Assembly: GCF_026151205.1 (NCBI RefSeq) | Contig: NC_087077.1 | Location: 3,410,001 to 3,474,000, forward strand | Length of the DNA stretch: 64,000 nucleotides | Origin: Bolinopsis microptera | Lineage: Eukaryota > Ctenophora > Tentaculata > Lobata > Bolinopsidae | Direction: 5' to 3' | Part shown: piece by piece, positions 1 to 64,000 of the stretch | Layout of the letters: each line of letters opens with the position of its first letter | Position numbering within the stretch: the first letter of the stretch is position 1 | Program-made: the position numbers and the translations under genes | Notes under the pieces: model-generated | What the model was told of the DNA's origin: nothing | Seen by the model: the letters and a program-made list of their open reading frames with translations, nothing else | Database searches by the model: none

Positions 1-382
1 AATAACATGTGTGGAAACGGTTTTACAGACTAATTTCTAGTACACTTTTACTACGCTGATCTGAGGGTTGTAAACTTTCTCTGTTGTGATTTTTTCTTAT
101 TGGCAACCCGATTTTTCTCGCATGGATGTGTACACCCCTTTTCTATAAATTTTGCTGAAATTTTCTTCCTAATGATAACCCTGATCTTTGTCGCATGTAT
201 GTTTACTTTCCTAACCCTATTACCACACTCTCTGGTTCAGAGATCAAACCTCCCCTTTTCAGTGTAACCTTGATAAAGTCCAATGCGTGACGAAAATTTG
301 GTTTTACAGTTCACTTAGTTCCTTGTTTCACTTTGTTCGCAGTTTTATTTCGGGAGACGTGAAGTCTAAAATGAAAGCTAAA
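1..382 (+). repeat. Left pseudo-LTR of the Penelope-like element (5' cut by window)
   Basis: This stretch matches 3203-3584 at an offset of exactly 3,202 bp. It holds the tail of the upstream ORF copy, a non-coding stretch, and the start region of the internal ORF, including the ATG at 371. Confidence 0.9.
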
Positions 383-3235
383 TTCGTCTCAAACTCACGC
401 TCAGCCTTAAGATCTATTTGCTCGATACCTGCGGCTAGCAGTGTTATAGAGGCTGCCCGAAAACTGTCCACCCTTACCCTCAAGAAGACCAACCTACAAC
501 AGCAGCTAGACTTCCTCAAAACTTGCAGAAAAGAGAAAGTCTTCCCTAAAAACATCTTAACCCTTAAACTCCCTACTCTCCACCAAGCCTTCAAAGCTAA
601 GTTTGATATAGATGGTCAACTGCGCAGCCTACCCCCATCTATCGTCCCCAAATACCTCAAACTTCAAAGCAAGATCGAAAGAATGACGAACACCATACAT
701 TGTTTCTTCCTCAAAGCTGAAATCGATGAAAAATACCTTGAAGTTAAAAGATGTACCCTTGAGATTAACCACACCCTTAAAACGCTACACAGTGTAGCCT
801 CACCTCGAGAGACCAGATACATCAACAGAGTTATAGAACAGCATACCCAAAAAGAAAGGTGTGAGTCACAACAAAAACTGGAAAAGAAGCTCAAAATCAT
901 TAAAACAGCGTGTCAAAAACCAGAAAACAGCAATGTATCGACTACACCCAACCTCCACGAAGATCAAGGAGATAGCAAAGCTAATAACCCAGAAGAATCT
1001 ACCAACAACCCAAATGAGGAAGCCCCTCTGAGCTCTGGAGTTATTGTAACTGTCCCCAGCACATACAGCAACGCAGCTACCAACATCTTAGAAAAAGGAA
1101 GGAATTTCAAGATTTCTCCGGACAATGGGAGAAAACTGGAAACAGATTTCCAGACTGGAGTATGGAGGATGATTGCAGCAATGCGATACAGCAACCCTGC
1201 ATACGAGTTCGGTATTCCCAACCCCGCGAGAAATCCAGACCCAGACCTAAACACTATACTCAGCCTCAAACAGGTTGTATCGAGATTCGATAAGGACCTC
1301 GCACCCCCACCAAAAGCCATACCACCTGTTGAGGAGACTATCAAACAACTTAAGTGCTCCATGGAAGGCCTAAAACACGATCTGAGGAAGATACACATCC
1401 CCAGGAACTACCTTAAAGAAGATCTCGAGAGCCTAACAGAGGCGAAAACGCGGGAAAATGTACGGATTATCCTGACCGACAAAACCAACAATATTGCTAT
1501 CATGGAAAGAGAACTAGTGGAGCAAAAGCTAGCTGACCACCTGCGAGAACCTGCTTACAAACTATTAGAAGAAGATCCCACTAATAAGTACGAAACAGCA
1601 GCAAACAACCTGTTTACCGACATATGCATAGATCTTGGAATAGATGTCACGAAACCCCCCATCAAACACGTTCTAAGCAACTACTCGTCGGCCCCAGAAC
1701 TCTACCCAATGGCTAAGGATCACAAGCCCAGCTTTCCCAACACCAAAGTTCGAGTAGTACAACCTATCAACAACAGTGCTATAGAAAAACTCGACATGGT
1801 AGTGAGCAAAGTACTGATACAAATTAATCAGCTCCTCCCAAACCGAGTCAAAAGTACAAAAGATTTTCTCACTAAGCTCCGCAAAACTTATCCTGACAAC
1901 ATCACCGTAACCAGTAGTGTCAGTTTCCAAGCATCCCTTGATGTGGAGAACATGTACCCTACTCTACCCACTGACGAGAGAGCTTTACAAGTCATACTAT
2001 CGTACATTGAAGATTACAAAGAAAATATTAACCTGTACGGATTTTCGCCCTCACATATTGTCTCCATGCTCGAATTTGTCCTACACCACACTTACATCAA
2101 AGCAGGCGACAAATACTACCTACAAAAACAGGGTATCGGCACTGGGTCCCATAGTTCAGGCGCATACGCAGAAATCATCGTCGACTACACCTACAATATA
2201 GCAGCAGAAAAGAGTACCCACAAGCCGGAGTGCCTTTCCACGTACGTTGACGACGCCTGGTTACTCTGGAAGTCAAGCGCCGAAGACTTCGAGGAATTCA
2301 AAGCCAATCTGAACTCTGTTTGGGCCTATGTAAACTTCACCAGCGAACTTCAAGAAGATAGAAAGCTCATTTTCCTTGATCTCACCATTGAGCTAAAAGA
2401 GAACAATGAAATATCCTTCACTCACTACCAAAAACCTACGGCTTCTGGAAGATATTTGCATTACGACTCACACTGTAGTCTAGTCACCAAAACAAACATC
2501 ATCAGGTCGGAGACTAGGCGGATAGTTCTCAACTGCAAATACAAGGATGACAGCTGGGCATACCTCGAAAAACTGAAAACTCACCTGATCGTAAACTCCG
2601 GATATCCCAAAGAAGTCGTGACAAAACACATGTTACAAGCTCTAGAGAGACTAGAAGTACTAACAAGCTCGACCCCACGAGAACCCCGGCCAGAACCCGA
2701 CCTTATCCTGAAGATACCGTACATTAACGAGAGCTTTACCAGGAGAGTCAACTCATCGATCAAACAACTGGGAATAAACGCCAGAGTAGTGACACAGGCG
2801 GGGAAAGCTGTCAGGAGCATCATCAGCACACCATCTAAAGACGAGATATGCGAGTGCGAACTCTGCAAGGCAGATCTCAACTGTACCACCCGACACTACG
2901 TGTACAAAGCAAAATGTAAGAAATGCGGAGATCTGTACATAGGAGCTTCAAGACGACCTATTAGAGGTCGAATCTACGAACACGAGTCTAGCTTCCGACT
3001 CAACAACAGCAGGACCACACTAGGATACCACGCTGCTGAACACCGCAGAGCAGACGACCCACACTACACTCCCATATCGGGAAAAAGAGACTTAGCAAAA
3101 TTCTTCGAAAACTACGAATTTAGCATATCAGAACAATGTAAGGATACCTTAGATACCTTTATAAGAGAAGGCTTAGCAATAGAACACACTAAACCGAAAA
3201 TCAATAACATGTGTGGAAACGGTTTTACAGACTAA
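371..3235 (+). CDS. Penelope-like element reverse transcriptase / GIY-YIG endonuclease
   Basis: From the first in-frame ATG (371) this gives 954 aa. The frame is open back to 287 without an ATG, so the start is not certain. The first 300 residues are Lys-rich and helical. The RT core follows, with the first catalytic Asp in SLDVENMYPTLP near residue 523 and the catalytic YVDD box at 625-628. The C-terminal GIY-YIG-type nuclease (about 840-940) shows HYVYKAKCKKC, then YIGAS at 856-860, an Arg-rich helix and a downstream YEHE. In this class the RT copies the element RNA, and the nuclease is thought to nick target DNA for priming. No stop or frameshift interrupts the frame, and with near-identical terminal repeats the copy may be competent. 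The function is known for the family; activity here is inferred. Confidence 0.9.
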   Translation: MKAKFVSNSRSALRSICSIPAASSVIEAARKLSTLTLKKTNLQQQLDFLKTCRKEKVFPKNILTLKLPTLHQAFKAKFDIDGQLRSLPPSIVPKYLKLQSKIERMTNTIHCFFLKAEIDEKYLEVKRCTLEINHTLKTLHSVASPRETRYINRVIEQHTQKERCESQQKLEKKLKIIKTACQKPENSNVSTTPNLHEDQGDSKANNPEESTNNPNEEAPLSSGVIVTVPSTYSNAATNILEKGRNFKISPDNGRKLETDFQTGVWRMIAAMRYSNPAYEFGIPNPARNPDPDLNTILSLKQVVSRFDKDLAPPPKAIPPVEETIKQLKCSMEGLKHDLRKIHIPRNYLKEDLESLTEAKTRENVRIILTDKTNNIAIMERELVEQKLADHLREPAYKLLEEDPTNKYETAANNLFTDICIDLGIDVTKPPIKHVLSNYSSAPELYPMAKDHKPSFPNTKVRVVQPINNSAIEKLDMVVSKVLIQINQLLPNRVKSTKDFLTKLRKTYPDNITVTSSVSFQASLDVENMYPTLPTDERALQVILSYIEDYKENINLYGFSPSHIVSMLEFVLHHTYIKAGDKYYLQKQGIGTGSHSSGAYAEIIVDYTYNIAAEKSTHKPECLSTYVDDAWLLWKSSAEDFEEFKANLNSVWAYVNFTSELQEDRKLIFLDLTIELKENNEISFTHYQKPTASGRYLHYDSHCSLVTKTNIIRSETRRIVLNCKYKDDSWAYLEKLKTHLIVNSGYPKEVVTKHMLQALERLEVLTSSTPREPRPEPDLILKIPYINESFTRRVNSSIKQLGINARVVTQAGKAVRSIISTPSKDEICECELCKADLNCTTRHYVYKAKCKKCGDLYIGASRRPIRGRIYEHESSFRLNNSRTTLGYHAAEHRRADDPHYTPISGKRDLAKFFENYEFSISEQCKDTLDTFIREGLAIEHTKPKINNMCGNGFTD

Positions 3236-3584
3236 TTTCTAGTACACTTTTACTACGCTGATCTGAGGGTTGTAAACTTTCTCTGTTGTGATTTTTTCTT
3301 ATTGGCAACCCGATTTTTCTCGCATGGATGTGTACACCCCTTTTCTATAAATTTTGCTGAAATTTTCTTCCTAATGATAACCCTGATCTTTGTCGCATGT
3401 ATGTTTACTTTCCTAACCCTATTACCACACTCTCTGGTTCAGAGATCAAACCCCCCCTTTTCAGTGTAACCTTGATAAAGTCCAATGCGTGACGAAAATT
3501 TGGTTTTACAGTTTACTTAGTTCCTTGTTTCACTTTGTTCGCAGTTTTATTTCGGGAGACGTGAAGTCTAAAATGAAAGCTAAA
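3203..3584 (+). repeat. Right pseudo-LTR of the Penelope-like element
   Basis: Second copy of 1-382. Its first 33 bp encode the end of the RT/GIY-YIG frame and its stop (3233-3235). Similarity ends just after ATGAAAGCTAAA, where unrelated T- and A-rich flank begins. Confidence 0.9.
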
Positions 3585-4440
3585 GAAAACTTTGAAAATT
3601 TTTGACTTTGAAAATTTTTGACTTTTTTTTAGAAGCCTAAATTAAAAAGTTGGCCCCTTTTTGGCCCCTTGCCCAGATTTCATGGGGGGGGGGGGGGGGG
3701 GCGATGGCCCCCTGCCCCCCCCCCCCCCCCCCCCCCCCGCTTCCTACACCCCTGTATATCAATATTTTACGTCAATTGGTTATTACAGATCCCTTGTTGT
3801 TTGCTTGTGCTAGGCCACTTTGCGCGAGAAGACGCAAAACAAACGAATGTTTGGGGGGGGGGGGCAGGGGGGGGCACCGGAGTTATTCAGACAGTGGACT
3901 ATCAGATTATATATATGAAAGTATGAACTCTCTCTACAGTCCAAACAGACCGCAATGAGTACCCCTCCCCTAATAGTAATAAGCTTATAGTATTACATGA
4001 CAGTGAATATCGAGGCTAACCTAATTATGAGTTATGTACCATACAGTAATGGGAGACAGCGAGGAGGGAGAAAAAGTGATACATTTTATGTCACATTTGT
4101 GGTACAAAACCATCAATTAAGCCACTTACCACCGGCTGATTTAAAAAACATTAACCATGTGGCTTGGTCATGGTTTTTCGGTACTGTACCGAAAAAAAAC
4201 CAGTCCCATAACTCTAACCGTTTTCTTGATAAAGCCGCTCGGACATTACACGCGCACAAACAAACAGAATTTAACAGACACACATCTTGAGATTATTATT
4301 ATAAGATACAATATGCGTCCCAATTCCATTTTATATTTTCCATACTGATCTTTTATTGCTAGAATGAAAGGTAAATGTTAAAACGAATAAGCCCTAACAC
4401 AACATCCCAGAGGAGTTTATAACACAAAACGCCGGCATGC
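3585..4440. other. Gene-free flank with long poly-G and poly-C runs
   Basis: The two homopolymer runs at about 3685-3740 (G run, then C run) and the G runs at 3855-3875 resemble the capped ends of MITEs seen elsewhere in this window. Small open frames across the G/C runs are low-complexity and not convincing genes. I see no coding evidence in the rest. Confidence 0.5.
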
Positions 4441-4448
4441 TTAAGGTA

Positions 4449-4492
4449 ATATTAAAATAACCCCTCGTGCTAAAGCACTTCGGGGTTATTTT
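4449..4492. repeat. Hairpin with nested inner stem
   Basis: An outer inverted repeat AATAACCCC / GGGGTTATT encloses an inner stem GTGC-TAAA-GCAC. The next 100 bp carry further short palindromes such as GCGCTTCGCG. This is probably the end of a small foldback element. No neighbouring gene suggests a regulatory role. Confidence 0.4.
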
Positions 4493-4602
4493 CATAACAA
4501 TCCCTTGTGCTTTGCACTCGAAATTATTATCAACTTTTCCTGCGCTTCGCGAGAAAAATTGAAATATAATCCCTGTGCATGCCGTTGTTATGTGTGTTGT
4601 AA

Positions 4603-5075
4603 TGCGATCTCGGAGGGCAGGCCTCCCCTATGCAATACGAGTTCGGAAGCGGGGAGTCTGCCTTTAAATGTACGTATCGAGAATGACTCGGACCGAAAAT
4701 TTTTTAAGTCAAAGATTTGAAAAGTTTTTCTGGAAACCACTTTTCTCTACAGTTCATGTTATCCTGATCATTATGAACCGAAAATATTTTTTTGGTTTTT
4801 CGAAGTCTAGACCTACTCCTCGATATACGATATTGGAATCGAGGCTTACACTTGTAGTTGTTAAAATTAAATACGATCTCAAAGGGCAGGCCTCCCCTAT
4901 GCAATACGAGTTTGGAAGCGGGGAGTCTGCCTTTAAATGTACGTATCGAGAATGACTCGGGCCGTTAAATTTTTAAGTCAAAAATTTTAAAAGTTTTCCT
5001 GGAAACCACTTTTCTCCAGTGTTCATTTTACTCTGATCATTAAGAATCGAAAATGTTTTCAAGGACCTAGCCCTC
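4603..5075. repeat. Two-copy tandem repeat, 268-bp period (family also at 26929-27290)
   Basis: Two direct copies are offset by 268 bp (the GATCTC landmark is at 4606 and 4874). They share GGGCAGGCCTCCCC, ATGCAATACGAGTT, GCGGGGAGTCTGCCTTTAAA and CTGGAAACCACTTTTC. A related two-copy array with a 250-bp period lies in intron 2 of the large gene, so this is a dispersed family that travels as tandem copies. Short frames inside it are incidental. Confidence 0.75.
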
Positions 5076-7331
5076 GAGAATTTTTCCTGAAATTAATGAA
5101 ATTTCTGATTGATATAGAGTTCAGTAGCCTTTCTATGATTATTAATATTAGATGTTTTGGAGTTATCTGTAAGGTCATCTGTAAGGTCATCAATACCAAT
5201 CACCAGTGCACGCATATCGGAAAGGAGAAAGGCTGACTTTAATAAATTGTTATATTCTGCAGCATTTTCTACATAATATCGTAAAATTTAATTCAGCTCC
5301 AAAATAGAATTTCTAATTAGATCATGATTCATTTAGGCATCTTGTTAAACCAAAGATTTGATTAAAATTTCGGAGCTCGCATTCCTATCTCAATAATAAT
5401 ACGCTTATTGTAGTTGTCTGGAGATACCGTACCAGGCGGGATAGGGTTACAACTGTGCAGAACACGTTTCTCCTGGGCCGGGGTCAATGTTGAATTTTTG
5501 CCTAATGATTTAAACACAGAATGATACACTATCAATTGAGCACACTTGTTCTTTGTGCAATGGCTTCTTTCAGTGCGCTAAACGATGAATGAGGAGCAAG
5601 GTTCTTAACCCAATGGTGGCAAAATTACGAGATAATCGAAGATCTGTCCAGAAGAGGTCATTTCTTTTGTCTGCGGCACAAAATATGTAGATTAGCTGAC
5701 TAGCTGTGAGGATAATGTTGCTTTGGTTTAGGGTTCAATGTGAACGTTTGGTAGGATGACTATTTCGAAGTACACCATGGAGTAAGCCTTGACGTCAAAT
5801 GAATTTTCCCGATCAATCGTATGACTTTAGTGCTGCAGTGACAATTTCCATAAGCCGTTTAGCGTGATATTATTATTGTCCCTTATTTGCAACTCCTTAT
5901 AAGGAGATGTGATTTACTTTTACTTCAGGGCATTATCACAGATTAAAGATAAAGTGCAGCCGCTGAAAACTGATTCCGTGGAATTGACACGTCATTGTAG
6001 TGAATACGATACCTTAAGTGTCCTAAAAATAGATTAAGATAACTTTCAAGAATTCCCTTTGTACCTTCGTTCTTTGTAAATCGACTAGGAACCAATTTGA
6101 TTTGTGCAGTCTTTTCGACACAGTCCAGCTCAGCTCAGTGTAATTAGGGTGGGGGCAAATGTCTATTTAGCTCATCGAGTCCAAAAAGGACAAAGATATT
6201 GACGGACATAACCGGACATATTTTCTTTAAGCCGATAAATTTGGTCCTGCATTTTTCGGAAAAAGCATTTGTAACTAATGATAATACTTTAAATGAGGAA
6301 CTGATGAGATTAATTGAGATTTCAAACATGTTCATTTAAGCGGCAGTAAGCCACAAAACGGATATGATCCAATTCGCATTAAATTGTCTCCCGATATTTG
6401 TATAGTGTATACAAGCCGACAAGACGTACTTTCTCAGTCATTTATAATTTCTTTGTCAACTTTTCAATTTATTCTAAACCACGAATGGCCGAAGTATGTA
6501 TGCAAATTTTCCAAAAAAGTTTCGCTTTAAATCACTGATGTCCCTTTTTGGACCTCTCATGTCCCATTATCTCGTGGAATCCAAAAAGGACAAGGAAATT
6601 AGCGGACATGTCCCCCCCCCCCCCCCCTCACTATTCTGCAAACAAGCATCATGATGGATTTAAAGCAGCTTTTGAATACATGCTTCAGACCACTGTCATT
6701 CCTAACAAAGTTTTTGACGAACCAAAAGAAGTTCTAGAATCTAGATTATCCTAACCAGCTATAAGCCCAAATCATTCTTCTCGGTCCCGTCGATTGCTTG
6801 AATCTATAAACTCTCATGTTAAACACAAGAAAATGTTTTCTCCAATCTGTAGATATTTAAAAACCAACAATGTCTCCATGTTGAATACAATGAAACACTG
6901 TGACTATTGTTGAGACATTGTTTACAACATTGCAACATTGTTTGGTGCCCTAGTTACATTGGATGCGACTTTGTTTAACTATTGTACTTGACTGTACACA
7001 GATTAACAGCGCGTTATATCTCATTATTACCTCCCTCGTGACTCCCTCGTGACGTTTACCTCGCTCCACAGCAATATTGCGGTAGTTGTTTGATCTGTCA
7101 CCTGACCACGGCAGCAAGTGTTCAAGCTGTCTCCTAATAGCAATTTCCTGATTACTTCCTGTCTCTAATTGTTGTCTCAATCGTTTACATCTTTTGTAGA
7201 CAGTGCGCTGTATATCCTGTAGGCAAGGTGCCAGTCTCTAACATTCCACAAGAATCTTCAACTTCCGGGTGGAAAGTACCCCGCCCAGTTGGGGCATTTT
7301 GAATGTAATTCTTAAGTGTTGTTTAAATGAT
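5076..7331. other. Intergenic DNA, no convincing gene
   Basis: AT-rich sequence with no long ORF. The word TCCAAAAAGGACAA followed by CGGACAT occurs near 6180 and again near 6581, the second ending at a poly-C run (about 6611-6627). The reverse form TCCCTTTTTGGAC lies at about 6540. These are probably remains of a capped MITE. A 68-codon frame at 6548-6754 continues into multiple stops and is not assigned. Confidence 0.4.
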
Positions 7332-9268
7332 CACGTGACACAGGACAAACGAAAGTTGTCAAGCTGTTTATTGCTGTTGAATTACTTCCTATTTTGAAAG
7401 CTCCAATATTTTACTGCTTCAAGTGAAATTATTGAGTGCTGATATGAGGTGTTGTCGCGTCGAACACAGCCACAATTATTGCCTCAAGGGTACCATTATC
7501 TCTGCACAGCACCGCAATACAGCTGCACTGGTAATGGTATGTTCTGATAACAGTTAATCAGTTTAATATTTGCCTTTGTTATCAGTTTCGCGAGCACTTT
7601 GCAATGTGCACAAGACCTCAAATAACTTTATTTCATCTACCAAAAATTTGGGGCTCTGAACGGCTCTGAATACAAGTTTACATGTGGGAAAAATGTAACA
7701 TGAAGAATACCTCCAGTACAACTACATCAGCTTCCTCTATATATCTCGTCAGTGTCACGTGACACCGCGCAGAATAACACGTGACACCGCGTAGAATAAC
7801 ACGTGACACCATAGCAACCTCTTGATATGGTGTCTATATAGCTGACGATCATCAGCTGATTAACCAGAGTATGACTTGCTGCTGCTCAATCCGCAGTTTC
7901 AGTCTATAGTTTTAAATCTTAATCACCTGATATATAAAGAAAAGTGCGAGTGTATGGTAATACTCCCGCTCATGGTAATGATAATGTAAGTGTAGATTAG
8001 TTACAGTGTTACACTTCAATAGTCTTTTATGCATGTTTAAATAGAACATGTTCATTATATTTCATACATGTCTGATTTACTGCTACAGAGATAACTGATA
8101 AGCACGTATATAAGTTTGGTGAACGACAGCTTTATTACTGCTCTCTACTCGAAGCCTTTGTGTGTACAGGGAAGTCGTTGTCGTACATCGGTACATTGTC
8201 AGCTTTGTGGCTTTGCTATATATTTAATTAAGCATATTTAATTCGATTAAGCGTTTTCATTACCACTATTGTCTGCACATATAAGTATTTTTAGAGTGCA
8301 CCGTGGTATTGCACTTTAAGAATAGAGCCAGAAATATCAGAAGTATAGCCTTTTGTGTTATTTTATCCTGTTGTAATTTGCGTGAATAAATATCTTCATA
8401 TACTGTGCGTTATTTTGTAAAGTTCCTGTTGCAAATGTAGTCCTAGTCAGTGGCGTAACAAGCCCCCCCCCCCCCCCCCCGCCAAATCGTCGTTTTAATG
8501 TGGGACAATTTTGAAAAACTTAACTACGGTACTAGCAAAACTGCGTGTTTTGTTCTAGAAACGTACTTTCTTAGAGATTTTACAGGCGTATCCTGTAAAA
8601 TCATCTAATTTATCCGATTTTAGGGGTGGGGCGCCAACAGGGGGGCGCATATCCAGCGGGGGGGGGGGGTGGCGCCACCAACATGTTACGCCGCTGCTCC
8701 CAGTTAAGCACTTAGTTAAAGCTCTTAAACATTTACTGCACGAGCTTTGGCATTTCTTGAATAGTTATTATGTATGGAATATGCAAATAGCATATTATGT
8801 ATACCTCTAATGATCTATTCAGTCCTACTTTAAGTCGGCTCACAGAAAGCTCTGACCACTAAAGACCTAACAAGCATTGCTGCCACTATACAAAGATTAG
8901 AGCTCTCTTGTACAGTCTCAATAACGTCACTTTTATAATGTATTATATCACGTGCAGGAAGCAACGCCCACATGCCACAAAACAGCGTGCACGTGTACGC
9001 TGATCTGTCACGTGCAGGCGCGTTCACTCGCACGTGACAATATGTAATTACGTTATTAGTCTTCCATCGCTAACTTGAGTAATGAAAGTTACCGCCTGCT
9101 GGCGCTCGACCGACCAATAGAAATATTAGCTCATTCCGGTAGCCAATGACATACTGAGGAGAGCGCAGAAGAATGGCTCTACGCTGCGTTGTATAACAGT
9201 ATTGAATTTCAGTAATTACCAACAGGTGGTCACGTGTAGCTAATAGGAGTGAGGTATGTTATCACGTG
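7332..9268. promoter_or_regulatory. Cluster of ten CACGTG palindromes
   Basis: CACGTG occurs at 7332, 7756, 7778, 7800, 8949, 8990, 9009, 9031, 9231 and 9263. Random expectation for a given hexamer over 1.9 kb is about 0.5. Three copies sit in a 22-bp-period triplet of CACGTGACACC near 7756-7810. CACGTG is the palindromic E-box bound by bHLH-type factors in animals, so an enhancer or promoter is possible. The motif could equally be part of a repeat. No gene was recognised immediately downstream. Confidence 0.35.
8448..8696. mobile_element. Short hAT-type MITE
   Basis: Terminal inverted repeats CAGTGGCGTAACA (8448-8460) and TGTTACGCCGCTG (8684-8696) match at 12 of 13 positions and have the CAG-start typical of hAT elements. 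The flanks GTCCTAGT and CTCCCAGT (8 bp, 6 matches) look like a decayed 8-bp target duplication, as expected for hAT. The inside is poly-C/poly-G-rich and non-coding. Confidence 0.7.
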
Positions 9269-9533
9269 TTAGCGACTGAGAGGACAGTAACGCAGCACGT
9301 AGTGGTGGAGCTGCCAGAAGAGTGGTCTTGTGACTTTGTGAGGGTGTTCGCTGTTATAAGCTGGGTTCTATTTGTTCTGGTGTGCTGTTTTCTTGTGTGT
9401 TGCTCTGGTTTATTGTCTAGTTGTAGTTTACGTGAACTCCGAACGGAGATTGTTTCCGTCCATCGATGTTTATTGTTTATTAGATAATTTTTCATTAGAT
9501 TATGTCATCTTTTAATATTGATTTCTTGTAATT

Positions 9534-9559
9534 ACTCTCTCTCTCTCTCTCTCTCTCTG
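9534..9559. repeat. CT dinucleotide microsatellite
   Basis: About twelve CT units in a row, directly after ATTA. Confidence 0.9.
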
Positions 9560-10680
9560 ATTGAGTTTCCTCAGTTTTGTGGAGAGTTGTCCAAATATGA
9601 GGTGATTACTTGAAATATGACACCATCTAATTTTTACCGTAAATATGACAAGATCCCAGCATCATCTCTAAGTCTTTATACTCTCCATTTATTGTGTTAC
9701 ATTCGAGCTGTGCTGTCCTTCTTGTTAAAGGTTATGTTGATACATCTGACAAAGTCAGGAATGTGATCGCACTCTTCATTAAAGCACAAAGCCCATTTTT
9801 AACATATTTGTGCATGATGAATGATGTGTTATTTGCTGCATTACATTTTGCTGTTAAAAGTGGAAGTTATTCTACAATAGCTGGGAGTGCTGTCACGTCA
9901 TGTACACTGTGAGTTATGAAAAGCATTGATCCACATATTTTTAATTCTTTCCATAAGTACTAGTACCGATATGATACTTTTATTATTGTGTTTGATAATT
10001 AAACTTCGACTTGAATTAAAGAATGATAATTGTACATCGTAGGACTGATTAATACCAAAATGTTTAATTTCATATTAAAAACATAGAAAATATTAAGAGT
10101 TTCTGTGCTTCAAACATTAGACATACAACTACAAAAGACATAAGGAAAGAGTGGATGTTTACACACCAGGAATATACGGATGTAAATCCGACAAAGGGCA
10201 ATTCTGGAAAAAGACCAAGATAAACTCTTCCAACAAACAGTTACGGTAGTGAAACTGTCATTATGAAGCTTACATAGGTGCGAAAAAGTCTCTTCCAAAA
10301 ACTGGGTGATGATTATGAAGTTGACAGAAAATTTCAATTCAAACCAGGGTGTGTTAGTACTTAGGGGGGACAACTTTGTCCTTGACAAATTAATTTGCCA
10401 GGCAATAACAGTAATTAATTTTATATTAAATTGAAATAGTGGTAAAAATCGACTGTCATCAACATTCAACATGTTTTCAACAATGTCCGATGTTAACATT
10501 GGCCGAAATTGTTTTAAGGGATCATAGTTGGGGTCATGAGTATTTTTGAGACCCGACGAAAATGCCAATTTTTTTAGAAAAGTTCCCATGAGAGGCAAAA
10601 AACTCATTCTCAAAAATTGATTTTGAGTATTTTTGGACCATTGCACTGATATGAAAAATTATTTGGAATATCACTATTTT
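9560..10680. other. Intergenic DNA, no supported gene
   Basis: AT-rich. A 178-codon minus-strand frame (10110-10646) shows no domain I can defend. Its segment DPNYDPLKQFRP faintly recalls piggyBac transposases but nothing after it fits. Confidence 0.4.
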
Positions 10681-10945
10681 GAGTGGACAATTTTTGAGAA
10701 AATGAGAAATCCATGCTGAATTTCTCAGATTCAAAAATGATTTTTGAGTGGAAAATTTTTGAGAAAATGAGAAATCTATGCTTAATTTCTCAGATTCAAA
10801 AATAATTTTTGAGACATTTTTGAGAAAATAAAAAATCAATGCTGATTTCTCAGATTCAAAAATGATTTTTGAGTGGACAATTTTTGAGAAAATGAGAAAT
10901 CCATGCTGAATTTCCCAGATTCAAAAATAAATTTGAGACATTTTT
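10681..10945. repeat. Minisatellite, about four copies of a 60-65 bp unit
   Basis: The landmark GAGTGGA/GAGACA before TTTTTGAGAAAATGAG recurs at 10681, 10746, 10811, 10871 and 10934. Each unit also contains ATGCTGA(A)TTTC and CAGATTCAAAAAT. The array ends near a poly-C run at about 11001-11013. Confidence 0.8.
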
Positions 10946-12080
10946 GAGTATTCCCAGCGAAAATGGTCAAATTCTCAGATTGAAAAATTGTCAAAAATAG
11001 TCCCCCCCCCCCCTATGTCACGTGATTCTACGTCGCGTTAGCTCATCGCAAATTAATGTACTAACAACACATTTCGTTGTCATGGGTTACAGATAGTTTA
11101 TGTACACTTGCTACGCTTGTGGATAATTCAAAAAATAGATATTGCATTTGCTTCACTTGTGCAATATTTACAAAAAAAGTTAGCTGCATGCATATCATTT
11201 CAGTAAAATGTATATGTACTGAAGGGTACCCTTACAGGAATCAACTAGAGAATCAATCTCAGAACAAAGGGAAAGCCATATTCCTTCTTCTTACTATTGT
11301 ACCTCACTACAAGGACCCATCATGAATGGGATATTCTAGGTCCCTTACTTACCCGGGCATACTTTGATGAGTGATAAGAGAGTGAAGAATGTTTTTGAGT
11401 TTCATGTAGTTCGAATTTCAAATGGTTTGACAATGCGGCTACTTCAATTGACCTTTACCTTGTGGCATACATGAGTCTTCCATGTCACTTCCTTGTGTAC
11501 TAATATATATATGTACTTGTGTACTAATGTGCCACGTCCCACGATTCCAGTCAAATTCAATAAAACTAAGTTTTCAGTAATACAAAGTTATCAATTTCAT
11601 ACATTGATATTGGAAATATTTACAAAGAAAAGCAATTAAATTTAAATATGAATTTTGCATACCAGTCATACAGCAGATGGACTGATAGTTGACAGGATTA
11701 TTCGTTTTCCTGTCTCCCAACAGCAACTAATCTTTTGGAAAGGAAGTGTCAAGCTTGGGCTATGGGGTCGTGGATCAAGGGAGGACAGTATCAAGAGACC
11801 TGAGACAGTAATATGATGGTATGAATGTGTTATGAAGTAGAGCTTGCTTGAGGTTATTTTTAAGAAAGCTTATTTTTACAGAATAGTCTGATGTTTTGAA
11901 TTTTGGAACTATGTCGTTCCAGAGAGAAGTTGGCCTAGAAATGAATTTTGTGATGGAAATGAATTTATGAGAAGACAGAGACGTTTACCAAGTTATGATA
12001 TTAAATCTCCTGATTTGATTTTAAATTTGAACTGTGAGCTAATTCTCTTGATTACCTCGATCGAGACATGACTTATAACG
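10946..12080. other. Intergenic DNA, nothing recognised
   Basis: No long frame, no clear repeat structure. One further CACGTG lies at 11019. Confidence 0.4.
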
Positions 12081-12680
12081 TAATCGATTTTGAGATGGCG
12101 TCTTTGTTCTAGCTAGACAGCACTTTCTGAGTATTTGATGGGGTCGTCGTTCTGGCTAGATGGCACGTAGCGCATCACATAATCATTACGAGATGGAGTC
12201 TTTGTTCTAGCTAGACGGCACATACATGATCAGGTCTTTAATCCTAGCCAGACTGCATGTAACTTATTACATTATCTTAAACACTATACTGAACTATTCC
12301 ATACATGTTGAGTTCTTGCAAAATGTCGAAGACTAGACACAAGTTTGATTTATAAAGGAGCACTTAAATCCATTTTTGAATTGACTTTGTTTCAAATACA
12401 TCCAAACCTATTGAGTTCACTGAACAATTTGAATAAATAAGTGCTCCTTTGTCAACCAAACTTCGGTCGTGTCTAAGATATGACTATGTACAAGCTCAAC
12501 TTGTATTCACAAGTTCATTAATGTTTCGATCGCGTAACATGTTACGTACTGTCTAACTAGGATCAAGGACTGTGTCTCATATTGCGTTACGTGACATGGT
12601 CTGAGGTGCTAGGTAGACGGCAGTACAAGATGGAGTTTTTTGTCCTAGCTAGACCGCACGTAACCCATCTCGTAATCAAT
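12081..12680. repeat. Repeat-built element, probable MITE upstream of gene A
   Basis: The phrase GATGGAGTCTTTGTTCTAGC followed by TAGAC and GCAC recurs near 12092, 12192 and 12629 with small changes. The central part folds: AAAGGAGCACTTA near 12355 pairs with TAAGTGCTCCTTT near 12449, and ACTAGACACAAGTTTG near 12331 pairs imperfectly with CAAACTTCGGTCGTGTCTA. Both direct and inverted copies suggest a foldback-type element. Its right edge is within 100 bp of the start codon of gene A, so it may contribute promoter sequence. Confidence 0.5.
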
Positions 12681-12768
12681 TACGTGGCAATACTAAACTG
12701 CTATCCTGCCTCCCCCTTACAATTCAAAAATAAGTCATTACATGACTTAATAAAATTTTTCTGTAGTC

Positions 12769-14368
12769 ATGAAACGCTTTAACAACGATGTGGCGCGGTT
12801 TGACGACAAGCGATCCAGGTAGCTAAAATCTACATTTACATTGATAATTATATGAATTATGTCATGATCTTAGTTGTTTGGAGGATTTTGGAGGAGTCAC
12901 AGCTCAAAAAACATCAAATATTCACTATGCTGCAATAAAATCATAGTTTAACCGTCAAACAATTCTTACATCACATTGTTAGTGGAAATGTGTACTGTGC
13001 ACTTCCTTAAACAACTTTTCTTGCTTCAGGAGGGATTCTGGCTATTCGACAGCCTCTGAGAGTGGCGAAGGTGCTCCCCAGTCACCTCAAAACACTGGGG
13101 ATGATAAGGCGAATTTTTTCGATCCTCAGCGAATTTTTTCGATCCTCTGCGGAGGATCGAAAAATAATTTCAAAGATTCGGCTCCACTTCAAATTGAGGT
13201 TCATCGCGACCATGAAGTCAATTCTGAGCTGTTTTCGAGGCCAACAAGTGCGAGCATTCGTCTGAGTGACTCGAGTATGATATCTAATTCGGATATCATG
13301 TTGTCTGCAGGTGCCACCAATAATCTCGAAGAATCGCTTTTCGATAATGGTTTCGAAAACCAACCAATGAATCGTAGCGATGAGTCAGTTGATGATCATA
13401 CCTCATGGTGTATTAGTGACCGATCTGTCACCATGGAATCACATGGACTGAATCAGTCTAGTCGCCCTTTTGCAGCAGTCACCAATACGCTGATTTCAAT
13501 CTCTGATACGGCCTTTATCGATGGGACTATTGATACCGCCTTCATCCCCATTGAATTTCTTGGGATGCCCTCGACTGAAGAAGTTGATTGTCCTTGTACA
13601 TCTTTGGAGACCGTCTGCGTCGGCTCATTTATTTGGGAAACAAACAGAAGCGCGTTTGCGCAAGTTCCCAGGCAGGGAATACAGAGTTGCGAAGAACCAT
13701 CCGACGCCCAATTCAATGAGTCTGCCGTAGTCGCCAATTTGGATATCAAACCACGCTCGCCAATGTCGTGCAAGCTGAATGCTGACAACTTTGAACTTGA
13801 ATTAAGCAAGTTTTTACAGCGTGCTCATGTCACCGAAAAGTTCAAGTTAACATATGAAAAGAGCTCCAAATTGGTGTCGTTAATTGATCTGATGCATAAA
13901 GATTTCGAAGACTTGGTTAACCAGCAAGGAGTGGTTACCCTTACGAAAATCGTTTTCGATACTACGAAAAGCAAAAAGTTTGCCTCTCTCGAAAAGAAGA
14001 AGAAACGGTCATTGGCTTCTTGCCAATCTGTTCCAAGAGGGTTGGCTTTGGCCGAGAAGTTCAACGAGATCCAAAGACTGGGTCTCAACAACAAAACGAA
14101 GAATAATCGTTTCACAAATTATCAAAGAAGGGACAGAAACTCTGGTAAGAAACTGGAGATAGAGTTTCTCGAGAAAAACGGACTATCCAGGTTCGCTTCT
14201 TATTCTGAAATAGAAAGACAGTGTATGATGACGCTGACTATTTTTGATTCAGACGGGTCAATCAAGTATTTGTCTCCTAAGTTTAGCAAGAAGGCTGTTT
14301 TCTTTTATGAAGGAGAGGATGAAATTTATTTTGTAAAAAACCTGAAAGGATTTTGTAGGATAGAATAA
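12769..14368 (+). CDS. Gene A: orphan two-exon protein, 462 aa, tandem family member
   Basis: Exons are 12769-12818 and 13030-14368, joined at CCAG|GTAGCT and TTCAG|G in phase 2. I chose the ATG at 12769 because it gives the same phase and the same position relative to the intron as gene B. The N-terminus reads MKRFNNDVARFDDKRSR, and exon 2 opens with RRDSGYSTASE, a DSG-type phosphodegron-like motif. The middle (30-265) is Ser/Asp/Glu-rich, low in order, and carries SAGATNNLEE. The C-terminal domain (about 269-462) has FKLTYEKSSK, GLALAEKFNEI, KNNRFTNYQRRDRNSG and a FDSDG...YLSPK beta-rich end. No known family is recognised. The acidic disordered N-terminus with a basic C-terminal domain would suit a transcription regulator, which is inference. 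A polyadenylation hexamer overlaps the stop codon. Confidence 0.75.
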
Positions 14369-14369
14369 A
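14364..14369 (+). terminator. AATAAA overlapping the stop codon of gene A
   Basis: AATAAA at 14364-14369 contains the TAA stop (14366-14368). If used as the cleavage signal, the 3' UTR would be only 15-30 nt long. Confidence 0.4.
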
Positions 14370-14757
14370 TTTATTTTGCATCAATCTGGTGATAAAAGTA
14401 TATATCTTTATATTAGAATTAGTATTCGCTCTTTTGAGTGAGATCATTTAATAGATGTTTTGGGACAAAGTGAGAGTCTCCTCTCAGTTTTTCAAACAAG
14501 TAGTTGTCGACAAAACATCAATTAGAATTAGTATTAATTATTAATAGTATCTTGTTCAGTTAGTTAAAACTGTAACTTTGAAAAATATTTGCAAATCTTT
14601 TAGTAAAATTGATATGTCCTCAATGTATAGTTTACAACCAATGACCATGGAAAAATATTCCCAAATTCAAGAATTGAAACATTTGATTATACTGAGATCA
14701 TCTTTTTATTAGGCAGTCTTAATGATTTAAATTAACAATTCAAACCACATTAGCACA

Positions 14758-17700
14758 ATGGCACATAAGCGGGAACTGTCAGTCTATGACTTTACGGAGG
14801 ATCCGGATATGGATGGAAACTTTATCAAGCGGTTGAGGTAAATTTATTTGCATTCTCTTGGACTAGTTATTTTACTAGGTTGCTGTTTGGTGTGAGCAAT
14901 AGCACGCTCACCCCTTCTAAGTTAAGGGGGGGGGGGTTCATCCTGATTTTTTTTGTGAAACTTGGTTTCGAGATAGCACAGTGGCCGCCAAATTTTTTTA
15001 AAGGCCTAACTCAAAATTCTGTCCAAAAACTTAAGGTCATGAGACAATTCTACGTTGATTCTGAAAATTTCATGTGAAAATACCCTATTGAGTTCTATTG
15101 TTTTGAGCGAAGTCAGTTTTGCTAATATCGCGAACTGAGATATTGGCGATTTTTGGGCATGTTCAGGGTATTTGGCTAAATTGGGCCTAATTTGGACCAA
15201 ATATAGGCGTGGCTGCCCCGCAGGCACCGTTTGGGGTCAGGGACCCCCCTGTAGAGCATAATATGAGGATAACTCAATCCAACATTTTTCAACTGGGATC
15301 TGGCAATGCACGTCGCCTGCGCACTCTATATGCTGTTATCTGATATACCTTATAATTATCTGTCCTCATTTGTATACTGTCTAATACAACTAAATATAGA
15401 CGACCATGCAGTTGAGCCGATAACCGGCTCTCCAATCACATAAACATAGCACGGTAATTATATGGTTGCTAGAAGGCAAACATTGATACAATGAGATAAC
15501 GACCTTCTAATGGTTCTTCCAGAGTCTATGGACTAGAAGTATACATTATACAAGGGTATATAAGAAAAGTGAGCACTGAGCAGTGAGCAGCAATTTTCAA
15601 GTTAATGACTTCAGCTTGTTAATTATTGCGTGACGTCAAGAATTGTGTGCATTTTACCCAATCTGCGGCTCCACCCAGCCAGCTAGGCTCTCAAGTTTCA
15701 AGATAACGATGCATACATGGTGCAGGAAAATAGACTATCACAGATTTTTTTAAAAGTTAAAATTATTGGATCTGAGATATCAAACCGTGCTCTTATTTGT
15801 GCTAAATTTCGGAGTACTCATTTTTGTCTTCTGCTAAATTCTGCAATTTTACAAAAAAAGTATAGATGGTGTGAATCATGCATGAATCCCTGCAATGAAA
15901 CAAGATAAGGGGGGGGGGGGCTGACCATATTTAAGCATATTAAAGTATATTCCGCCCTCAAATCGGGAAAAGACCTACATTTTAATATACTTTAATACAT
16001 AGGTGCAGATTTCGTTTTGAGGTGAACTTTTAAGTTCCAGAGAAATTTTCTTAAGTTTGCTTTTTTTTTCCTCCTCGGGCACATTCGTAACCTACGGGCC
16101 AGGAGTGACCCTCGACAGCAAGCTCAATTTCAATGAACATATCACCAATACCACCAAAAAAGCTACGGCATCCCTTATGCAATGTAGAAGAGCTGTCGGC
16201 CCCACTTGGGGTATGAGCCCTAAAACATGCAAATGGATGTACACCGCTGTCATCAGACCTATTCTATCATACTGCTGTAGTATATGGATTAGGGCAACCC
16301 AAACAGACACCAACGCGAGGAAGTTCAAACGAGTTCAGGCATTGGCATTGAGAATGATGTCTGGTGCCATGCCTAGTACTCCCTTCATCGCACTGAACCA
16401 CCTCACTAACACTCCAGATATCATACTTTTCCTGAGAGGTGAAGCAGCAAAGGGCACAGCCAGGCTTCAAGCATATGGAAGCCTAACCCTCGAAACTATC
16501 GCCCCCAGAAAAGGTACCATCACAACTCACACCACTATCAACAAACAATTCATGGTAGACCTCAACATACCACCCAAAGCAGAGAGAGACCTATCTATAC
16601 CAACCATGATGCTTGAACGAAGCTTCACGGTCACCACTCCTGGAGCTGACAACATTGAATATAGAGGCTCACTCCAAAACACCATCGACAACATCCCCAG
16701 TGAAACCATCACCTGCTACACAGACGGGTCACGCACAGACTCAGGTAGCGGGGCTGGTTATATTATCACCACAGACAACAACAACACTACACTAGATGAA
16801 AGATCATTCAAGCTTCCTGATTATTGCACCGTTTATCAAACAGAACTCACTGCCATCATCGAAGCTTGTAAATATCTATCAACTTACACAAACACACATA
16901 TCATCATATGGTCAGACAGTCTCTCCTCTATTCAAGCTATATCCTCACCTTCAACGAGGAGTAGAACTACTAGAGACTGCTACGACACCCTCAATACACT
17001 CGGATCCACTAACACCTTAGAGATCAGATGGATAGCAGCACACACCGGATTGTGGGGTAATGAAAAAGCAGACGAGCTGGCCAAAAATGGCACAACCAGT
17101 GAATCCACTTTGAATTGCCCAATTCCACAATCTTACATCAAACGCCTGATCAACGACAAAGTCACAAAACTTAATCAAGAATCATGGATTACTAATGGTC
17201 CCAGACACACTAAACTGACACTTGGACATAAAAACATCAACATCATCAAAAATGTCAACACCACACTCAGTAACAACAGACAAAATTACAGAACTGCAGT
17301 GCACCTCATCACGGAACATTGTGGCCTCAACAAACACCTACACACCATTCACAAATCAGACACAAGTGCTTGTCCTAAATGCGGCGACGGAGAGGAGACT
17401 GTCTCACACTTTCTCGGACAGTGCCCAGCTATTGCCCAAATAAGAGGTCAACATTTCCGGGACTACTACCTCTCTGTCAATGACATATTCGACAACCAAC
17501 ACATCTCCACCATTGTCAACTTTACAAACCACACTAAACGCTTAGTGGTGCCGGAGAAGTTGGACCAGACAGGTGTAACATAGCGACTACTTTAACGCCG
17601 TATTGTTTCGCCCCTCTCTTCCACACTCAACCACCACTTAAGCGTTTATCTATGACACACCCCACAACACTTACCATCATCCTTGATTACACACCTTGAT

Positions 17701-19115
17701 TCCACTGGCATCCTCCCACAGGACAGCCATATCCCAGAGGTAGGCAAAGCATCCATATGCTATCCTCTCGTGGGCCAACCAGGCCCAGCCTCTCTTAAAA
17801 AAATAAAAATTTAAAAAAAACCTACGGGCCAGGTAAACCTAAACTACATATTATATTGACCGTTATGTACGTCGGTATCTGTTGAGGAGCCAAATCATCT
17901 GAAAAGCCCTAAACCTATATTTTGCTCAGGCACGTAGCCAGGATTTTTCTTTGGGGGGGGGGGCTGTCGGCGAGCGAAGCTGCAAGCTGTGGCAGGGGTC
18001 TGGGGGCGCGGCCCCCAGCGGGGTCCAGGTAAGGGGCGGACCACATTGGCGGGGGCTAGGGGGGCGCAGCCCCCCGGAAAATTTTTGCGAAATAGGGTGT
18101 TTTAGGCTAAATTGAAAGTTTAATGAATTTACAAAAATGTATGGTTTGGCATAATCATTGCCTACAATCCTGACCTGAGTAATTTACCCCTTTGAGACTT
18201 TATTTTGGTTGAAAATTGAGTTTATCGAGAGGAAGTGAAAAATCTCTGGTTCAATTTTGGATTTGAAGCCATGTTTAATTTTTTCTGTTGAGGTCAATTT
18301 TTTGCACAGAAAGCGTTCGATTTTAGGGGGAAAATTTATGTTTGCTTTTAATTTTTATGTTGCCGACGGCACCTGAAATCGACGAAATCTGCAGGGGTGC
18401 TTTAAGGGGGCCGGGGGGGTCTTCATCAAAATTCTCTCGAAATTGATTTTATAGTTGTTTCTGATAGAGGGGAGTGATATCTATCAGCTGCTTTTGGTCC
18501 CATGGAAAAATATTGTTCCTAGCAAAAATTATCGCCAGTCAAAGGTCAGCGCTTATGTGTAATTGTATTGCGCGAGCGATTTTCAATCACGCGCCCTGAA
18601 AATCGAGTCTACAAATCTATCTTCTCCTACATTTTTTGAGCAATCACCCTGAAACTTTCAGGATATGTTCTATGGATCATTTAGAAGATATCTGTCTAGC
18701 CGAATTTTGAGATAGGCCTTAGAAGATTTTTTATTCAATTTTGAAAATCTTGGACCTCATTTTTTTACGATTTTTCCAGGTCCAAGATTTTCAAAATTGA
18801 ATAAAAAATCTTCTAAGGCCTATCTCAAAATTCGGCTCGACAGATATCTTCTAAATGATCCCTAGAACATATCCTGAAAGTTTCAGGGTGATTGCTCAAA
18901 AAATGTAGGAGAAGATAGATTTTTAGACTCGATTTTCAGGGCGCGCGATTGAAAATCGCTCGCGCAATACAATTACACATGAGCGCTGACATTTGACTGG
19001 CGATAATTTTGGCTAGGAACAATATTTTTCCATGGGACCAAAAGCAGCTGATAGATATCACTCCCCTCTATCAGAAACAACTATAAAATCAATTTCGAGA
19101 GAATTTTGATGAAGA

Positions 19116-19146
<31 letters not shown>

Positions 19147-19584
19147 CCCCCTTAATATACTTTAGCTTTAATATACCCAAAATTAGTCGAGCTATATGTT
19201 TCGTTTAGATTTGCAAGATAAGCCTGTTTTTGGACTAGTACATGAATTTACATCCAGTTTGGTCAAAAAATGACTGAGTTATGAGCTTAAAACCATATTA
19301 TGCCCATATAGCTTTTTCCCAAAATTCGATCAAATTTCGATATTTTTGAGAGACTAACTTTATGTTGAGAGACTAACTTTATGTGAAAGATATAGCTCAA
19401 TATCTGTTGAACAGTGGATACCTAAGTAAAATTAAAAAGACCTCCATGAGCAAAATCGCACATATTATCTCGGTCCGGGTTACTAGCCAAAATGAGATTG
19501 AAATTGAAATAACTCCTTCAGTTTTCAATATTTTTGCATGAAATTTTCGGAATCGATTAAGAATTGCATATTTCAAGCTTTGCA

Positions 19585-19615
<31 letters not shown>

Positions 19616-21411
19616 CAAATTTATCATTTATGGCCAAATCATGTTTATATGGCCAAATCATGTTTAAATTATTTAAATTCATGAATTTGTCTAATTCGAT
19701 TCAACCAACTTAAATTTGTTACTACCTCAGGCAAGACTCTGGATATCAGTCAACTTCAGACAGCTCACCTCGGGCTTCAGACGAAGAAAGAGAATTTGAT
19801 GATCAACTGAGTCCTCTGGGATATCATTTCGAGGAAAATGTCTTGATTTGCTTTGACCCAGGGTCCAAACCCGGTTCTACCTATCTGCAGGCTCCACCAA
19901 TGAAACAAACTATCTTTCCTGACACGACCAACGCTCTACTGGGCAACACTTTTGGGCAAAGATCAGATGCCAACGATGTAGTCATAAAGGAATCACAGAA
20001 TATTGGATATGATTATTCATTGCCTTCTTCTTTTGACAGCATGGATGTAAGTTTATATGATCCAACTGATGCTGATGCTTTCTTCAATCTTTCTGATGCA
20101 AGTATGTATGAACTGTCAAAAATGGACGATGAAACCGTATCTGCTGTAGCTCCGTCCGAAGCTCGGTTGGTTAATCCCTTAGAGCAAGGGTCAGATGTCC
20201 CTGTTGATGACGTGGAGAATTTTCAGAATTTCGGGCCTCACTCATCAACATCTTCAACTGAAAACACGGATGAAATTTTCTGTGCTACAACCAGTGCTGA
20301 TGCTTTCTTGAGTCCATACGATTCAAGAAAGTCTGAACTGCCAGATATGGATTGTCATTCCATCTTATCTGCAGGAACCACCAATCTAAAGGAAACACTT
20401 CAAGAACTACTTAGTTGTATCAATGAGAAAGAGGACAAAGATATAGACACGAGAAGTTCACAAACGTTTGATGAATATATCCCAATTCACAAGGACAATA
20501 CACAGGAAAATGGAGGTGAAGAGTGCGATGCGGTAAATACCAATTCCACAGGAGCTACCAATTCAGTTTTTTCCAATTATGGCAGTATTCATGATCCTGT
20601 GATGGATAATTCAAAGGGTTTATTCGGTCATTTTAAAGTGGAACGTGAACAGATGCCTGTGGCTTCCAGAGTCCTATCTTCAAAGTCGGACATAATGATG
20701 ACTGATCCCAAGTATGGAGATGCTTCCTTTACTCAACGTGAAATGGAAGTAAAGCCAATGACTGCTGGAACTACCAATTTGGATCATCATGAGATTTCGA
20801 CTGCTTGCTCTTTGGATTCCAAAAACATGGAAACTGAGCTCAGCAAGTTTCTTCTGGGCACAAATGTCCATCAAAAGTTCAAGCTAATGTACGATGAGAG
20901 CATACGTAAAACAGTGTCTCTTAAAGACTTGAACTATAAAGACATGGCACAGTTAGTCTCCCGTCACAAATCTATTAGCATCCAAAAACTTCCCCTGAAA
21001 ATCGAACTGAAGGAACGATTTGCATCAATTAAAAAGGAGAAGAAAACGTCTCTTCTGTTGTGCAAATCAGTCACACATGGACTTGCGCTCTCTGAAAAAT
21101 GGGATGAGATCCAACAGACCCCTGGGATTGACAAGAAAAAGAAGAACAACAGATTCTCTAACTTTCAGAGAAGTGATAGAAATGCAGGATCCAACTTGGA
21201 GAATGAATTTCTCGTAAAGTATGAGCTTGACAAATTTAGTATGTACACAGACATGGAAAGAAAGTGTTCCTTATCCTTGGCTGTATTTGATTCAGACGGC
21301 GATCTTACGTATCTGTCACCCAAATACTGTGAAAAAATTGTTAATTTCTATGAGGAAGATGACAAGATTTTTCTTATTAAGAACTTCAGCGGTTTTTGTA
21401 GAATTGCTTGA
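14758..21411 (+). CDS. Gene B: orphan two-exon protein, 586 aa, tandem family member
   Basis: Exons are 14758-14837 and 19731-21411, phase 2, joined across a 4.9-kb intron filled with transposons. The N-terminus reads MAHKRELSVYDFTEDPDMDG, and the junction gives RLRQDSGYQSTSDSSPRAS, an excellent DSGxxS degron consensus. Residues 65-390 are acidic and Ser-rich, with four short motifs around TTN/ATN (PDTTNALL, SAGTTNLKE, STGATNS, TAGTTNL) and a possible sumoylation site (FKVE). The C-terminal domain (393-586) aligns with gene A along its length: FKLMYDES, GLALSEKWDEI, KNNRFSNFQRSDRNAG, FDSDGDLTYLSPK and terminal GFCRIA. A candidate polyadenylation signal is at 21765. The family is not recognised. 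It begins 390 bp after the stop of gene A. Confidence 0.8.
14838..15908. other. 5' part of gene B intron, no gene
   Basis: Contains a G run near 14928-14936 and a short C-rich segment near 15240, likely MITE ends. I see no coding potential. Confidence 0.4.
16104..17820 (+). mobile_element. 5'-truncated non-LTR retrotransposon (LINE) with 13-bp target duplication
   Basis: CCTACGGGCCAGG stands immediately before the element (16091-16103) and immediately after its A-rich tail (17821-17833). This marks a target-primed insertion. The body starts inside the RT C-terminal part and runs through RNase H, a CCHC knuckle, a 3' UTR (GTAGGCAAAGCATC, GTGGGCCAACCAGGCCCAGC) and an A-rich end. A decayed relative lies at 46437-47545. 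Confidence 0.9.
16105..17583 (+). CDS. LINE ORF2 C-terminal fragment: RT end, RNase H, zinc knuckle
   Basis: The open frame begins upstream in host flank, but the element's coding part starts at VTLDSKLNFNEHI, the end of the RT domain. RNase H follows with all expected catalytic acids visible: YTDGSRTDSG, the Glu in QTELTAIIEA, the Asp in WSDS, and the final Asp in HTGLWGNEKADELAK. A C-terminal CCHC motif (CPKCGDGEETVSHFLGQC) precedes the stop. This order is typical of LINEs of the I/R1/Jockey group that keep RNase H. The fragment lacks the endonuclease and the RT active site, so it cannot move by itself, though its remaining frame is undamaged. It sits in the intron of gene B on the same strand. 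Confidence 0.88.
   Translation: MTLDSKLNFNEHITNTTKKATASLMQCRRAVGPTWGMSPKTCKWMYTAVIRPILSYCCSIWIRATQTDTNARKFKRVQALALRMMSGAMPSTPFIALNHLTNTPDIILFLRGEAAKGTARLQAYGSLTLETIAPRKGTITTHTTINKQFMVDLNIPPKAERDLSIPTMMLERSFTVTTPGADNIEYRGSLQNTIDNIPSETITCYTDGSRTDSGSGAGYIITTDNNNTTLDERSFKLPDYCTVYQTELTAIIEACKYLSTYTNTHIIIWSDSLSSIQAISSPSTRSRTTRDCYDTLNTLGSTNTLEIRWIAAHTGLWGNEKADELAKNGTTSESTLNCPIPQSYIKRLINDKVTKLNQESWITNGPRHTKLTLGHKNINIIKNVNTTLSNNRQNYRTAVHLITEHCGLNKHLHTIHKSDTSACPKCGDGEETVSHFLGQCPAIAQIRGQHFRDYYLSVNDIFDNQHISTIVNFTNHTKRLVVPEKLDQTGVT
17930..18401. mobile_element. G/C-run-rich MITE remnant
   Basis: Starts near GGCACGTAGCCAGGATTTTT, followed by a G run and GGGGGCGCGGCCCCCAGCGG / GGGGGGCGCAGCCCCCC palindromes. 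It resembles non-autonomous elements of aquatic invertebrates. No clear right terminus, and non-coding. Confidence 0.45.
18402..19155. repeat. Large palindrome: 356-bp arms, 20-bp loop
   Basis: The left arm 18402-18757 (TTAAGGGGGCCGGGG ... CTTGGACCT) is repeated inverted at 18778-19155 (AGGTCCAAG ... CCCCGGCCCCCTTAA). Only scattered mismatches and a longer C run in the right arm separate them. The loop is 18758-18777 (T-rich). Transcribed, it would fold into a hairpin of more than 300 bp inside the gene B intron. No coding content. Confidence 0.92.
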
Positions 21412-22111
21412 AAATTACTGATTGGAATTTTTGTTGTAGCTTTAGCAGTTCCAGTGAGTTATTCTGTATGATGTGAATATTTTCTTTTTTAAAAGATAAG
21501 AGATGTTATTTTGTGCAGAAGTTTCTTTAACGATATGGTCTATAGAGTCGTGTTTACGACGTTTTCTGTTTGATCACCATTTAAAACGTTCCTTGATCGT
21601 AAGCATAATTATTAGAATTTTTCTTATGTATTTTTAGCATGTGCTTGACTAACAGATGGTTTTCAAAGTGATGAATTACATTAGTAGAATTGTTTGTAAT
21701 CAGATTCTTCGAAATTGACAAATCTGTTAGTGGTTCTTTTCATAAAAATCACGTCATAAAAACTAATAAATTAAATTTACCATTATTGAAAATCAATTTA
21801 GATTCTTTGCTTAATTGCTACCCCAATTGATCAAATTGTTTGTCTAAAAATTTTGTAGACTCATTTTATTCATCCAATTGATAATTTATTACTATGACGA
21901 ACATGTGACCAAAACTGGTCCACTGTTGCACGAGGCTGGCCCAATCTATAAAGCAGAGCTTATTTTGGAATAATAATGGGCTAAATTTAATGCAAAACGG
22001 TTTCTAAAATTTGGAAATTGATCCAACCTCAAGCAACATTCTCCCTCCTTGCCTCGGTTACATGTTCGTCACGTTTATAAGCTCTTATTTAATTTTTAAA
22101 ACTTTTAGGCT
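21412..22111. other. Intergenic DNA between genes B and C
   Basis: AT-rich. It probably contains the 3' UTR of B (AATAAA at 21765-21770) and the promoter of C. A possible 3' splice site TTTTAG lies just before the ATG of C, so a 5' UTR intron is possible. Confidence 0.45.
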
Positions 22112-23732
22112 ATGGCCACAATGGTAGGGTTAAACGGGGGATCAGTAGCAGTGGAAAGCCTGCAGTGGAAAGGCTTTCCAAACTTTGGACTGATCCCTGA
22201 CGGGTTGGACCAATGGTGTAAAACGGGGTAAGTTTTTGCATGTGGACTTCCTATTTTCCTAATGACCCCAGATCACTTATCAATTTCATAACATGCATTG
22301 GGCGCTCAGCTGCATTTTGCCAAATGTCAGGCCCTAATTCTTGCATTTTTGGCAGATAAATGCAGCCGACTAGACCATGATAAATTACCATCAGAATCAC
22401 TGATTAGATTTAATTTTGTTGTTTTATCTGGATAACATGAAGAGTATAAGATTAAGAGTAGTATAATTCGCTCATTTTCCTCCTTTGAAATCTCACCAAC
22501 AGAGACGTGCACTGCGCGATTCGCAGCGAAATGTCGACCCAGACTGCGATCTTTGACCAGTTTTGGCGTCCGGACTGTCGCCGCTTAAAAGTAACATGGT
22601 GTTCACATCTCTGCTCGCCAAACCTTTGCCATTATCTTTCGACGACTCTCATCCTAGACCTGGCAAACTGAGCTAGCCCTAGGATTTGAAGCATTGAAAG
22701 ATAAAAGCAGTGGCCAAATGCTGCTGGGCTTTTGATCAACATGTTTCTGGTTTTTTAAAGGTGATACATAGTATCAGTTTCCCTTCATTCATTCATTCAC
22801 ATCATCTCCATTTCAGGGCAGGGTTACCTGAACTCCGTTTAGACGCTGTCTACAACACCATTCAAGATTGTGAGAAACAGGAACCGTTTGATGACACCAA
22901 CAGAAACGGTGTGATTGAGTCAGAAGATAAGGTGACCAATGAAAGAGAAAATTGCGTGAACATCAAACAGGAGAAGGTGGACGTAAAATGCGGCAGCCTT
23001 AAAGGTCGTACCGTCTTCGATTCTTCAGAAGGAGCCACCAATTTAACCCCTTTGCATAAATCCGGTGATTTTGAAAAGGATCTACACACTTTCAAGCAAG
23101 GAGTTCACTGCTCGCAAGAAGTCATCGTATATTTCTTGAATAAAGAAAACTACAATCAAAGGCACGATTGTGTAACAGTGGTTGAAATCAACCGAAAGTT
23201 AATAGATGCCCTGTTCGATCATACTCCTGTCATAAGTTTACAGAAGAAACCTATCAAGAAAAACATTCTAGAATTTTTTCTGAAGGAAAACGTTGTGACT
23301 AAACGATGCCTTGTCCGCTGCACAAGTTTCATACACGGACTCGCACTCGCAGCAAAATGGGAGAGTTTAACCGAGGGACTGGAGTCCAAGAGGGCCAATA
23401 ATGTCTTCAGTAACTATCAACGTCCAGATAGGGTCGCTGGTAAAAATCTAGCTCTTGAATACCAGTGTCAGTATGGTCTTTCAAAGGGTTCTGGATTTGG
23501 AGATATAGAAACGAAAGCAAAGGTAAGCTTCGAAATATATGACAAGCAAGGGTTTCTGTCTTATGCATCCGACAAGATGATGCTCAAGCACACGATATTT
23601 TACAATTGTGGAGAGGAAATTTACTTCGTTAAGGAAAAGTATCTTAACGCTTTTGGCAAGATAGTCATACCAAAGAAAAAGAAAGCTGAACTGAAAAGAC
23701 TTCAGAAAGTTGAAAATGCAGGCAATCTTTAA
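22112..23732 (+). CDS. Gene C: orphan two-exon protein, 343 aa, divergent tandem family member
   Basis: Exons are 22112-22227 and 22817-23732, phase 2 (ACGGG|GTAAGT ... TTTCAG|G), matching A and B. The N-terminus (MATMVGLNGGSVAVESLQW) is unlike theirs and lacks the DSG motif. A sumoylation-like IKQE near residue 89 and the family motif SEGATNL follow. The C-terminal domain (about 122-325) is recognisable by GLALAAKWESL, NNVFSNYQRPDRVAGKNLALEY, YGLSKG and GEEIYFVKE. It ends in an added basic tail (PKKKKAELKRLQK) that could be a nuclear localisation signal. Loss of most of the acidic middle makes it the shortest member. Function unknown. Confidence 0.7.
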
Positions 23733-25025
23733 AAGCTCAATGATTTAAACTGATATTACAGCCATGATCCATTATTATGATGGACATAAACTTATATGCT
23801 CATAAACGACAATGGAGAATTAGTCATATTTTTTCTTCGAAAAAACTTTTCAACCCTTTTAACGTGTGGTAATTGGTATTCATACCGAAAAAAAGGTTAC
23901 CCTTGAATTGATGTGAAAAGCTCGATGATTATTAGTAACAGCCCTTTACCATTATCACGATGGAAATTTATGTGCTTATTTTTGCATGTTCCCATGGATT
24001 GCGCTTCCTTAGTAAGTTAGGACCCTCTGTTAAATTCCAAGTTGACAGAGGGTCTTGTCTCCTTGCTGTCGGAAGTAATGTCCATGGGAATGTACAAGAT
24101 TGGACATTGTATTTGAGGTTTATTGCGAAGAAGGAAATTTTAATATTGTTTTTGAAAAGCTCAGTGACTTCCCCGATTTAACAGCCACTGAGTAACAAGA
24201 CAAAATTTATGTTTTATTGCCCAGGACAGGGAATGAGAAATGAGAAATGACATTTAAAACAAAGTACACCTATCTTCATTATACTACAAGGTATTATTTT
24301 ATCAAGGTTTTTGCATTCTTATTCAACTACTTTTAAAAGAACTAAATCCTCATCGTAGGCGGAAGATACAGGCAAAATGATGCTTATTTTAAAAAGGTGT
24401 TTCTGATTAATTTTACTTTTTAAACCATAGGAAGAGAGTATGGTACGCCATAAGGTACAAACACATATTATAATATTCATATGTTATTATCATACTTCAT
24501 CGATACTTGTAGATTGTAGAAGAGTAAAGTATTTATCATTTGATGCCATTAAGACTTAGCAAGAATTTCACTTAAAACTTGCAATTTGAGTTAAATGTTT
24601 TTAATTCATGGGCACCACAAAAGATTTAATTGAAAGCCTTTCACATATCATATACAAGTTCATACTGTGATTTAGGATAAGTTTTCACAAAATTATTATA
24701 TACTACTGAAATCTTTTGGCCTAATATATAATATATATCATGCGACCAGTTTCCTTTATTTTGCTTAAATGTGCCCACTTAATTGTTTGTACATAATATT
24801 TTGTAAAATGAATTCTCTAATGACGTACAAAAATCATTTCTCCTTTAATATGATTGTCTTTTTTAAATTAGTTCACTAGTCCTATCATATATATTGCACA
24901 GCACTTTTAAAAGGTGAAGTTCTTGTTATCAACAAATTCGTATATTTCACATTTCAATGAAAAAATTTACTTTTATTAAACAATTTATTTACGATCAGTA
25001 TGTCGGCTTCGTTACAATAAATTGA
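23733..25025. other. Intergenic DNA upstream of the large gene
   Basis: AT-rich with no supported gene. The 73-codon frame at 23960-24181 has no recognisable content. AATAAA at 25015-25020 lies just before the chosen ATG of the large gene. Confidence 0.4.
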
Positions 25026-26266
25026 ATGCAGCTGAAGGACGAAGATGATGACTTACCCGCTTTTGACATTGGAATGACATCGAAGGACTCAACTGGTGTG
25101 GTAAGATTACCTTCATTGGCTATATTAAAATGAATTGATGAATTTCACTTTTAAAGAAGTCATTTTGCCCTAATTTTTCTCACTCTCTCCTTTTTCAGGT
25201 CACCGTATTGGACTACGACTCTGATGGGATTGACATCATTCCTGAAGACGATGTTGAATCTTTGGTGAAAGATGCCAAACTTGCTAACAAACAATCTAGT
25301 AATTTGTTCACTAATCTGAGTAACAAAGGATTTGAACCTGTGATAAAATCTAACCAATCCTCTCCTAGACGGGACACTGAGTCACCTTCCACTGTTGTAC
25401 TAAGTCGATGTACCACCCCTGATTTGAACTCAGATATTTGTGGATCTTTTGCAAATACATCAGACACAGCCACATCAGTTTTAGCAGAATCGGCGGTCGT
25501 TGCAAAACCAGACGTGACAATATCAGACATTTCAACATCAGTTATATCAACGTTAGACGTAGCAACACCAGTTGCTGCAGTTTTAGCGACATCAGTTGTT
25601 GCTCCCTCAATCATAGAAGCATCAACTATTGCTGATATCGTGACTGTAACCTCGGTGGTTTCGGCACCTACTATCCCTGTAACCACAATTGTAACATCGT
25701 CCACCTCCTCTGGTCATGATTCCAGCAATAATTCAGAAATTTTGGTCAATACTCTTGTTAACGATAATCAGATAGTATTGGCCAAAAAGATAAGCATCCT
25801 GGACCTCAAAGTTGAAGACATTGAAAATATTAAGGATAAGGAGGCAAGGGATTGGATTGTTTACGGCATCCATGGAATGAAAACTTTGCTGAAAGTTGCA
25901 GATCATTTGAATGAACATAAAATAAAATTTGATATTAAACAGTATGTGTCTCAAGAATTCCCCCCTAATCTCCAGTATTTTGACCCACTGAACACAAAAA
26001 ACCTTGTCGATGCATTGGCAGGCGATCTTATCAATGATAAGCTCAAGCAACTACATGAGCAGTACAGACCCCTTTTGAGTCAGAGAGGGAAAAGGACAAA
26101 GCAATATGACTATTTGATCCCTCACAAGGCGGCAGCGTTGAGGAATACTCTTCTAGCTGTATCTGTTGACAAGAGAAATATAAATGTTTCCTCTCTGAAG
26201 AGTTCTCATATTAGTAAACTTATATCAGACGGATCTCCTGCTTGCAAATCAGTTCGACGAGATAAG
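25026..26266 (+). other. Large gene, exons 1-2: acidic N-terminus and helical segment (residues 1-381)
   Basis: The start MQLKDEDDDLPAFDIG is acidic. Across the first junction come two hydrophobic-plus-acidic stretches, VTVLDYDSD (26-34) and IDIIPEDD (36-43), which fit the SUMO-interacting-motif pattern. A Thr/Val/Ser-rich linker follows. A probably folded segment (about 220-370) has ILDLKVEDIENIKDKEARDW, HGMKTLLKVADHLNEH, a PNLQYFDPLN stretch and KQYDYLIPHKAAALRNTLL. No family recognised. Confidence 0.7.
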
Positions 26267-29200
26267 GTAAATACTTTATTTTATAAACTTATACTCTTTT
26301 TCTGTTAGTTTATAAAAAACGTTAGCCAACATAGCCTTACATTTTGTAAGCTCCCTTATCGGCACCTTCTTAGCTTAATTTTAGCATTGTGTGTCACATT
26401 CTACCTATGATTAATAATCATTGATTATAGCTCATTAAATATTATACCTTACGAGACATGTTTATGTTCGACATAAGTCCGGTGACCTAAATGCAAATTC
26501 CGAAAACTGCCACATTTCGTATAGTACCCCAAATTAAATCATGGTATTTGGGGATTTTTTCATCTTATTTTATTAAAATTAAACCCAATATTTGAGAAAA
26601 TTAAATACAAAGATCTTCTCTGATCAGCTCTTTCATCTTGTATAAACAATTTCCAATTTCTCCGGAGCCTTTGAAATTTAGCCTCAACTTAACTAATAAT
26701 AATCCTCTAGAGAGTATAGGAGACTGACAGTGTCTGTTATCTTCCACTACTCCCGAAATGTTTGCAGTTTTCCAGACATTGATTGGGGTGTCTACTGTCT
26801 AGTGGTTAACTTTATGTCTAGTGGTAAACTTATGTCTAGTAGTCTAAGTTTTATATCTAAGTTTTAGGGAAGTTTTTGGCTAATAATGATTAATGATACG
26901 TCAGCAGACGAGTGGGTTAAGAAATGTCAAATGCTTGTGAAAGTGGATTCTTGGAAACCAATTTTTCCACGGTTCATGCTACGGGCTACCCTGATCATTA
27001 TGAGCCGGAAATATTTTTCGGTTTTTCGAAGTCTGCACCTACCCCTCGATACACGATTTTGGACTCGAGGCTTCCCCCTTGTAATGCAATCTCGGAAGGC
27101 AGGCTTAACCCCTTTTCAATCGGAAGCGGGAGCTCTGCCTTCGAAGTACCTATCGAGAATGACTGGGACCGAACATTTTTTAAGTCTAAAGTTTTTCAAA
27201 GTTTTTCTGGAAACTACTTTTGTTCATGTTTCTTGCTACCCTGATCATTATGAGCTGAAAATATTTTTCGGTCTTCTGAAGTCCGTACCTACATTCGGAA
27301 GGCTGTGGATGTGATTGGTTCCATATACTTATAACTTTATAAAGAACGTGATATTTGGTCTTCGGATATAAAGGAGAATGTGCAAATTTGGTCCTCAGAT
27401 TTAAAGAAAAATGCACAATTTGTCACGGAGAATTGAAAAAATCGCGATTCCGCAGGTGCTGCGATTTTCTTTTGACCTCGTGGCCAATAAAGTAGTGACA
27501 GAGCTCGCCTATTTTTAATGGAACGTGTCCAAAATCATTTTTAAAGCAATTCATAATAGAATACTAGTGTTCATTAATTAATTGATGAATCAGAGAAAAA
27601 TCAACAATAACCACCAACTTTCTTACCATTTAAATATGTCTCGTAAGGTATGAAAACATGAAACGTAACAAAAATCACAATCGTAAACGTAACAAAAATC
27701 ACAATAATATTTTAAAAGAATCCTTGAAATAATAATAAAAACGGAGAGAAATAAACATTGATAAGTAAAACCAAACTAAAAGTAAATACTGCTGATTCAA
27801 AATTACAAAAATTACTCGACAAAGATTCCATCTGGATTAATGGCAGTGCAATTGCATAGGTTGAGATCTATTTTCAGTATGTGTTTATTCACATGTCTTA
27901 TTTCCTGATTGCTTAACTCTTTAGTACTCCATTCATCATTGGATTCAACTTTATACAATACCAATCTCCTATTCGGTGCCAAAGAATAATAAGGAATGTT
28001 TCCGTAATGAGATGTTGCTTCTTACATAGCTATAGTTACATGGCGACATATATATTATAACTATATTATATATACTATGGCGGCATCATAGCTTCTGTTA
28101 TGTGATCAGGCCTTATTTGGAATAATTAACCAATGTATGAGTAATGGGCAATTGTCTCTTACCTTAGCACTTAGTTTATTGTTCTATTTCTTTGTTTCTG
28201 TTAATAGATAACCTTGTACGATATTAACATTCTCCATGGTTTAGAGGCGAAGAAATTCATCATCGGCGGAAGAATTGCATTTAAAAAAGAGAGTTGATCA
28301 ACGCTCATCGCTTAGCAGAGGTATATTTTTAGTAAGCTTGGTATCTCAGACACATCAGTTAATGGTTCCTTCTCTGATTGAAATTAGAATTGTGCAATTT
28401 CTGAAGTTGAATCGTGATCAAGATTTTTGGATGGCTTGACATCGAGATATAAAATAGTGTATCTATTGTGTAATAATGACAATATGATGGAAACGTCGTC
28501 AAAAGCTTTTCAGTGCATTTAACACTTAACCTCACCATCGATTCACTTTCCTTATTTCAGATATTGTATTTGCTCACCCATCTTCATCTTTCACCGAATT
28601 GAAAGCTCCTAGCTGCGAAGAAATTCAGAAGAATATCCAAAAGATTAGCAAATACTTAAATCCATCCATGACATTTGAATCTAGTGAACCAAACCTAACA
28701 AAATCGAGTCAACTTGTTAGTAATAAGAATCCGTCTATGCTTTGTACTAACATCAAAGTAATGGGAGATAAACCTCGCAAGACCAGAGTGCAGAGTCAGA
28801 ATTCGGCATTCAATGTGACAACTCCTAAATGCAAGCTCATTCAACCAAAACCTATACCAATTTCACATCATCCCATTACAGATTTCTGGAGTCCATTGGT
28901 TCCAGCATCGCATAGTAAATCAGTCGCGCAATTTCCTTTTCAACATGTTTTCCAATATCAACAGCAATTTGCTCGAAAAAAAGCTCGTGTTGCTGATTTA
29001 CTGCTCCCTCAGTTACTATATTCCGCAAACTCTCCTACACAACGATTTGACGTCATATCTGATACCTCGGTGGAAGGTAAAATGCAACAAGATATTGCAC
29101 AAAATCTCTACAAAATCTCTACAACTAGTAAGGCAGTTAAAAGCCAAAGCCTGAAAGTGAGTTCTAAGTTGCGTTCTGATCTAAGACGCTTTATGGCTAC

Positions 29201-32200
29201 CAAGAGGGTCTCCCAGGGCCCATCTGTAGATGTATCTGTGACGAAATCTGATTCTTCGAAAGAGAAAACCAACGCTGTACCAAACAGTTCCATTAGGTGC
29301 CCTAATTTAGAAGCTCTGAATCCTCGTGCATCTTACATAATACGTAAACCGTCAGATACCATTTTTCAGCCCGTTCATCACGGTCGTACTGCCAAGTTCA
29401 TGACTCATAGAGAAAGCCGAGTGAGTTTAGAACGCCATTTAAAAAATAATGGTATGCCAATATCTCCTGAAATGATTCTTAGTAAAGATGCTCATTCTGC
29501 ATTCATTAAAAGTAAGAAGGTTCATTCTAAGGTCATTCAAAGTAAAAATGTTCAAAATGCCAACTTAGGTGACTCTCTGACATATTGTAGCGGCTTACTT
29601 GTGGACGCAATGAATCTAACAAATCCACAAAAAAACATGCAGTTGAAAGTAGGAAAGAAAACCACATCAACAGAAAACCACTACAGTGATCACAATGATC
29701 AGAACATACAGATTGGCTACCTCCCAAAATCCATTCTTGAGATCCTAGAAAATACAAGTCAAAAGAAGGTGTCGGCTTTGCGTCTACAGTTGGCCCATTG
29801 GAAAGAGAGAAATTTTGTTCAAAACACTACGCATCTAGGTATACAATATTCATTCACTTTCTCATAATTAATTTTCATTCATGATCCACTACAAACATTT
29901 AGCCTAACAACTTCTCTTGACCAGTAATTATGCAAAATTTAAATTTCTCAATCCATTCTATAATTTCAGTTCCACCGGCTAAAGATTGGGTACAGTCCTC
30001 CAACAAGACCATTAAAACCTCTGTAAACAGCCCATCAGTAAACTTCAAAACAAGCTTTATGGACGACTCAGACTTTCTCCATTTACCAAAACCCTCCAGC
30101 AAACCCAGCTCCACACTAAGCCTGCTGAAACCTCCCAACAGCCTGGTGAAACCTCCCAATAGTGTTACTTCTCAGCCGATCAAACAACCAAATACCATTA
30201 GGTTGATTACTAAGGATTCTGAGAAGCGAGCTGCCAGTCCTATCAATCCTGGTGGTGAACCTCCTGATCCTTTGTTTGTTATTGGTGGTAATGTCCGGAA
30301 GCCTGTTAACAGTGGGACACCCACAAATGTGACGACGGTTGCTGCTGAAAAAATGTGGGTATTGATTTGTTACCTCTAAATGCATGCTATAATACAATAG
30401 TACCTTGGCTGTTGAGTGCTACGGGCGATAATATATAAATTATTGTGCTCAATAAAAGTGTGACCAACTGCTGTTACCTCTAAATGCATGCTATCTTACT
30501 ATATATAAAGCGAGACGATATATATATATTTATTTATCCGTGCCATTTTACTGACACCACGGCATCAACTTTAACACGACTTTCCGCAAAAACCGTAAAA
30601 GATATACAACTGAAACTTTTTTGATTGGGTCAAATGCTTTAATGGCCTTCAAATCAGCATGAAAAAATGAAAAATTGGCCAAGAAATAGGAGTTTTAGAG
30701 CCCAAAATTTGGACCCCCAAGTGGTGTCAAAAACGCGAATTAAATAGGTAATAATTATTTTAGTCTCTAGAGTCTTGACACCAGGGACAAAAGGATTTCG
30801 CGATTATTTTGGCCAAATTTCGCGGTACCGCGAAATTTAACAGGCTATACATTAAACTATACATAAAATTTGTCGCGGAGAATGGGAAATTTCGCGATTT
30901 CGTACATGCCGCGAAATCCTTTTGTCCCTGCTTGACACCACTTTAGGGTTAGACGGGTTCCTGCTAGTAATACAATAATACCTTGGCTGCTGAGTGCTAC
31001 AGGCGATAATGCCCGACGCCTTGGCGGAAGGCGAGCCCGAGCACTCAACAGCCAAGGTATTATTGTATTATAATTAATTCCTGACTCTGGATGAAAGAAT
31101 GTGTAATGTGATACGTGCTCATCATAAAATATAGTATGTTATATATAGTGCGCAACTGCTATTTGTTTTGATTAATTTCCCGCACAAGGCGACTGGCAGT
31201 TTGTGTTGATGATAACTCTCGTAACTCTTCCGGGAAATTATTAATGCTCAGTGTTCACGACTTTTCGGGGATATAATTCCCGGGAATAATTATATCCAAT
31301 TATTGAGGTATTAAGATAATTGGTCATAGCATGCATTTATGTACAAAAAGTGAATCTGATGGTCGATGATTATGCCTACTGTTATCACCTAATATCATTC
31401 AATGTAATGAGCCATGATATTTTTCAGGAAACAGTTAAGCAGAGCAAGAGTACCTTCTCGGAAAGCTTTAGAATCTAAAAATTCAATTATCATAGAGAAG
31501 CCTGTCACCACTGCTTCTACTCATATAAAAGATAAGGTAGCAAACGCTGTCGGTCTTATGTCAGCAAAACCGGCACTCCCAACAACAAAGATTAGTCCAA
31601 AAGGGAGTTCCTCTGTTATTTCTACAACTAAAAAGGGTCCAGCTCCTTTGAATAAGATTTTCGCTCTTACAACACCTGTCCTCGCGAATTCCTCGACTAA
31701 AAGGACGGCTTCCTCAATAGAGACCACAGTTATCTCGACTAAGACCACAGCTCCTTCAACTAAAACCACAGCTTCATCAACTAAAACCACAGCTCCCTCG
31801 ACTAAGACCACAGCTCCGTCAACTAAGACCACAGCTCCTTCAACTAAAACCACAGCTTCATCAACTAAGACCACAGCTCCCTCGACTAAGACCACAGCTC
31901 CGTCAACTAAGACCACAGCTCCTTCAACTAAGACCACAGCTCCATCAACTAAAACCACAGCTCCATCAACTAAGACCACAGCTCCCTCGGCCATGTTTCC
32001 AGCGACTAAACCAGTAGTTCCTGCTACCAAACCTAGTGCTTCTACCACAGAGCCTTCGTTACCATCAATTAAGATAACAATTCCACTGAACAAAGTTATA
32101 TCAAACCCCTCAGTTCCTACATTAAAGCTGACAGGATTAAAAGGCAAATCTGGGATTGCCCCTAGTAAGCCCCTCCATCAGAGTACTCTCACAAAACTTG

Positions 32201-35200
32201 TGGAGACGCTTGATGCCCAAAAAGGATCCCAGAAACCTAGCTCCCCAAAACCTACGTCCACACAGGTGCCTCAAATACCTACTCTGGTTTACCACCCGAA
32301 CATTTCTTCAAGTATGCAAACACCACCCACTAATGAGACCGACAGCAGTCCTGCTCAGACCGCTGAAATTCCTGCAGAGGCTAACCCTGTGAAACCAAAA
32401 GAGAATTGCCAGTCTCATAAGGAAAAAGAAGTGGCCAAAGTGCAATCGCCTGTTAGACCAATCATAATTACTTCACCTCCAGGTTTGTTTCTTGAAATCC
32501 TTAGCTATCAAAAACGAGTACTTTATCAGCCCTAATTTGAGTCACCCAAACTGTGAGCCCATATTATAAACTCGAGTTTGGAAAATGCTCCAACAAAGGC
32601 CGCTCACGAGTACTTTGTCGATTGTAACTGATTACTTATATTACTCATTATAATATATAAATTATTGTGCTCAATAAAAGTGTGACCAACCGCTGTTGAA
32701 ATGTTTGTCTGTAATAACTTTTAAAATTCGATAAAGCAGCGAAATAAATAAGATGGATTAGAAATGCGAGAGTATCATTGGACACTGAAATGAACATATT
32801 AACTTCGGATTGAACAAAATGATCTACCCAAATGATAACCAGCCCACATTGTGACCATTACAGGGCAAATCTCGTTAGGAGGCCGTCCAAATTAGGGCCG
32901 ATATGGTAATTCGTTTATATAATATGCTGATATTACACCCATCACCCATGTATCACTATCATCGTATTGAGGACCAATTCCTTGCTCTACGTCTAAGAAT
33001 TGCTCAATTTAGATTAAGTTAACCCTTTCCATAAATATTTTTGACAAATTACCTACAAATCTCGTTATCCCAGTTCCTCCCCAAGAGAAAGCAAGTTCTC
33101 CGGACGTTCAATGGGTGCCGCCCAGACACGATGCTCCAAAAAGAAGACAAAAAGATGTGATTCCTGGAGTAATCTGGATCAAACCAGAGCCTGGAACTAA
33201 CGATGTAAGTCAATTATTCAATTACAAGACAACAAAATGCTAAAGACGAGACTAACGATAACAAGATTCCCTAAATTCCGGCCGTATATAAATATCATCA
33301 CAACAATAATACGATTCCCAAGCAAATGTCCTGGGCTTCTAATCTTATTTAAACAGGCCTCTATAATAATCGAATGTTATGTTTCAGCCGCCAGTACCAG
33401 CTCCAAGCGCGCAACCACCCCAGGAACCCTCTACTAAACGATGCTCTAAGACTAACTGCAAAAACTTCGCTCCAGCCGACAAGTAAATAACATTTGTCTG
33501 CATTTATATTGTATATCTCTCTAATAAATGGTTATTACTTATGAACACCTTAAATAGACGTTCCATGGAAGCAAGAATTTGCAAACTCATATTTTAAAGA
33601 AGCAAACCCTCGCAGGGATCTGTGTCCAGTGCACCACCAAAAAGCAACCCTGCTGGAGATCAGGCAGATGATGCTGAACTCTGGGACCGTTTATCAGGTC
33701 AGAGCTGGCTCAGGGCATTCAGTCACGAATGGGGTCCCATCTACCTCTCCTGTACCTCACTTTTCTGAGACTGTTTCAATCAGGACAGCCGCCATTCCTC
33801 CTGCAATGGTAACTCAATTTTGTTTGTTGCTGGGATGCTAGGAATTTTTCGGAGCTCTTTCCGTTAATTATGTCGATTATGAATTTTTATTGATCTAATT
33901 CAGTCTAACGGAAGATTCCTGTCTAAAGTTAGTATATAATTGGATTAAAATTGGATTATCTTTGGATCGTTTAAAATATCTATGAATATCTATTCGCCAG
34001 GGCTGGGACAGAGATGAAATTGTGAGCCAACTCTTTATTAGATCTTGAGCTGATAACTAACTTTCTAAACCGACAAAATTTGATCAGGCTGCCAAGAATC
34101 CTGCGCAGAAGCACTCAACAAGTTCTAATGCAGTTAGAACTAGAAGTGGCGCTGCCCGTACAATTGCACCCAATCCCGGATCTGCTGTCCCGGTCCAATT
34201 CCTTCCAGCCAGGGATCTTACTAGGAGTGACAGGGTTAGTTCAAAGTTTTACTTTTTATAAGGATCAAATATATAAAATGAAAGAATAACGGGTCGTGTG
34301 TGTGACCTATACTATATATCAATATGTATTACTTGCCACGACAGTATGTAATTTTATCTGGTATGGGGGATGAAATATGATATGGGGACTGGGGAGGAAG
34401 TAAAATGGCCTGAAATTAGATCATCTAGATTGTATTACTATTGCAATTGTATAAATACATTTCGGAAAAAAGACGGGAAAATTATGTTAGCTACTCTTAA
34501 TCATAATCACAAAACTTCCGGGATGACTTTTCAAACAATTTATCGACATTCCGTTGCTGGTACGTGTAATTATCTCAGAACGTACCTTAGTAGATTAGAA
34601 AGTAAACCAGGAAGTTAGATCTAATGGGTTAAACAAACAGAATGATAAATCTACCGTATGCGTTTATCGTTTGCTTTCATTTCATCCCATACTATTTCAG
34701 TTACACTCATTTTTGTTAATAGAGTGTTTGAGTAGTTAGAACCCGCAATATATAATAGTGAGAAGTACCACTATAGTGCACTAGAGTAGTAGTCTCACTA
34801 TTACAGTCTCTGTATTATAAATTGCGGGTTCTCAGTTCTCATAATGTTATTATCCAACATTGATCACATTAATACCTCCGCTAACCTTACCTTTGAGTCG
34901 GTTGTTACAATAAAAGTGCTGTTCATATTATTCTCTCCTGTATTGATATTCTGCTTTTGTGTTCTGTTGAGCAGCTCTCCCTCTCTCTTACATTACCTGC
35001 CGGTAATCTGTCTGTAATCTACCAGTTACTTTAGCTACCGGTAATCTGCCAGTTACCTGCCGGTAATCTGTCGGTAATCTGCCGGTAATCTACCAGTTAC
35101 CTGCCGGTAATCTGTCGGTAATCTACCAGTTACCCGTTGGTTAGGTACTGACATCCTACCAAAGACTCCGTTTCGTTAACTTGTTCCAGCACGTCCTTTC

Positions 35201-38200
35201 ATGACCTAATCAGCCATATTATTATCAGTGTTTTCATCAATTTTTTATGAGTCTTCGTTACGAAGCACATTCTACCGGTGGCTCAACTCTCCACAATGTA
35301 AACGTGTCATGACCAACCAGCACTGCTAATTCCGGGTAATGGGTACTGGCACATTGCCAGGATACTGGCACACTGCCAGGATACTGGCACTTTGCCAGAG
35401 TATAAGTACGAGGTCTTACCCGCGTCTTGTATCCAAGGTATAAGTTAGCTCTCAGAACAATGCTATAAACCTGAACGCTCTCACTCTTCCTTAAGTATAA
35501 TCCCCCACCCTAGGTTCATGACATACAACTCTTAGTGCACGTGTCAGGAGCACAGTGGGGAATTCCACGTGCTATATTAGGGATAATCCGCGCCTAGGTG
35601 ATGTCATGTGGTAATCTGGACGATCTGCAATGCATTGTTCCTTTCGAAGTATTGAGTGTTAGTTTCTGGTTATCTTTTCTCCAAGAGCTCCCTCAGCCTG
35701 TCCGGCTCCGCAAGTATTTGCCCTGCGTTCTGAGCGCAACATGGGATAACTGCTCGGACGGTGGGTATAGTACAACTATAAAGAATTGGAAACGCCACCG
35801 CTTACAATACAACCACAATAAAACACGTGTGCTTAGGTCGTGGCAATAACTCGCATACACCGTCTCTTTTACGACGTCTTCTTTGCTGCCGTCTCACGAG
35901 ACAGTCAGCTTAAAAATGAAACATTTTGCACAGGAAGTTCAGATGTTTACATTGTCTTTATTGTTGCTGTGAGTACTCCCTCGACTCTTCGGTGTTTCTG
36001 ACAATTGTTTAAATTATCGCCTTTAAAACGTGGCTTTTTTCTTGAGAATTATTGAGAACAGTGACTGTACTTATTTAGAATTGTACCTATCGTTTACTGT
36101 GTATTGTTTCCATTGTACCGAATAGTCTGTACCTGTTCTTCTTTATCCTTTAATATTGAACCGTCGCGTCATGTGCCTTGTACACTTAAATATCAATGTT
36201 GTTGTATCTTCTGTGTTTAATTTGAAATAATGTTGTTCCTTTTGTCTCTGTGATAGGATATAATATGTACAATGTACATGATAAGCTTTTGTTCAGTCTG
36301 GAGAATTCGAATTTCCAGACTACTGTTCCAAGAAAGATTCAATACCAACCCCACTCGGCCCTCAACAAGAATAATCGTTGTAGCCTTGAATTCACATTGC
36401 ATTACCATACCATACATAAGAAGAAATCTACATCACAAAAATCAATAAATCGATGAATCAGCCTGGAAATGGGACATTTTACGCTGCCGTTTTAAACGAG
36501 GTTTTTGGATGAGTTTTAGGGTTATGGTAAGAGTTGGGGAAAAGGTCTGGGTACGCCGTACGTGTGCATCGTCGTAGGTTTACGTTTAAGGCTTTACATC
36601 GGTTCAGATGTAACGTTATCACATGAAATATCAGAGGATACAAATATGACGTACACCAATCTGACCACTCTCCCCCTATCTGTACACCAATCTGACCCCT
36701 CTCCCTCAATCTGTTCACCAATCTGACCACTCTCCCCCAATCTGTACACCAATCTGACCCCTCTCACCCAATCTGTTCACCAATCTGACCCCTCTCACCC
36801 AATCTGTACACCAATCTGACCCCTCTCCCCCAAACTGTACACCAATCTGACCCCTCTCCCCCAATCTGTACACCAATCTGACCCCTCTCCCCCAATCTGT
36901 ACACCAATCTGACCCCTCTCCCTCAATCTGTACACCAATCTGACCCCTCTCCCTCAATCTGTACACCAATCTGACCCCTCTCCCTCAATCTGTACACCAA
37001 TCTGACCCCTCTCCCCCAATCTGTACACCAATCTGACCACTCTCCCCCCATCTGTACACCAATCTGACCCCTCTCCTTCAATCTGTACACCAATCTGACC
37101 CCTCTCCCTCAATCTGTACACCAATCTGACCCCTCTCCCTCAATCTGTACACAAATCTGACCCCTCTCCCCCAATCTGTACACCAATCTGACCCCTCACC
37201 CTCAATCTGTACACCAATCTGACCCCTCACCCCTGCAGCAATCAGATGGACAAATATGACGTACACCAATCTGACCACTCTCCCCCTATCTGTGTACACC
37301 AATCTGACCCCTCTCCCCAATCTGTACACCAATCTGACCCCTCTCCCTCAATCTTTACACCAATCTGACCCCTCTCCCCCAATCTGTACACCAATCTGCC
37401 CCCCTCTCCCCCAATCTGTACACCAATCTGACCCCTCTCCCCCAATCTGTACACCAATCTGACCCCTCACCCTCAATCTGTACACCAATCTGACCCCTCA
37501 CCCCTGCAGCAATCAGATGGACAAATATGACGTACACCAATCTGACCTCTCTCCCCCTATCTGTACACCAATCTGACCCCTCTCCCCAATCTGTACACCA
37601 ATCTGACCCCTCTCACCCAATCTGTACACCAATCTGACCCCTCTCCCCCAAACTGTACACCAATCTGACCACTCTCCCTCAATCTGTACACCAATCTGAC
37701 CCCTCTCCCTCAATCTGTACACCAATCCGACCCCTCTCCCTCAATCTGTACACCAATCTGACCCCTCTCCCCCAATCTGTACACCAATCTGACCACTCTC
37801 CCCCAATCTGTACACCAATCTGACCCCTCTCCTTCAATCTGTACACCAATCTGACCCCTCTCCCTCAATCTGTACACCAATCTGACCCCTCTCCCTCAAT
37901 CTGTACACCAATCTGACCCCTTTCCCCCAATCTGTACACCAATCTGACCCCTCACCCTCAATCTGTACACCAATCTGACCCCTCACCCTCAATCTGTACA
38001 CCAATCTGACCCCTCACCCCTGCAGCAATCAGATGAACAAATATGACGTACACCAATCTGACCACTCTCCCCCTATCTGTACACCAATCTGACCCCTCTC
38101 CCCAATCTGTACACCAATCTGACCCCTCTCCCTCAATCTGTACACCAATCTGACCCCTCTCCCTCAATCTGTGCACCAATCTGACCCCTCTCCCCCAATC

Positions 38201-41200
38201 TGTACACCAATCTGACCCCTCTCCCCCAAACTGTACACCAATCTGACCCCTCTCCCTCAATCTATACACCAATCTGACCCCTCACCCTCAATCTGTACAC
38301 CAATCTGACCCCTCTCCCCCTATCTGTACACCAATCTGACCCCTCTCCCTCAATCTGTACACCAATCTGACCCCTCTCCCCCAAACTGTACACCAATTTG
38401 ACCCCTCACCCTCAATCTGTACACCAATCTGACCCCTCTCCCCCTATCTGTACACCAATCTGACCCCTCTCCCTCAATCTGTACACCAATCTGACCCCTC
38501 TCCCCCAAACTGTACACCAATTTGACCCCTCACCCTCAATCTGTACACCAATCTGACCCCTCACTCCTGCAGCAATCAGATGGACCCATGATTATCAGAG
38601 CTATCACCTCATACGCTACGGTATGTACTCCCACCTCTCACCAGTTCGAGTCAGTCGGGGACTTCTCCTTCCAGCGGTCATGCACCCTCGCTAGTCTTGA
38701 TAAAAAGGTTTGTTAAACTTTGTGTAACGCTAAGTGTATTTATCTTATCTCTCGACAGTCCTCATGGGTTTTCCCGTTTTACTACGTATTATAATGTGTT
38801 TTTCTATTATATGTTTTTTATTATAGGATTTACTATTATTATATGCTTTACTGTTATTATATGTTTTACTATAATTATATGTTTTAATATTATATGTTTT
38901 AAATTACATGTTTTACTATTATATGTTTTGCTATTATATATATGTTTTACTGTTACTATTATACTCATAAAAGTATAGGTTTTACTGTGTTTAACTTATA
39001 ATAAACCGAATTAATGTTAACAACAACCAATGCAAAGAAAAGTTTCGGTGTGTAATTCTAACGAATTTTCAGGACTTGGAGAATATCAAGGCATGCAGGA
39101 AGAACCTGGGAAAAGGTTTTGATCTAGAGCAACTGCTCCTGGCCCGAACATGGCCCATACAGTCAGAAACACACCTCTACATCCTTACTATTTGCATTCA
39201 GGTCAGTAACTATATTACTTTGATATCATGATTACTTAAATAACATTATTAATATAATCTAAGATCAATCATCATATTATTATTGTCGTGTACGACGTTC
39301 GTGTATAATAGTGTTTTATAATTGTACGCGGTTTTATGCATAATTTATTGGCCGATGATAGTCTGCATCTCAATAAGCAACATGAGGCGATGTCTTGTTT
39401 ATAGATTTTCTTTAACGTATACATAACTGAAGAGATTCTAACAACTGTTACACGCTTTGGCATTAAGATATACCCTGACGAAGATGTACATTTATATCAT
39501 TATATTATTATGTAATATGTATTATCATTCATGCGAGACTAAGTAAGTTTTGAAATTTCCGACCTTTGATTGAATGTCAGATAATTTAACATTATATTCC
39601 CTAAAAGTTCTGAAATCTATGATTTCAAGTGACGATCCTTTACCGTTAGGAACTAGAAATCCATTCGTTCCACTTTTCCCATGCTGTTCAAGTTGAACAG
39701 CATGGCAACGATGTGGGAATGTAATCTTAACTGATTGAGACAATAGATTGTTACAATATGGTGTTTAGCTGAGCTATTGTAAGTTAGCACAATTGTAGAA
39801 TTTGTGGAATGTAGAGAGAAATGAGGCTGTCGTGGCGCCTCTGGTAACTCGTACTCCGTTTTATAGATATAGATTGTAGAGTACGCTATATTTATCACAT
39901 TTGATTTAATCACAAACGACTAGGAACCGAGTACCAGCGTTTCACTGCTGAACCGAACTCGGTCGGATATCGATCTATTTTCCTGTTCGCCAGGGGAACA
40001 CTTTTACCGAAAATTTTTTAAATTTCCTATTTCGAGACAGAAATCCATATAGGATTTCTTAGAATATAAAGTTTTCTGACTATCAAGATACAACTGTTTT
40101 TCAACAATGAGTGGCACCTATAAACAATGTAAGTTAATTAACAATCATCCTCCCCAGGATGAGATAGACGCAGTGAGCAAGAAACAGAAAACAACGACCC
40201 CTGCTATCGCTCACATGATCACCAACTACCTGAAGAAGGACTCTGAGAAGAACCTCACCATCTACCAGCTCCTCAACCTGCTCTTCAACCTCATATACAC
40301 GTCTGAGTTTGCACCCGTACCTGTGGTCCTGACTTGGATCGAGGCGGTTTCTGAGACACATGATCATGATTTTATCAGGGTAAGTTTGGTTGAGTGATAA
40401 AACTTCGTGCAATTAATGAAGTGTATAGCTCAACTATCGTGCTTTACAATCTCGAATTGGCGAATACTTTGAAAGTATACCGAACCGTAACACCGCTCCC
40501 CCCAACAGGTGATGAACCTGATCGAAGAGTGCTTCAACCTCCTCCAGAACGATCAGCTCATCTCCTTCCGTTACTTCCTGCACTACAGCTTCAGATCCCT
40601 GGTCACGTTCGAGAACGTTCTGGACAAGCGGCTCCCCCAGATGACTATTGATGATGTCAGTGACAAGATCATCAAACTGGAAGAACAGAGCTTTTGTCGT
40701 AAACCTCCTAAGGAACCAGGTTAGTTTTCCATATTTTGAGAAGTTCATGTCTCAGATCACGTAGCCACAACCGTCAACCAATTTCGTTACGTTAACATAA
40801 CAGCGATTAGAACTAGGACGGTAGGACTCACACACATTTACTCATTATCTAATTAAGTAGACCTCATACTCATTATCTAATTGCTATGTTTTTGTCTTAA
40901 CTTAGAGAACCCTTTCCATATCTACTTATTATTCTATTGAATGGTTCCTACATTAAACATGGTCCTGAGCCCTCCCAACACGTCCACTATCATACGTGTC
41001 AGCCTACAATTTGCTCTTCTGTGAGGTGTAAAAGAGGTGCTCTCACTAATCGGTTCAGAGAACAGTGAGCTTCTGTTCTCGGAAATATCGCACTCATCCA
41101 TTATCCATACAATAATCTAGTCTCGGAACAAAAGAAATGTAGCGCCTTGAAACTCTTTTGCATTGAAGGGCGTAGGAACATTTGCGTCACTGTGATAGTC

Positions 41201-44200
41201 ACTGTGACCCCTCTTGATAGCAGATAAAGGAACAAAGGCACTACACTGACATGGACTCATGTGGTCCGTGGTATTGATAATATTCTAGGATCTCTGAATG
41301 TTGATATACATTATACAGTGCTGTACCTACACTGTATATCGACATACACTGTTTATCAAATGGTGATATAGGGGTGTCGATATACAGTGTGATTCCCGCA
41401 TAGAAAGGGGGTCCCCGTGTCGAATCTTAACTTTAAAACCAAATGCAATACAATACCAGGCTAGGTGGCAATCCCAGTGTCACCTAGACTAGGGAGTAGC
41501 TAAGGATCCATTGGATCTATGTCACGATCTCCTCGGTCGACTCAGCCGAATGATAGGAAACTTAATTCAGGGTTAAATGAGGACGGGTACCTGTTAAAAG
41601 TTCAAGAAACTTCCTAAGATACCCCTTCACTCTTTAGTGCATACTGTAAACATAGTACTATTAACTATTAACTATTAATACCAGAAACCTGTACAGTGTA
41701 TACATTACACACGTTACAAAATACATTTAATATTACACTTAAAACTCCTCAGAACTGTCGGACCTGCAGAAATACGGAGTAACAGGAGAGTTCTTCTTAC
41801 TCCGGCAGTACATTGCTAAGTGTAGGGAGTCACATCCACAGGACAAACTTACGAAGGAGTTTGTAGCTAGCATCATCGCTCATAAGATGGCAGTGGTGAG
41901 TACTGTGACTTGTGTTAATTATGTTAATTATGCTTTTATCTTATTATGGGAATAAGTACCTACTTATGCCGCGTTCATTGTGTCTTATCGTTATTTATCT
42001 TTACTCGTTCATTACGTAAATTTGTTGTTATACCATGTATAATATATAAATTATTCAAAATATTATCTTTTATATTTGAGTACTGGATCAGATAACACTA
42101 TAAAATAAGGAACACATTGTGCTTCGTTATAATTAGGTTTGGGATCCCTTGCTTGAATACACTTCGGTTTCTTTTAAAAGTCCATGCTCTAACTTTGCTA
42201 TTCGAAGACTCAACGATTAGCCATTTCAAAACCGCTCTTTCCAAGTAGCGATTTACCCTCGATACTAATCTAACCGCTGTCTGGCACTGTCTCAACTCTT
42301 GATTAGGTATACTGATTGCAGTGGAATATAACCTTTTTAATGAGAGTCACTTACAAGATGAGCTGATAGGTTATTTAAAGAACTTTTCCAATAATTGATC
42401 CAATCAGCGATCTTATCATAATATGTAATTTTACAGTGTTCAGTTTCTTTTCATTCCTTTCGTCTTGTAAATTTGTTTATTTGTTTGATGACTCCATCTC
42501 TATTAAATAATATTTAAGAAGTTGTCAATCAAGTCACTGCAAATGGAAGCAAGGTGATAAGAAAACGTTTTCTATTTCACGGTAGTTTTGAAGGTTACAT
42601 ATATCACGTCATGTGTGCGCTATGCAATGAATTGGTGTCAAGTTTCTCTTCCGTACACTTACACTAGATATAGCCATAACTCTCATCATCGTTTGTTGTT
42701 TGTCAATACTAACGAGCAGTACAGCTGCGTTGTTTTTGTGTAACAGAGCTGTTGTTTTAGTCGTGGTACAATGTTTTCAGTCATCACCTGGTACTCGCAT
42801 TGTTTTCTTTTCTCTGTCTTATGTTCTCGAACATTCTTATGAAAAAGGTATACAAATGACGAGATATGTCATTAAATAGATAAATCAATGTTTCAAGGTG
42901 CACATTTGCCTATATTCTTGCTGTTTTAGGTTACCTCTCCGCAAATATTAAAATCTGTATTTTTCTCGCTTTGGTGGCTAGGATGTCTTAGATATAGGAG
43001 CATCATGAAGCCTGGCCAGTGCGTATTGTCTAGTGAACTGACTACATCCCGACATCCGGAGTGATAGTGTAAAACATAATCTACTGCATATTATTAATCT
43101 ACTGCATATTATTATATTATTATAATATACACTTATAATACAGCTGCATAGTACCATGTAGGACTAACAAGGCTTTATATCGCGACTCATAGTTTTATTA
43201 TGTTGTTTGTACAGACATTCTTTGAAATGTATTTGAAATGGAGGAATTCTTAAACAATTCTTATCTATTCTTATCCATTGTTAATTAACGGGCTGAACTA
43301 AATATGAAATATCTAATTAGGCATCACGGAACACGGGTAACTCCATCAAATATGTAGAAGAGTGTAGAACGTATTGATCAGTAATTGTTCACAAGAAACT
43401 ACTAGCTTTATATTAGATTCGTATTAATATTGTTCGTTCCAGTGCAAATAAGATGTAAATAAATTCAATTCAATCGATTTTCCAGCTTTGTTTATTTAGC
43501 TTTAAAGCCTTCTTGCACATTGCACATTCCTCGTGCTGTTGCACTTGTATTGGTATCATTTGATATTTATTTCGCTTTCCTATATCCGAGGAACAATTCC
43601 TGTAGTTGGTTCTCTGCGTTACCGCCTATTGATGCTGTAATTTCAGAGCCATATTTCAAATCCTTGCCCTACATTTTTACTATTAATTTTAACTGAATTT
43701 AAACTGGCTTACAGCCAAAAATTATAATGTATCGTTTTTAATTAACTGCATTCTCCAGCTAACGTCCGGTTGAGCGCCATTTTTTGCCATTTTGTGCAGT
43801 GTTAGGGTTCGACAGTAAGGCCATTTTGACTAGATAATTTCCTACCCTGCAACTTCTACATTTATTTGTGTATTTAGCATACAGGAAATAAGGATCAGTC
43901 GTCCTGTGTCGATCTCTGTATAGAGATGTGAGTTGTTATTCATTGCTCCAGGACAGGGTATAAACATATCGATTTTACTAGTCTAAATGTTGTGTTGATA
44001 ATACTGGCTATTTTCAATTATCAATGATTATAATATAACAGTGGTATTTTCAGCGCGGAAGCAGCGGAGGAGCGCCAACTGGAGCCACCACTACCGGCCC
44101 CTCCCGTTCTCGTCAAGTTACTCCAGCACCCCCTTCAACTACACGCTGCAGCATCACTCCCGTGTCCTCCTCCCAACACAACATGCAAGTTTCCCGCCAA

Positions 44201-47200
44201 CTCTCCCACCCTGCCCGTCTTCAGACCAGCGAGGTGGTCCTGTCTCAGAGCAGTCCCAATATGTATGTGACTACGTCATCTGCTTCTGCTTACACGACCC
44301 AGCCTGCCACTCAACCTCCCCAACTAATTACTAACTATAACCCTCAACTATCACACCCTCAACAAGGTGTCTCTCAAACACCTGCCTATTCTCAAGCGGT
44401 ATTGGCACACGTGCAATCAACAGCGCAAGCGCATGTACAATCATCAGCGCAAACGCACGTGCAATCAATGGCGCAAGCGCAATCAACGTTGTCTGGGCAC
44501 GAATTCCGTGGTCTCTCGAGCGACAGAATAGCGATGATAGCACCAGTCCAGAGGCAACGCATCCAAAGTCTGATGGAACACTACGACAAGATGCAGAAAG
44601 ATCTGGCAAACTTGCAACCTAATCACCCGCGGAGACAGGCGGTCGCCCAACAGATCACTGCGTATAAACACGAACTAACGCGCTACGAGCATGAGTTAAC
44701 CAGGGTATGGCTCCACCACGTTCAAGCTCAAAAGGTGCAGCAGCAACAACAGCAACAACAACAACAACAACAGCAACAGCAACAACAACAACAGCAACAA
44801 CAGCAGCAACAACAGATGTCTGCCGTAAACTGGCAGCAGCTCCCTCCTAACACCCCAATACCCCCCCTTAACTCTGTGCTTCCTAACTCCGCACCTCAAT
44901 CTGTACCTCAAATAGTGCCTCAAGCGAGCATGCCGCCTCGTAGCAACCTAATGATGAACCAGCAGAGGATCCAGCAGATCCAGCAGCTTATCAAGGATAC
45001 TCCGCAATATAATGCCACTCACCATCAACCCGTTCATAATACAGTGAGTAGCTAGTTATCATTATATTTATTATATTATTGTTGTAAGTACATTGTGGTC
45101 AACAAAGTCTTGGGACCTACTGCTATTGCAATTCAACAGATGTTGAAATCACAATCGAAACAATCGAAATTAGTGACCAAATGATTAATTTTGTGATATT
45201 CATAAAAAAATCATATCTATACGGACTAAAACCGTCTGAACTTATTTTAATGCAATAACATTTCTAAGAAATTGTGTTGATATAAATGTGTCTTTATCAC
45301 GTGACCCCATTTCAAAGAATTTCCAAAATGTGTCTTTATCACGTGACCCCATTTCAGCAGCTGCTCGCCCACAACAACGTTACTGTCTCCTACAACACAC
45401 AACAACATAACTCTGTCGCAGCTCCCAACAATCCTAACGGTGTCATTATCATGAGCACTCCTACGGTTAGTTGAAAACTTTTAATTAAATGGAAATTAAA
45501 ATATTGATATTTGACTGTTTTCGGTTACAACAAAGCTTTAAATATGTTTCCAATGTTTGTACGTGCTGATGCTATAAGTATAAGATCGTTGCAAGCTATG
45601 TTTGTGTAGTCATTAAATTAAGATAGCTAAACTAGTTACTGATCATAGTCATTGTCTAGACGCGTACCATTACCCCTTGATATGCAGCTTCTGTAGAACT
45701 AGACCGTAGTTCCCCCTTTCCCCGTGTTGGTAAAAACTAAAATACCAGTTATTGGAAGATTGGTACACCCAGCCTGACAAGCCGGATATGCAGCTTCTGT
45801 AGAACTAGACCGTAGTTCCCCCTTTCCCCGTGTTGGTAAAAACTAAAATACCAGTTATTGGAAGATTGGTACACCCAGCCTGACAAGCCGGCAGAACATG
45901 CCGCGCAAAGTGCCAGCCCGGAGGAAACCCCCCAATTGTCCGGGGGGACGACTTTGGTTGCAACCCAATCTCGTGAACCCCGCTTGTCTGATGATGTTGA
46001 GCTGGTCTTGGTGCCTGTTTACCAGGCCGATAGTAATCCAATTGTAAGTGTACGTGCGCTGAAATCAAACATTTCGCTGGGGAATTCTTTAAATTCATTT
46101 ATTGTGGCCCTTGATCCTTTGTAAACTAATTAACTACAACTATTGGTGTATGATTGTGGAATATTATCGGTATGAATAATTACAGGTATTATATAATTTG
46201 CTTTCGCTCTGTTATGATCAGCCATTTTATATGCTCATTCATCTTTGTTGCCAACTCTTTTTTGCTGACCGTTCTTCCTGTTTGATAAACATGAATGATA
46301 TAAGGACTGTTTTTTAATCCAAAGATTATGAGTTTCTACATAATCGTACCCATACCCAAAGACCAGGTGGGTTGAACTGATTCCTTCAGTGACGGTAGCT
46401 CTGTATATGTAGACTAACCGACATACTAAGGCGTGTCCCCCAGCTCCAAAACCTGCAAATGGATGTACACCGCTGTTATTAGACCAATCCTATAGCTATC
46501 CTACTGCTGCAGTATTTTGACTAGAGCGACCCAAAAGGAATACCATGCAAAGAAGTTCAGACGTGTCCAGGCACTGACACTTAAAATTATGTCTGGTACC
46601 ATGCCAAGCACTTCCTTCGTTGCGCTGAACCACCTCACTGACACTCCGAAATCATACTTTTCTTCAACGGTGAAGCAGCAGCTAAGGAAGCAGCCAGACT
46701 GAGGGTAGCTGGTCTTTAGATACTTCCATCTCAGGAAAAGGGATCATTAAAGCCCACACAGCCATTCATATTTCATAAGCTTGGCCAGGAGTCCACTTTT
46801 AAGTGTCCATTAACACAATCTTATATCGAACGCCTGAGTTACCAGACTGAACCAAATAGATTGGTTCACATAATATGGATATAACGAGATGACACTAGCT
46901 TGGTAGAAAACATGCCACCACCATAAAACATCTTAACACTACACTCAGTAATAACAGTATGTGTAACCATAAAGAAGATACCGTCTCGCATTTTCTAGAA
47001 CAGTGCCCACATTTTCTAGAATAGTGCCCAGATCTTCTAGAACAGTGCCAACATATTCTAGAACAGTGCCCACATCTTCTAGAACAGTGCCCACATATTC
47101 TAGAACAGTGCCCACATGTTCTAGAACAGTGCCCACATTTTCTAGAACAGTGCCCACATCTTCTAGAACAGTGCCCACATCTTCTAGAATAGTGCCCACA

Positions 47201-50200
47201 TTTTCTAGAATAGTGCCCACATGTTCTAGAACAGTGCCCACCCATTGCTGAACTAAGAGGCCAATATTTCGAGGGTTATTATTCCTGTCATATTCGACAA
47301 TCAACATAATATAACTAATGTTGTCTTATTGTGCCCGAATCACTGGATCAGACTGGACTGACCTAAAACCTTCTTCATCTCAGCTTCTGGGCATTTTATA
47401 ATTCCTCTTCATGTCAGTTGACCAGTCTTTTTCCCATAGATTTCCCCGGGATCATCTCCTTGGAGGGTTACCACACCCCAGTGGTAGGCAAAGCATCTTC
47501 ATACTTTTGTGGGCCACCCAGGTCCAGCCTCTCTCCAAAAAATCCGCTATGAAAGACGACTCTTACATCTCATGTACTGTGTACACATATACAATATACA
47601 TACTCTATTATACAGTTTAATTATCAATTAATTTCCTTTTAAGCTGACCAATCTTACTAGATCCTATAATTCGTTCTCACGTTAACACATTAGGGACGAT
47701 AGGGTCGTTTACGACCCTCCTTTTCTAGAGGCTATAGAGGACAAACCAAATAACTAAACGCCACGAATCTTTAGCACATATTCTCAAAATTTATTGGGCT
47801 ACAATATTGACTTTCCAGTCGAGACCCTATTAATCACTAACAATTAAATAATTAGGCTAATTAGTCGTCATAATTGGATTATATTTCACCTAACTTCTTG
47901 CCTTGATTGGGATAATAAAACTTTATGTAGGCTTATTTGTTTGAGAACAAAATAGTTGTGGGCAACGATTTCTATAGACTTAGAGGCTAGTGGAAAGCCT
48001 GTGATAATCAGATGTTCACAAACAGAGCTAGACGCTGTTTGCTAATTGCGGTCGCAAACGACCCACTGACCACTCGTCCGGGTCGCAAACGACCCATCAC
48101 GGTTTTTCAGCTATTACTTCTGAAACAAAGACGCTAGGATAAAATAAAAACTGTAGCATAATATGTTAAAAGCATATATGGTCAATACTGTGCGACTCCA
48201 ACTTTTTTTAAATAAAGAATTTGGGTCATAAGGACCCACTTTTTTTTCATTAACGACCCCATTTTTGTCCATCGCTTTATCTTTTAAAGTAAACGAGATA
48301 CAGATTAGCTTTTTTGGAAATCTCATTTTTGCTGTAAAGTGATCTATCGTTTTAAACGGCATCAAAATCGGCAAACTTTTAAACTCGTCGTCCCTAATGG
48401 GTTAATTTACCTAAAACTAATGTCAATGAGTACTGAGTAGACACTGATACGGGCATGATGCACAATATTTCTGACAGTCAACCGGGGCCGGGCCACCCTG
48501 ATAATGCTACGTGTAGAAATATATCAGGCAATTATTCCTTATATGGAAAACTGGCAGCGAGCCAGGTATGCAACACTTTGCTAAGTAAAGCTGTTGGGAA
48601 GATAATTTCTCTCGGTTGACTGTCATGATGGATGGCAGTACTCGACGGCACGCGCGGGAAACTGCATGATGCTAATTTGTTTGGGAAAGTGGCATGTGCT
48701 GTTCGAGAATTGAGTAATGAATCATGGGTAACTGTAAGGGGGCGCTTGTGATGATAATGATGTACTGTTTGATTAGTTCTAGTTTCTGCATTTTTCATGC
48801 CCTGCTCACATGAGCGTCAGTATGGATCCTCATTTCATCATACATACTCAAAGTAATATTGCTCTTACAAACAATCTTACCTGTGTTATGCAAGTTATGC
48901 CCAGGGAGGTACAGAAACCAAGTTATCCGTTTTCCTACAACTCTTGACTTATTGTACTTTGCAGGTGTCTCCCCAGTATCAGCAACAGTTGGCACGGCAA
49001 CAACAGCAGGCTCAGTTACCTCCCCAACAGCTGACTCAGTTACCTCCTCATCTACAACCAGTACCACAACCACAACCTGCTAAACGTGGCCCAGGAAGGC
49101 CCAGGCAGAAGTCCTCGCCGAACCAAACTGGTCAAACTGGTCCGATCACAAATAACAAAACTTCTACTAACAACCCTGCTGTTACCCGCCATCCAAATAC
49201 TTCTACTGACACAGGCAACCAGCAACCATCAGCAGCTGTTGATCCTAGGTAGGTTTCTTACCTTTATCATTGTAACACAACTCAGTTATTGTTCGCTTGT
49301 TACATCCCCGTAAGATGGGACATTTGACCGCTGAGTGCTTGTATTTTACCGCTGATCGCTTGTATTTGACCGCTGATTGCCTGTATTTACAGCATGGAGC
49401 GGAAGCCCTTCACAGTACAGGAACCCGGCAAGACAGAAAGAATGGAATGGATGACTCAAGCAGAGGCTGACCAGCTACAGAAAAAACTTTTGGAGTACGT
49501 GATAAAATATTACCTTCCTAGAGTGTTACATTAATGTGTTACACTATAGTATTACATTAATACTATTAATGTTTAAATTTGTTAAGATTGCTTATAGTTA
49601 TATCATAATTGTTATATCATGTTATTGGTTAAATTTGTAATGTAATTTGGTGTTATAATCAGAGATGTTACATTTCTTTTGCTGCGGAATGTGCTGCGTA
49701 GTTCGTACGTTGTTTTAGCTGGTCCAGTATGCTGTTTTATAATCGTGTTCAATCTGTCTACCTGCTGAACCGAGTAGATGTACTGTCACAAAATTAATAC
49801 TGTGACTGTCTATTAGTGAGTACAACAGAAAGAAGGCAGAAGAGCAAAAGCAAGCAGAGGAAGATAAGAAGAAAGGCGATGGAGAGGCCAAGGCGGGTAA
49901 TCAGAACCAACCTGCTAAACCTCAGACCCCGGCTGCTAAACCTCAGAACCAACCTGCTAAACCTCAGACCCCGGCTGCTAAATCTCAAAGTACTGCTGCA
50001 GTAAACCAAACGGTACCTGCTGTTACCAACGAGGTTAGTTTTGAGAGGCGATTTATTCCATTGAAATAGTAATTTCCTGAACTCATCCGTTGATAACTTC
50101 TGACCAAGTAAGCGTGCAACTCCCTAATCAGTCTGAGATAAACATCCCTTATTCAGCGGCCCAAAAAGAAGCAACAAGTGGTTGTGATAGAAGTGGACTC

Positions 50201-51909
50201 TGACGACGAGTCAACACAACAACCCCGCTCCACACCCAGCACAGTCCCACCCACCCCGGAGAGCACTGTGTCCTGCTCTACCTCCCTCATACCTCCCACT
50301 GTTACTTCAGATAATCACGTGACCTCCACAACACACAGTCCTGGTAACAGGGCTGCTCCTCCCCCTCATAATGAGGTTTGTGTTCTTTACAGCTATTCTG
50401 TTAACAGTGGGGCGACATTTTTTTTTTAGTTTTAAAAAGCGTGTCGTTTTATTGCTTCCTCTATCTGAGAAAGTGCCCTTAAAAAGTTTCGCCTTCAACA
50501 CCTGTTTTTATATTTCAGGAGGAGTTAGAGTGGTTAATAAGCGGAGAGATTCCGTCGAACAAAGTAAGCTATGTGAACATCATCGCGGAGCTCTGCAACT
50601 TTGAGAATCTGAATGTGAGTTTTATCTTTTGTCAGTCTTGTTTTCTTTATATCAGAACTTTCGTCAGGTATCCTTTCCAGTTTTTTTGAACTGATAATCA
50701 ATGTATGATTATATATAATATGGGGGGGGGCAACCATATTAAAGTATATTAAAGTATATCCCCGGGTCAAAATCGGAAAAAATCCTACATTTTAATATAC
50801 TTTAATATACCTACAATTAGAAGATTTATATTCTTCGTTAAGATTTACATGATGAACTATATTTTTCACTCAGATTCGCAAGATAAGCCTGTTTTAGGAC
50901 TAGTACATGAATTTCCATCCAGATTGGTCAAAAATTGGCTGAGCTATGAGCTTTAAAAAATATGCCCATATTTGGGCATACGCTTTTGCCCAAATTCGAT
51001 AAAATTTCAATATTTTTTAATGAGACTAACTCTATGTGAAAGATATAACTCAGTGTTTGTTGAATATAGTGGATACTAAGTAAAACGACCTCCATGAACA
51101 AAATTGGGAAAATTGCACATAATATCTCTGTTCGGAATACTAGCCAAAATGACTTCATTAAAATTGAAATAACTCTATCAGTTTTCAATATTTTTTCAAG
51201 AACTTTTTGGAATCGATTAAGAATTGCATTTCAAGCTTATTTTGGGTAACAATTTTCGATGTAGACCTCCGAGGATAGGGATATATTAAAGTATATTGTA
51301 GGTATATTAAAGTATATTAAAGTATATCCCCGGGTCAAAATCGGGAAAAATCCTACATTTTAATATACTTTAATATGGTTGGCCCCCCCCCCCCCCCCCA
51401 ATATGTTATCTTAGTATCTTACATTCGGTCATGTTCATAGGACAAAGCTATGAAAGAAGCTAACGAAAGGAAACGTAAAAAGTTCGAGGAGCGCGAAAGG
51501 CTGAACGAGGAGTGCGAAAGAGAGGTCGAGGAGTGCAAAAGGCTGAACAACAGAGCCGCGCGTATTAAGAGACGGCGGCAGGAGTACCTTCAACGTGAGT
51601 ACTAATTATTACTAATTATTACTAATTATTCTTCACTACGTCCTGGCCTTGTGCACTAATGTTGGAATTCCTATGAAGCGAAAAATTTACTTCAAATTCT
51701 ATTTTTGTATTTAATATATTTATAATCAGTTAATGATCCAAACTTTTCCTGCAGTTTGTTTGAAGGAACAGACTGCGACAGACCCAGACTCAGAACTGAG
51801 TATCATAGACCATACCTCAGTCGCCACTCCGTCCACGGAGACCCTCAGAATTAACCGGGGTAGGATAGCTCCCCTCTCTGAAGCCGTCAAAAACATCATC
51901 AAACAGTAG
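25026..51909 (+). CDS. Large nuclear-type scaffold protein, 25 exons, 2,618 aa (unrecognised family)
   Basis: Reconstructed exons: 25026-25100, 25199-26266, 28245-28320, 28561-29838, 29970-30354, 31428-32482, 33074-33204, 33388-33482, 33616-33808, 34088-34234, 38573-38707, 39073-39201, 40158-40379, 40509-40719, 41753-41895, 44054-45043, 45358-45465, 45855-46043, 48965-49248, 49393-49494, 49817-50033, 50157-50375, 50519-50614, 51441-51594, 51755-51909. Every junction is GT-AG with matching phase, and the sum (7,857 nt) is a multiple of three with one terminal stop. Mostly low-complexity Ser/Thr/Pro/Gln-rich, with SUMO-interaction-like motifs, a sumoylation consensus, a Cys/His cluster, polyQ, an AT-hook and a basic helix. 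This suggests a chromatin or transcription role, by inference. I do not recognise an orthologue. Least sure: the true start, exon 3, and exon 18. Confidence 0.78.
26929..27290. repeat. Two-copy tandem repeat in intron 2, 250-bp period
   Basis: CTGATCATTATGAGC recurs at 26991 and 27241, with shared TCTGGAAAC, GAAAATATTTTTCGG and a GCAGGC...GGAAGCGGG segment. It is the same family as the array at 4603-5075. The frames within it are not genes. Confidence 0.7.
30390..31070. repeat. Inverted-repeat MITE copies in intron 5
   Basis: A 103-bp element at 30968-31070 has 31-bp near-perfect inverted ends, TAATACAATAATACCTTGGC... and its complement. A one-ended copy (TAATACAATAGTACCTTGGC) lies at 30390-30432. 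A separate palindrome GGATATAATTCCCGGGAATA... follows at 31267-31296. Confidence 0.7.
30428..30475 (+). repeat. 48-bp sequence shared with intron 6 (32650-32697)
   Basis: The two copies, in introns 5 and 6, differ by eye at one position and contain GTGCTCAATAAAAGTGTGACC. They are likely ends of the same small mobile repeat. The AATAAA inside is incidental or a possible premature polyadenylation signal. Confidence 0.6.
31735..31989 (+). repeat. Coding minisatellite: about twelve TKTTA(P/S)S heptads in exon 6
   Basis: A 21-bp unit (ACTAAGACCACAGCTCCNTC) is repeated in frame, giving TKTTAPS with occasional TKTTASS. The Thr/Ser-rich, Lys-spaced, mucin-like sequence is flexible. Silent changes between units (tcg/tca, aag/aaa) show block duplications. 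The array maintains the frame and is probably length-polymorphic. The long minus-strand frame over it is its mirror. Confidence 0.9.
33074..34234 (+). other. Large gene, exons 7-10: sumoylation consensus and Cys/His cluster (residues 1313-1501)
   Basis: Exon 7 ends with VIWIKPEPG, a perfect Psi-Lys-x-Glu sumoylation consensus at Lys 1349, after a basic KRRQK patch. Exons 8-9 join as TKRCSKTNCKNF...DKDLCPVHHQK. This is C1375-x4-C1380-x10-C1391-x2-H1394, a plausible small zinc site formed across the intron. Exon 10 is basic and Ser-rich. Confidence 0.65.
34739..34831. repeat. Hairpin element in intron 10
   Basis: The outer arms GAACCCGCAATATATAATA and TATTATAAATTGCGGGTTC pair, and an inner AATAGTGAGA / TCTCACTATT pairs as well. 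A small MITE. Confidence 0.7.
34997..35133. repeat. 11-bp minisatellite in intron 10
   Basis: About twelve units of CTGCCGGTAAT with variants CTGTCGGTAAT and CTACCAGTTAC in an irregular order. Confidence 0.85.
35344..35400. repeat. 19-bp tandem repeat, three copies
   Basis: TACTGGCACATTGCCAGGA repeated at 35344, 35363 and 35382. Each unit is itself a small hairpin (CTGGCA...TGCCAG). Confidence 0.85.
35401..36640. other. Middle of intron 10, no gene
   Basis: Short frames at 35598-35849 and 36250-36456 lack recognisable content and are not needed by the gene model, since exon 10 and exon 11 join in phase 0. Confidence 0.45.
36641..38572. repeat. 31-bp minisatellite in four higher-order blocks at the end of intron 10
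   Basis: The base unit TGTACACCAATCTGACCCCT plus CTCCCYCAATC recurs every 31 bp. Blocks start with AAATATGACGTACACC at about 36643, 37251, 37523 and 38041. The first three end with CCCTGCAG followed by CAATCAGATGG/A, which is the acceptor and first exon bases of exon 11 (real exon at 38573). The block joins copy the 3' splice site at 37238, 37509 and 38025. Repetitive minus-strand frames across it are translations of the repeat, not proteins. Confidence 0.92.
38783..38985. repeat. Degenerate AT-rich tandem repeat in intron 11
   Basis: TATTATATGTTTTAC-like units of about 16-20 bp repeated around ten times. Confidence 0.7.
40720..41752. other. Intron 14, with one 16-bp inverted repeat
   Basis: No coding evidence. 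ACACTGTATATCGACA (41329-41344) is exactly complementary to TGTCGATATACAGTGT (41375-41390). Confidence 0.6.
41896..44053. other. Intron 15, nothing recognised
   Basis: AT-rich, no long frame. The only simple-sequence stretch is ATTATTATATTATTATAATA near 43109. Exons 15 and 16 join in phase 0. Confidence 0.5.
44738..44815 (+). repeat. Glutamine repeat, 26 residues
   Basis: 26 consecutive CAG/CAA codons encode residues 2010-2035. The CAA interruptions are frequent, which tends to stabilise length. The minus-strand polyleucine frame is its mirror. Confidence 0.95.
45285..45356. repeat. 42-bp tandem duplication at the exon 17 acceptor
   Basis: AATGTGTCTTTATCACGTGA followed by CCCCATTTCA occurs at 45285-45314 and 45327-45356. 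The second copy supplies the acceptor (TTTCAG) of exon 17. The first has TTTCAAAG. Confidence 0.9.
45679..45890. repeat. 106-bp tandem duplication covering the exon 18 acceptor
   Basis: Two copies (45679-45784, 45785-45890) are identical by eye. Each contains CTAAAATACCAG and the first 36 nt of exon 18. Splicing to the upstream copy (exon-like start 45749) would hit an in-frame TAG after 17 codons. Confidence 0.92.
46437..47545 (+). pseudogene. Decayed LINE copy in intron 18, same family as 16104-17820
   Basis: It matches the younger copy from GCAAATGGATGTACACCGCT through ATGTCTGGTACCATGCCAAG and CTGAACCACCTCACT, then with deletions to the CCHC region and the 3' end (GTAGGCAAAGCATC ... CCAGCCTCTC, then A-rich). 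Frameshifts, stops and internal deletions remove most of RNase H. The CCHC region has been expanded into a minisatellite. Same strand as the host gene. Confidence 0.85.
46990..47245. repeat. 21-bp minisatellite born inside the LINE relic, 12 copies
   Basis: GAACAGTGCC (or GAATAGTGCC) recurs at exactly 21-bp steps from 46998 to 47229. The unit TTTTCTAGAACAGTGCCCACA corresponds to the LINE zinc-knuckle segment TTTCTCGGACAGTGCCCAGC. The sequence on both sides continues the LINE alignment, so the array arose in place. Confidence 0.93.
47682..48405. mobile_element. piggyBac-type MITE
   Basis: TTAA (47682-47685) is followed by CACATTAGGGACGA. At the other end, TCGTCCCTAATGGG is followed by TTAA (48402-48405). 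TTAA targets plus inverted ends near C(A/C)CATTAGGG fit piggyBac. Inside are palindromes GGGTCGTTTACGACCC and GGTCGCAAACGACCC (twice). No transposase frame. Confidence 0.85.
48406..48964. other. 3' end of intron 18
   Basis: No gene seen. Opposite-strand short frames (48532-48798, 48795-49073) have no recognisable domain and overlap exon 19. Confidence 0.5.
48965..51909 (+). other. Large gene, exons 19-25: AT-hook, SIM, basic helix, C-terminus (residues 2211-2618)
   Basis: Exon 19 has Gln-rich sequence then AKRGPGRPRQK (2249-2259), a clear AT-hook. Exons 20-21 are charged, with a duplicated NQPAKPQTPAAKPQ block. Exon 22 opens with RPKKK, then VVVIEVDSDDE (2419-2429), a textbook SUMO-interacting motif next to a basic patch. 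Exon 23 is EELEWLISGEIPSNKV. Exon 24 encodes a long Glu/Arg/Lys helix ending in NNRAARIKRRRQEYL (2552-2566), which fits the bZIP basic-region pattern N-x7-R. Exon 25 ends KNIIKQ-stop and supplies no leucine zipper. Confidence 0.75.
50722..51399. mobile_element. Poly-G/poly-C-capped MITE, intact copy, in intron 23
   Basis: It starts with a G run and CAACCATATTAAAGTATATT, and ends with AATATACTTTAATATGGTTG and a C run. The terminal inverted repeats extend over about 100 bp and include CCCCGGGTCAAAATCGG on both sides. AATAT flanks both ends (50717-50721 and 51400-51404), a likely 5-bp target duplication. Non-coding. Same family as 15909-19614. Confidence 0.85.
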
Positions 51910-54458
51910 GAAACGTGAAGCAGGAGATTGATGGCTGTGATCCGTCTGTTTGAAGTTCGTATTCAGAGAACGGGACTTGTAGTTATTCGTTAACTTGAGT
52001 TTAGGAAACCTAGCAGGTTTGTTGTACTAGTTAAAGATTTGGGTGATTGTCACATAAAAAGCAAGATTTTTTGCCCAGATTTGATTATGTCTTGCCAATG
52101 TCAGGCAATTCGTAATTTTTTAATAGAGCACTCATAATTGTATTGAGTTTTTAATCTATTTTTGCTATAATTTATTTTTATTTCGCATTGTTTTTTAGCG
52201 AAATTTAACTAGTACCACGATATCTTATCCAAATAGTTCTTGAAGTTGAAGGTTAATCATAGTTGTAAAAATGTTCCCAAGTCATATTGATGACGACGTT
52301 TGGGCTATTTGGAGAGGAATCTTATTTGTAAATTTGATAACTTATTATGTTGTTTTGGACGATGTTAACGTAACGCCTGATGCGCGGAGGAGGAGAACTT
52401 TGATCCTAAATTGTTTTGACACGTTTGTCATTTCTATAGAAGTTATGAACCCAGGCCCACTTCCTTCACATTCTAAAGTATTATGATACATTTCATATTG
52501 GTTCTATATTTGTTCAGAATTGGTTCAGCAGTTCCGGCTGATTGCCACTAAGAAGGATCTAATCAATACGTCACAAATAATTTGTTTATCAGAACCGAAG
52601 CATTAATGATCAAGTTGTCACGATGTCGTGCTATGACAATTTGGTTTATTATTATAATCAACGTGAAAATACGATCAACTTTAAATGTGAAATGCACATC
52701 ATGAAACTGTAATTTTTACCCTATTTTGTAACAAACATTATACTAATAATATGTCCCTTAATTTTAATTTTATTACGTTGTTAAGTGTAGTCTCAGATTC
52801 AGATAGATAGTCAGTCACTGGAGTTACTTGTAAGTATTCACTTTGAAGTTTTGTAGTCCTCTCATAACCATTATATGAATTTTTCGGGAGTTGTTTGTTT
52901 GCTCTTTAGATGTATCCGAAACTCTTCTTGGAGGTTTTTAAAGGTTCTAACTTTGTCCTAATGTTAACATTGTATTTCTTTTGTACGCTCAGATCAATTT
53001 GATTAAGCTGAATAAGTTTGTTTTATTTGTTTAATTGTGCCTGACCAAGGTTTGACCGGGACCGCTTTTTTGGACGAGACCGGTACTGGGAAAAAGTGCC
53101 GGTACCGGGATTAAGAGAGTAAGAGTATACCAGGACCGGAATTTTCTCATCGATTGACCTGTAGATCACATGTGGGACGGGAATCCTTGCTAAACGGGAG
53201 TTCACGTCAAGATTCGGCCTCTACATGATTTTGATAAATACAGTTAAAATAGTGAGATACACTGAGAAAAAACTAAATATAAACAACGGATGATGTTTAA
53301 TCACTCTACACTCGACAGTCACGCGCGACTTTTTCACTTTTTAACACGTCGTCTAGGTGGCTCTAAATAACTATTACTATTAGAAACCCTAACCCTACAA
53401 TCTGATCCTAACCCAATCCCTAACTGAAGCATATGCTGAACCCCTAACGCGAAATTATACCAACTTCCTTATATAGTCATATCACGTGATCGAGACAGTT
53501 TTCGCCGATATTTCGCTAGGCACAGGGAGACTAAAGTGCAAAGAAACTGCTGTTAACTGCTGTCATGTGTCAGTGTAGTCTAGAGGCTCTTACGGGCAAA
53601 AAGACGTGTTTTCTTCTGTGCGTTTGGAGACCTAACCATTAATTGGACACAATAGGTCAATAGTATGATGTGTAAGGATCGAGAATATGATAACAAATAT
53701 AAATATGGCCTTATTAGTCACGTGCTATACCAATGCGCGTTTTAAACTTTGACAGTCTATAACTCTTAGGCCAATAGTTATAGAGTAATTATATTTATAT
53801 TTTGTCAACAATAAGATCACATTGTTTTCTATTTGGTGTGAAAATATGAGCTAGAACAGACATAATCTCGCTGAATTATCAATTATGGTTGTTTAAAATT
53901 TATGATGAACGCGCGGGTGCCCATTGATAACAACTAAATGCTTTTGCGCGTAGTATAGTGTGCGTCGAAAATTTGGCGAAAACGCTTGCAGAGTGACAAT
54001 ATTCAAACTTCGATAAAGTATATGAAGTGGGTACTCCTCGGAAAGGAAAAATGTAGGCAAATACGATGTGACTATTTTTGGGTTGATTTAATACAACTGC
54101 ACAAAATGATTCAAACTTTAACATTTAAGCAACAAAGGGCACAATCACATTTTGACCTTTTTTTTTTGATTTTTACATTTTAACCGGGAAAAAATAAAGG
54201 AATTTGTTGACATACGTTGCATGCCACTTTTCGCGCGCGAAGCGCCACCGAAGGCCGCGCAGAGATGTGCCTTCATGGTGTATCCATAATATCTCTGATA
54301 TTTGGATACGAAACATGTATCAAGAGATTTTGGATTTAATATATTTTTACCATCATGCGCGGCTGTATTTTAGCTATCTTTAACATTAAGCAAATTTTGG
54401 TGATATGCCAACAAAATTAACTAGCTCAAAAGTTCAAAAAACATGGTTTTTTGTTGTC
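51910..54458. other. 3' flank of the large gene and intergenic DNA
   Basis: No supported gene. A 71-codon frame with ATG (52271-52486) encodes DDDVWAIWRGILFVNL ... VMNPGPLPSH. The NPGP recalls 2A-like sites at the start of some invertebrate retroelement ORFs, but the preceding DxE is not in place. GACCGG/CCGGTACC-rich hairpin-like sequence lies near 53050-53130. No obvious AATAAA on the + strand close to the stop. Confidence 0.45.
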
Positions 54459-54469
54459 ATACGTTGTAT

Positions 54470-57418
54470 TGATTGTAATTGATCATGATGGAGCAAAATC
54501 AAGGACGACATGGTGGACTAGGTTTCATCATAAGTCCTAGATTACTACCTTATGTCACAGACTATCAGTATACCTCAGACCGGGTTTCCTATCTTAATGT
54601 CGTCATTCCTTCTAATCTCTCATCCCATCCTAAAAATATCAGAATTGTTAACGGTTATGGCCCGACTAATCCTAAAGCAGAAGGAAACCCTGCCCTTCTT
54701 AGAAAGTTCTACAGAGAACTCACCCATGCTATTTCAGTTCCTGCATCTCATGAATTGTTTGTTTGTGGTGATCTCAACAGTAAGTTGGGAACCTTATCTC
54801 CTTTGGACTATCAGTATGGTGTAACAAAGTATATGGGCAAGTTTGGAATGGGTACAAGGAATTTCAACGGTGAACATTTATTAAACTTCATGTGCTTAAA
54901 CAAACTGTTTGCTACCAATACCTATTTTGATCATCCTTGTAGACATCGAACTACTTTCTCTATGTGTATTTCTGCCAAAGGTCGCCCTAAAGGTAGCAAA
55001 CTTACTCGTCCAGTCTTTGCCCAATTAGATTATATTCTGTGCAGAACACGCAGCAGATTCATGTTCCAAGATTGTAGAGCATATGGCGGTCTTGCTACTA
55101 ACTCAGACCACAGACTCGTTGCTTGTAAGATCAAACTAGCCCCCTACTACAAAATCTTTCCTACAAAAAAGATAAGTTCAGTAGTTAAGAGATATAACAA
55201 CTCCCTGCTCACCACTGACCTTCCCACCAAAGTCAAATACCAACTTTCAGTCGAACAGAAAGTCAACAACTCTCAGGTAACATCAAACCCTAATGATGAT
55301 CTCACTAACCTGATGGATGTCCTTAAGACAACTGCTGATGAAGTAATCGGGACACTACCACGCTCCAGAAACCGTAACTTCAGTAGTGACTCAACTGTTG
55401 AAGCCCTTGTAAAAGAGAGACAAACCCTGCAAGCTGCACTTAACTGTAACAACCAAGTTGCTGACAGAACTCAAGTCCGTACAAGGATCAACAGGTTACA
55501 GAAAGACATCCGTAAGCATCTCAAGAACCTTGCTGACACACGTGCCGATGACATCGCTCGAACCATCATGTCAACAGATGACACAAGGCAGATGTTTGAA
55601 GCTGTGCGTACTCTAGCTGACACTAAGCCCAACTCTACTATCAGTGTCCACAATGAAGAAGGTAACTTTGTTGCCATAGATGCTGGTAAAGCTCAAGTGA
55701 TCAGAGACTACTACGAAAAGCAGTTCACGTGTGAGGATGAACCACTTCAAGCATTTATAGGGGATGGACGCTGCCTAGACATACCCATCACATGTGATGA
55801 AGTAAAGAAAGCCGCCCAATCTCTCAAGAACAACAAAGCCACTGGTCCAGATAAAGTCTACAACGAGTGGTTGAAAAATGCTGGTACAAAATTCTGGTCA
55901 AAATATGCCGAGATCATCAATAGCGCATTGGAGACCAATTCATTTCCTGATGTTATAGGTGAAGCCATCATCATCCCCTTACCGAAACCTCGCAAACCAG
56001 CTGGTCCTGTCACTAGTCTACGACCTCTATGTCTATCAAATGGTGCTCGTAAGATATTATCCATGATTGTACCGAAGAGAATTGAAGACAAAGTTGATGC
56101 TTTCACTGGTAGCACGCAGGCAGGGTACAAACATGGTAGAAGTTGTGGTGATCTAGTGTGGGCTGAGCGGATGTTGATATCGGTTGTCACGCGTAAACAC
56201 TTCCAGTATCACAAGATGGGCATAGATATGTCTCGAGCATTTGACACAATCAAACGCCAGACTATACTTGACCTTCTTGTCAAAGCTGGATGCACAGACG
56301 ACGACCTCAGGCTAGTAAGACTCCTCTTAACCAACACCATGCTCAAGGTCAGAGTGGAAGGAGAACTATCTGCTGTATTCGAGAGTCTTCTTGGGTCCTT
56401 TCAAGGTGACAGTCTCTCCGGCAAGCTTTTCACTCTTGTCCTAGCAGGAGCTCTTATAGAACTACGCCATCGACTAGCAGAGTCTCCCCCACACATACCC
56501 AATCCCCCTATTTCAAAAGAAGGTATGCCACTGGAGTCAGCGTATTCAGATGATTGTAACTTCATGAACGTGGAAAAAGAATCCTTAGAAGCTATCCTAC
56601 CAATAGCTAAGGAAGTCTTCAAGGAGTTTAACCTGTTCATTAACACAGAGAAAACAGAATTTACCCATGTTTTCCTCGCTCCTGTTGGAGAAACAATCCC
56701 TGGTCGTGATGATACCATGTTACGTGGAAATGAAGATTGGCGGAAGAGTAAGATTCTTGGGTCATTGTTGTGTAGTGAAAGTGATATAGCTGCTCGATGC
56801 ATTGCTGGGAACAATGCCTTCTATAAGTTCACCAAGATCTGGTCTCAGCAGAATATCTCCGTTACCAGAAAGATAGCAGTATACGAAGCCCAAATTGTAT
56901 CAATCATCATGTACAATTGCAGTAGTTGGTGTCCTACTGCAAAGTCACTAGAAAAACTAGACATTTGCCATAGAAAACACCTTAGATCATTACTGAACAT
57001 TTATTGGCCTCATGGAACAATATCCAATGCAAACTTATACCTAAGATGTAACTCAGTTAAGCTATCAGATCGTGTCCCTAAAGCAAGGTGGAAGCTCCTA
57101 GGTCATATCTTGCGTAGTGCTGATGACTCCCCCGCTGCATTAGCGTTAAAGTTTGCTGTCACAACAAACTGTAAAGGGCGCGTCGGTGCGCATCGTAAGA
57201 ATTTGTTCAAGATTATTGTGAATGATTTGACCCGTAGAGGTTTAAAACTTAACTCTTTGAATGATCTTAATAAGCTTAAGATATTAGCCGATGATAGAGT
57301 TGCTTGGAGAAACAATTTTAACTCTAGCTGTCTTAATCTGTACTGATCACCATTTTAGGATGACTTGATTTCTTTTAGGGGTTTTGAATATTTTAATGGT
57401 GTAAACAGTTTCTTAATA
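54470..57418 (+). mobile_element. Second 5'-truncated LINE with 11-bp target duplication
   Basis: ATACGTTGTAT occurs at 54459-54469 directly before, and at 57419-57429 directly after, the element. Removing it leaves continuous host sequence around one target copy. The 5' end falls inside the endonuclease domain and the 3' end is TTTCTTAATA with no long A tail. Confidence 0.88.
54479..57346 (+). CDS. LINE ORF: truncated apurinic-type endonuclease plus reverse transcriptase, 955 codons
   Basis: The frame is open and uninterrupted; the first ATG is at 54485. Endonuclease landmarks are VNGYGPTN, FVCGDLNSKLG and TNSDHRL near residue 215, but the first 50-60 residues with the QET motif are missing. 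The RT spans about 440-720: KNNKATGPDKVYNEWL, GIDMSRAFDTI with the first catalytic Asp, LLGSFQGDSLSGKLF, and the catalytic box YSDD near 689-692 (YADD in most LINEs). A C-terminal thumb and Lys/Arg-rich tail follow. No RNase H is present, so this is a different family from the LINE at 16104. The protein is unlikely to be expressed from its own promoter, because the 5' end is lost. Confidence 0.88.
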   Translation: MIMMEQNQGRHGGLGFIISPRLLPYVTDYQYTSDRVSYLNVVIPSNLSSHPKNIRIVNGYGPTNPKAEGNPALLRKFYRELTHAISVPASHELFVCGDLNSKLGTLSPLDYQYGVTKYMGKFGMGTRNFNGEHLLNFMCLNKLFATNTYFDHPCRHRTTFSMCISAKGRPKGSKLTRPVFAQLDYILCRTRSRFMFQDCRAYGGLATNSDHRLVACKIKLAPYYKIFPTKKISSVVKRYNNSLLTTDLPTKVKYQLSVEQKVNNSQVTSNPNDDLTNLMDVLKTTADEVIGTLPRSRNRNFSSDSTVEALVKERQTLQAALNCNNQVADRTQVRTRINRLQKDIRKHLKNLADTRADDIARTIMSTDDTRQMFEAVRTLADTKPNSTISVHNEEGNFVAIDAGKAQVIRDYYEKQFTCEDEPLQAFIGDGRCLDIPITCDEVKKAAQSLKNNKATGPDKVYNEWLKNAGTKFWSKYAEIINSALETNSFPDVIGEAIIIPLPKPRKPAGPVTSLRPLCLSNGARKILSMIVPKRIEDKVDAFTGSTQAGYKHGRSCGDLVWAERMLISVVTRKHFQYHKMGIDMSRAFDTIKRQTILDLLVKAGCTDDDLRLVRLLLTNTMLKVRVEGELSAVFESLLGSFQGDSLSGKLFTLVLAGALIELRHRLAESPPHIPNPPISKEGMPLESAYSDDCNFMNVEKESLEAILPIAKEVFKEFNLFINTEKTEFTHVFLAPVGETIPGRDDTMLRGNEDWRKSKILGSLLCSESDIAARCIAGNNAFYKFTKIWSQQNISVTRKIAVYEAQIVSIIMYNCSSWCPTAKSLEKLDICHRKHLRSLLNIYWPHGTISNANLYLRCNSVKLSDRVPKARWKLLGHILRSADDSPAALALKFAVTTNCKGRVGAHRKNLFKIIVNDLTRRGLKLNSLNDLNKLKILADDRVAWRNNFNSSCLNLY

Positions 57419-57429
57419 ATACGTTGTAT

Positions 57430-58502
57430 ACGCTGAAAAACGACGGTGGGGGTCACGACGTTGTACAAGTTTTTGGCCTATTTTTTGCACAAAAATCAGT
57501 TTTTTGAGATTTTACCCAGGGAACTCATTTCGAAACCTAACGTAACGAGCAAAAAATGCACGCACGAGCTTTTACTATTTTCTAATCGTTGCTTTGCGAC
57601 TGAACAAAAATACTTCTACGCGATGCAAAGTAAGATCATAGGCCGGGATATTTGCGCGGCGCGTCGAAGTGGTGAATTCCTCCAAAGTAACAGTCAAAAA
57701 GCAAAAAGGAGCACCGGGATCGTTTTTCGGGTGGGTGCAGTTTATATCTCCGCCAAAAACATCACATTTTAGCATTAATGCGCGTAGTTTTCTCAACTAT
57801 TTTCACAGTCGCGCCTTCCTGAAGTTACATTAAACAGCCTCTTTTGCTTCCTAACATACCAGTTTAAAGGAAGCAAAATATTATATAAGTAAAGTGCAAG
57901 AAACCGAATTCGAACTTGGCACATTAATAGCATGGGAGACGATATTATACATGGGCGATATTTAGTAGAGAATAAACCGGTACTTACGGTGTACCGGTAC
58001 TGGTATACCTACGGGGTGATATTAGTACAATTTGGTTAGAACACCTCCTCCCGTATTATTGAGAATAAATTTACTTTTCCATACAATTGTGCACTTCAGT
58101 CGTATAGTAAACCGGCAGTAAAGCATGAAATGCTTTAATGATAAAAGATTCGTTTGTTATATAATAATGCTTTTTTTGAGTCGAGAAATACAAAATATGA
58201 TGTTAACAAAACACAACTTTAAAGAACGATCAAAATTCTTACAAAGTTTTATTATAAAACTCTGTGACTGTTAAAAAGTATTAGGTAAATGATTCTTTTA
58301 ATTCTGCCTTGATGGTCTGTAGCTTTTTCTCCTGTTTCCCATTTTGAGGAAGTCAACCCTCTTCTTAGAAATTGTGGCTGTGCAGTAGAGTGTCGACGGG
58401 TCTGAGAACTCCAACGAATGAGGCATGATATCTTCTTCTACAGTCTTTTCAAAAACTTGTTAACATTCTGAGTTATATTATTGTCATAACAACGAATAGA
58501 AT
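57430..58502. other. Gene-free spacer before the satellite
   Basis: Contains GTGCAGTTTATATCTCCGCC near 57736, which reappears inverted near 63281-63302 beyond the satellite. It also contains ACCGGTACT hairpin-type sequence near 57975-58010. No coding support. Confidence 0.45.
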
Positions 58503-61462
58503 TTATTAGAGTTGAGCTATTCCTAGTCCTTGTTATGACAGCATTAAAACTACAATAGTTGTCACGAGATGTTTGATCTAGTTATTAGAGTTGAGCTATT
58601 CCTAGTCCTTGTTATGACAGTATTAAAACTACAATAGTTGTCACGAGATGTTTGATCTAGTTATTAGAGTTGAGCTATTCCTAGTCCTTGTTATGACAGT
58701 ATTAAAACTACAATAGTTGTCACGAGATGTTTGATCTAGTTATTAGAGTTGAGCTATTCCTAGTCCTTGTTATGACAGTATTAAAACTGTAATAATTGTC
58801 ACGAGATGTTTGAGCTAGTTATTAGAGTTGAGCTATTCCTAGTCCTTGCTATGACAGTATTAAAACTGTCAATAGTTGTCACGAGATGTTTGATCTATTT
58901 ATTAGAGTTGAGCTATTCCTAGTCCTTGCTATGACAGTATTAAAACTGTAATAGTTGTCACGAGATGTTTGATCTAGTTATTAGAGTTGAGCTATTCCTA
59001 GTCCTTGTTATGACAGTATTAAAACTACAATAGTTGTCACGAGATGTTTGATCTAGTTATTAGAGTTGAGCTATTCCTAGTCCTTGTTATGACAGTATTA
59101 AAACTACAATAGTTGTCACGAGATGTTTGATCTAGTTATTAGAGTTGAGCTATTCCTAGTCCTTGCTATGACAGTATTAAAACTACAATAGTTGTCACGA
59201 GATGTTTGATCTAGTTATTAGAGTTGAGCTATTCCTAGTCCTTGTTATGACAGTATTAAAACTGTAATAATTGTCACGAGATGTTTGATCTAGTTGTTAG
59301 AGTTGAGATATTTCTAGTCCTTGTTATGACAGTATTAAAACTACAATAGTTGTCACGAGATGTTTGATCTAGTTGTTAGAGTTGAGCTATTCCTAGTCCT
59401 TGTTATGACAGTATTAAAACTACAATAGTTGTCACGAGATGTTTGATCTAGTTATTAGAGTTGAGCTATTCCTAGTCCTTGTTATGACAGTATTAAAACT
59501 GTAATAATTGTCACGAGATGTTTGAGCTAGTTGTTAAAGTTGAGCTATTCCTTGTTATGACAGTATTAAAACTGTAATAATTGTCACGAGATGTTTGAGC
59601 TAGTAATTAGAGTTGAGCTATTCCTAGTCCTTGTTATGACAGTATTAAAACTACAATAGTTGTCACGAGATGTTTGATCTAGTTATTAGAGTTGAGCTAT
59701 TCCTAGTCCTTGTTATGACAGTATTAAAACTGTAATAATTGTCACGAGATGTTTGATCTAGTTATTAGAGTTGAGCTATTCCTAGTCCTTGTTATGACAG
59801 TATTAAAACTACAATAGTTGTCACGAGATGTTTGATCTAGTTATTAGAGTTGAGCTATTCCTAGTCCTTGCTTATGACAGTATTAAAACTACAATAATTG
59901 TCACGAGATGTTTGATCTAGTTATTAGAGTTGAGCTATTCCTAGTCCTTGCTATGACAGTATTAAAACTACAATAGTTGTCACGAGATGTTTGATCTAGT
60001 TATTAGAGTTGAGCTATTCCTAGTCCTTGCTATGACAGTATTAAAACTGTAATAATTGTCACGAGATGTTTGATCTAGTTGCTAGAGTTGAGCTATTCCT
60101 AGTCCTTGTTATGACAGTATTAAAACTACAATAGTTGTCACGAGATGTTTGATCTAGTGGCTAGAGTTGAGCTATTCCTAGTCCTTGCTATGACAGTATT
60201 AAAACTACAATAGTTGTCACGAGATGTTTGATCTAGTTATTAGAGTTGAGCTATTCCTAGTCCTTGTTATGACAGTATTAAAACTACAATAGTTGTCACG
60301 AGATGTTTGATCTAGTTATTAGAGTTGAGCTATTCCTAGTCCTTGTTATGACAGTATTAAAACTACAATAATTGTCACGAGATGTTTGAGCTAGTTGTTA
60401 AAGTTGAGCTATTCCTAGTCCTTGTTATGACAGTATTAAAACTGTAATAATTGTCACGAGATGTTTGAGCTAGTTATTAGAGTTGAGCTATTCCTAGTCC
60501 TTGTTATGACAGTATTAAAACTACAATAGTTGTCACGAGATGTTTGAGCTAGTTGTTAGAGTTGAGCTATTCCTAGTCTTGTTATGACAGTATTAAAACT
60601 GTAATAATTGTCACGAGATGTTTGATCTAGTTATTAGAGTTGAGCTATTCCTAGTCCTTGTTATGACAGTATTAAAACTACAATAGTTGTCACGAGATGT
60701 TTGATCTAGTTATTAGAGTTGAGCTATTCCTAGTCCTTGTTATGACAGTATTAAAACTGTAATAATTGTCACGAGATGTTTGAGCTAGTTGTTAGAGTTG
60801 AGCTATTCCTAGTCCTTGTTATGACAGTATTAAAACTGTAATAATTGTCACGAGATGTTTGAGCTAGTTATTAGAGTTGAGCTATTCCTAGTCCTTGCTT
60901 ATGACAGTATTAAAACTACAATAGTTGTCACGAGATGTTTGATCTAGTTATTAGAGTTGAGCTATTCCTAGTCCTTGCTATGACAGTATTAAAACTGTAA
61001 TAATTGTCACGAGATGTTTGATCTAGTGGCTAGAGTTGAGCTATTCCTAGTCCTTGTTATGACAGTATTAAAACTACAATAGTTGTCACGAGATGTTTGA
61101 TCTAGTGGCTAGAGTTGAGCTATTCCTAGTCCTTGCTATGACAGTATTAAAACTGTAATAATTGTCACGAGATGTTTGATCTAGTTATTAGAGTTGAGCT
61201 ATTCCTAGTCCTTGTTATGACAGTATTAAAACTACAATAGTTGTCACGAGATGTTTGATCTAGTTATTAGAGTTGAGCTATTCCTAGTTCTTGCTATGAC
61301 AGTATTAAAACTGTAATAATTGTCACGAGATGTTTGATCTAGTTATTAGAGTTGAGATATTTCTAGTCCTTGTTATGACAGTATTAAAACTACAATAGTT
61401 GTCACGAGATGTTTGATCTAGTTATTGGAGTTGAGCTATTCCTAGTCCTTGCTATGACAGTA
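58503..61462 (+). repeat. 79-bp satellite array, forward arm (about 37 units)
   Basis: The unit contains GAGTTGAGCTATTCCTAGTC, CTTGTTATGACAGTATTAAA, ACTACAATAGTTGTCACGAG and ATGTTTGATCTAG. The period is 79 bp (landmarks at 58509 and 58588). Recurrent variants are ACTGTAATAATTGTC against ACTACAATAGTTGTC, TTGTTATG against TTGCTATG, and TAGTTATTAG against TAGTGGCTAG. A few units carry 1-bp or larger indels (for example a shortened unit near 59545). Confidence 0.97.
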
Positions 61463-61464
61463 AT

Positions 61465-63012
61465 TCTAGCCACTAGATCAAACATCTCGTGACAACTATT
61501 GTAGTTTTAATACTGTCATAGCAAGGACTAGGAATAGCTCAACTCTAATAACTAGATCAAACATCTCGTGACAACTATTGTAGTTTTAATACTGTCATAA
61601 CAAGGACTAGGAATAGCTCAACTCTAGCCACTAGATCAAACATCTCGTGACAACTATTTTAGTTTTAATACTGTCATAGCAAGAACTTAACTAGGAATAG
61701 CTCAACTCTAATAACTAGATCAAACATCTCGTGACAATTATTACAGTTTTAATACTGTCATAGCAAGAACTAGGAATAGCTCAACTCTAATAACTAGATC
61801 AAACATCTCGTGACAACTATTGTAGTTTTAATACTGTCATAACAAGGACTAGGAATAGCTCAACTCTAATAACTAGATCAAACATCTCGTGACAACTATT
61901 GTAGTTTTAATACTGTCATAACAAGAACTAGGAATAGCTCAACTTTATCAACTAGCTCAAACATCTCTTGACAAATATTACAGTTTTAATACTGTCATAG
62001 CAAGGACTAGGAATAGCTCAACTCTAATAACTAGCTCAAACATCTCGTGACAATTATTACAGTTTTAATACTGTCATAACAAGAACTAGGAATAGCTCAA
62101 CTCTAATAACTAGATCAAACATCTCGTGACAACTATTGTAGTTTTAATACTGTCATAACAAGGACTAGGAATATCTCAACTCTAATAACTAGATCAAACA
62201 TCTCGTGACAACTATTGTAGTTTTAATACTGTCATAGCAAGAACTAGGAATAGCTCAACTCTTATAACTAGATCAAACATCTCGTGACAACTATTGTAGT
62301 TTTAATACTGTCATAGCAAGAACTAGGAATAGCTCAACTCTTATAACTAGATCAAACATCTCGTGACAACTATTGTAGTTTTAATACTGTCATAGCAAGA
62401 ACTAGGAATAGCTCAACTCTAATAACTAGATCAAACATCTCGTGACAACTATTGTAGTTTTAATACTGGCATAGCAAGAACTAGGAATAGCTCAACTCTA
62501 ATAACTAGATCAAACATCTCGTGACAACTATTGTAGTTTTAATACTGTCATAACAAGGACTAGGAATAGCTCAACTCTAGCCACTAGATCAAACATCTCG
62601 TGACAACTATTGTAGTTTTAATACTGTCATAACAAGGACTAGGAATATCTCAACTCTAATAACTAGATCAAACATCCCGTGACAACTATTGTAGTTTTAA
62701 TACTGTCATAACAAGGACTAGGAATAGCTCGACTCTAATAATTAGATCAAACATCTCGTGACAACTATTGTAGTTTTAATACTGTCATAACAAGGACTAG
62801 GAATAGCTCAACTCTAATAACTAGATCAAACATCTCGTGACAACTATTGTAGTTTTAATACTGTCATAACAAGGACTAGGAATAGCTCAACTCTAATAAC
62901 TAGATCAAACATCTCGTGACAATTATTACAGTTTTAATACTGTCATAACAAGGACTAGAATTAGCTCAACTCTAATAACTAGATCAAACATCTCGTGACA
63001 ATCATTATAATT
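61465..63012 (-). repeat. 79-bp satellite array, inverted arm (about 19 units)
   Basis: From the junction at 61463-61465 the same unit runs in reverse complement (CTAGATCAAACATCTCGTGA, CAACTATTGTAGTTTTAATA, CTGTCATAACAAGGACTAGG) with no spacer. The variant CAAGAACTAGG is frequent here and occurs in the forward arm only once, near 61286, close to the junction. Confidence 0.97.
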
Positions 63013-64000
63013 TTCATACACAACTGATCGTACAGTTTAAAATGGAACAAAATAAGACAGAATAATTGATCAAATGTTTAAAAAATAAACTGTTAAAAAA
63101 TAAAGGTATCATATCAGACGAGTAGCTTAAATGCGGGGCGAAGGTCTCAATTGATGGAATAAATTGTAATGCTGCAGCGCAGGGCGCGGCATAGTAACCA
63201 TCTAATGCGCAACCATCCAATGCGAAAATTTAAAATCACATTTGGATATAATGCGCGTGAGTGCTTACAAATTTGCTTTTGGCGGAGATATAAACTGCGC
63301 CTTTTCGGGTGCACAAATTTTAATTTACTGGGCCGCGCTCAGCCTGTCATTCCGCCGAATCTCTATTTTATATGATTATGAACATAAATATAATAGCCTA
63401 AGGTCTTGCTCTAACCAGAGCCCTCTCGCTTGCAGTAGCGCGCGACCGCCGAAGTGAAACAAGCGCGTCACGCAGTACGCGTAGACACATGGCTATGTGA
63501 AAAAGCACATGGTTAGGTTGACCATTGTTAATGATTTGGCCCGGCGCGCGCTACTTCGTAGCACTTGCCGTCGGGCCAGTGAGAAGAAAGCGACGCGCGC
63601 TACTTCAAAGAAATTTAGACGAGTAACATCCGTTAAATGGTTAGGTAAACTTAAACGGATGTTACTCGTCTTAATTTCTTCGAAGTTACTGGGCCGCGCT
63701 CAGCTTCAAGCTGCCATTCGTGATTCGAGAAGAAAGCGGCGCGCGCTACTTCGAAGTTACCTGGGGACCCCAGTCTATTATGTTCATTAACATGAGATGA
63801 ATAGACAGCTTGTCATTCTGCCTAATCTCTATTCGCTTTCTTCTCGAATCACGAACGGCAAGTGCTACGAAGTAGCGTCCGCAGGGACAGTCCATTAACA
63901 ATCAACAATGGTCAAGGTGAACTCGGCTTGCCTAATGGTGCATATCTGATATCACCGATTTAAATCTAATGTCGTGAGTTGATTGACGATGTCAACCCAT
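63013..64000. repeat. Hairpin-rich repeat region, no gene
   Basis: A strong hairpin joins 63602-63637 and 63651-63686 (core GACGAGTAACATCCGTT and its complement). GCGCGCTACTTCG recurs near 63545, 63595 and 63743, and AGCACTTGCCGT (63559) is inverted as ACGGCAAGTGCT (63856). GAGAAGAAAGCG occurs twice and inverted once. Short frames across this region are incidental. Confidence 0.6.

Follow-up and report, generated by a model that had tools for sequence, protein, structure and literature searches.

Three neighbouring genes, A, B and C, lie on the forward strand of the window, the whole 64,000-nucleotide stretch analysed here (positions 3410001-3474000 of contig C6). They raise the question of what their common C-terminal domain is, where it came from and what the proteins that carry it may do in a ctenophore.

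Gene models

All three genes are located where the original prediction had put them. Their exons and recognizable elements in the window are as follows.

12769..12818, + strand: gene A exon 1, an ATG-opened frame up to a GT donor, phase 2; begins MKRFNNDVARFDDKRS; basic, NLS-like by eye
13030..14368, + strand: gene A exon 2, from an AG acceptor, open to the stop
13034..13051, + strand: gene A DSGYST, phosphodegron-like motif, from the sequence
13784..14365, + strand: gene A putative pseudo-OTU domain, from the seven-row alignment and the fold of the family
14758..14837, + strand: gene B exon 1, open frame with a phase-2 donor; MAHKREL...NFIKRL
16021..17583, + strand: retrotransposon frame with RNase H in the gene B intron, outside the family (Pfam RNase_H, 2.5e-16)
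19731..21411, + strand: gene B exon 2, open to the stop
19735..19752, + strand: gene B DSGYQS, phosphodegron-like motif, from the sequence
20818..21408, + strand: gene B putative pseudo-OTU domain, from the alignment and structural matches; the sequence used for the structure model
22112..22227, + strand: gene C exon 1, candidate; the sole phase-2 candidate donor in the scanned stretch, unlike other first exons
22817..23732, + strand: gene C exon 2, from an AG acceptor, open to the stop
23034..23729, + strand: gene C putative pseudo-OTU domain and short tail, from the alignment

The gene A product has 462 aa (12769-12818 joined to 13030-14368), and the gene B product, whose two coding segments (14758-14837 and 19731-21411) flank an intron of approximately 4.9 kb, has 586 aa. 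The exon structure said to be common to the three genes, a short first exon followed by a phase-2 intron, holds for A and B. For gene C it is only plausible, because the sole candidate first exon, which offers two alternative ATGs, has no resemblance to the first exons of A, B and their paralogues; the second exon of C begins with a phase-2 acceptor, as in A and B. Genes A and B stop right after the domain, and C continues for approximately 20 residues beyond it.

A family of eight genes on two chromosomes

A search of the organism's own genome (264.65-Mb assembly) yielded seven strong matches, B included, all of which are located on contig C6 with E-values of 2.6e-19 or better. These copies lie at 0.24 Mb (P1a, P1b), 3.33-3.34 Mb (P2a, P2b) and 3.42-3.43 Mb (A, B, C). 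An eighth gene, D, is located on contig C1 (E 2.4e-6); its divergent domain is interrupted by two introns, as predicted from the splice sites, and the gene has a long tail. Genes A, B and C therefore belong to a ctenophore gene family with seven copies on one chromosome and the divergent D on another. The tandem sharing of a C-terminal domain was correctly predicted, but not the count of three.

The proposed tandem expansion is borne out by the copies in this genome and by the block duplication of P1 and P2, which contain stretches at 75-97% DNA identity. The domains of A and B are 50% identical, and those of C and B 38%. In a midpoint-rooted tree of the eight genes, C branches off before the group of the remaining six C6 copies (83/98, moderate support), and D forms a long branch. 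Mobility of the family itself was ruled out because all seven copies are on one contig and P1 and P2 were duplicated as blocks.

The proteins have a two-part composition. The main-exon stretch ahead of the domain is acidic in all seven copies (net charge -4 to -43), and the C-terminal domain is basic in all seven (+3 to +12). The N-terminal halves had been described as acidic, fast-changing and disordered; the first two attributes stand, and the third is not supported by a charge-hydropathy index, which falls on both sides of its boundary. Within the domain, the predicted core motif is present in a looser form than written (FTNYQRRDRNSG in A; YDKQGFLSYASDK in C). A short motif, [GAVTE][AVT]TN, is repeated ahead of the domain, with 8 occurrences against 0.2 expected and at most 3 in 2,000 shuffles; the pattern was picked after viewing the sequences and its copies are partly homologous.

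Photoprotein matches identify the genome as that of a ctenophore. Searched with aequorin, it yields 59 matches (E 0.1 or better), many of them in tandem arrays, and 53 of these cover at least 154 probe residues in one open frame. In the PDB, the best of them matches berovin (2e-103) and mnemiopsin (6e-102) much more strongly than obelin (1e-19).

Predicted fold of the shared domain

Sequence searches reveal no relative of the domain. None was found by Pfam scans of A, B, C and seven other frames of the window or of the seven domain members, or by PDB sequence searches with the domain of B and with the seven-row profile. Viral and prokaryote contigs scanned with the family profile, using one peptide pattern each, contained pattern matches and no confirmed relative; the same scan of viral contigs with the PolB domain likewise gave peptide matches, none of which was confirmed.

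The structure model is more informative. The AlphaFold2 model of the shared domain, computed from the seven-row alignment with the sequence of B, has a pLDDT of 88.9 and a pTM of 0.85. In a Foldseek search of the PDB, ranks 1-28 are all OTU proteins or entries titled deubiquitinase or ubiquitin protease, and rank 29 is not (best 50 of 144 matches); the best E-value is 0.04 and the TM-scores are low. VIA-align, which only re-ranks the candidates of Foldseek, lists 50 matches, all of them OTU-type deubiquitinases, with a best Z of 5.8 over 129 residues. This best Z belongs to OTUB1, and the PDB matches also include OTULIN and OTUD5. The likeness to the OTU superfamily, with its papain-like fold, is thus remote, but exclusive among the matches listed, and the model makes it fairly secure that the domain of approximately 195 residues adopts an OTU fold. 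The original prediction had called the domain an orphan without a known family and had counted a confident match of its predicted structure with an already known domain among the findings that would speak against it. At the sequence level (Pfam, PDB) the description stands; at the fold level it gives way in part, because the model matches OTU-type deubiquitinases, albeit remotely and with the catalytic residues apparently absent.

Among predicted viral structures (BFVD), bird parvovirus or densovirus proteins take ranks 1, 2, 4, 5 and 6, with a best E of 1.3e-4 at a probability of 1.00, and three of these five carry the name DNA polymerase; a negev-like polyprotein stands at rank 3. The available text of PMC9896142, a study of the bird-cloaca virome, reports new bidnaviruses with PolB close to Polintons, and the bird densovirus entries presumably derive from that study.

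Probable replacement of the catalytic positions

Where the active-site helix begins, the position equated with the catalytic Cys holds S, S, S, S, S, N and D in B, A, C, P1a, P2a, P1b and P2b, respectively. For the position equated with the catalytic His, where the last strand begins, the residues in the same order are K, E, E, D, D, E and E. In the register used, both residues are replaced in all seven copies, for which reason the domain should be a pseudo-OTU. This register was derived from sequence and secondary structure, without an inspected superposition, and it could be wrong, since five of the seven copies have a Cys two residues ahead of the presumed nucleophile position. In the family model the active-site helix (85-99) begins two residues past the strand (79-82), unlike the PolB model, in which a D-x-x-C loop lies between the active-site strand and helix. 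The replacement of the His is independent of the doubt over the Cys register, and the domain is probably catalytically dead.

A probable link to the Polinton polymerase

OTU-like domains are also found in protein-primed polymerases. According to the available parts of PMC11071308, pPolBs carry a vOTU domain whose Cys and His are retained by polintons, whereas adenovirids and bidnavirids have other residues there; the available parts of PMC11071296 name an OTU-like domain in adintovirus PolB. The present genome contains 20 matches to PF03175. The OTU-like PolB region occurs in 15 genomic copies at 56% identity or more, and 14 of these 15 lie in frames of 1138-1261 aa. The D-x-x-C and H-Y motifs are invariant among nine aligned PolB pieces. 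Some other PolB pieces of this genome (L035, L036 and L042) carry Ser in place of the Cys, and a missing Cys by itself therefore does not mark a domesticated copy.

The model of the PolB domain is weak (pLDDT 64.5), and all 50 of its PDB matches listed are of the OTU type (best Z 7.6). Both models have the same order of elements: a strand, the active-site helix, helices, four strands and a short last helix. In BFVD, the PolB model best matches proteins of an adintovirus and a MELD virus; from the family's list only one densovirus entry out of five recurs, at rank 48, and several other BFVD entries are common to both lists.

Local profile alignment with hhalign pairs the last thirds of both domains over 57 columns at 32% identity, with E 0.0063 as a single comparison; for example, EFFLIKNLKGFCRI of P1b is paired with HYLLIKNLNAFMRH of L026. 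Other PolB alignments gave E 0.052, 0.08 and 0.085, likewise as single comparisons, and every comparison improved with gene D added (E 0.0016, 0.01 and 0.018). For either of two PolB alignments, none of the column shuffles scored as high as the real pairing (0 of 294 each; 0 of 228 each with D included), and the reversed alignment gave E 0.32. In global mode the E-value is 0.26 and the register is different. The searches of sequence sets with these profiles do not make the connection. The family HMM, run against 1,078 locus frames and their reversed copies, recovered all seven members and two exons of D, and its PolB matches had E-values no lower than 2 and lay in a wrong register; the PolB profile run against sequences reached P1b at E 4.5, within noise, and did not link the family. 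Two other matches of the family HMM, to L009 (E 0.19) and to the gene that follows at 25142-26308 (E 0.52), were judged to be chance. On balance, descent of the family domain from a pPolB-type module is more probable than not, but it is not proven.

Regulation and selection

The first exons begin with MKR (A), MAHKR (B), MSQKRKR, MSPKRKR and MALKRKR, with MAKKRK in P2b; their basic nature is partly selected, because the scan for first exons of the paralogues demanded a pair of basic residues. Five of the seven genes have [RQ]DSGYx[S/T] at the start of the following exon, with T in the last place in A. C has no such motif, and P2b has DSGINT elsewhere. DSGxxS motifs mark substrates of SCF-beta-TrCP such as IkappaB and beta-catenin, and we take DSGYx[S/T], by its pattern, to be a candidate degron of this type in the five genes. 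A search for the D domain of beta-TrCP showed that it is encoded in this genome.

The part ahead of the domain changes faster than the domain itself. Nonsynonymous to synonymous substitutions between P1a and P2a amount to 12:16 in the domain and 27:5 ahead of it (Fisher p 0.001). The corresponding dN/dS values by NG86 are 0.17 and 1.33, the latter not taken as positive selection, and YN00 gives 0.28 for the domain. The domain is thus constrained in this pair. The other pairs are saturated, with a single further finite value, 0.37 at a dS of 1.68, for P1b and P2b ahead of the domain.

Possible function and alternative readings

We tentatively favour, at somewhat less than even confidence, a reading in which the family consists of nuclear, inducibly degraded pseudo-OTU proteins, most like the vOTU (D2) of pPolB and probably domesticated from a Polinton-type element. 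The protein would enter the nucleus via its basic N-terminus, and phosphorylation at DSGYx[S/T] would lead to its removal by SCF-beta-TrCP, as with other DSGxxS substrates. The OTU domain would serve as a binding module instead of a cutting one, its target being ubiquitin, a ubiquitinated partner or a polymerase complex, and the fast-changing acidic half may set the partner or the timing. The likeliest form is a short-lived protein of the nucleus with an OTU domain used for binding and not for cutting, whose partner may be ubiquitin, a host regulator or the Polinton polymerase. The available text of PMC10919355 provides a precedent for non-catalytic OTU function in OTUB1, which inhibits E2 enzymes.

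Four other explanations deserve consideration. The strongest competitor, itself unlikely, is that the pseudo-OTU arose from a cellular OTU gene instead of a Polinton polymerase. Such an origin would suit the cellular proteins among the PDB matches (OTUB1, with the best Z, OTULIN and OTUD5) and the HMM searches that gave no link to PolB. It fits poorly with the profile comparisons, in which an OTUD6-like protein of this genome, the only cellular OTU compared, is aligned over 8 columns at E 0.77 against 0.0016-0.085 for PolB, and with the last helix and final LIKN-x-x-x-F-x-R stretch that the family and PolB have in common. The domain could also be a new fold that merely resembles OTU, as the Z of 5.8, the low TM-scores and the lack of a significant sequence match to OTU might suggest. 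This is the least probable of the four, as no other fold occurs among Foldseek ranks 1-28 or the 50 VIA-align matches listed, and the profile alignment with the OTU-like PolB domain runs in the register that corresponds to the structures.

Two readings concern the role of the protein. A host restriction factor against Polintons, in which the captured dead vOTU module is a decoy that competes with the polymerase module of the element while an arms race drives the fast change and the tandem copies, is again unlikely, and slightly less favoured than a cellular origin. It would agree with the many long Polinton-type PolB frames in this genome and the faster evolution of the N-terminal part, but it presupposes the pPolB link, which is itself only probable. 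Still more doubtful is a lineage-specific transcription regulator with an acidic activation half and a basic DNA-binding domain, for which the OTU likeness would be uninformative on role. The charge pattern of all seven copies and the basic, NLS-like first exons are as it would have them; however, no DNA-binding fold appears among the structural matches listed, and we know of no OTU domain that binds DNA.

If the preferred reading of a domesticated, degradable pseudo-OTU is correct, a host gene family has been built from a pPolB vOTU module, and a ubiquitin-pathway pseudoenzyme under phosphodegron control is tied to the biology of mobile elements in an animal lineage that branched off very early. 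Domestication of this module into host genes is not described in the available portions of PMC11071308, PMC11071296, PMC4061559, PMC6431247 and PMC9896142 or among the literature matches listed, which is no proof of its absence from print. A bolder extension, which we regard as improbable, is an animal defence in which the captured vOTU module, having lost its protease site, gave rise to an expanding set of nuclear inhibitors, degraded on induction, that hold the replication of Polintons in check.

Comparison with known systems

With the DSGxxS substrates of SCF-beta-TrCP, five of the seven family genes share a motif near the N-terminus and no domain. With the cellular OTU deubiquitinases (OTUB1, OTULIN, OTUD5) and the OTU-fold protein FAM105A, the family domain shares the overall fold over approximately 100-130 residues; it differs from them in having no detectable sequence similarity, replaced catalytic positions (in the register used) and an extra N-terminal lobe. 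Unlike pPolB, in which the vOTU (D2) is part of a polymerase, the family domain is free-standing and C-terminal in host genes. A, B and C have no terminal-protein or polymerase domain; in particular, Pfam and the gene ends show no family-B polymerase domain after the OTU domain, and the D-x-x-C and H of the nine aligned PolB pieces are not kept. The vOTU (D2) of Polinton, adintovirus and bidnavirid pPolB (available parts of PMC11071308 and PMC11071296) nevertheless resembles the family domain in its OTU-like fold and the order of its C-terminal elements. Both end in a strand and a short helix that contain LIKN..F.R, and the best viral structural matches of the family domain are a further point of likeness.

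Sequence features of the window

A short motif, [GAVTE][AVT]TN, is repeated N-terminal to the pseudo-OTU domain in A, B, C and their paralogues, with instances such as SAGATN, SAGTTN and TAGTTN. The pattern, which was picked post hoc, was counted 8 times compared with 0.2 expected from shuffling. The intron of B holds an inverted repeat (18400-19140), which was identified by eye. Two long open reading frames in the window look, by eye, like retroelement proteins.

Features of the window
13031-13783 and 19732-20838, [GAVTE][AVT]TN region; also the corresponding region of C and paralogues
~18420-18770, inverted repeat arm (by eye); reverse complement at ~18780-19120
215-3235, open reading frame, 1006 aa
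54479-57346, open reading frame, 955 aa

Duplicated sequences elsewhere in the genome

The C6 paralogues P1a and P2a are each followed downstream by a frame containing a shared WMAK..IYILK.ALLLHQIPLHWMKK stretch (L003:2805-3311 and L005:2700-3382); these frames were duplicated together with the two paralogues. Photoprotein genes exhibit a large expansion, with 53 near-full-length matches, each in a single frame; their arrays include ones of 15, 11 and 8 copies with a unit of ~940-1000 bases. Three inverted pairs of the Polinton DNA polymerase PolB were observed, in which two near-identical, oppositely oriented copies are separated by 5-8 kb.

Features of the genome
C5:17012730-17026401, C13:11082451-11094340, C1:21999412-22006929 and C3 clusters, photoprotein expansion
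C9:665521 (-) / C9:670504 (+), PolB pair 1
C7:6693670 (-) / C7:6701888 (+), PolB pair 2
C9:6597723 (-) / C9:6605018 (+), PolB pair 3
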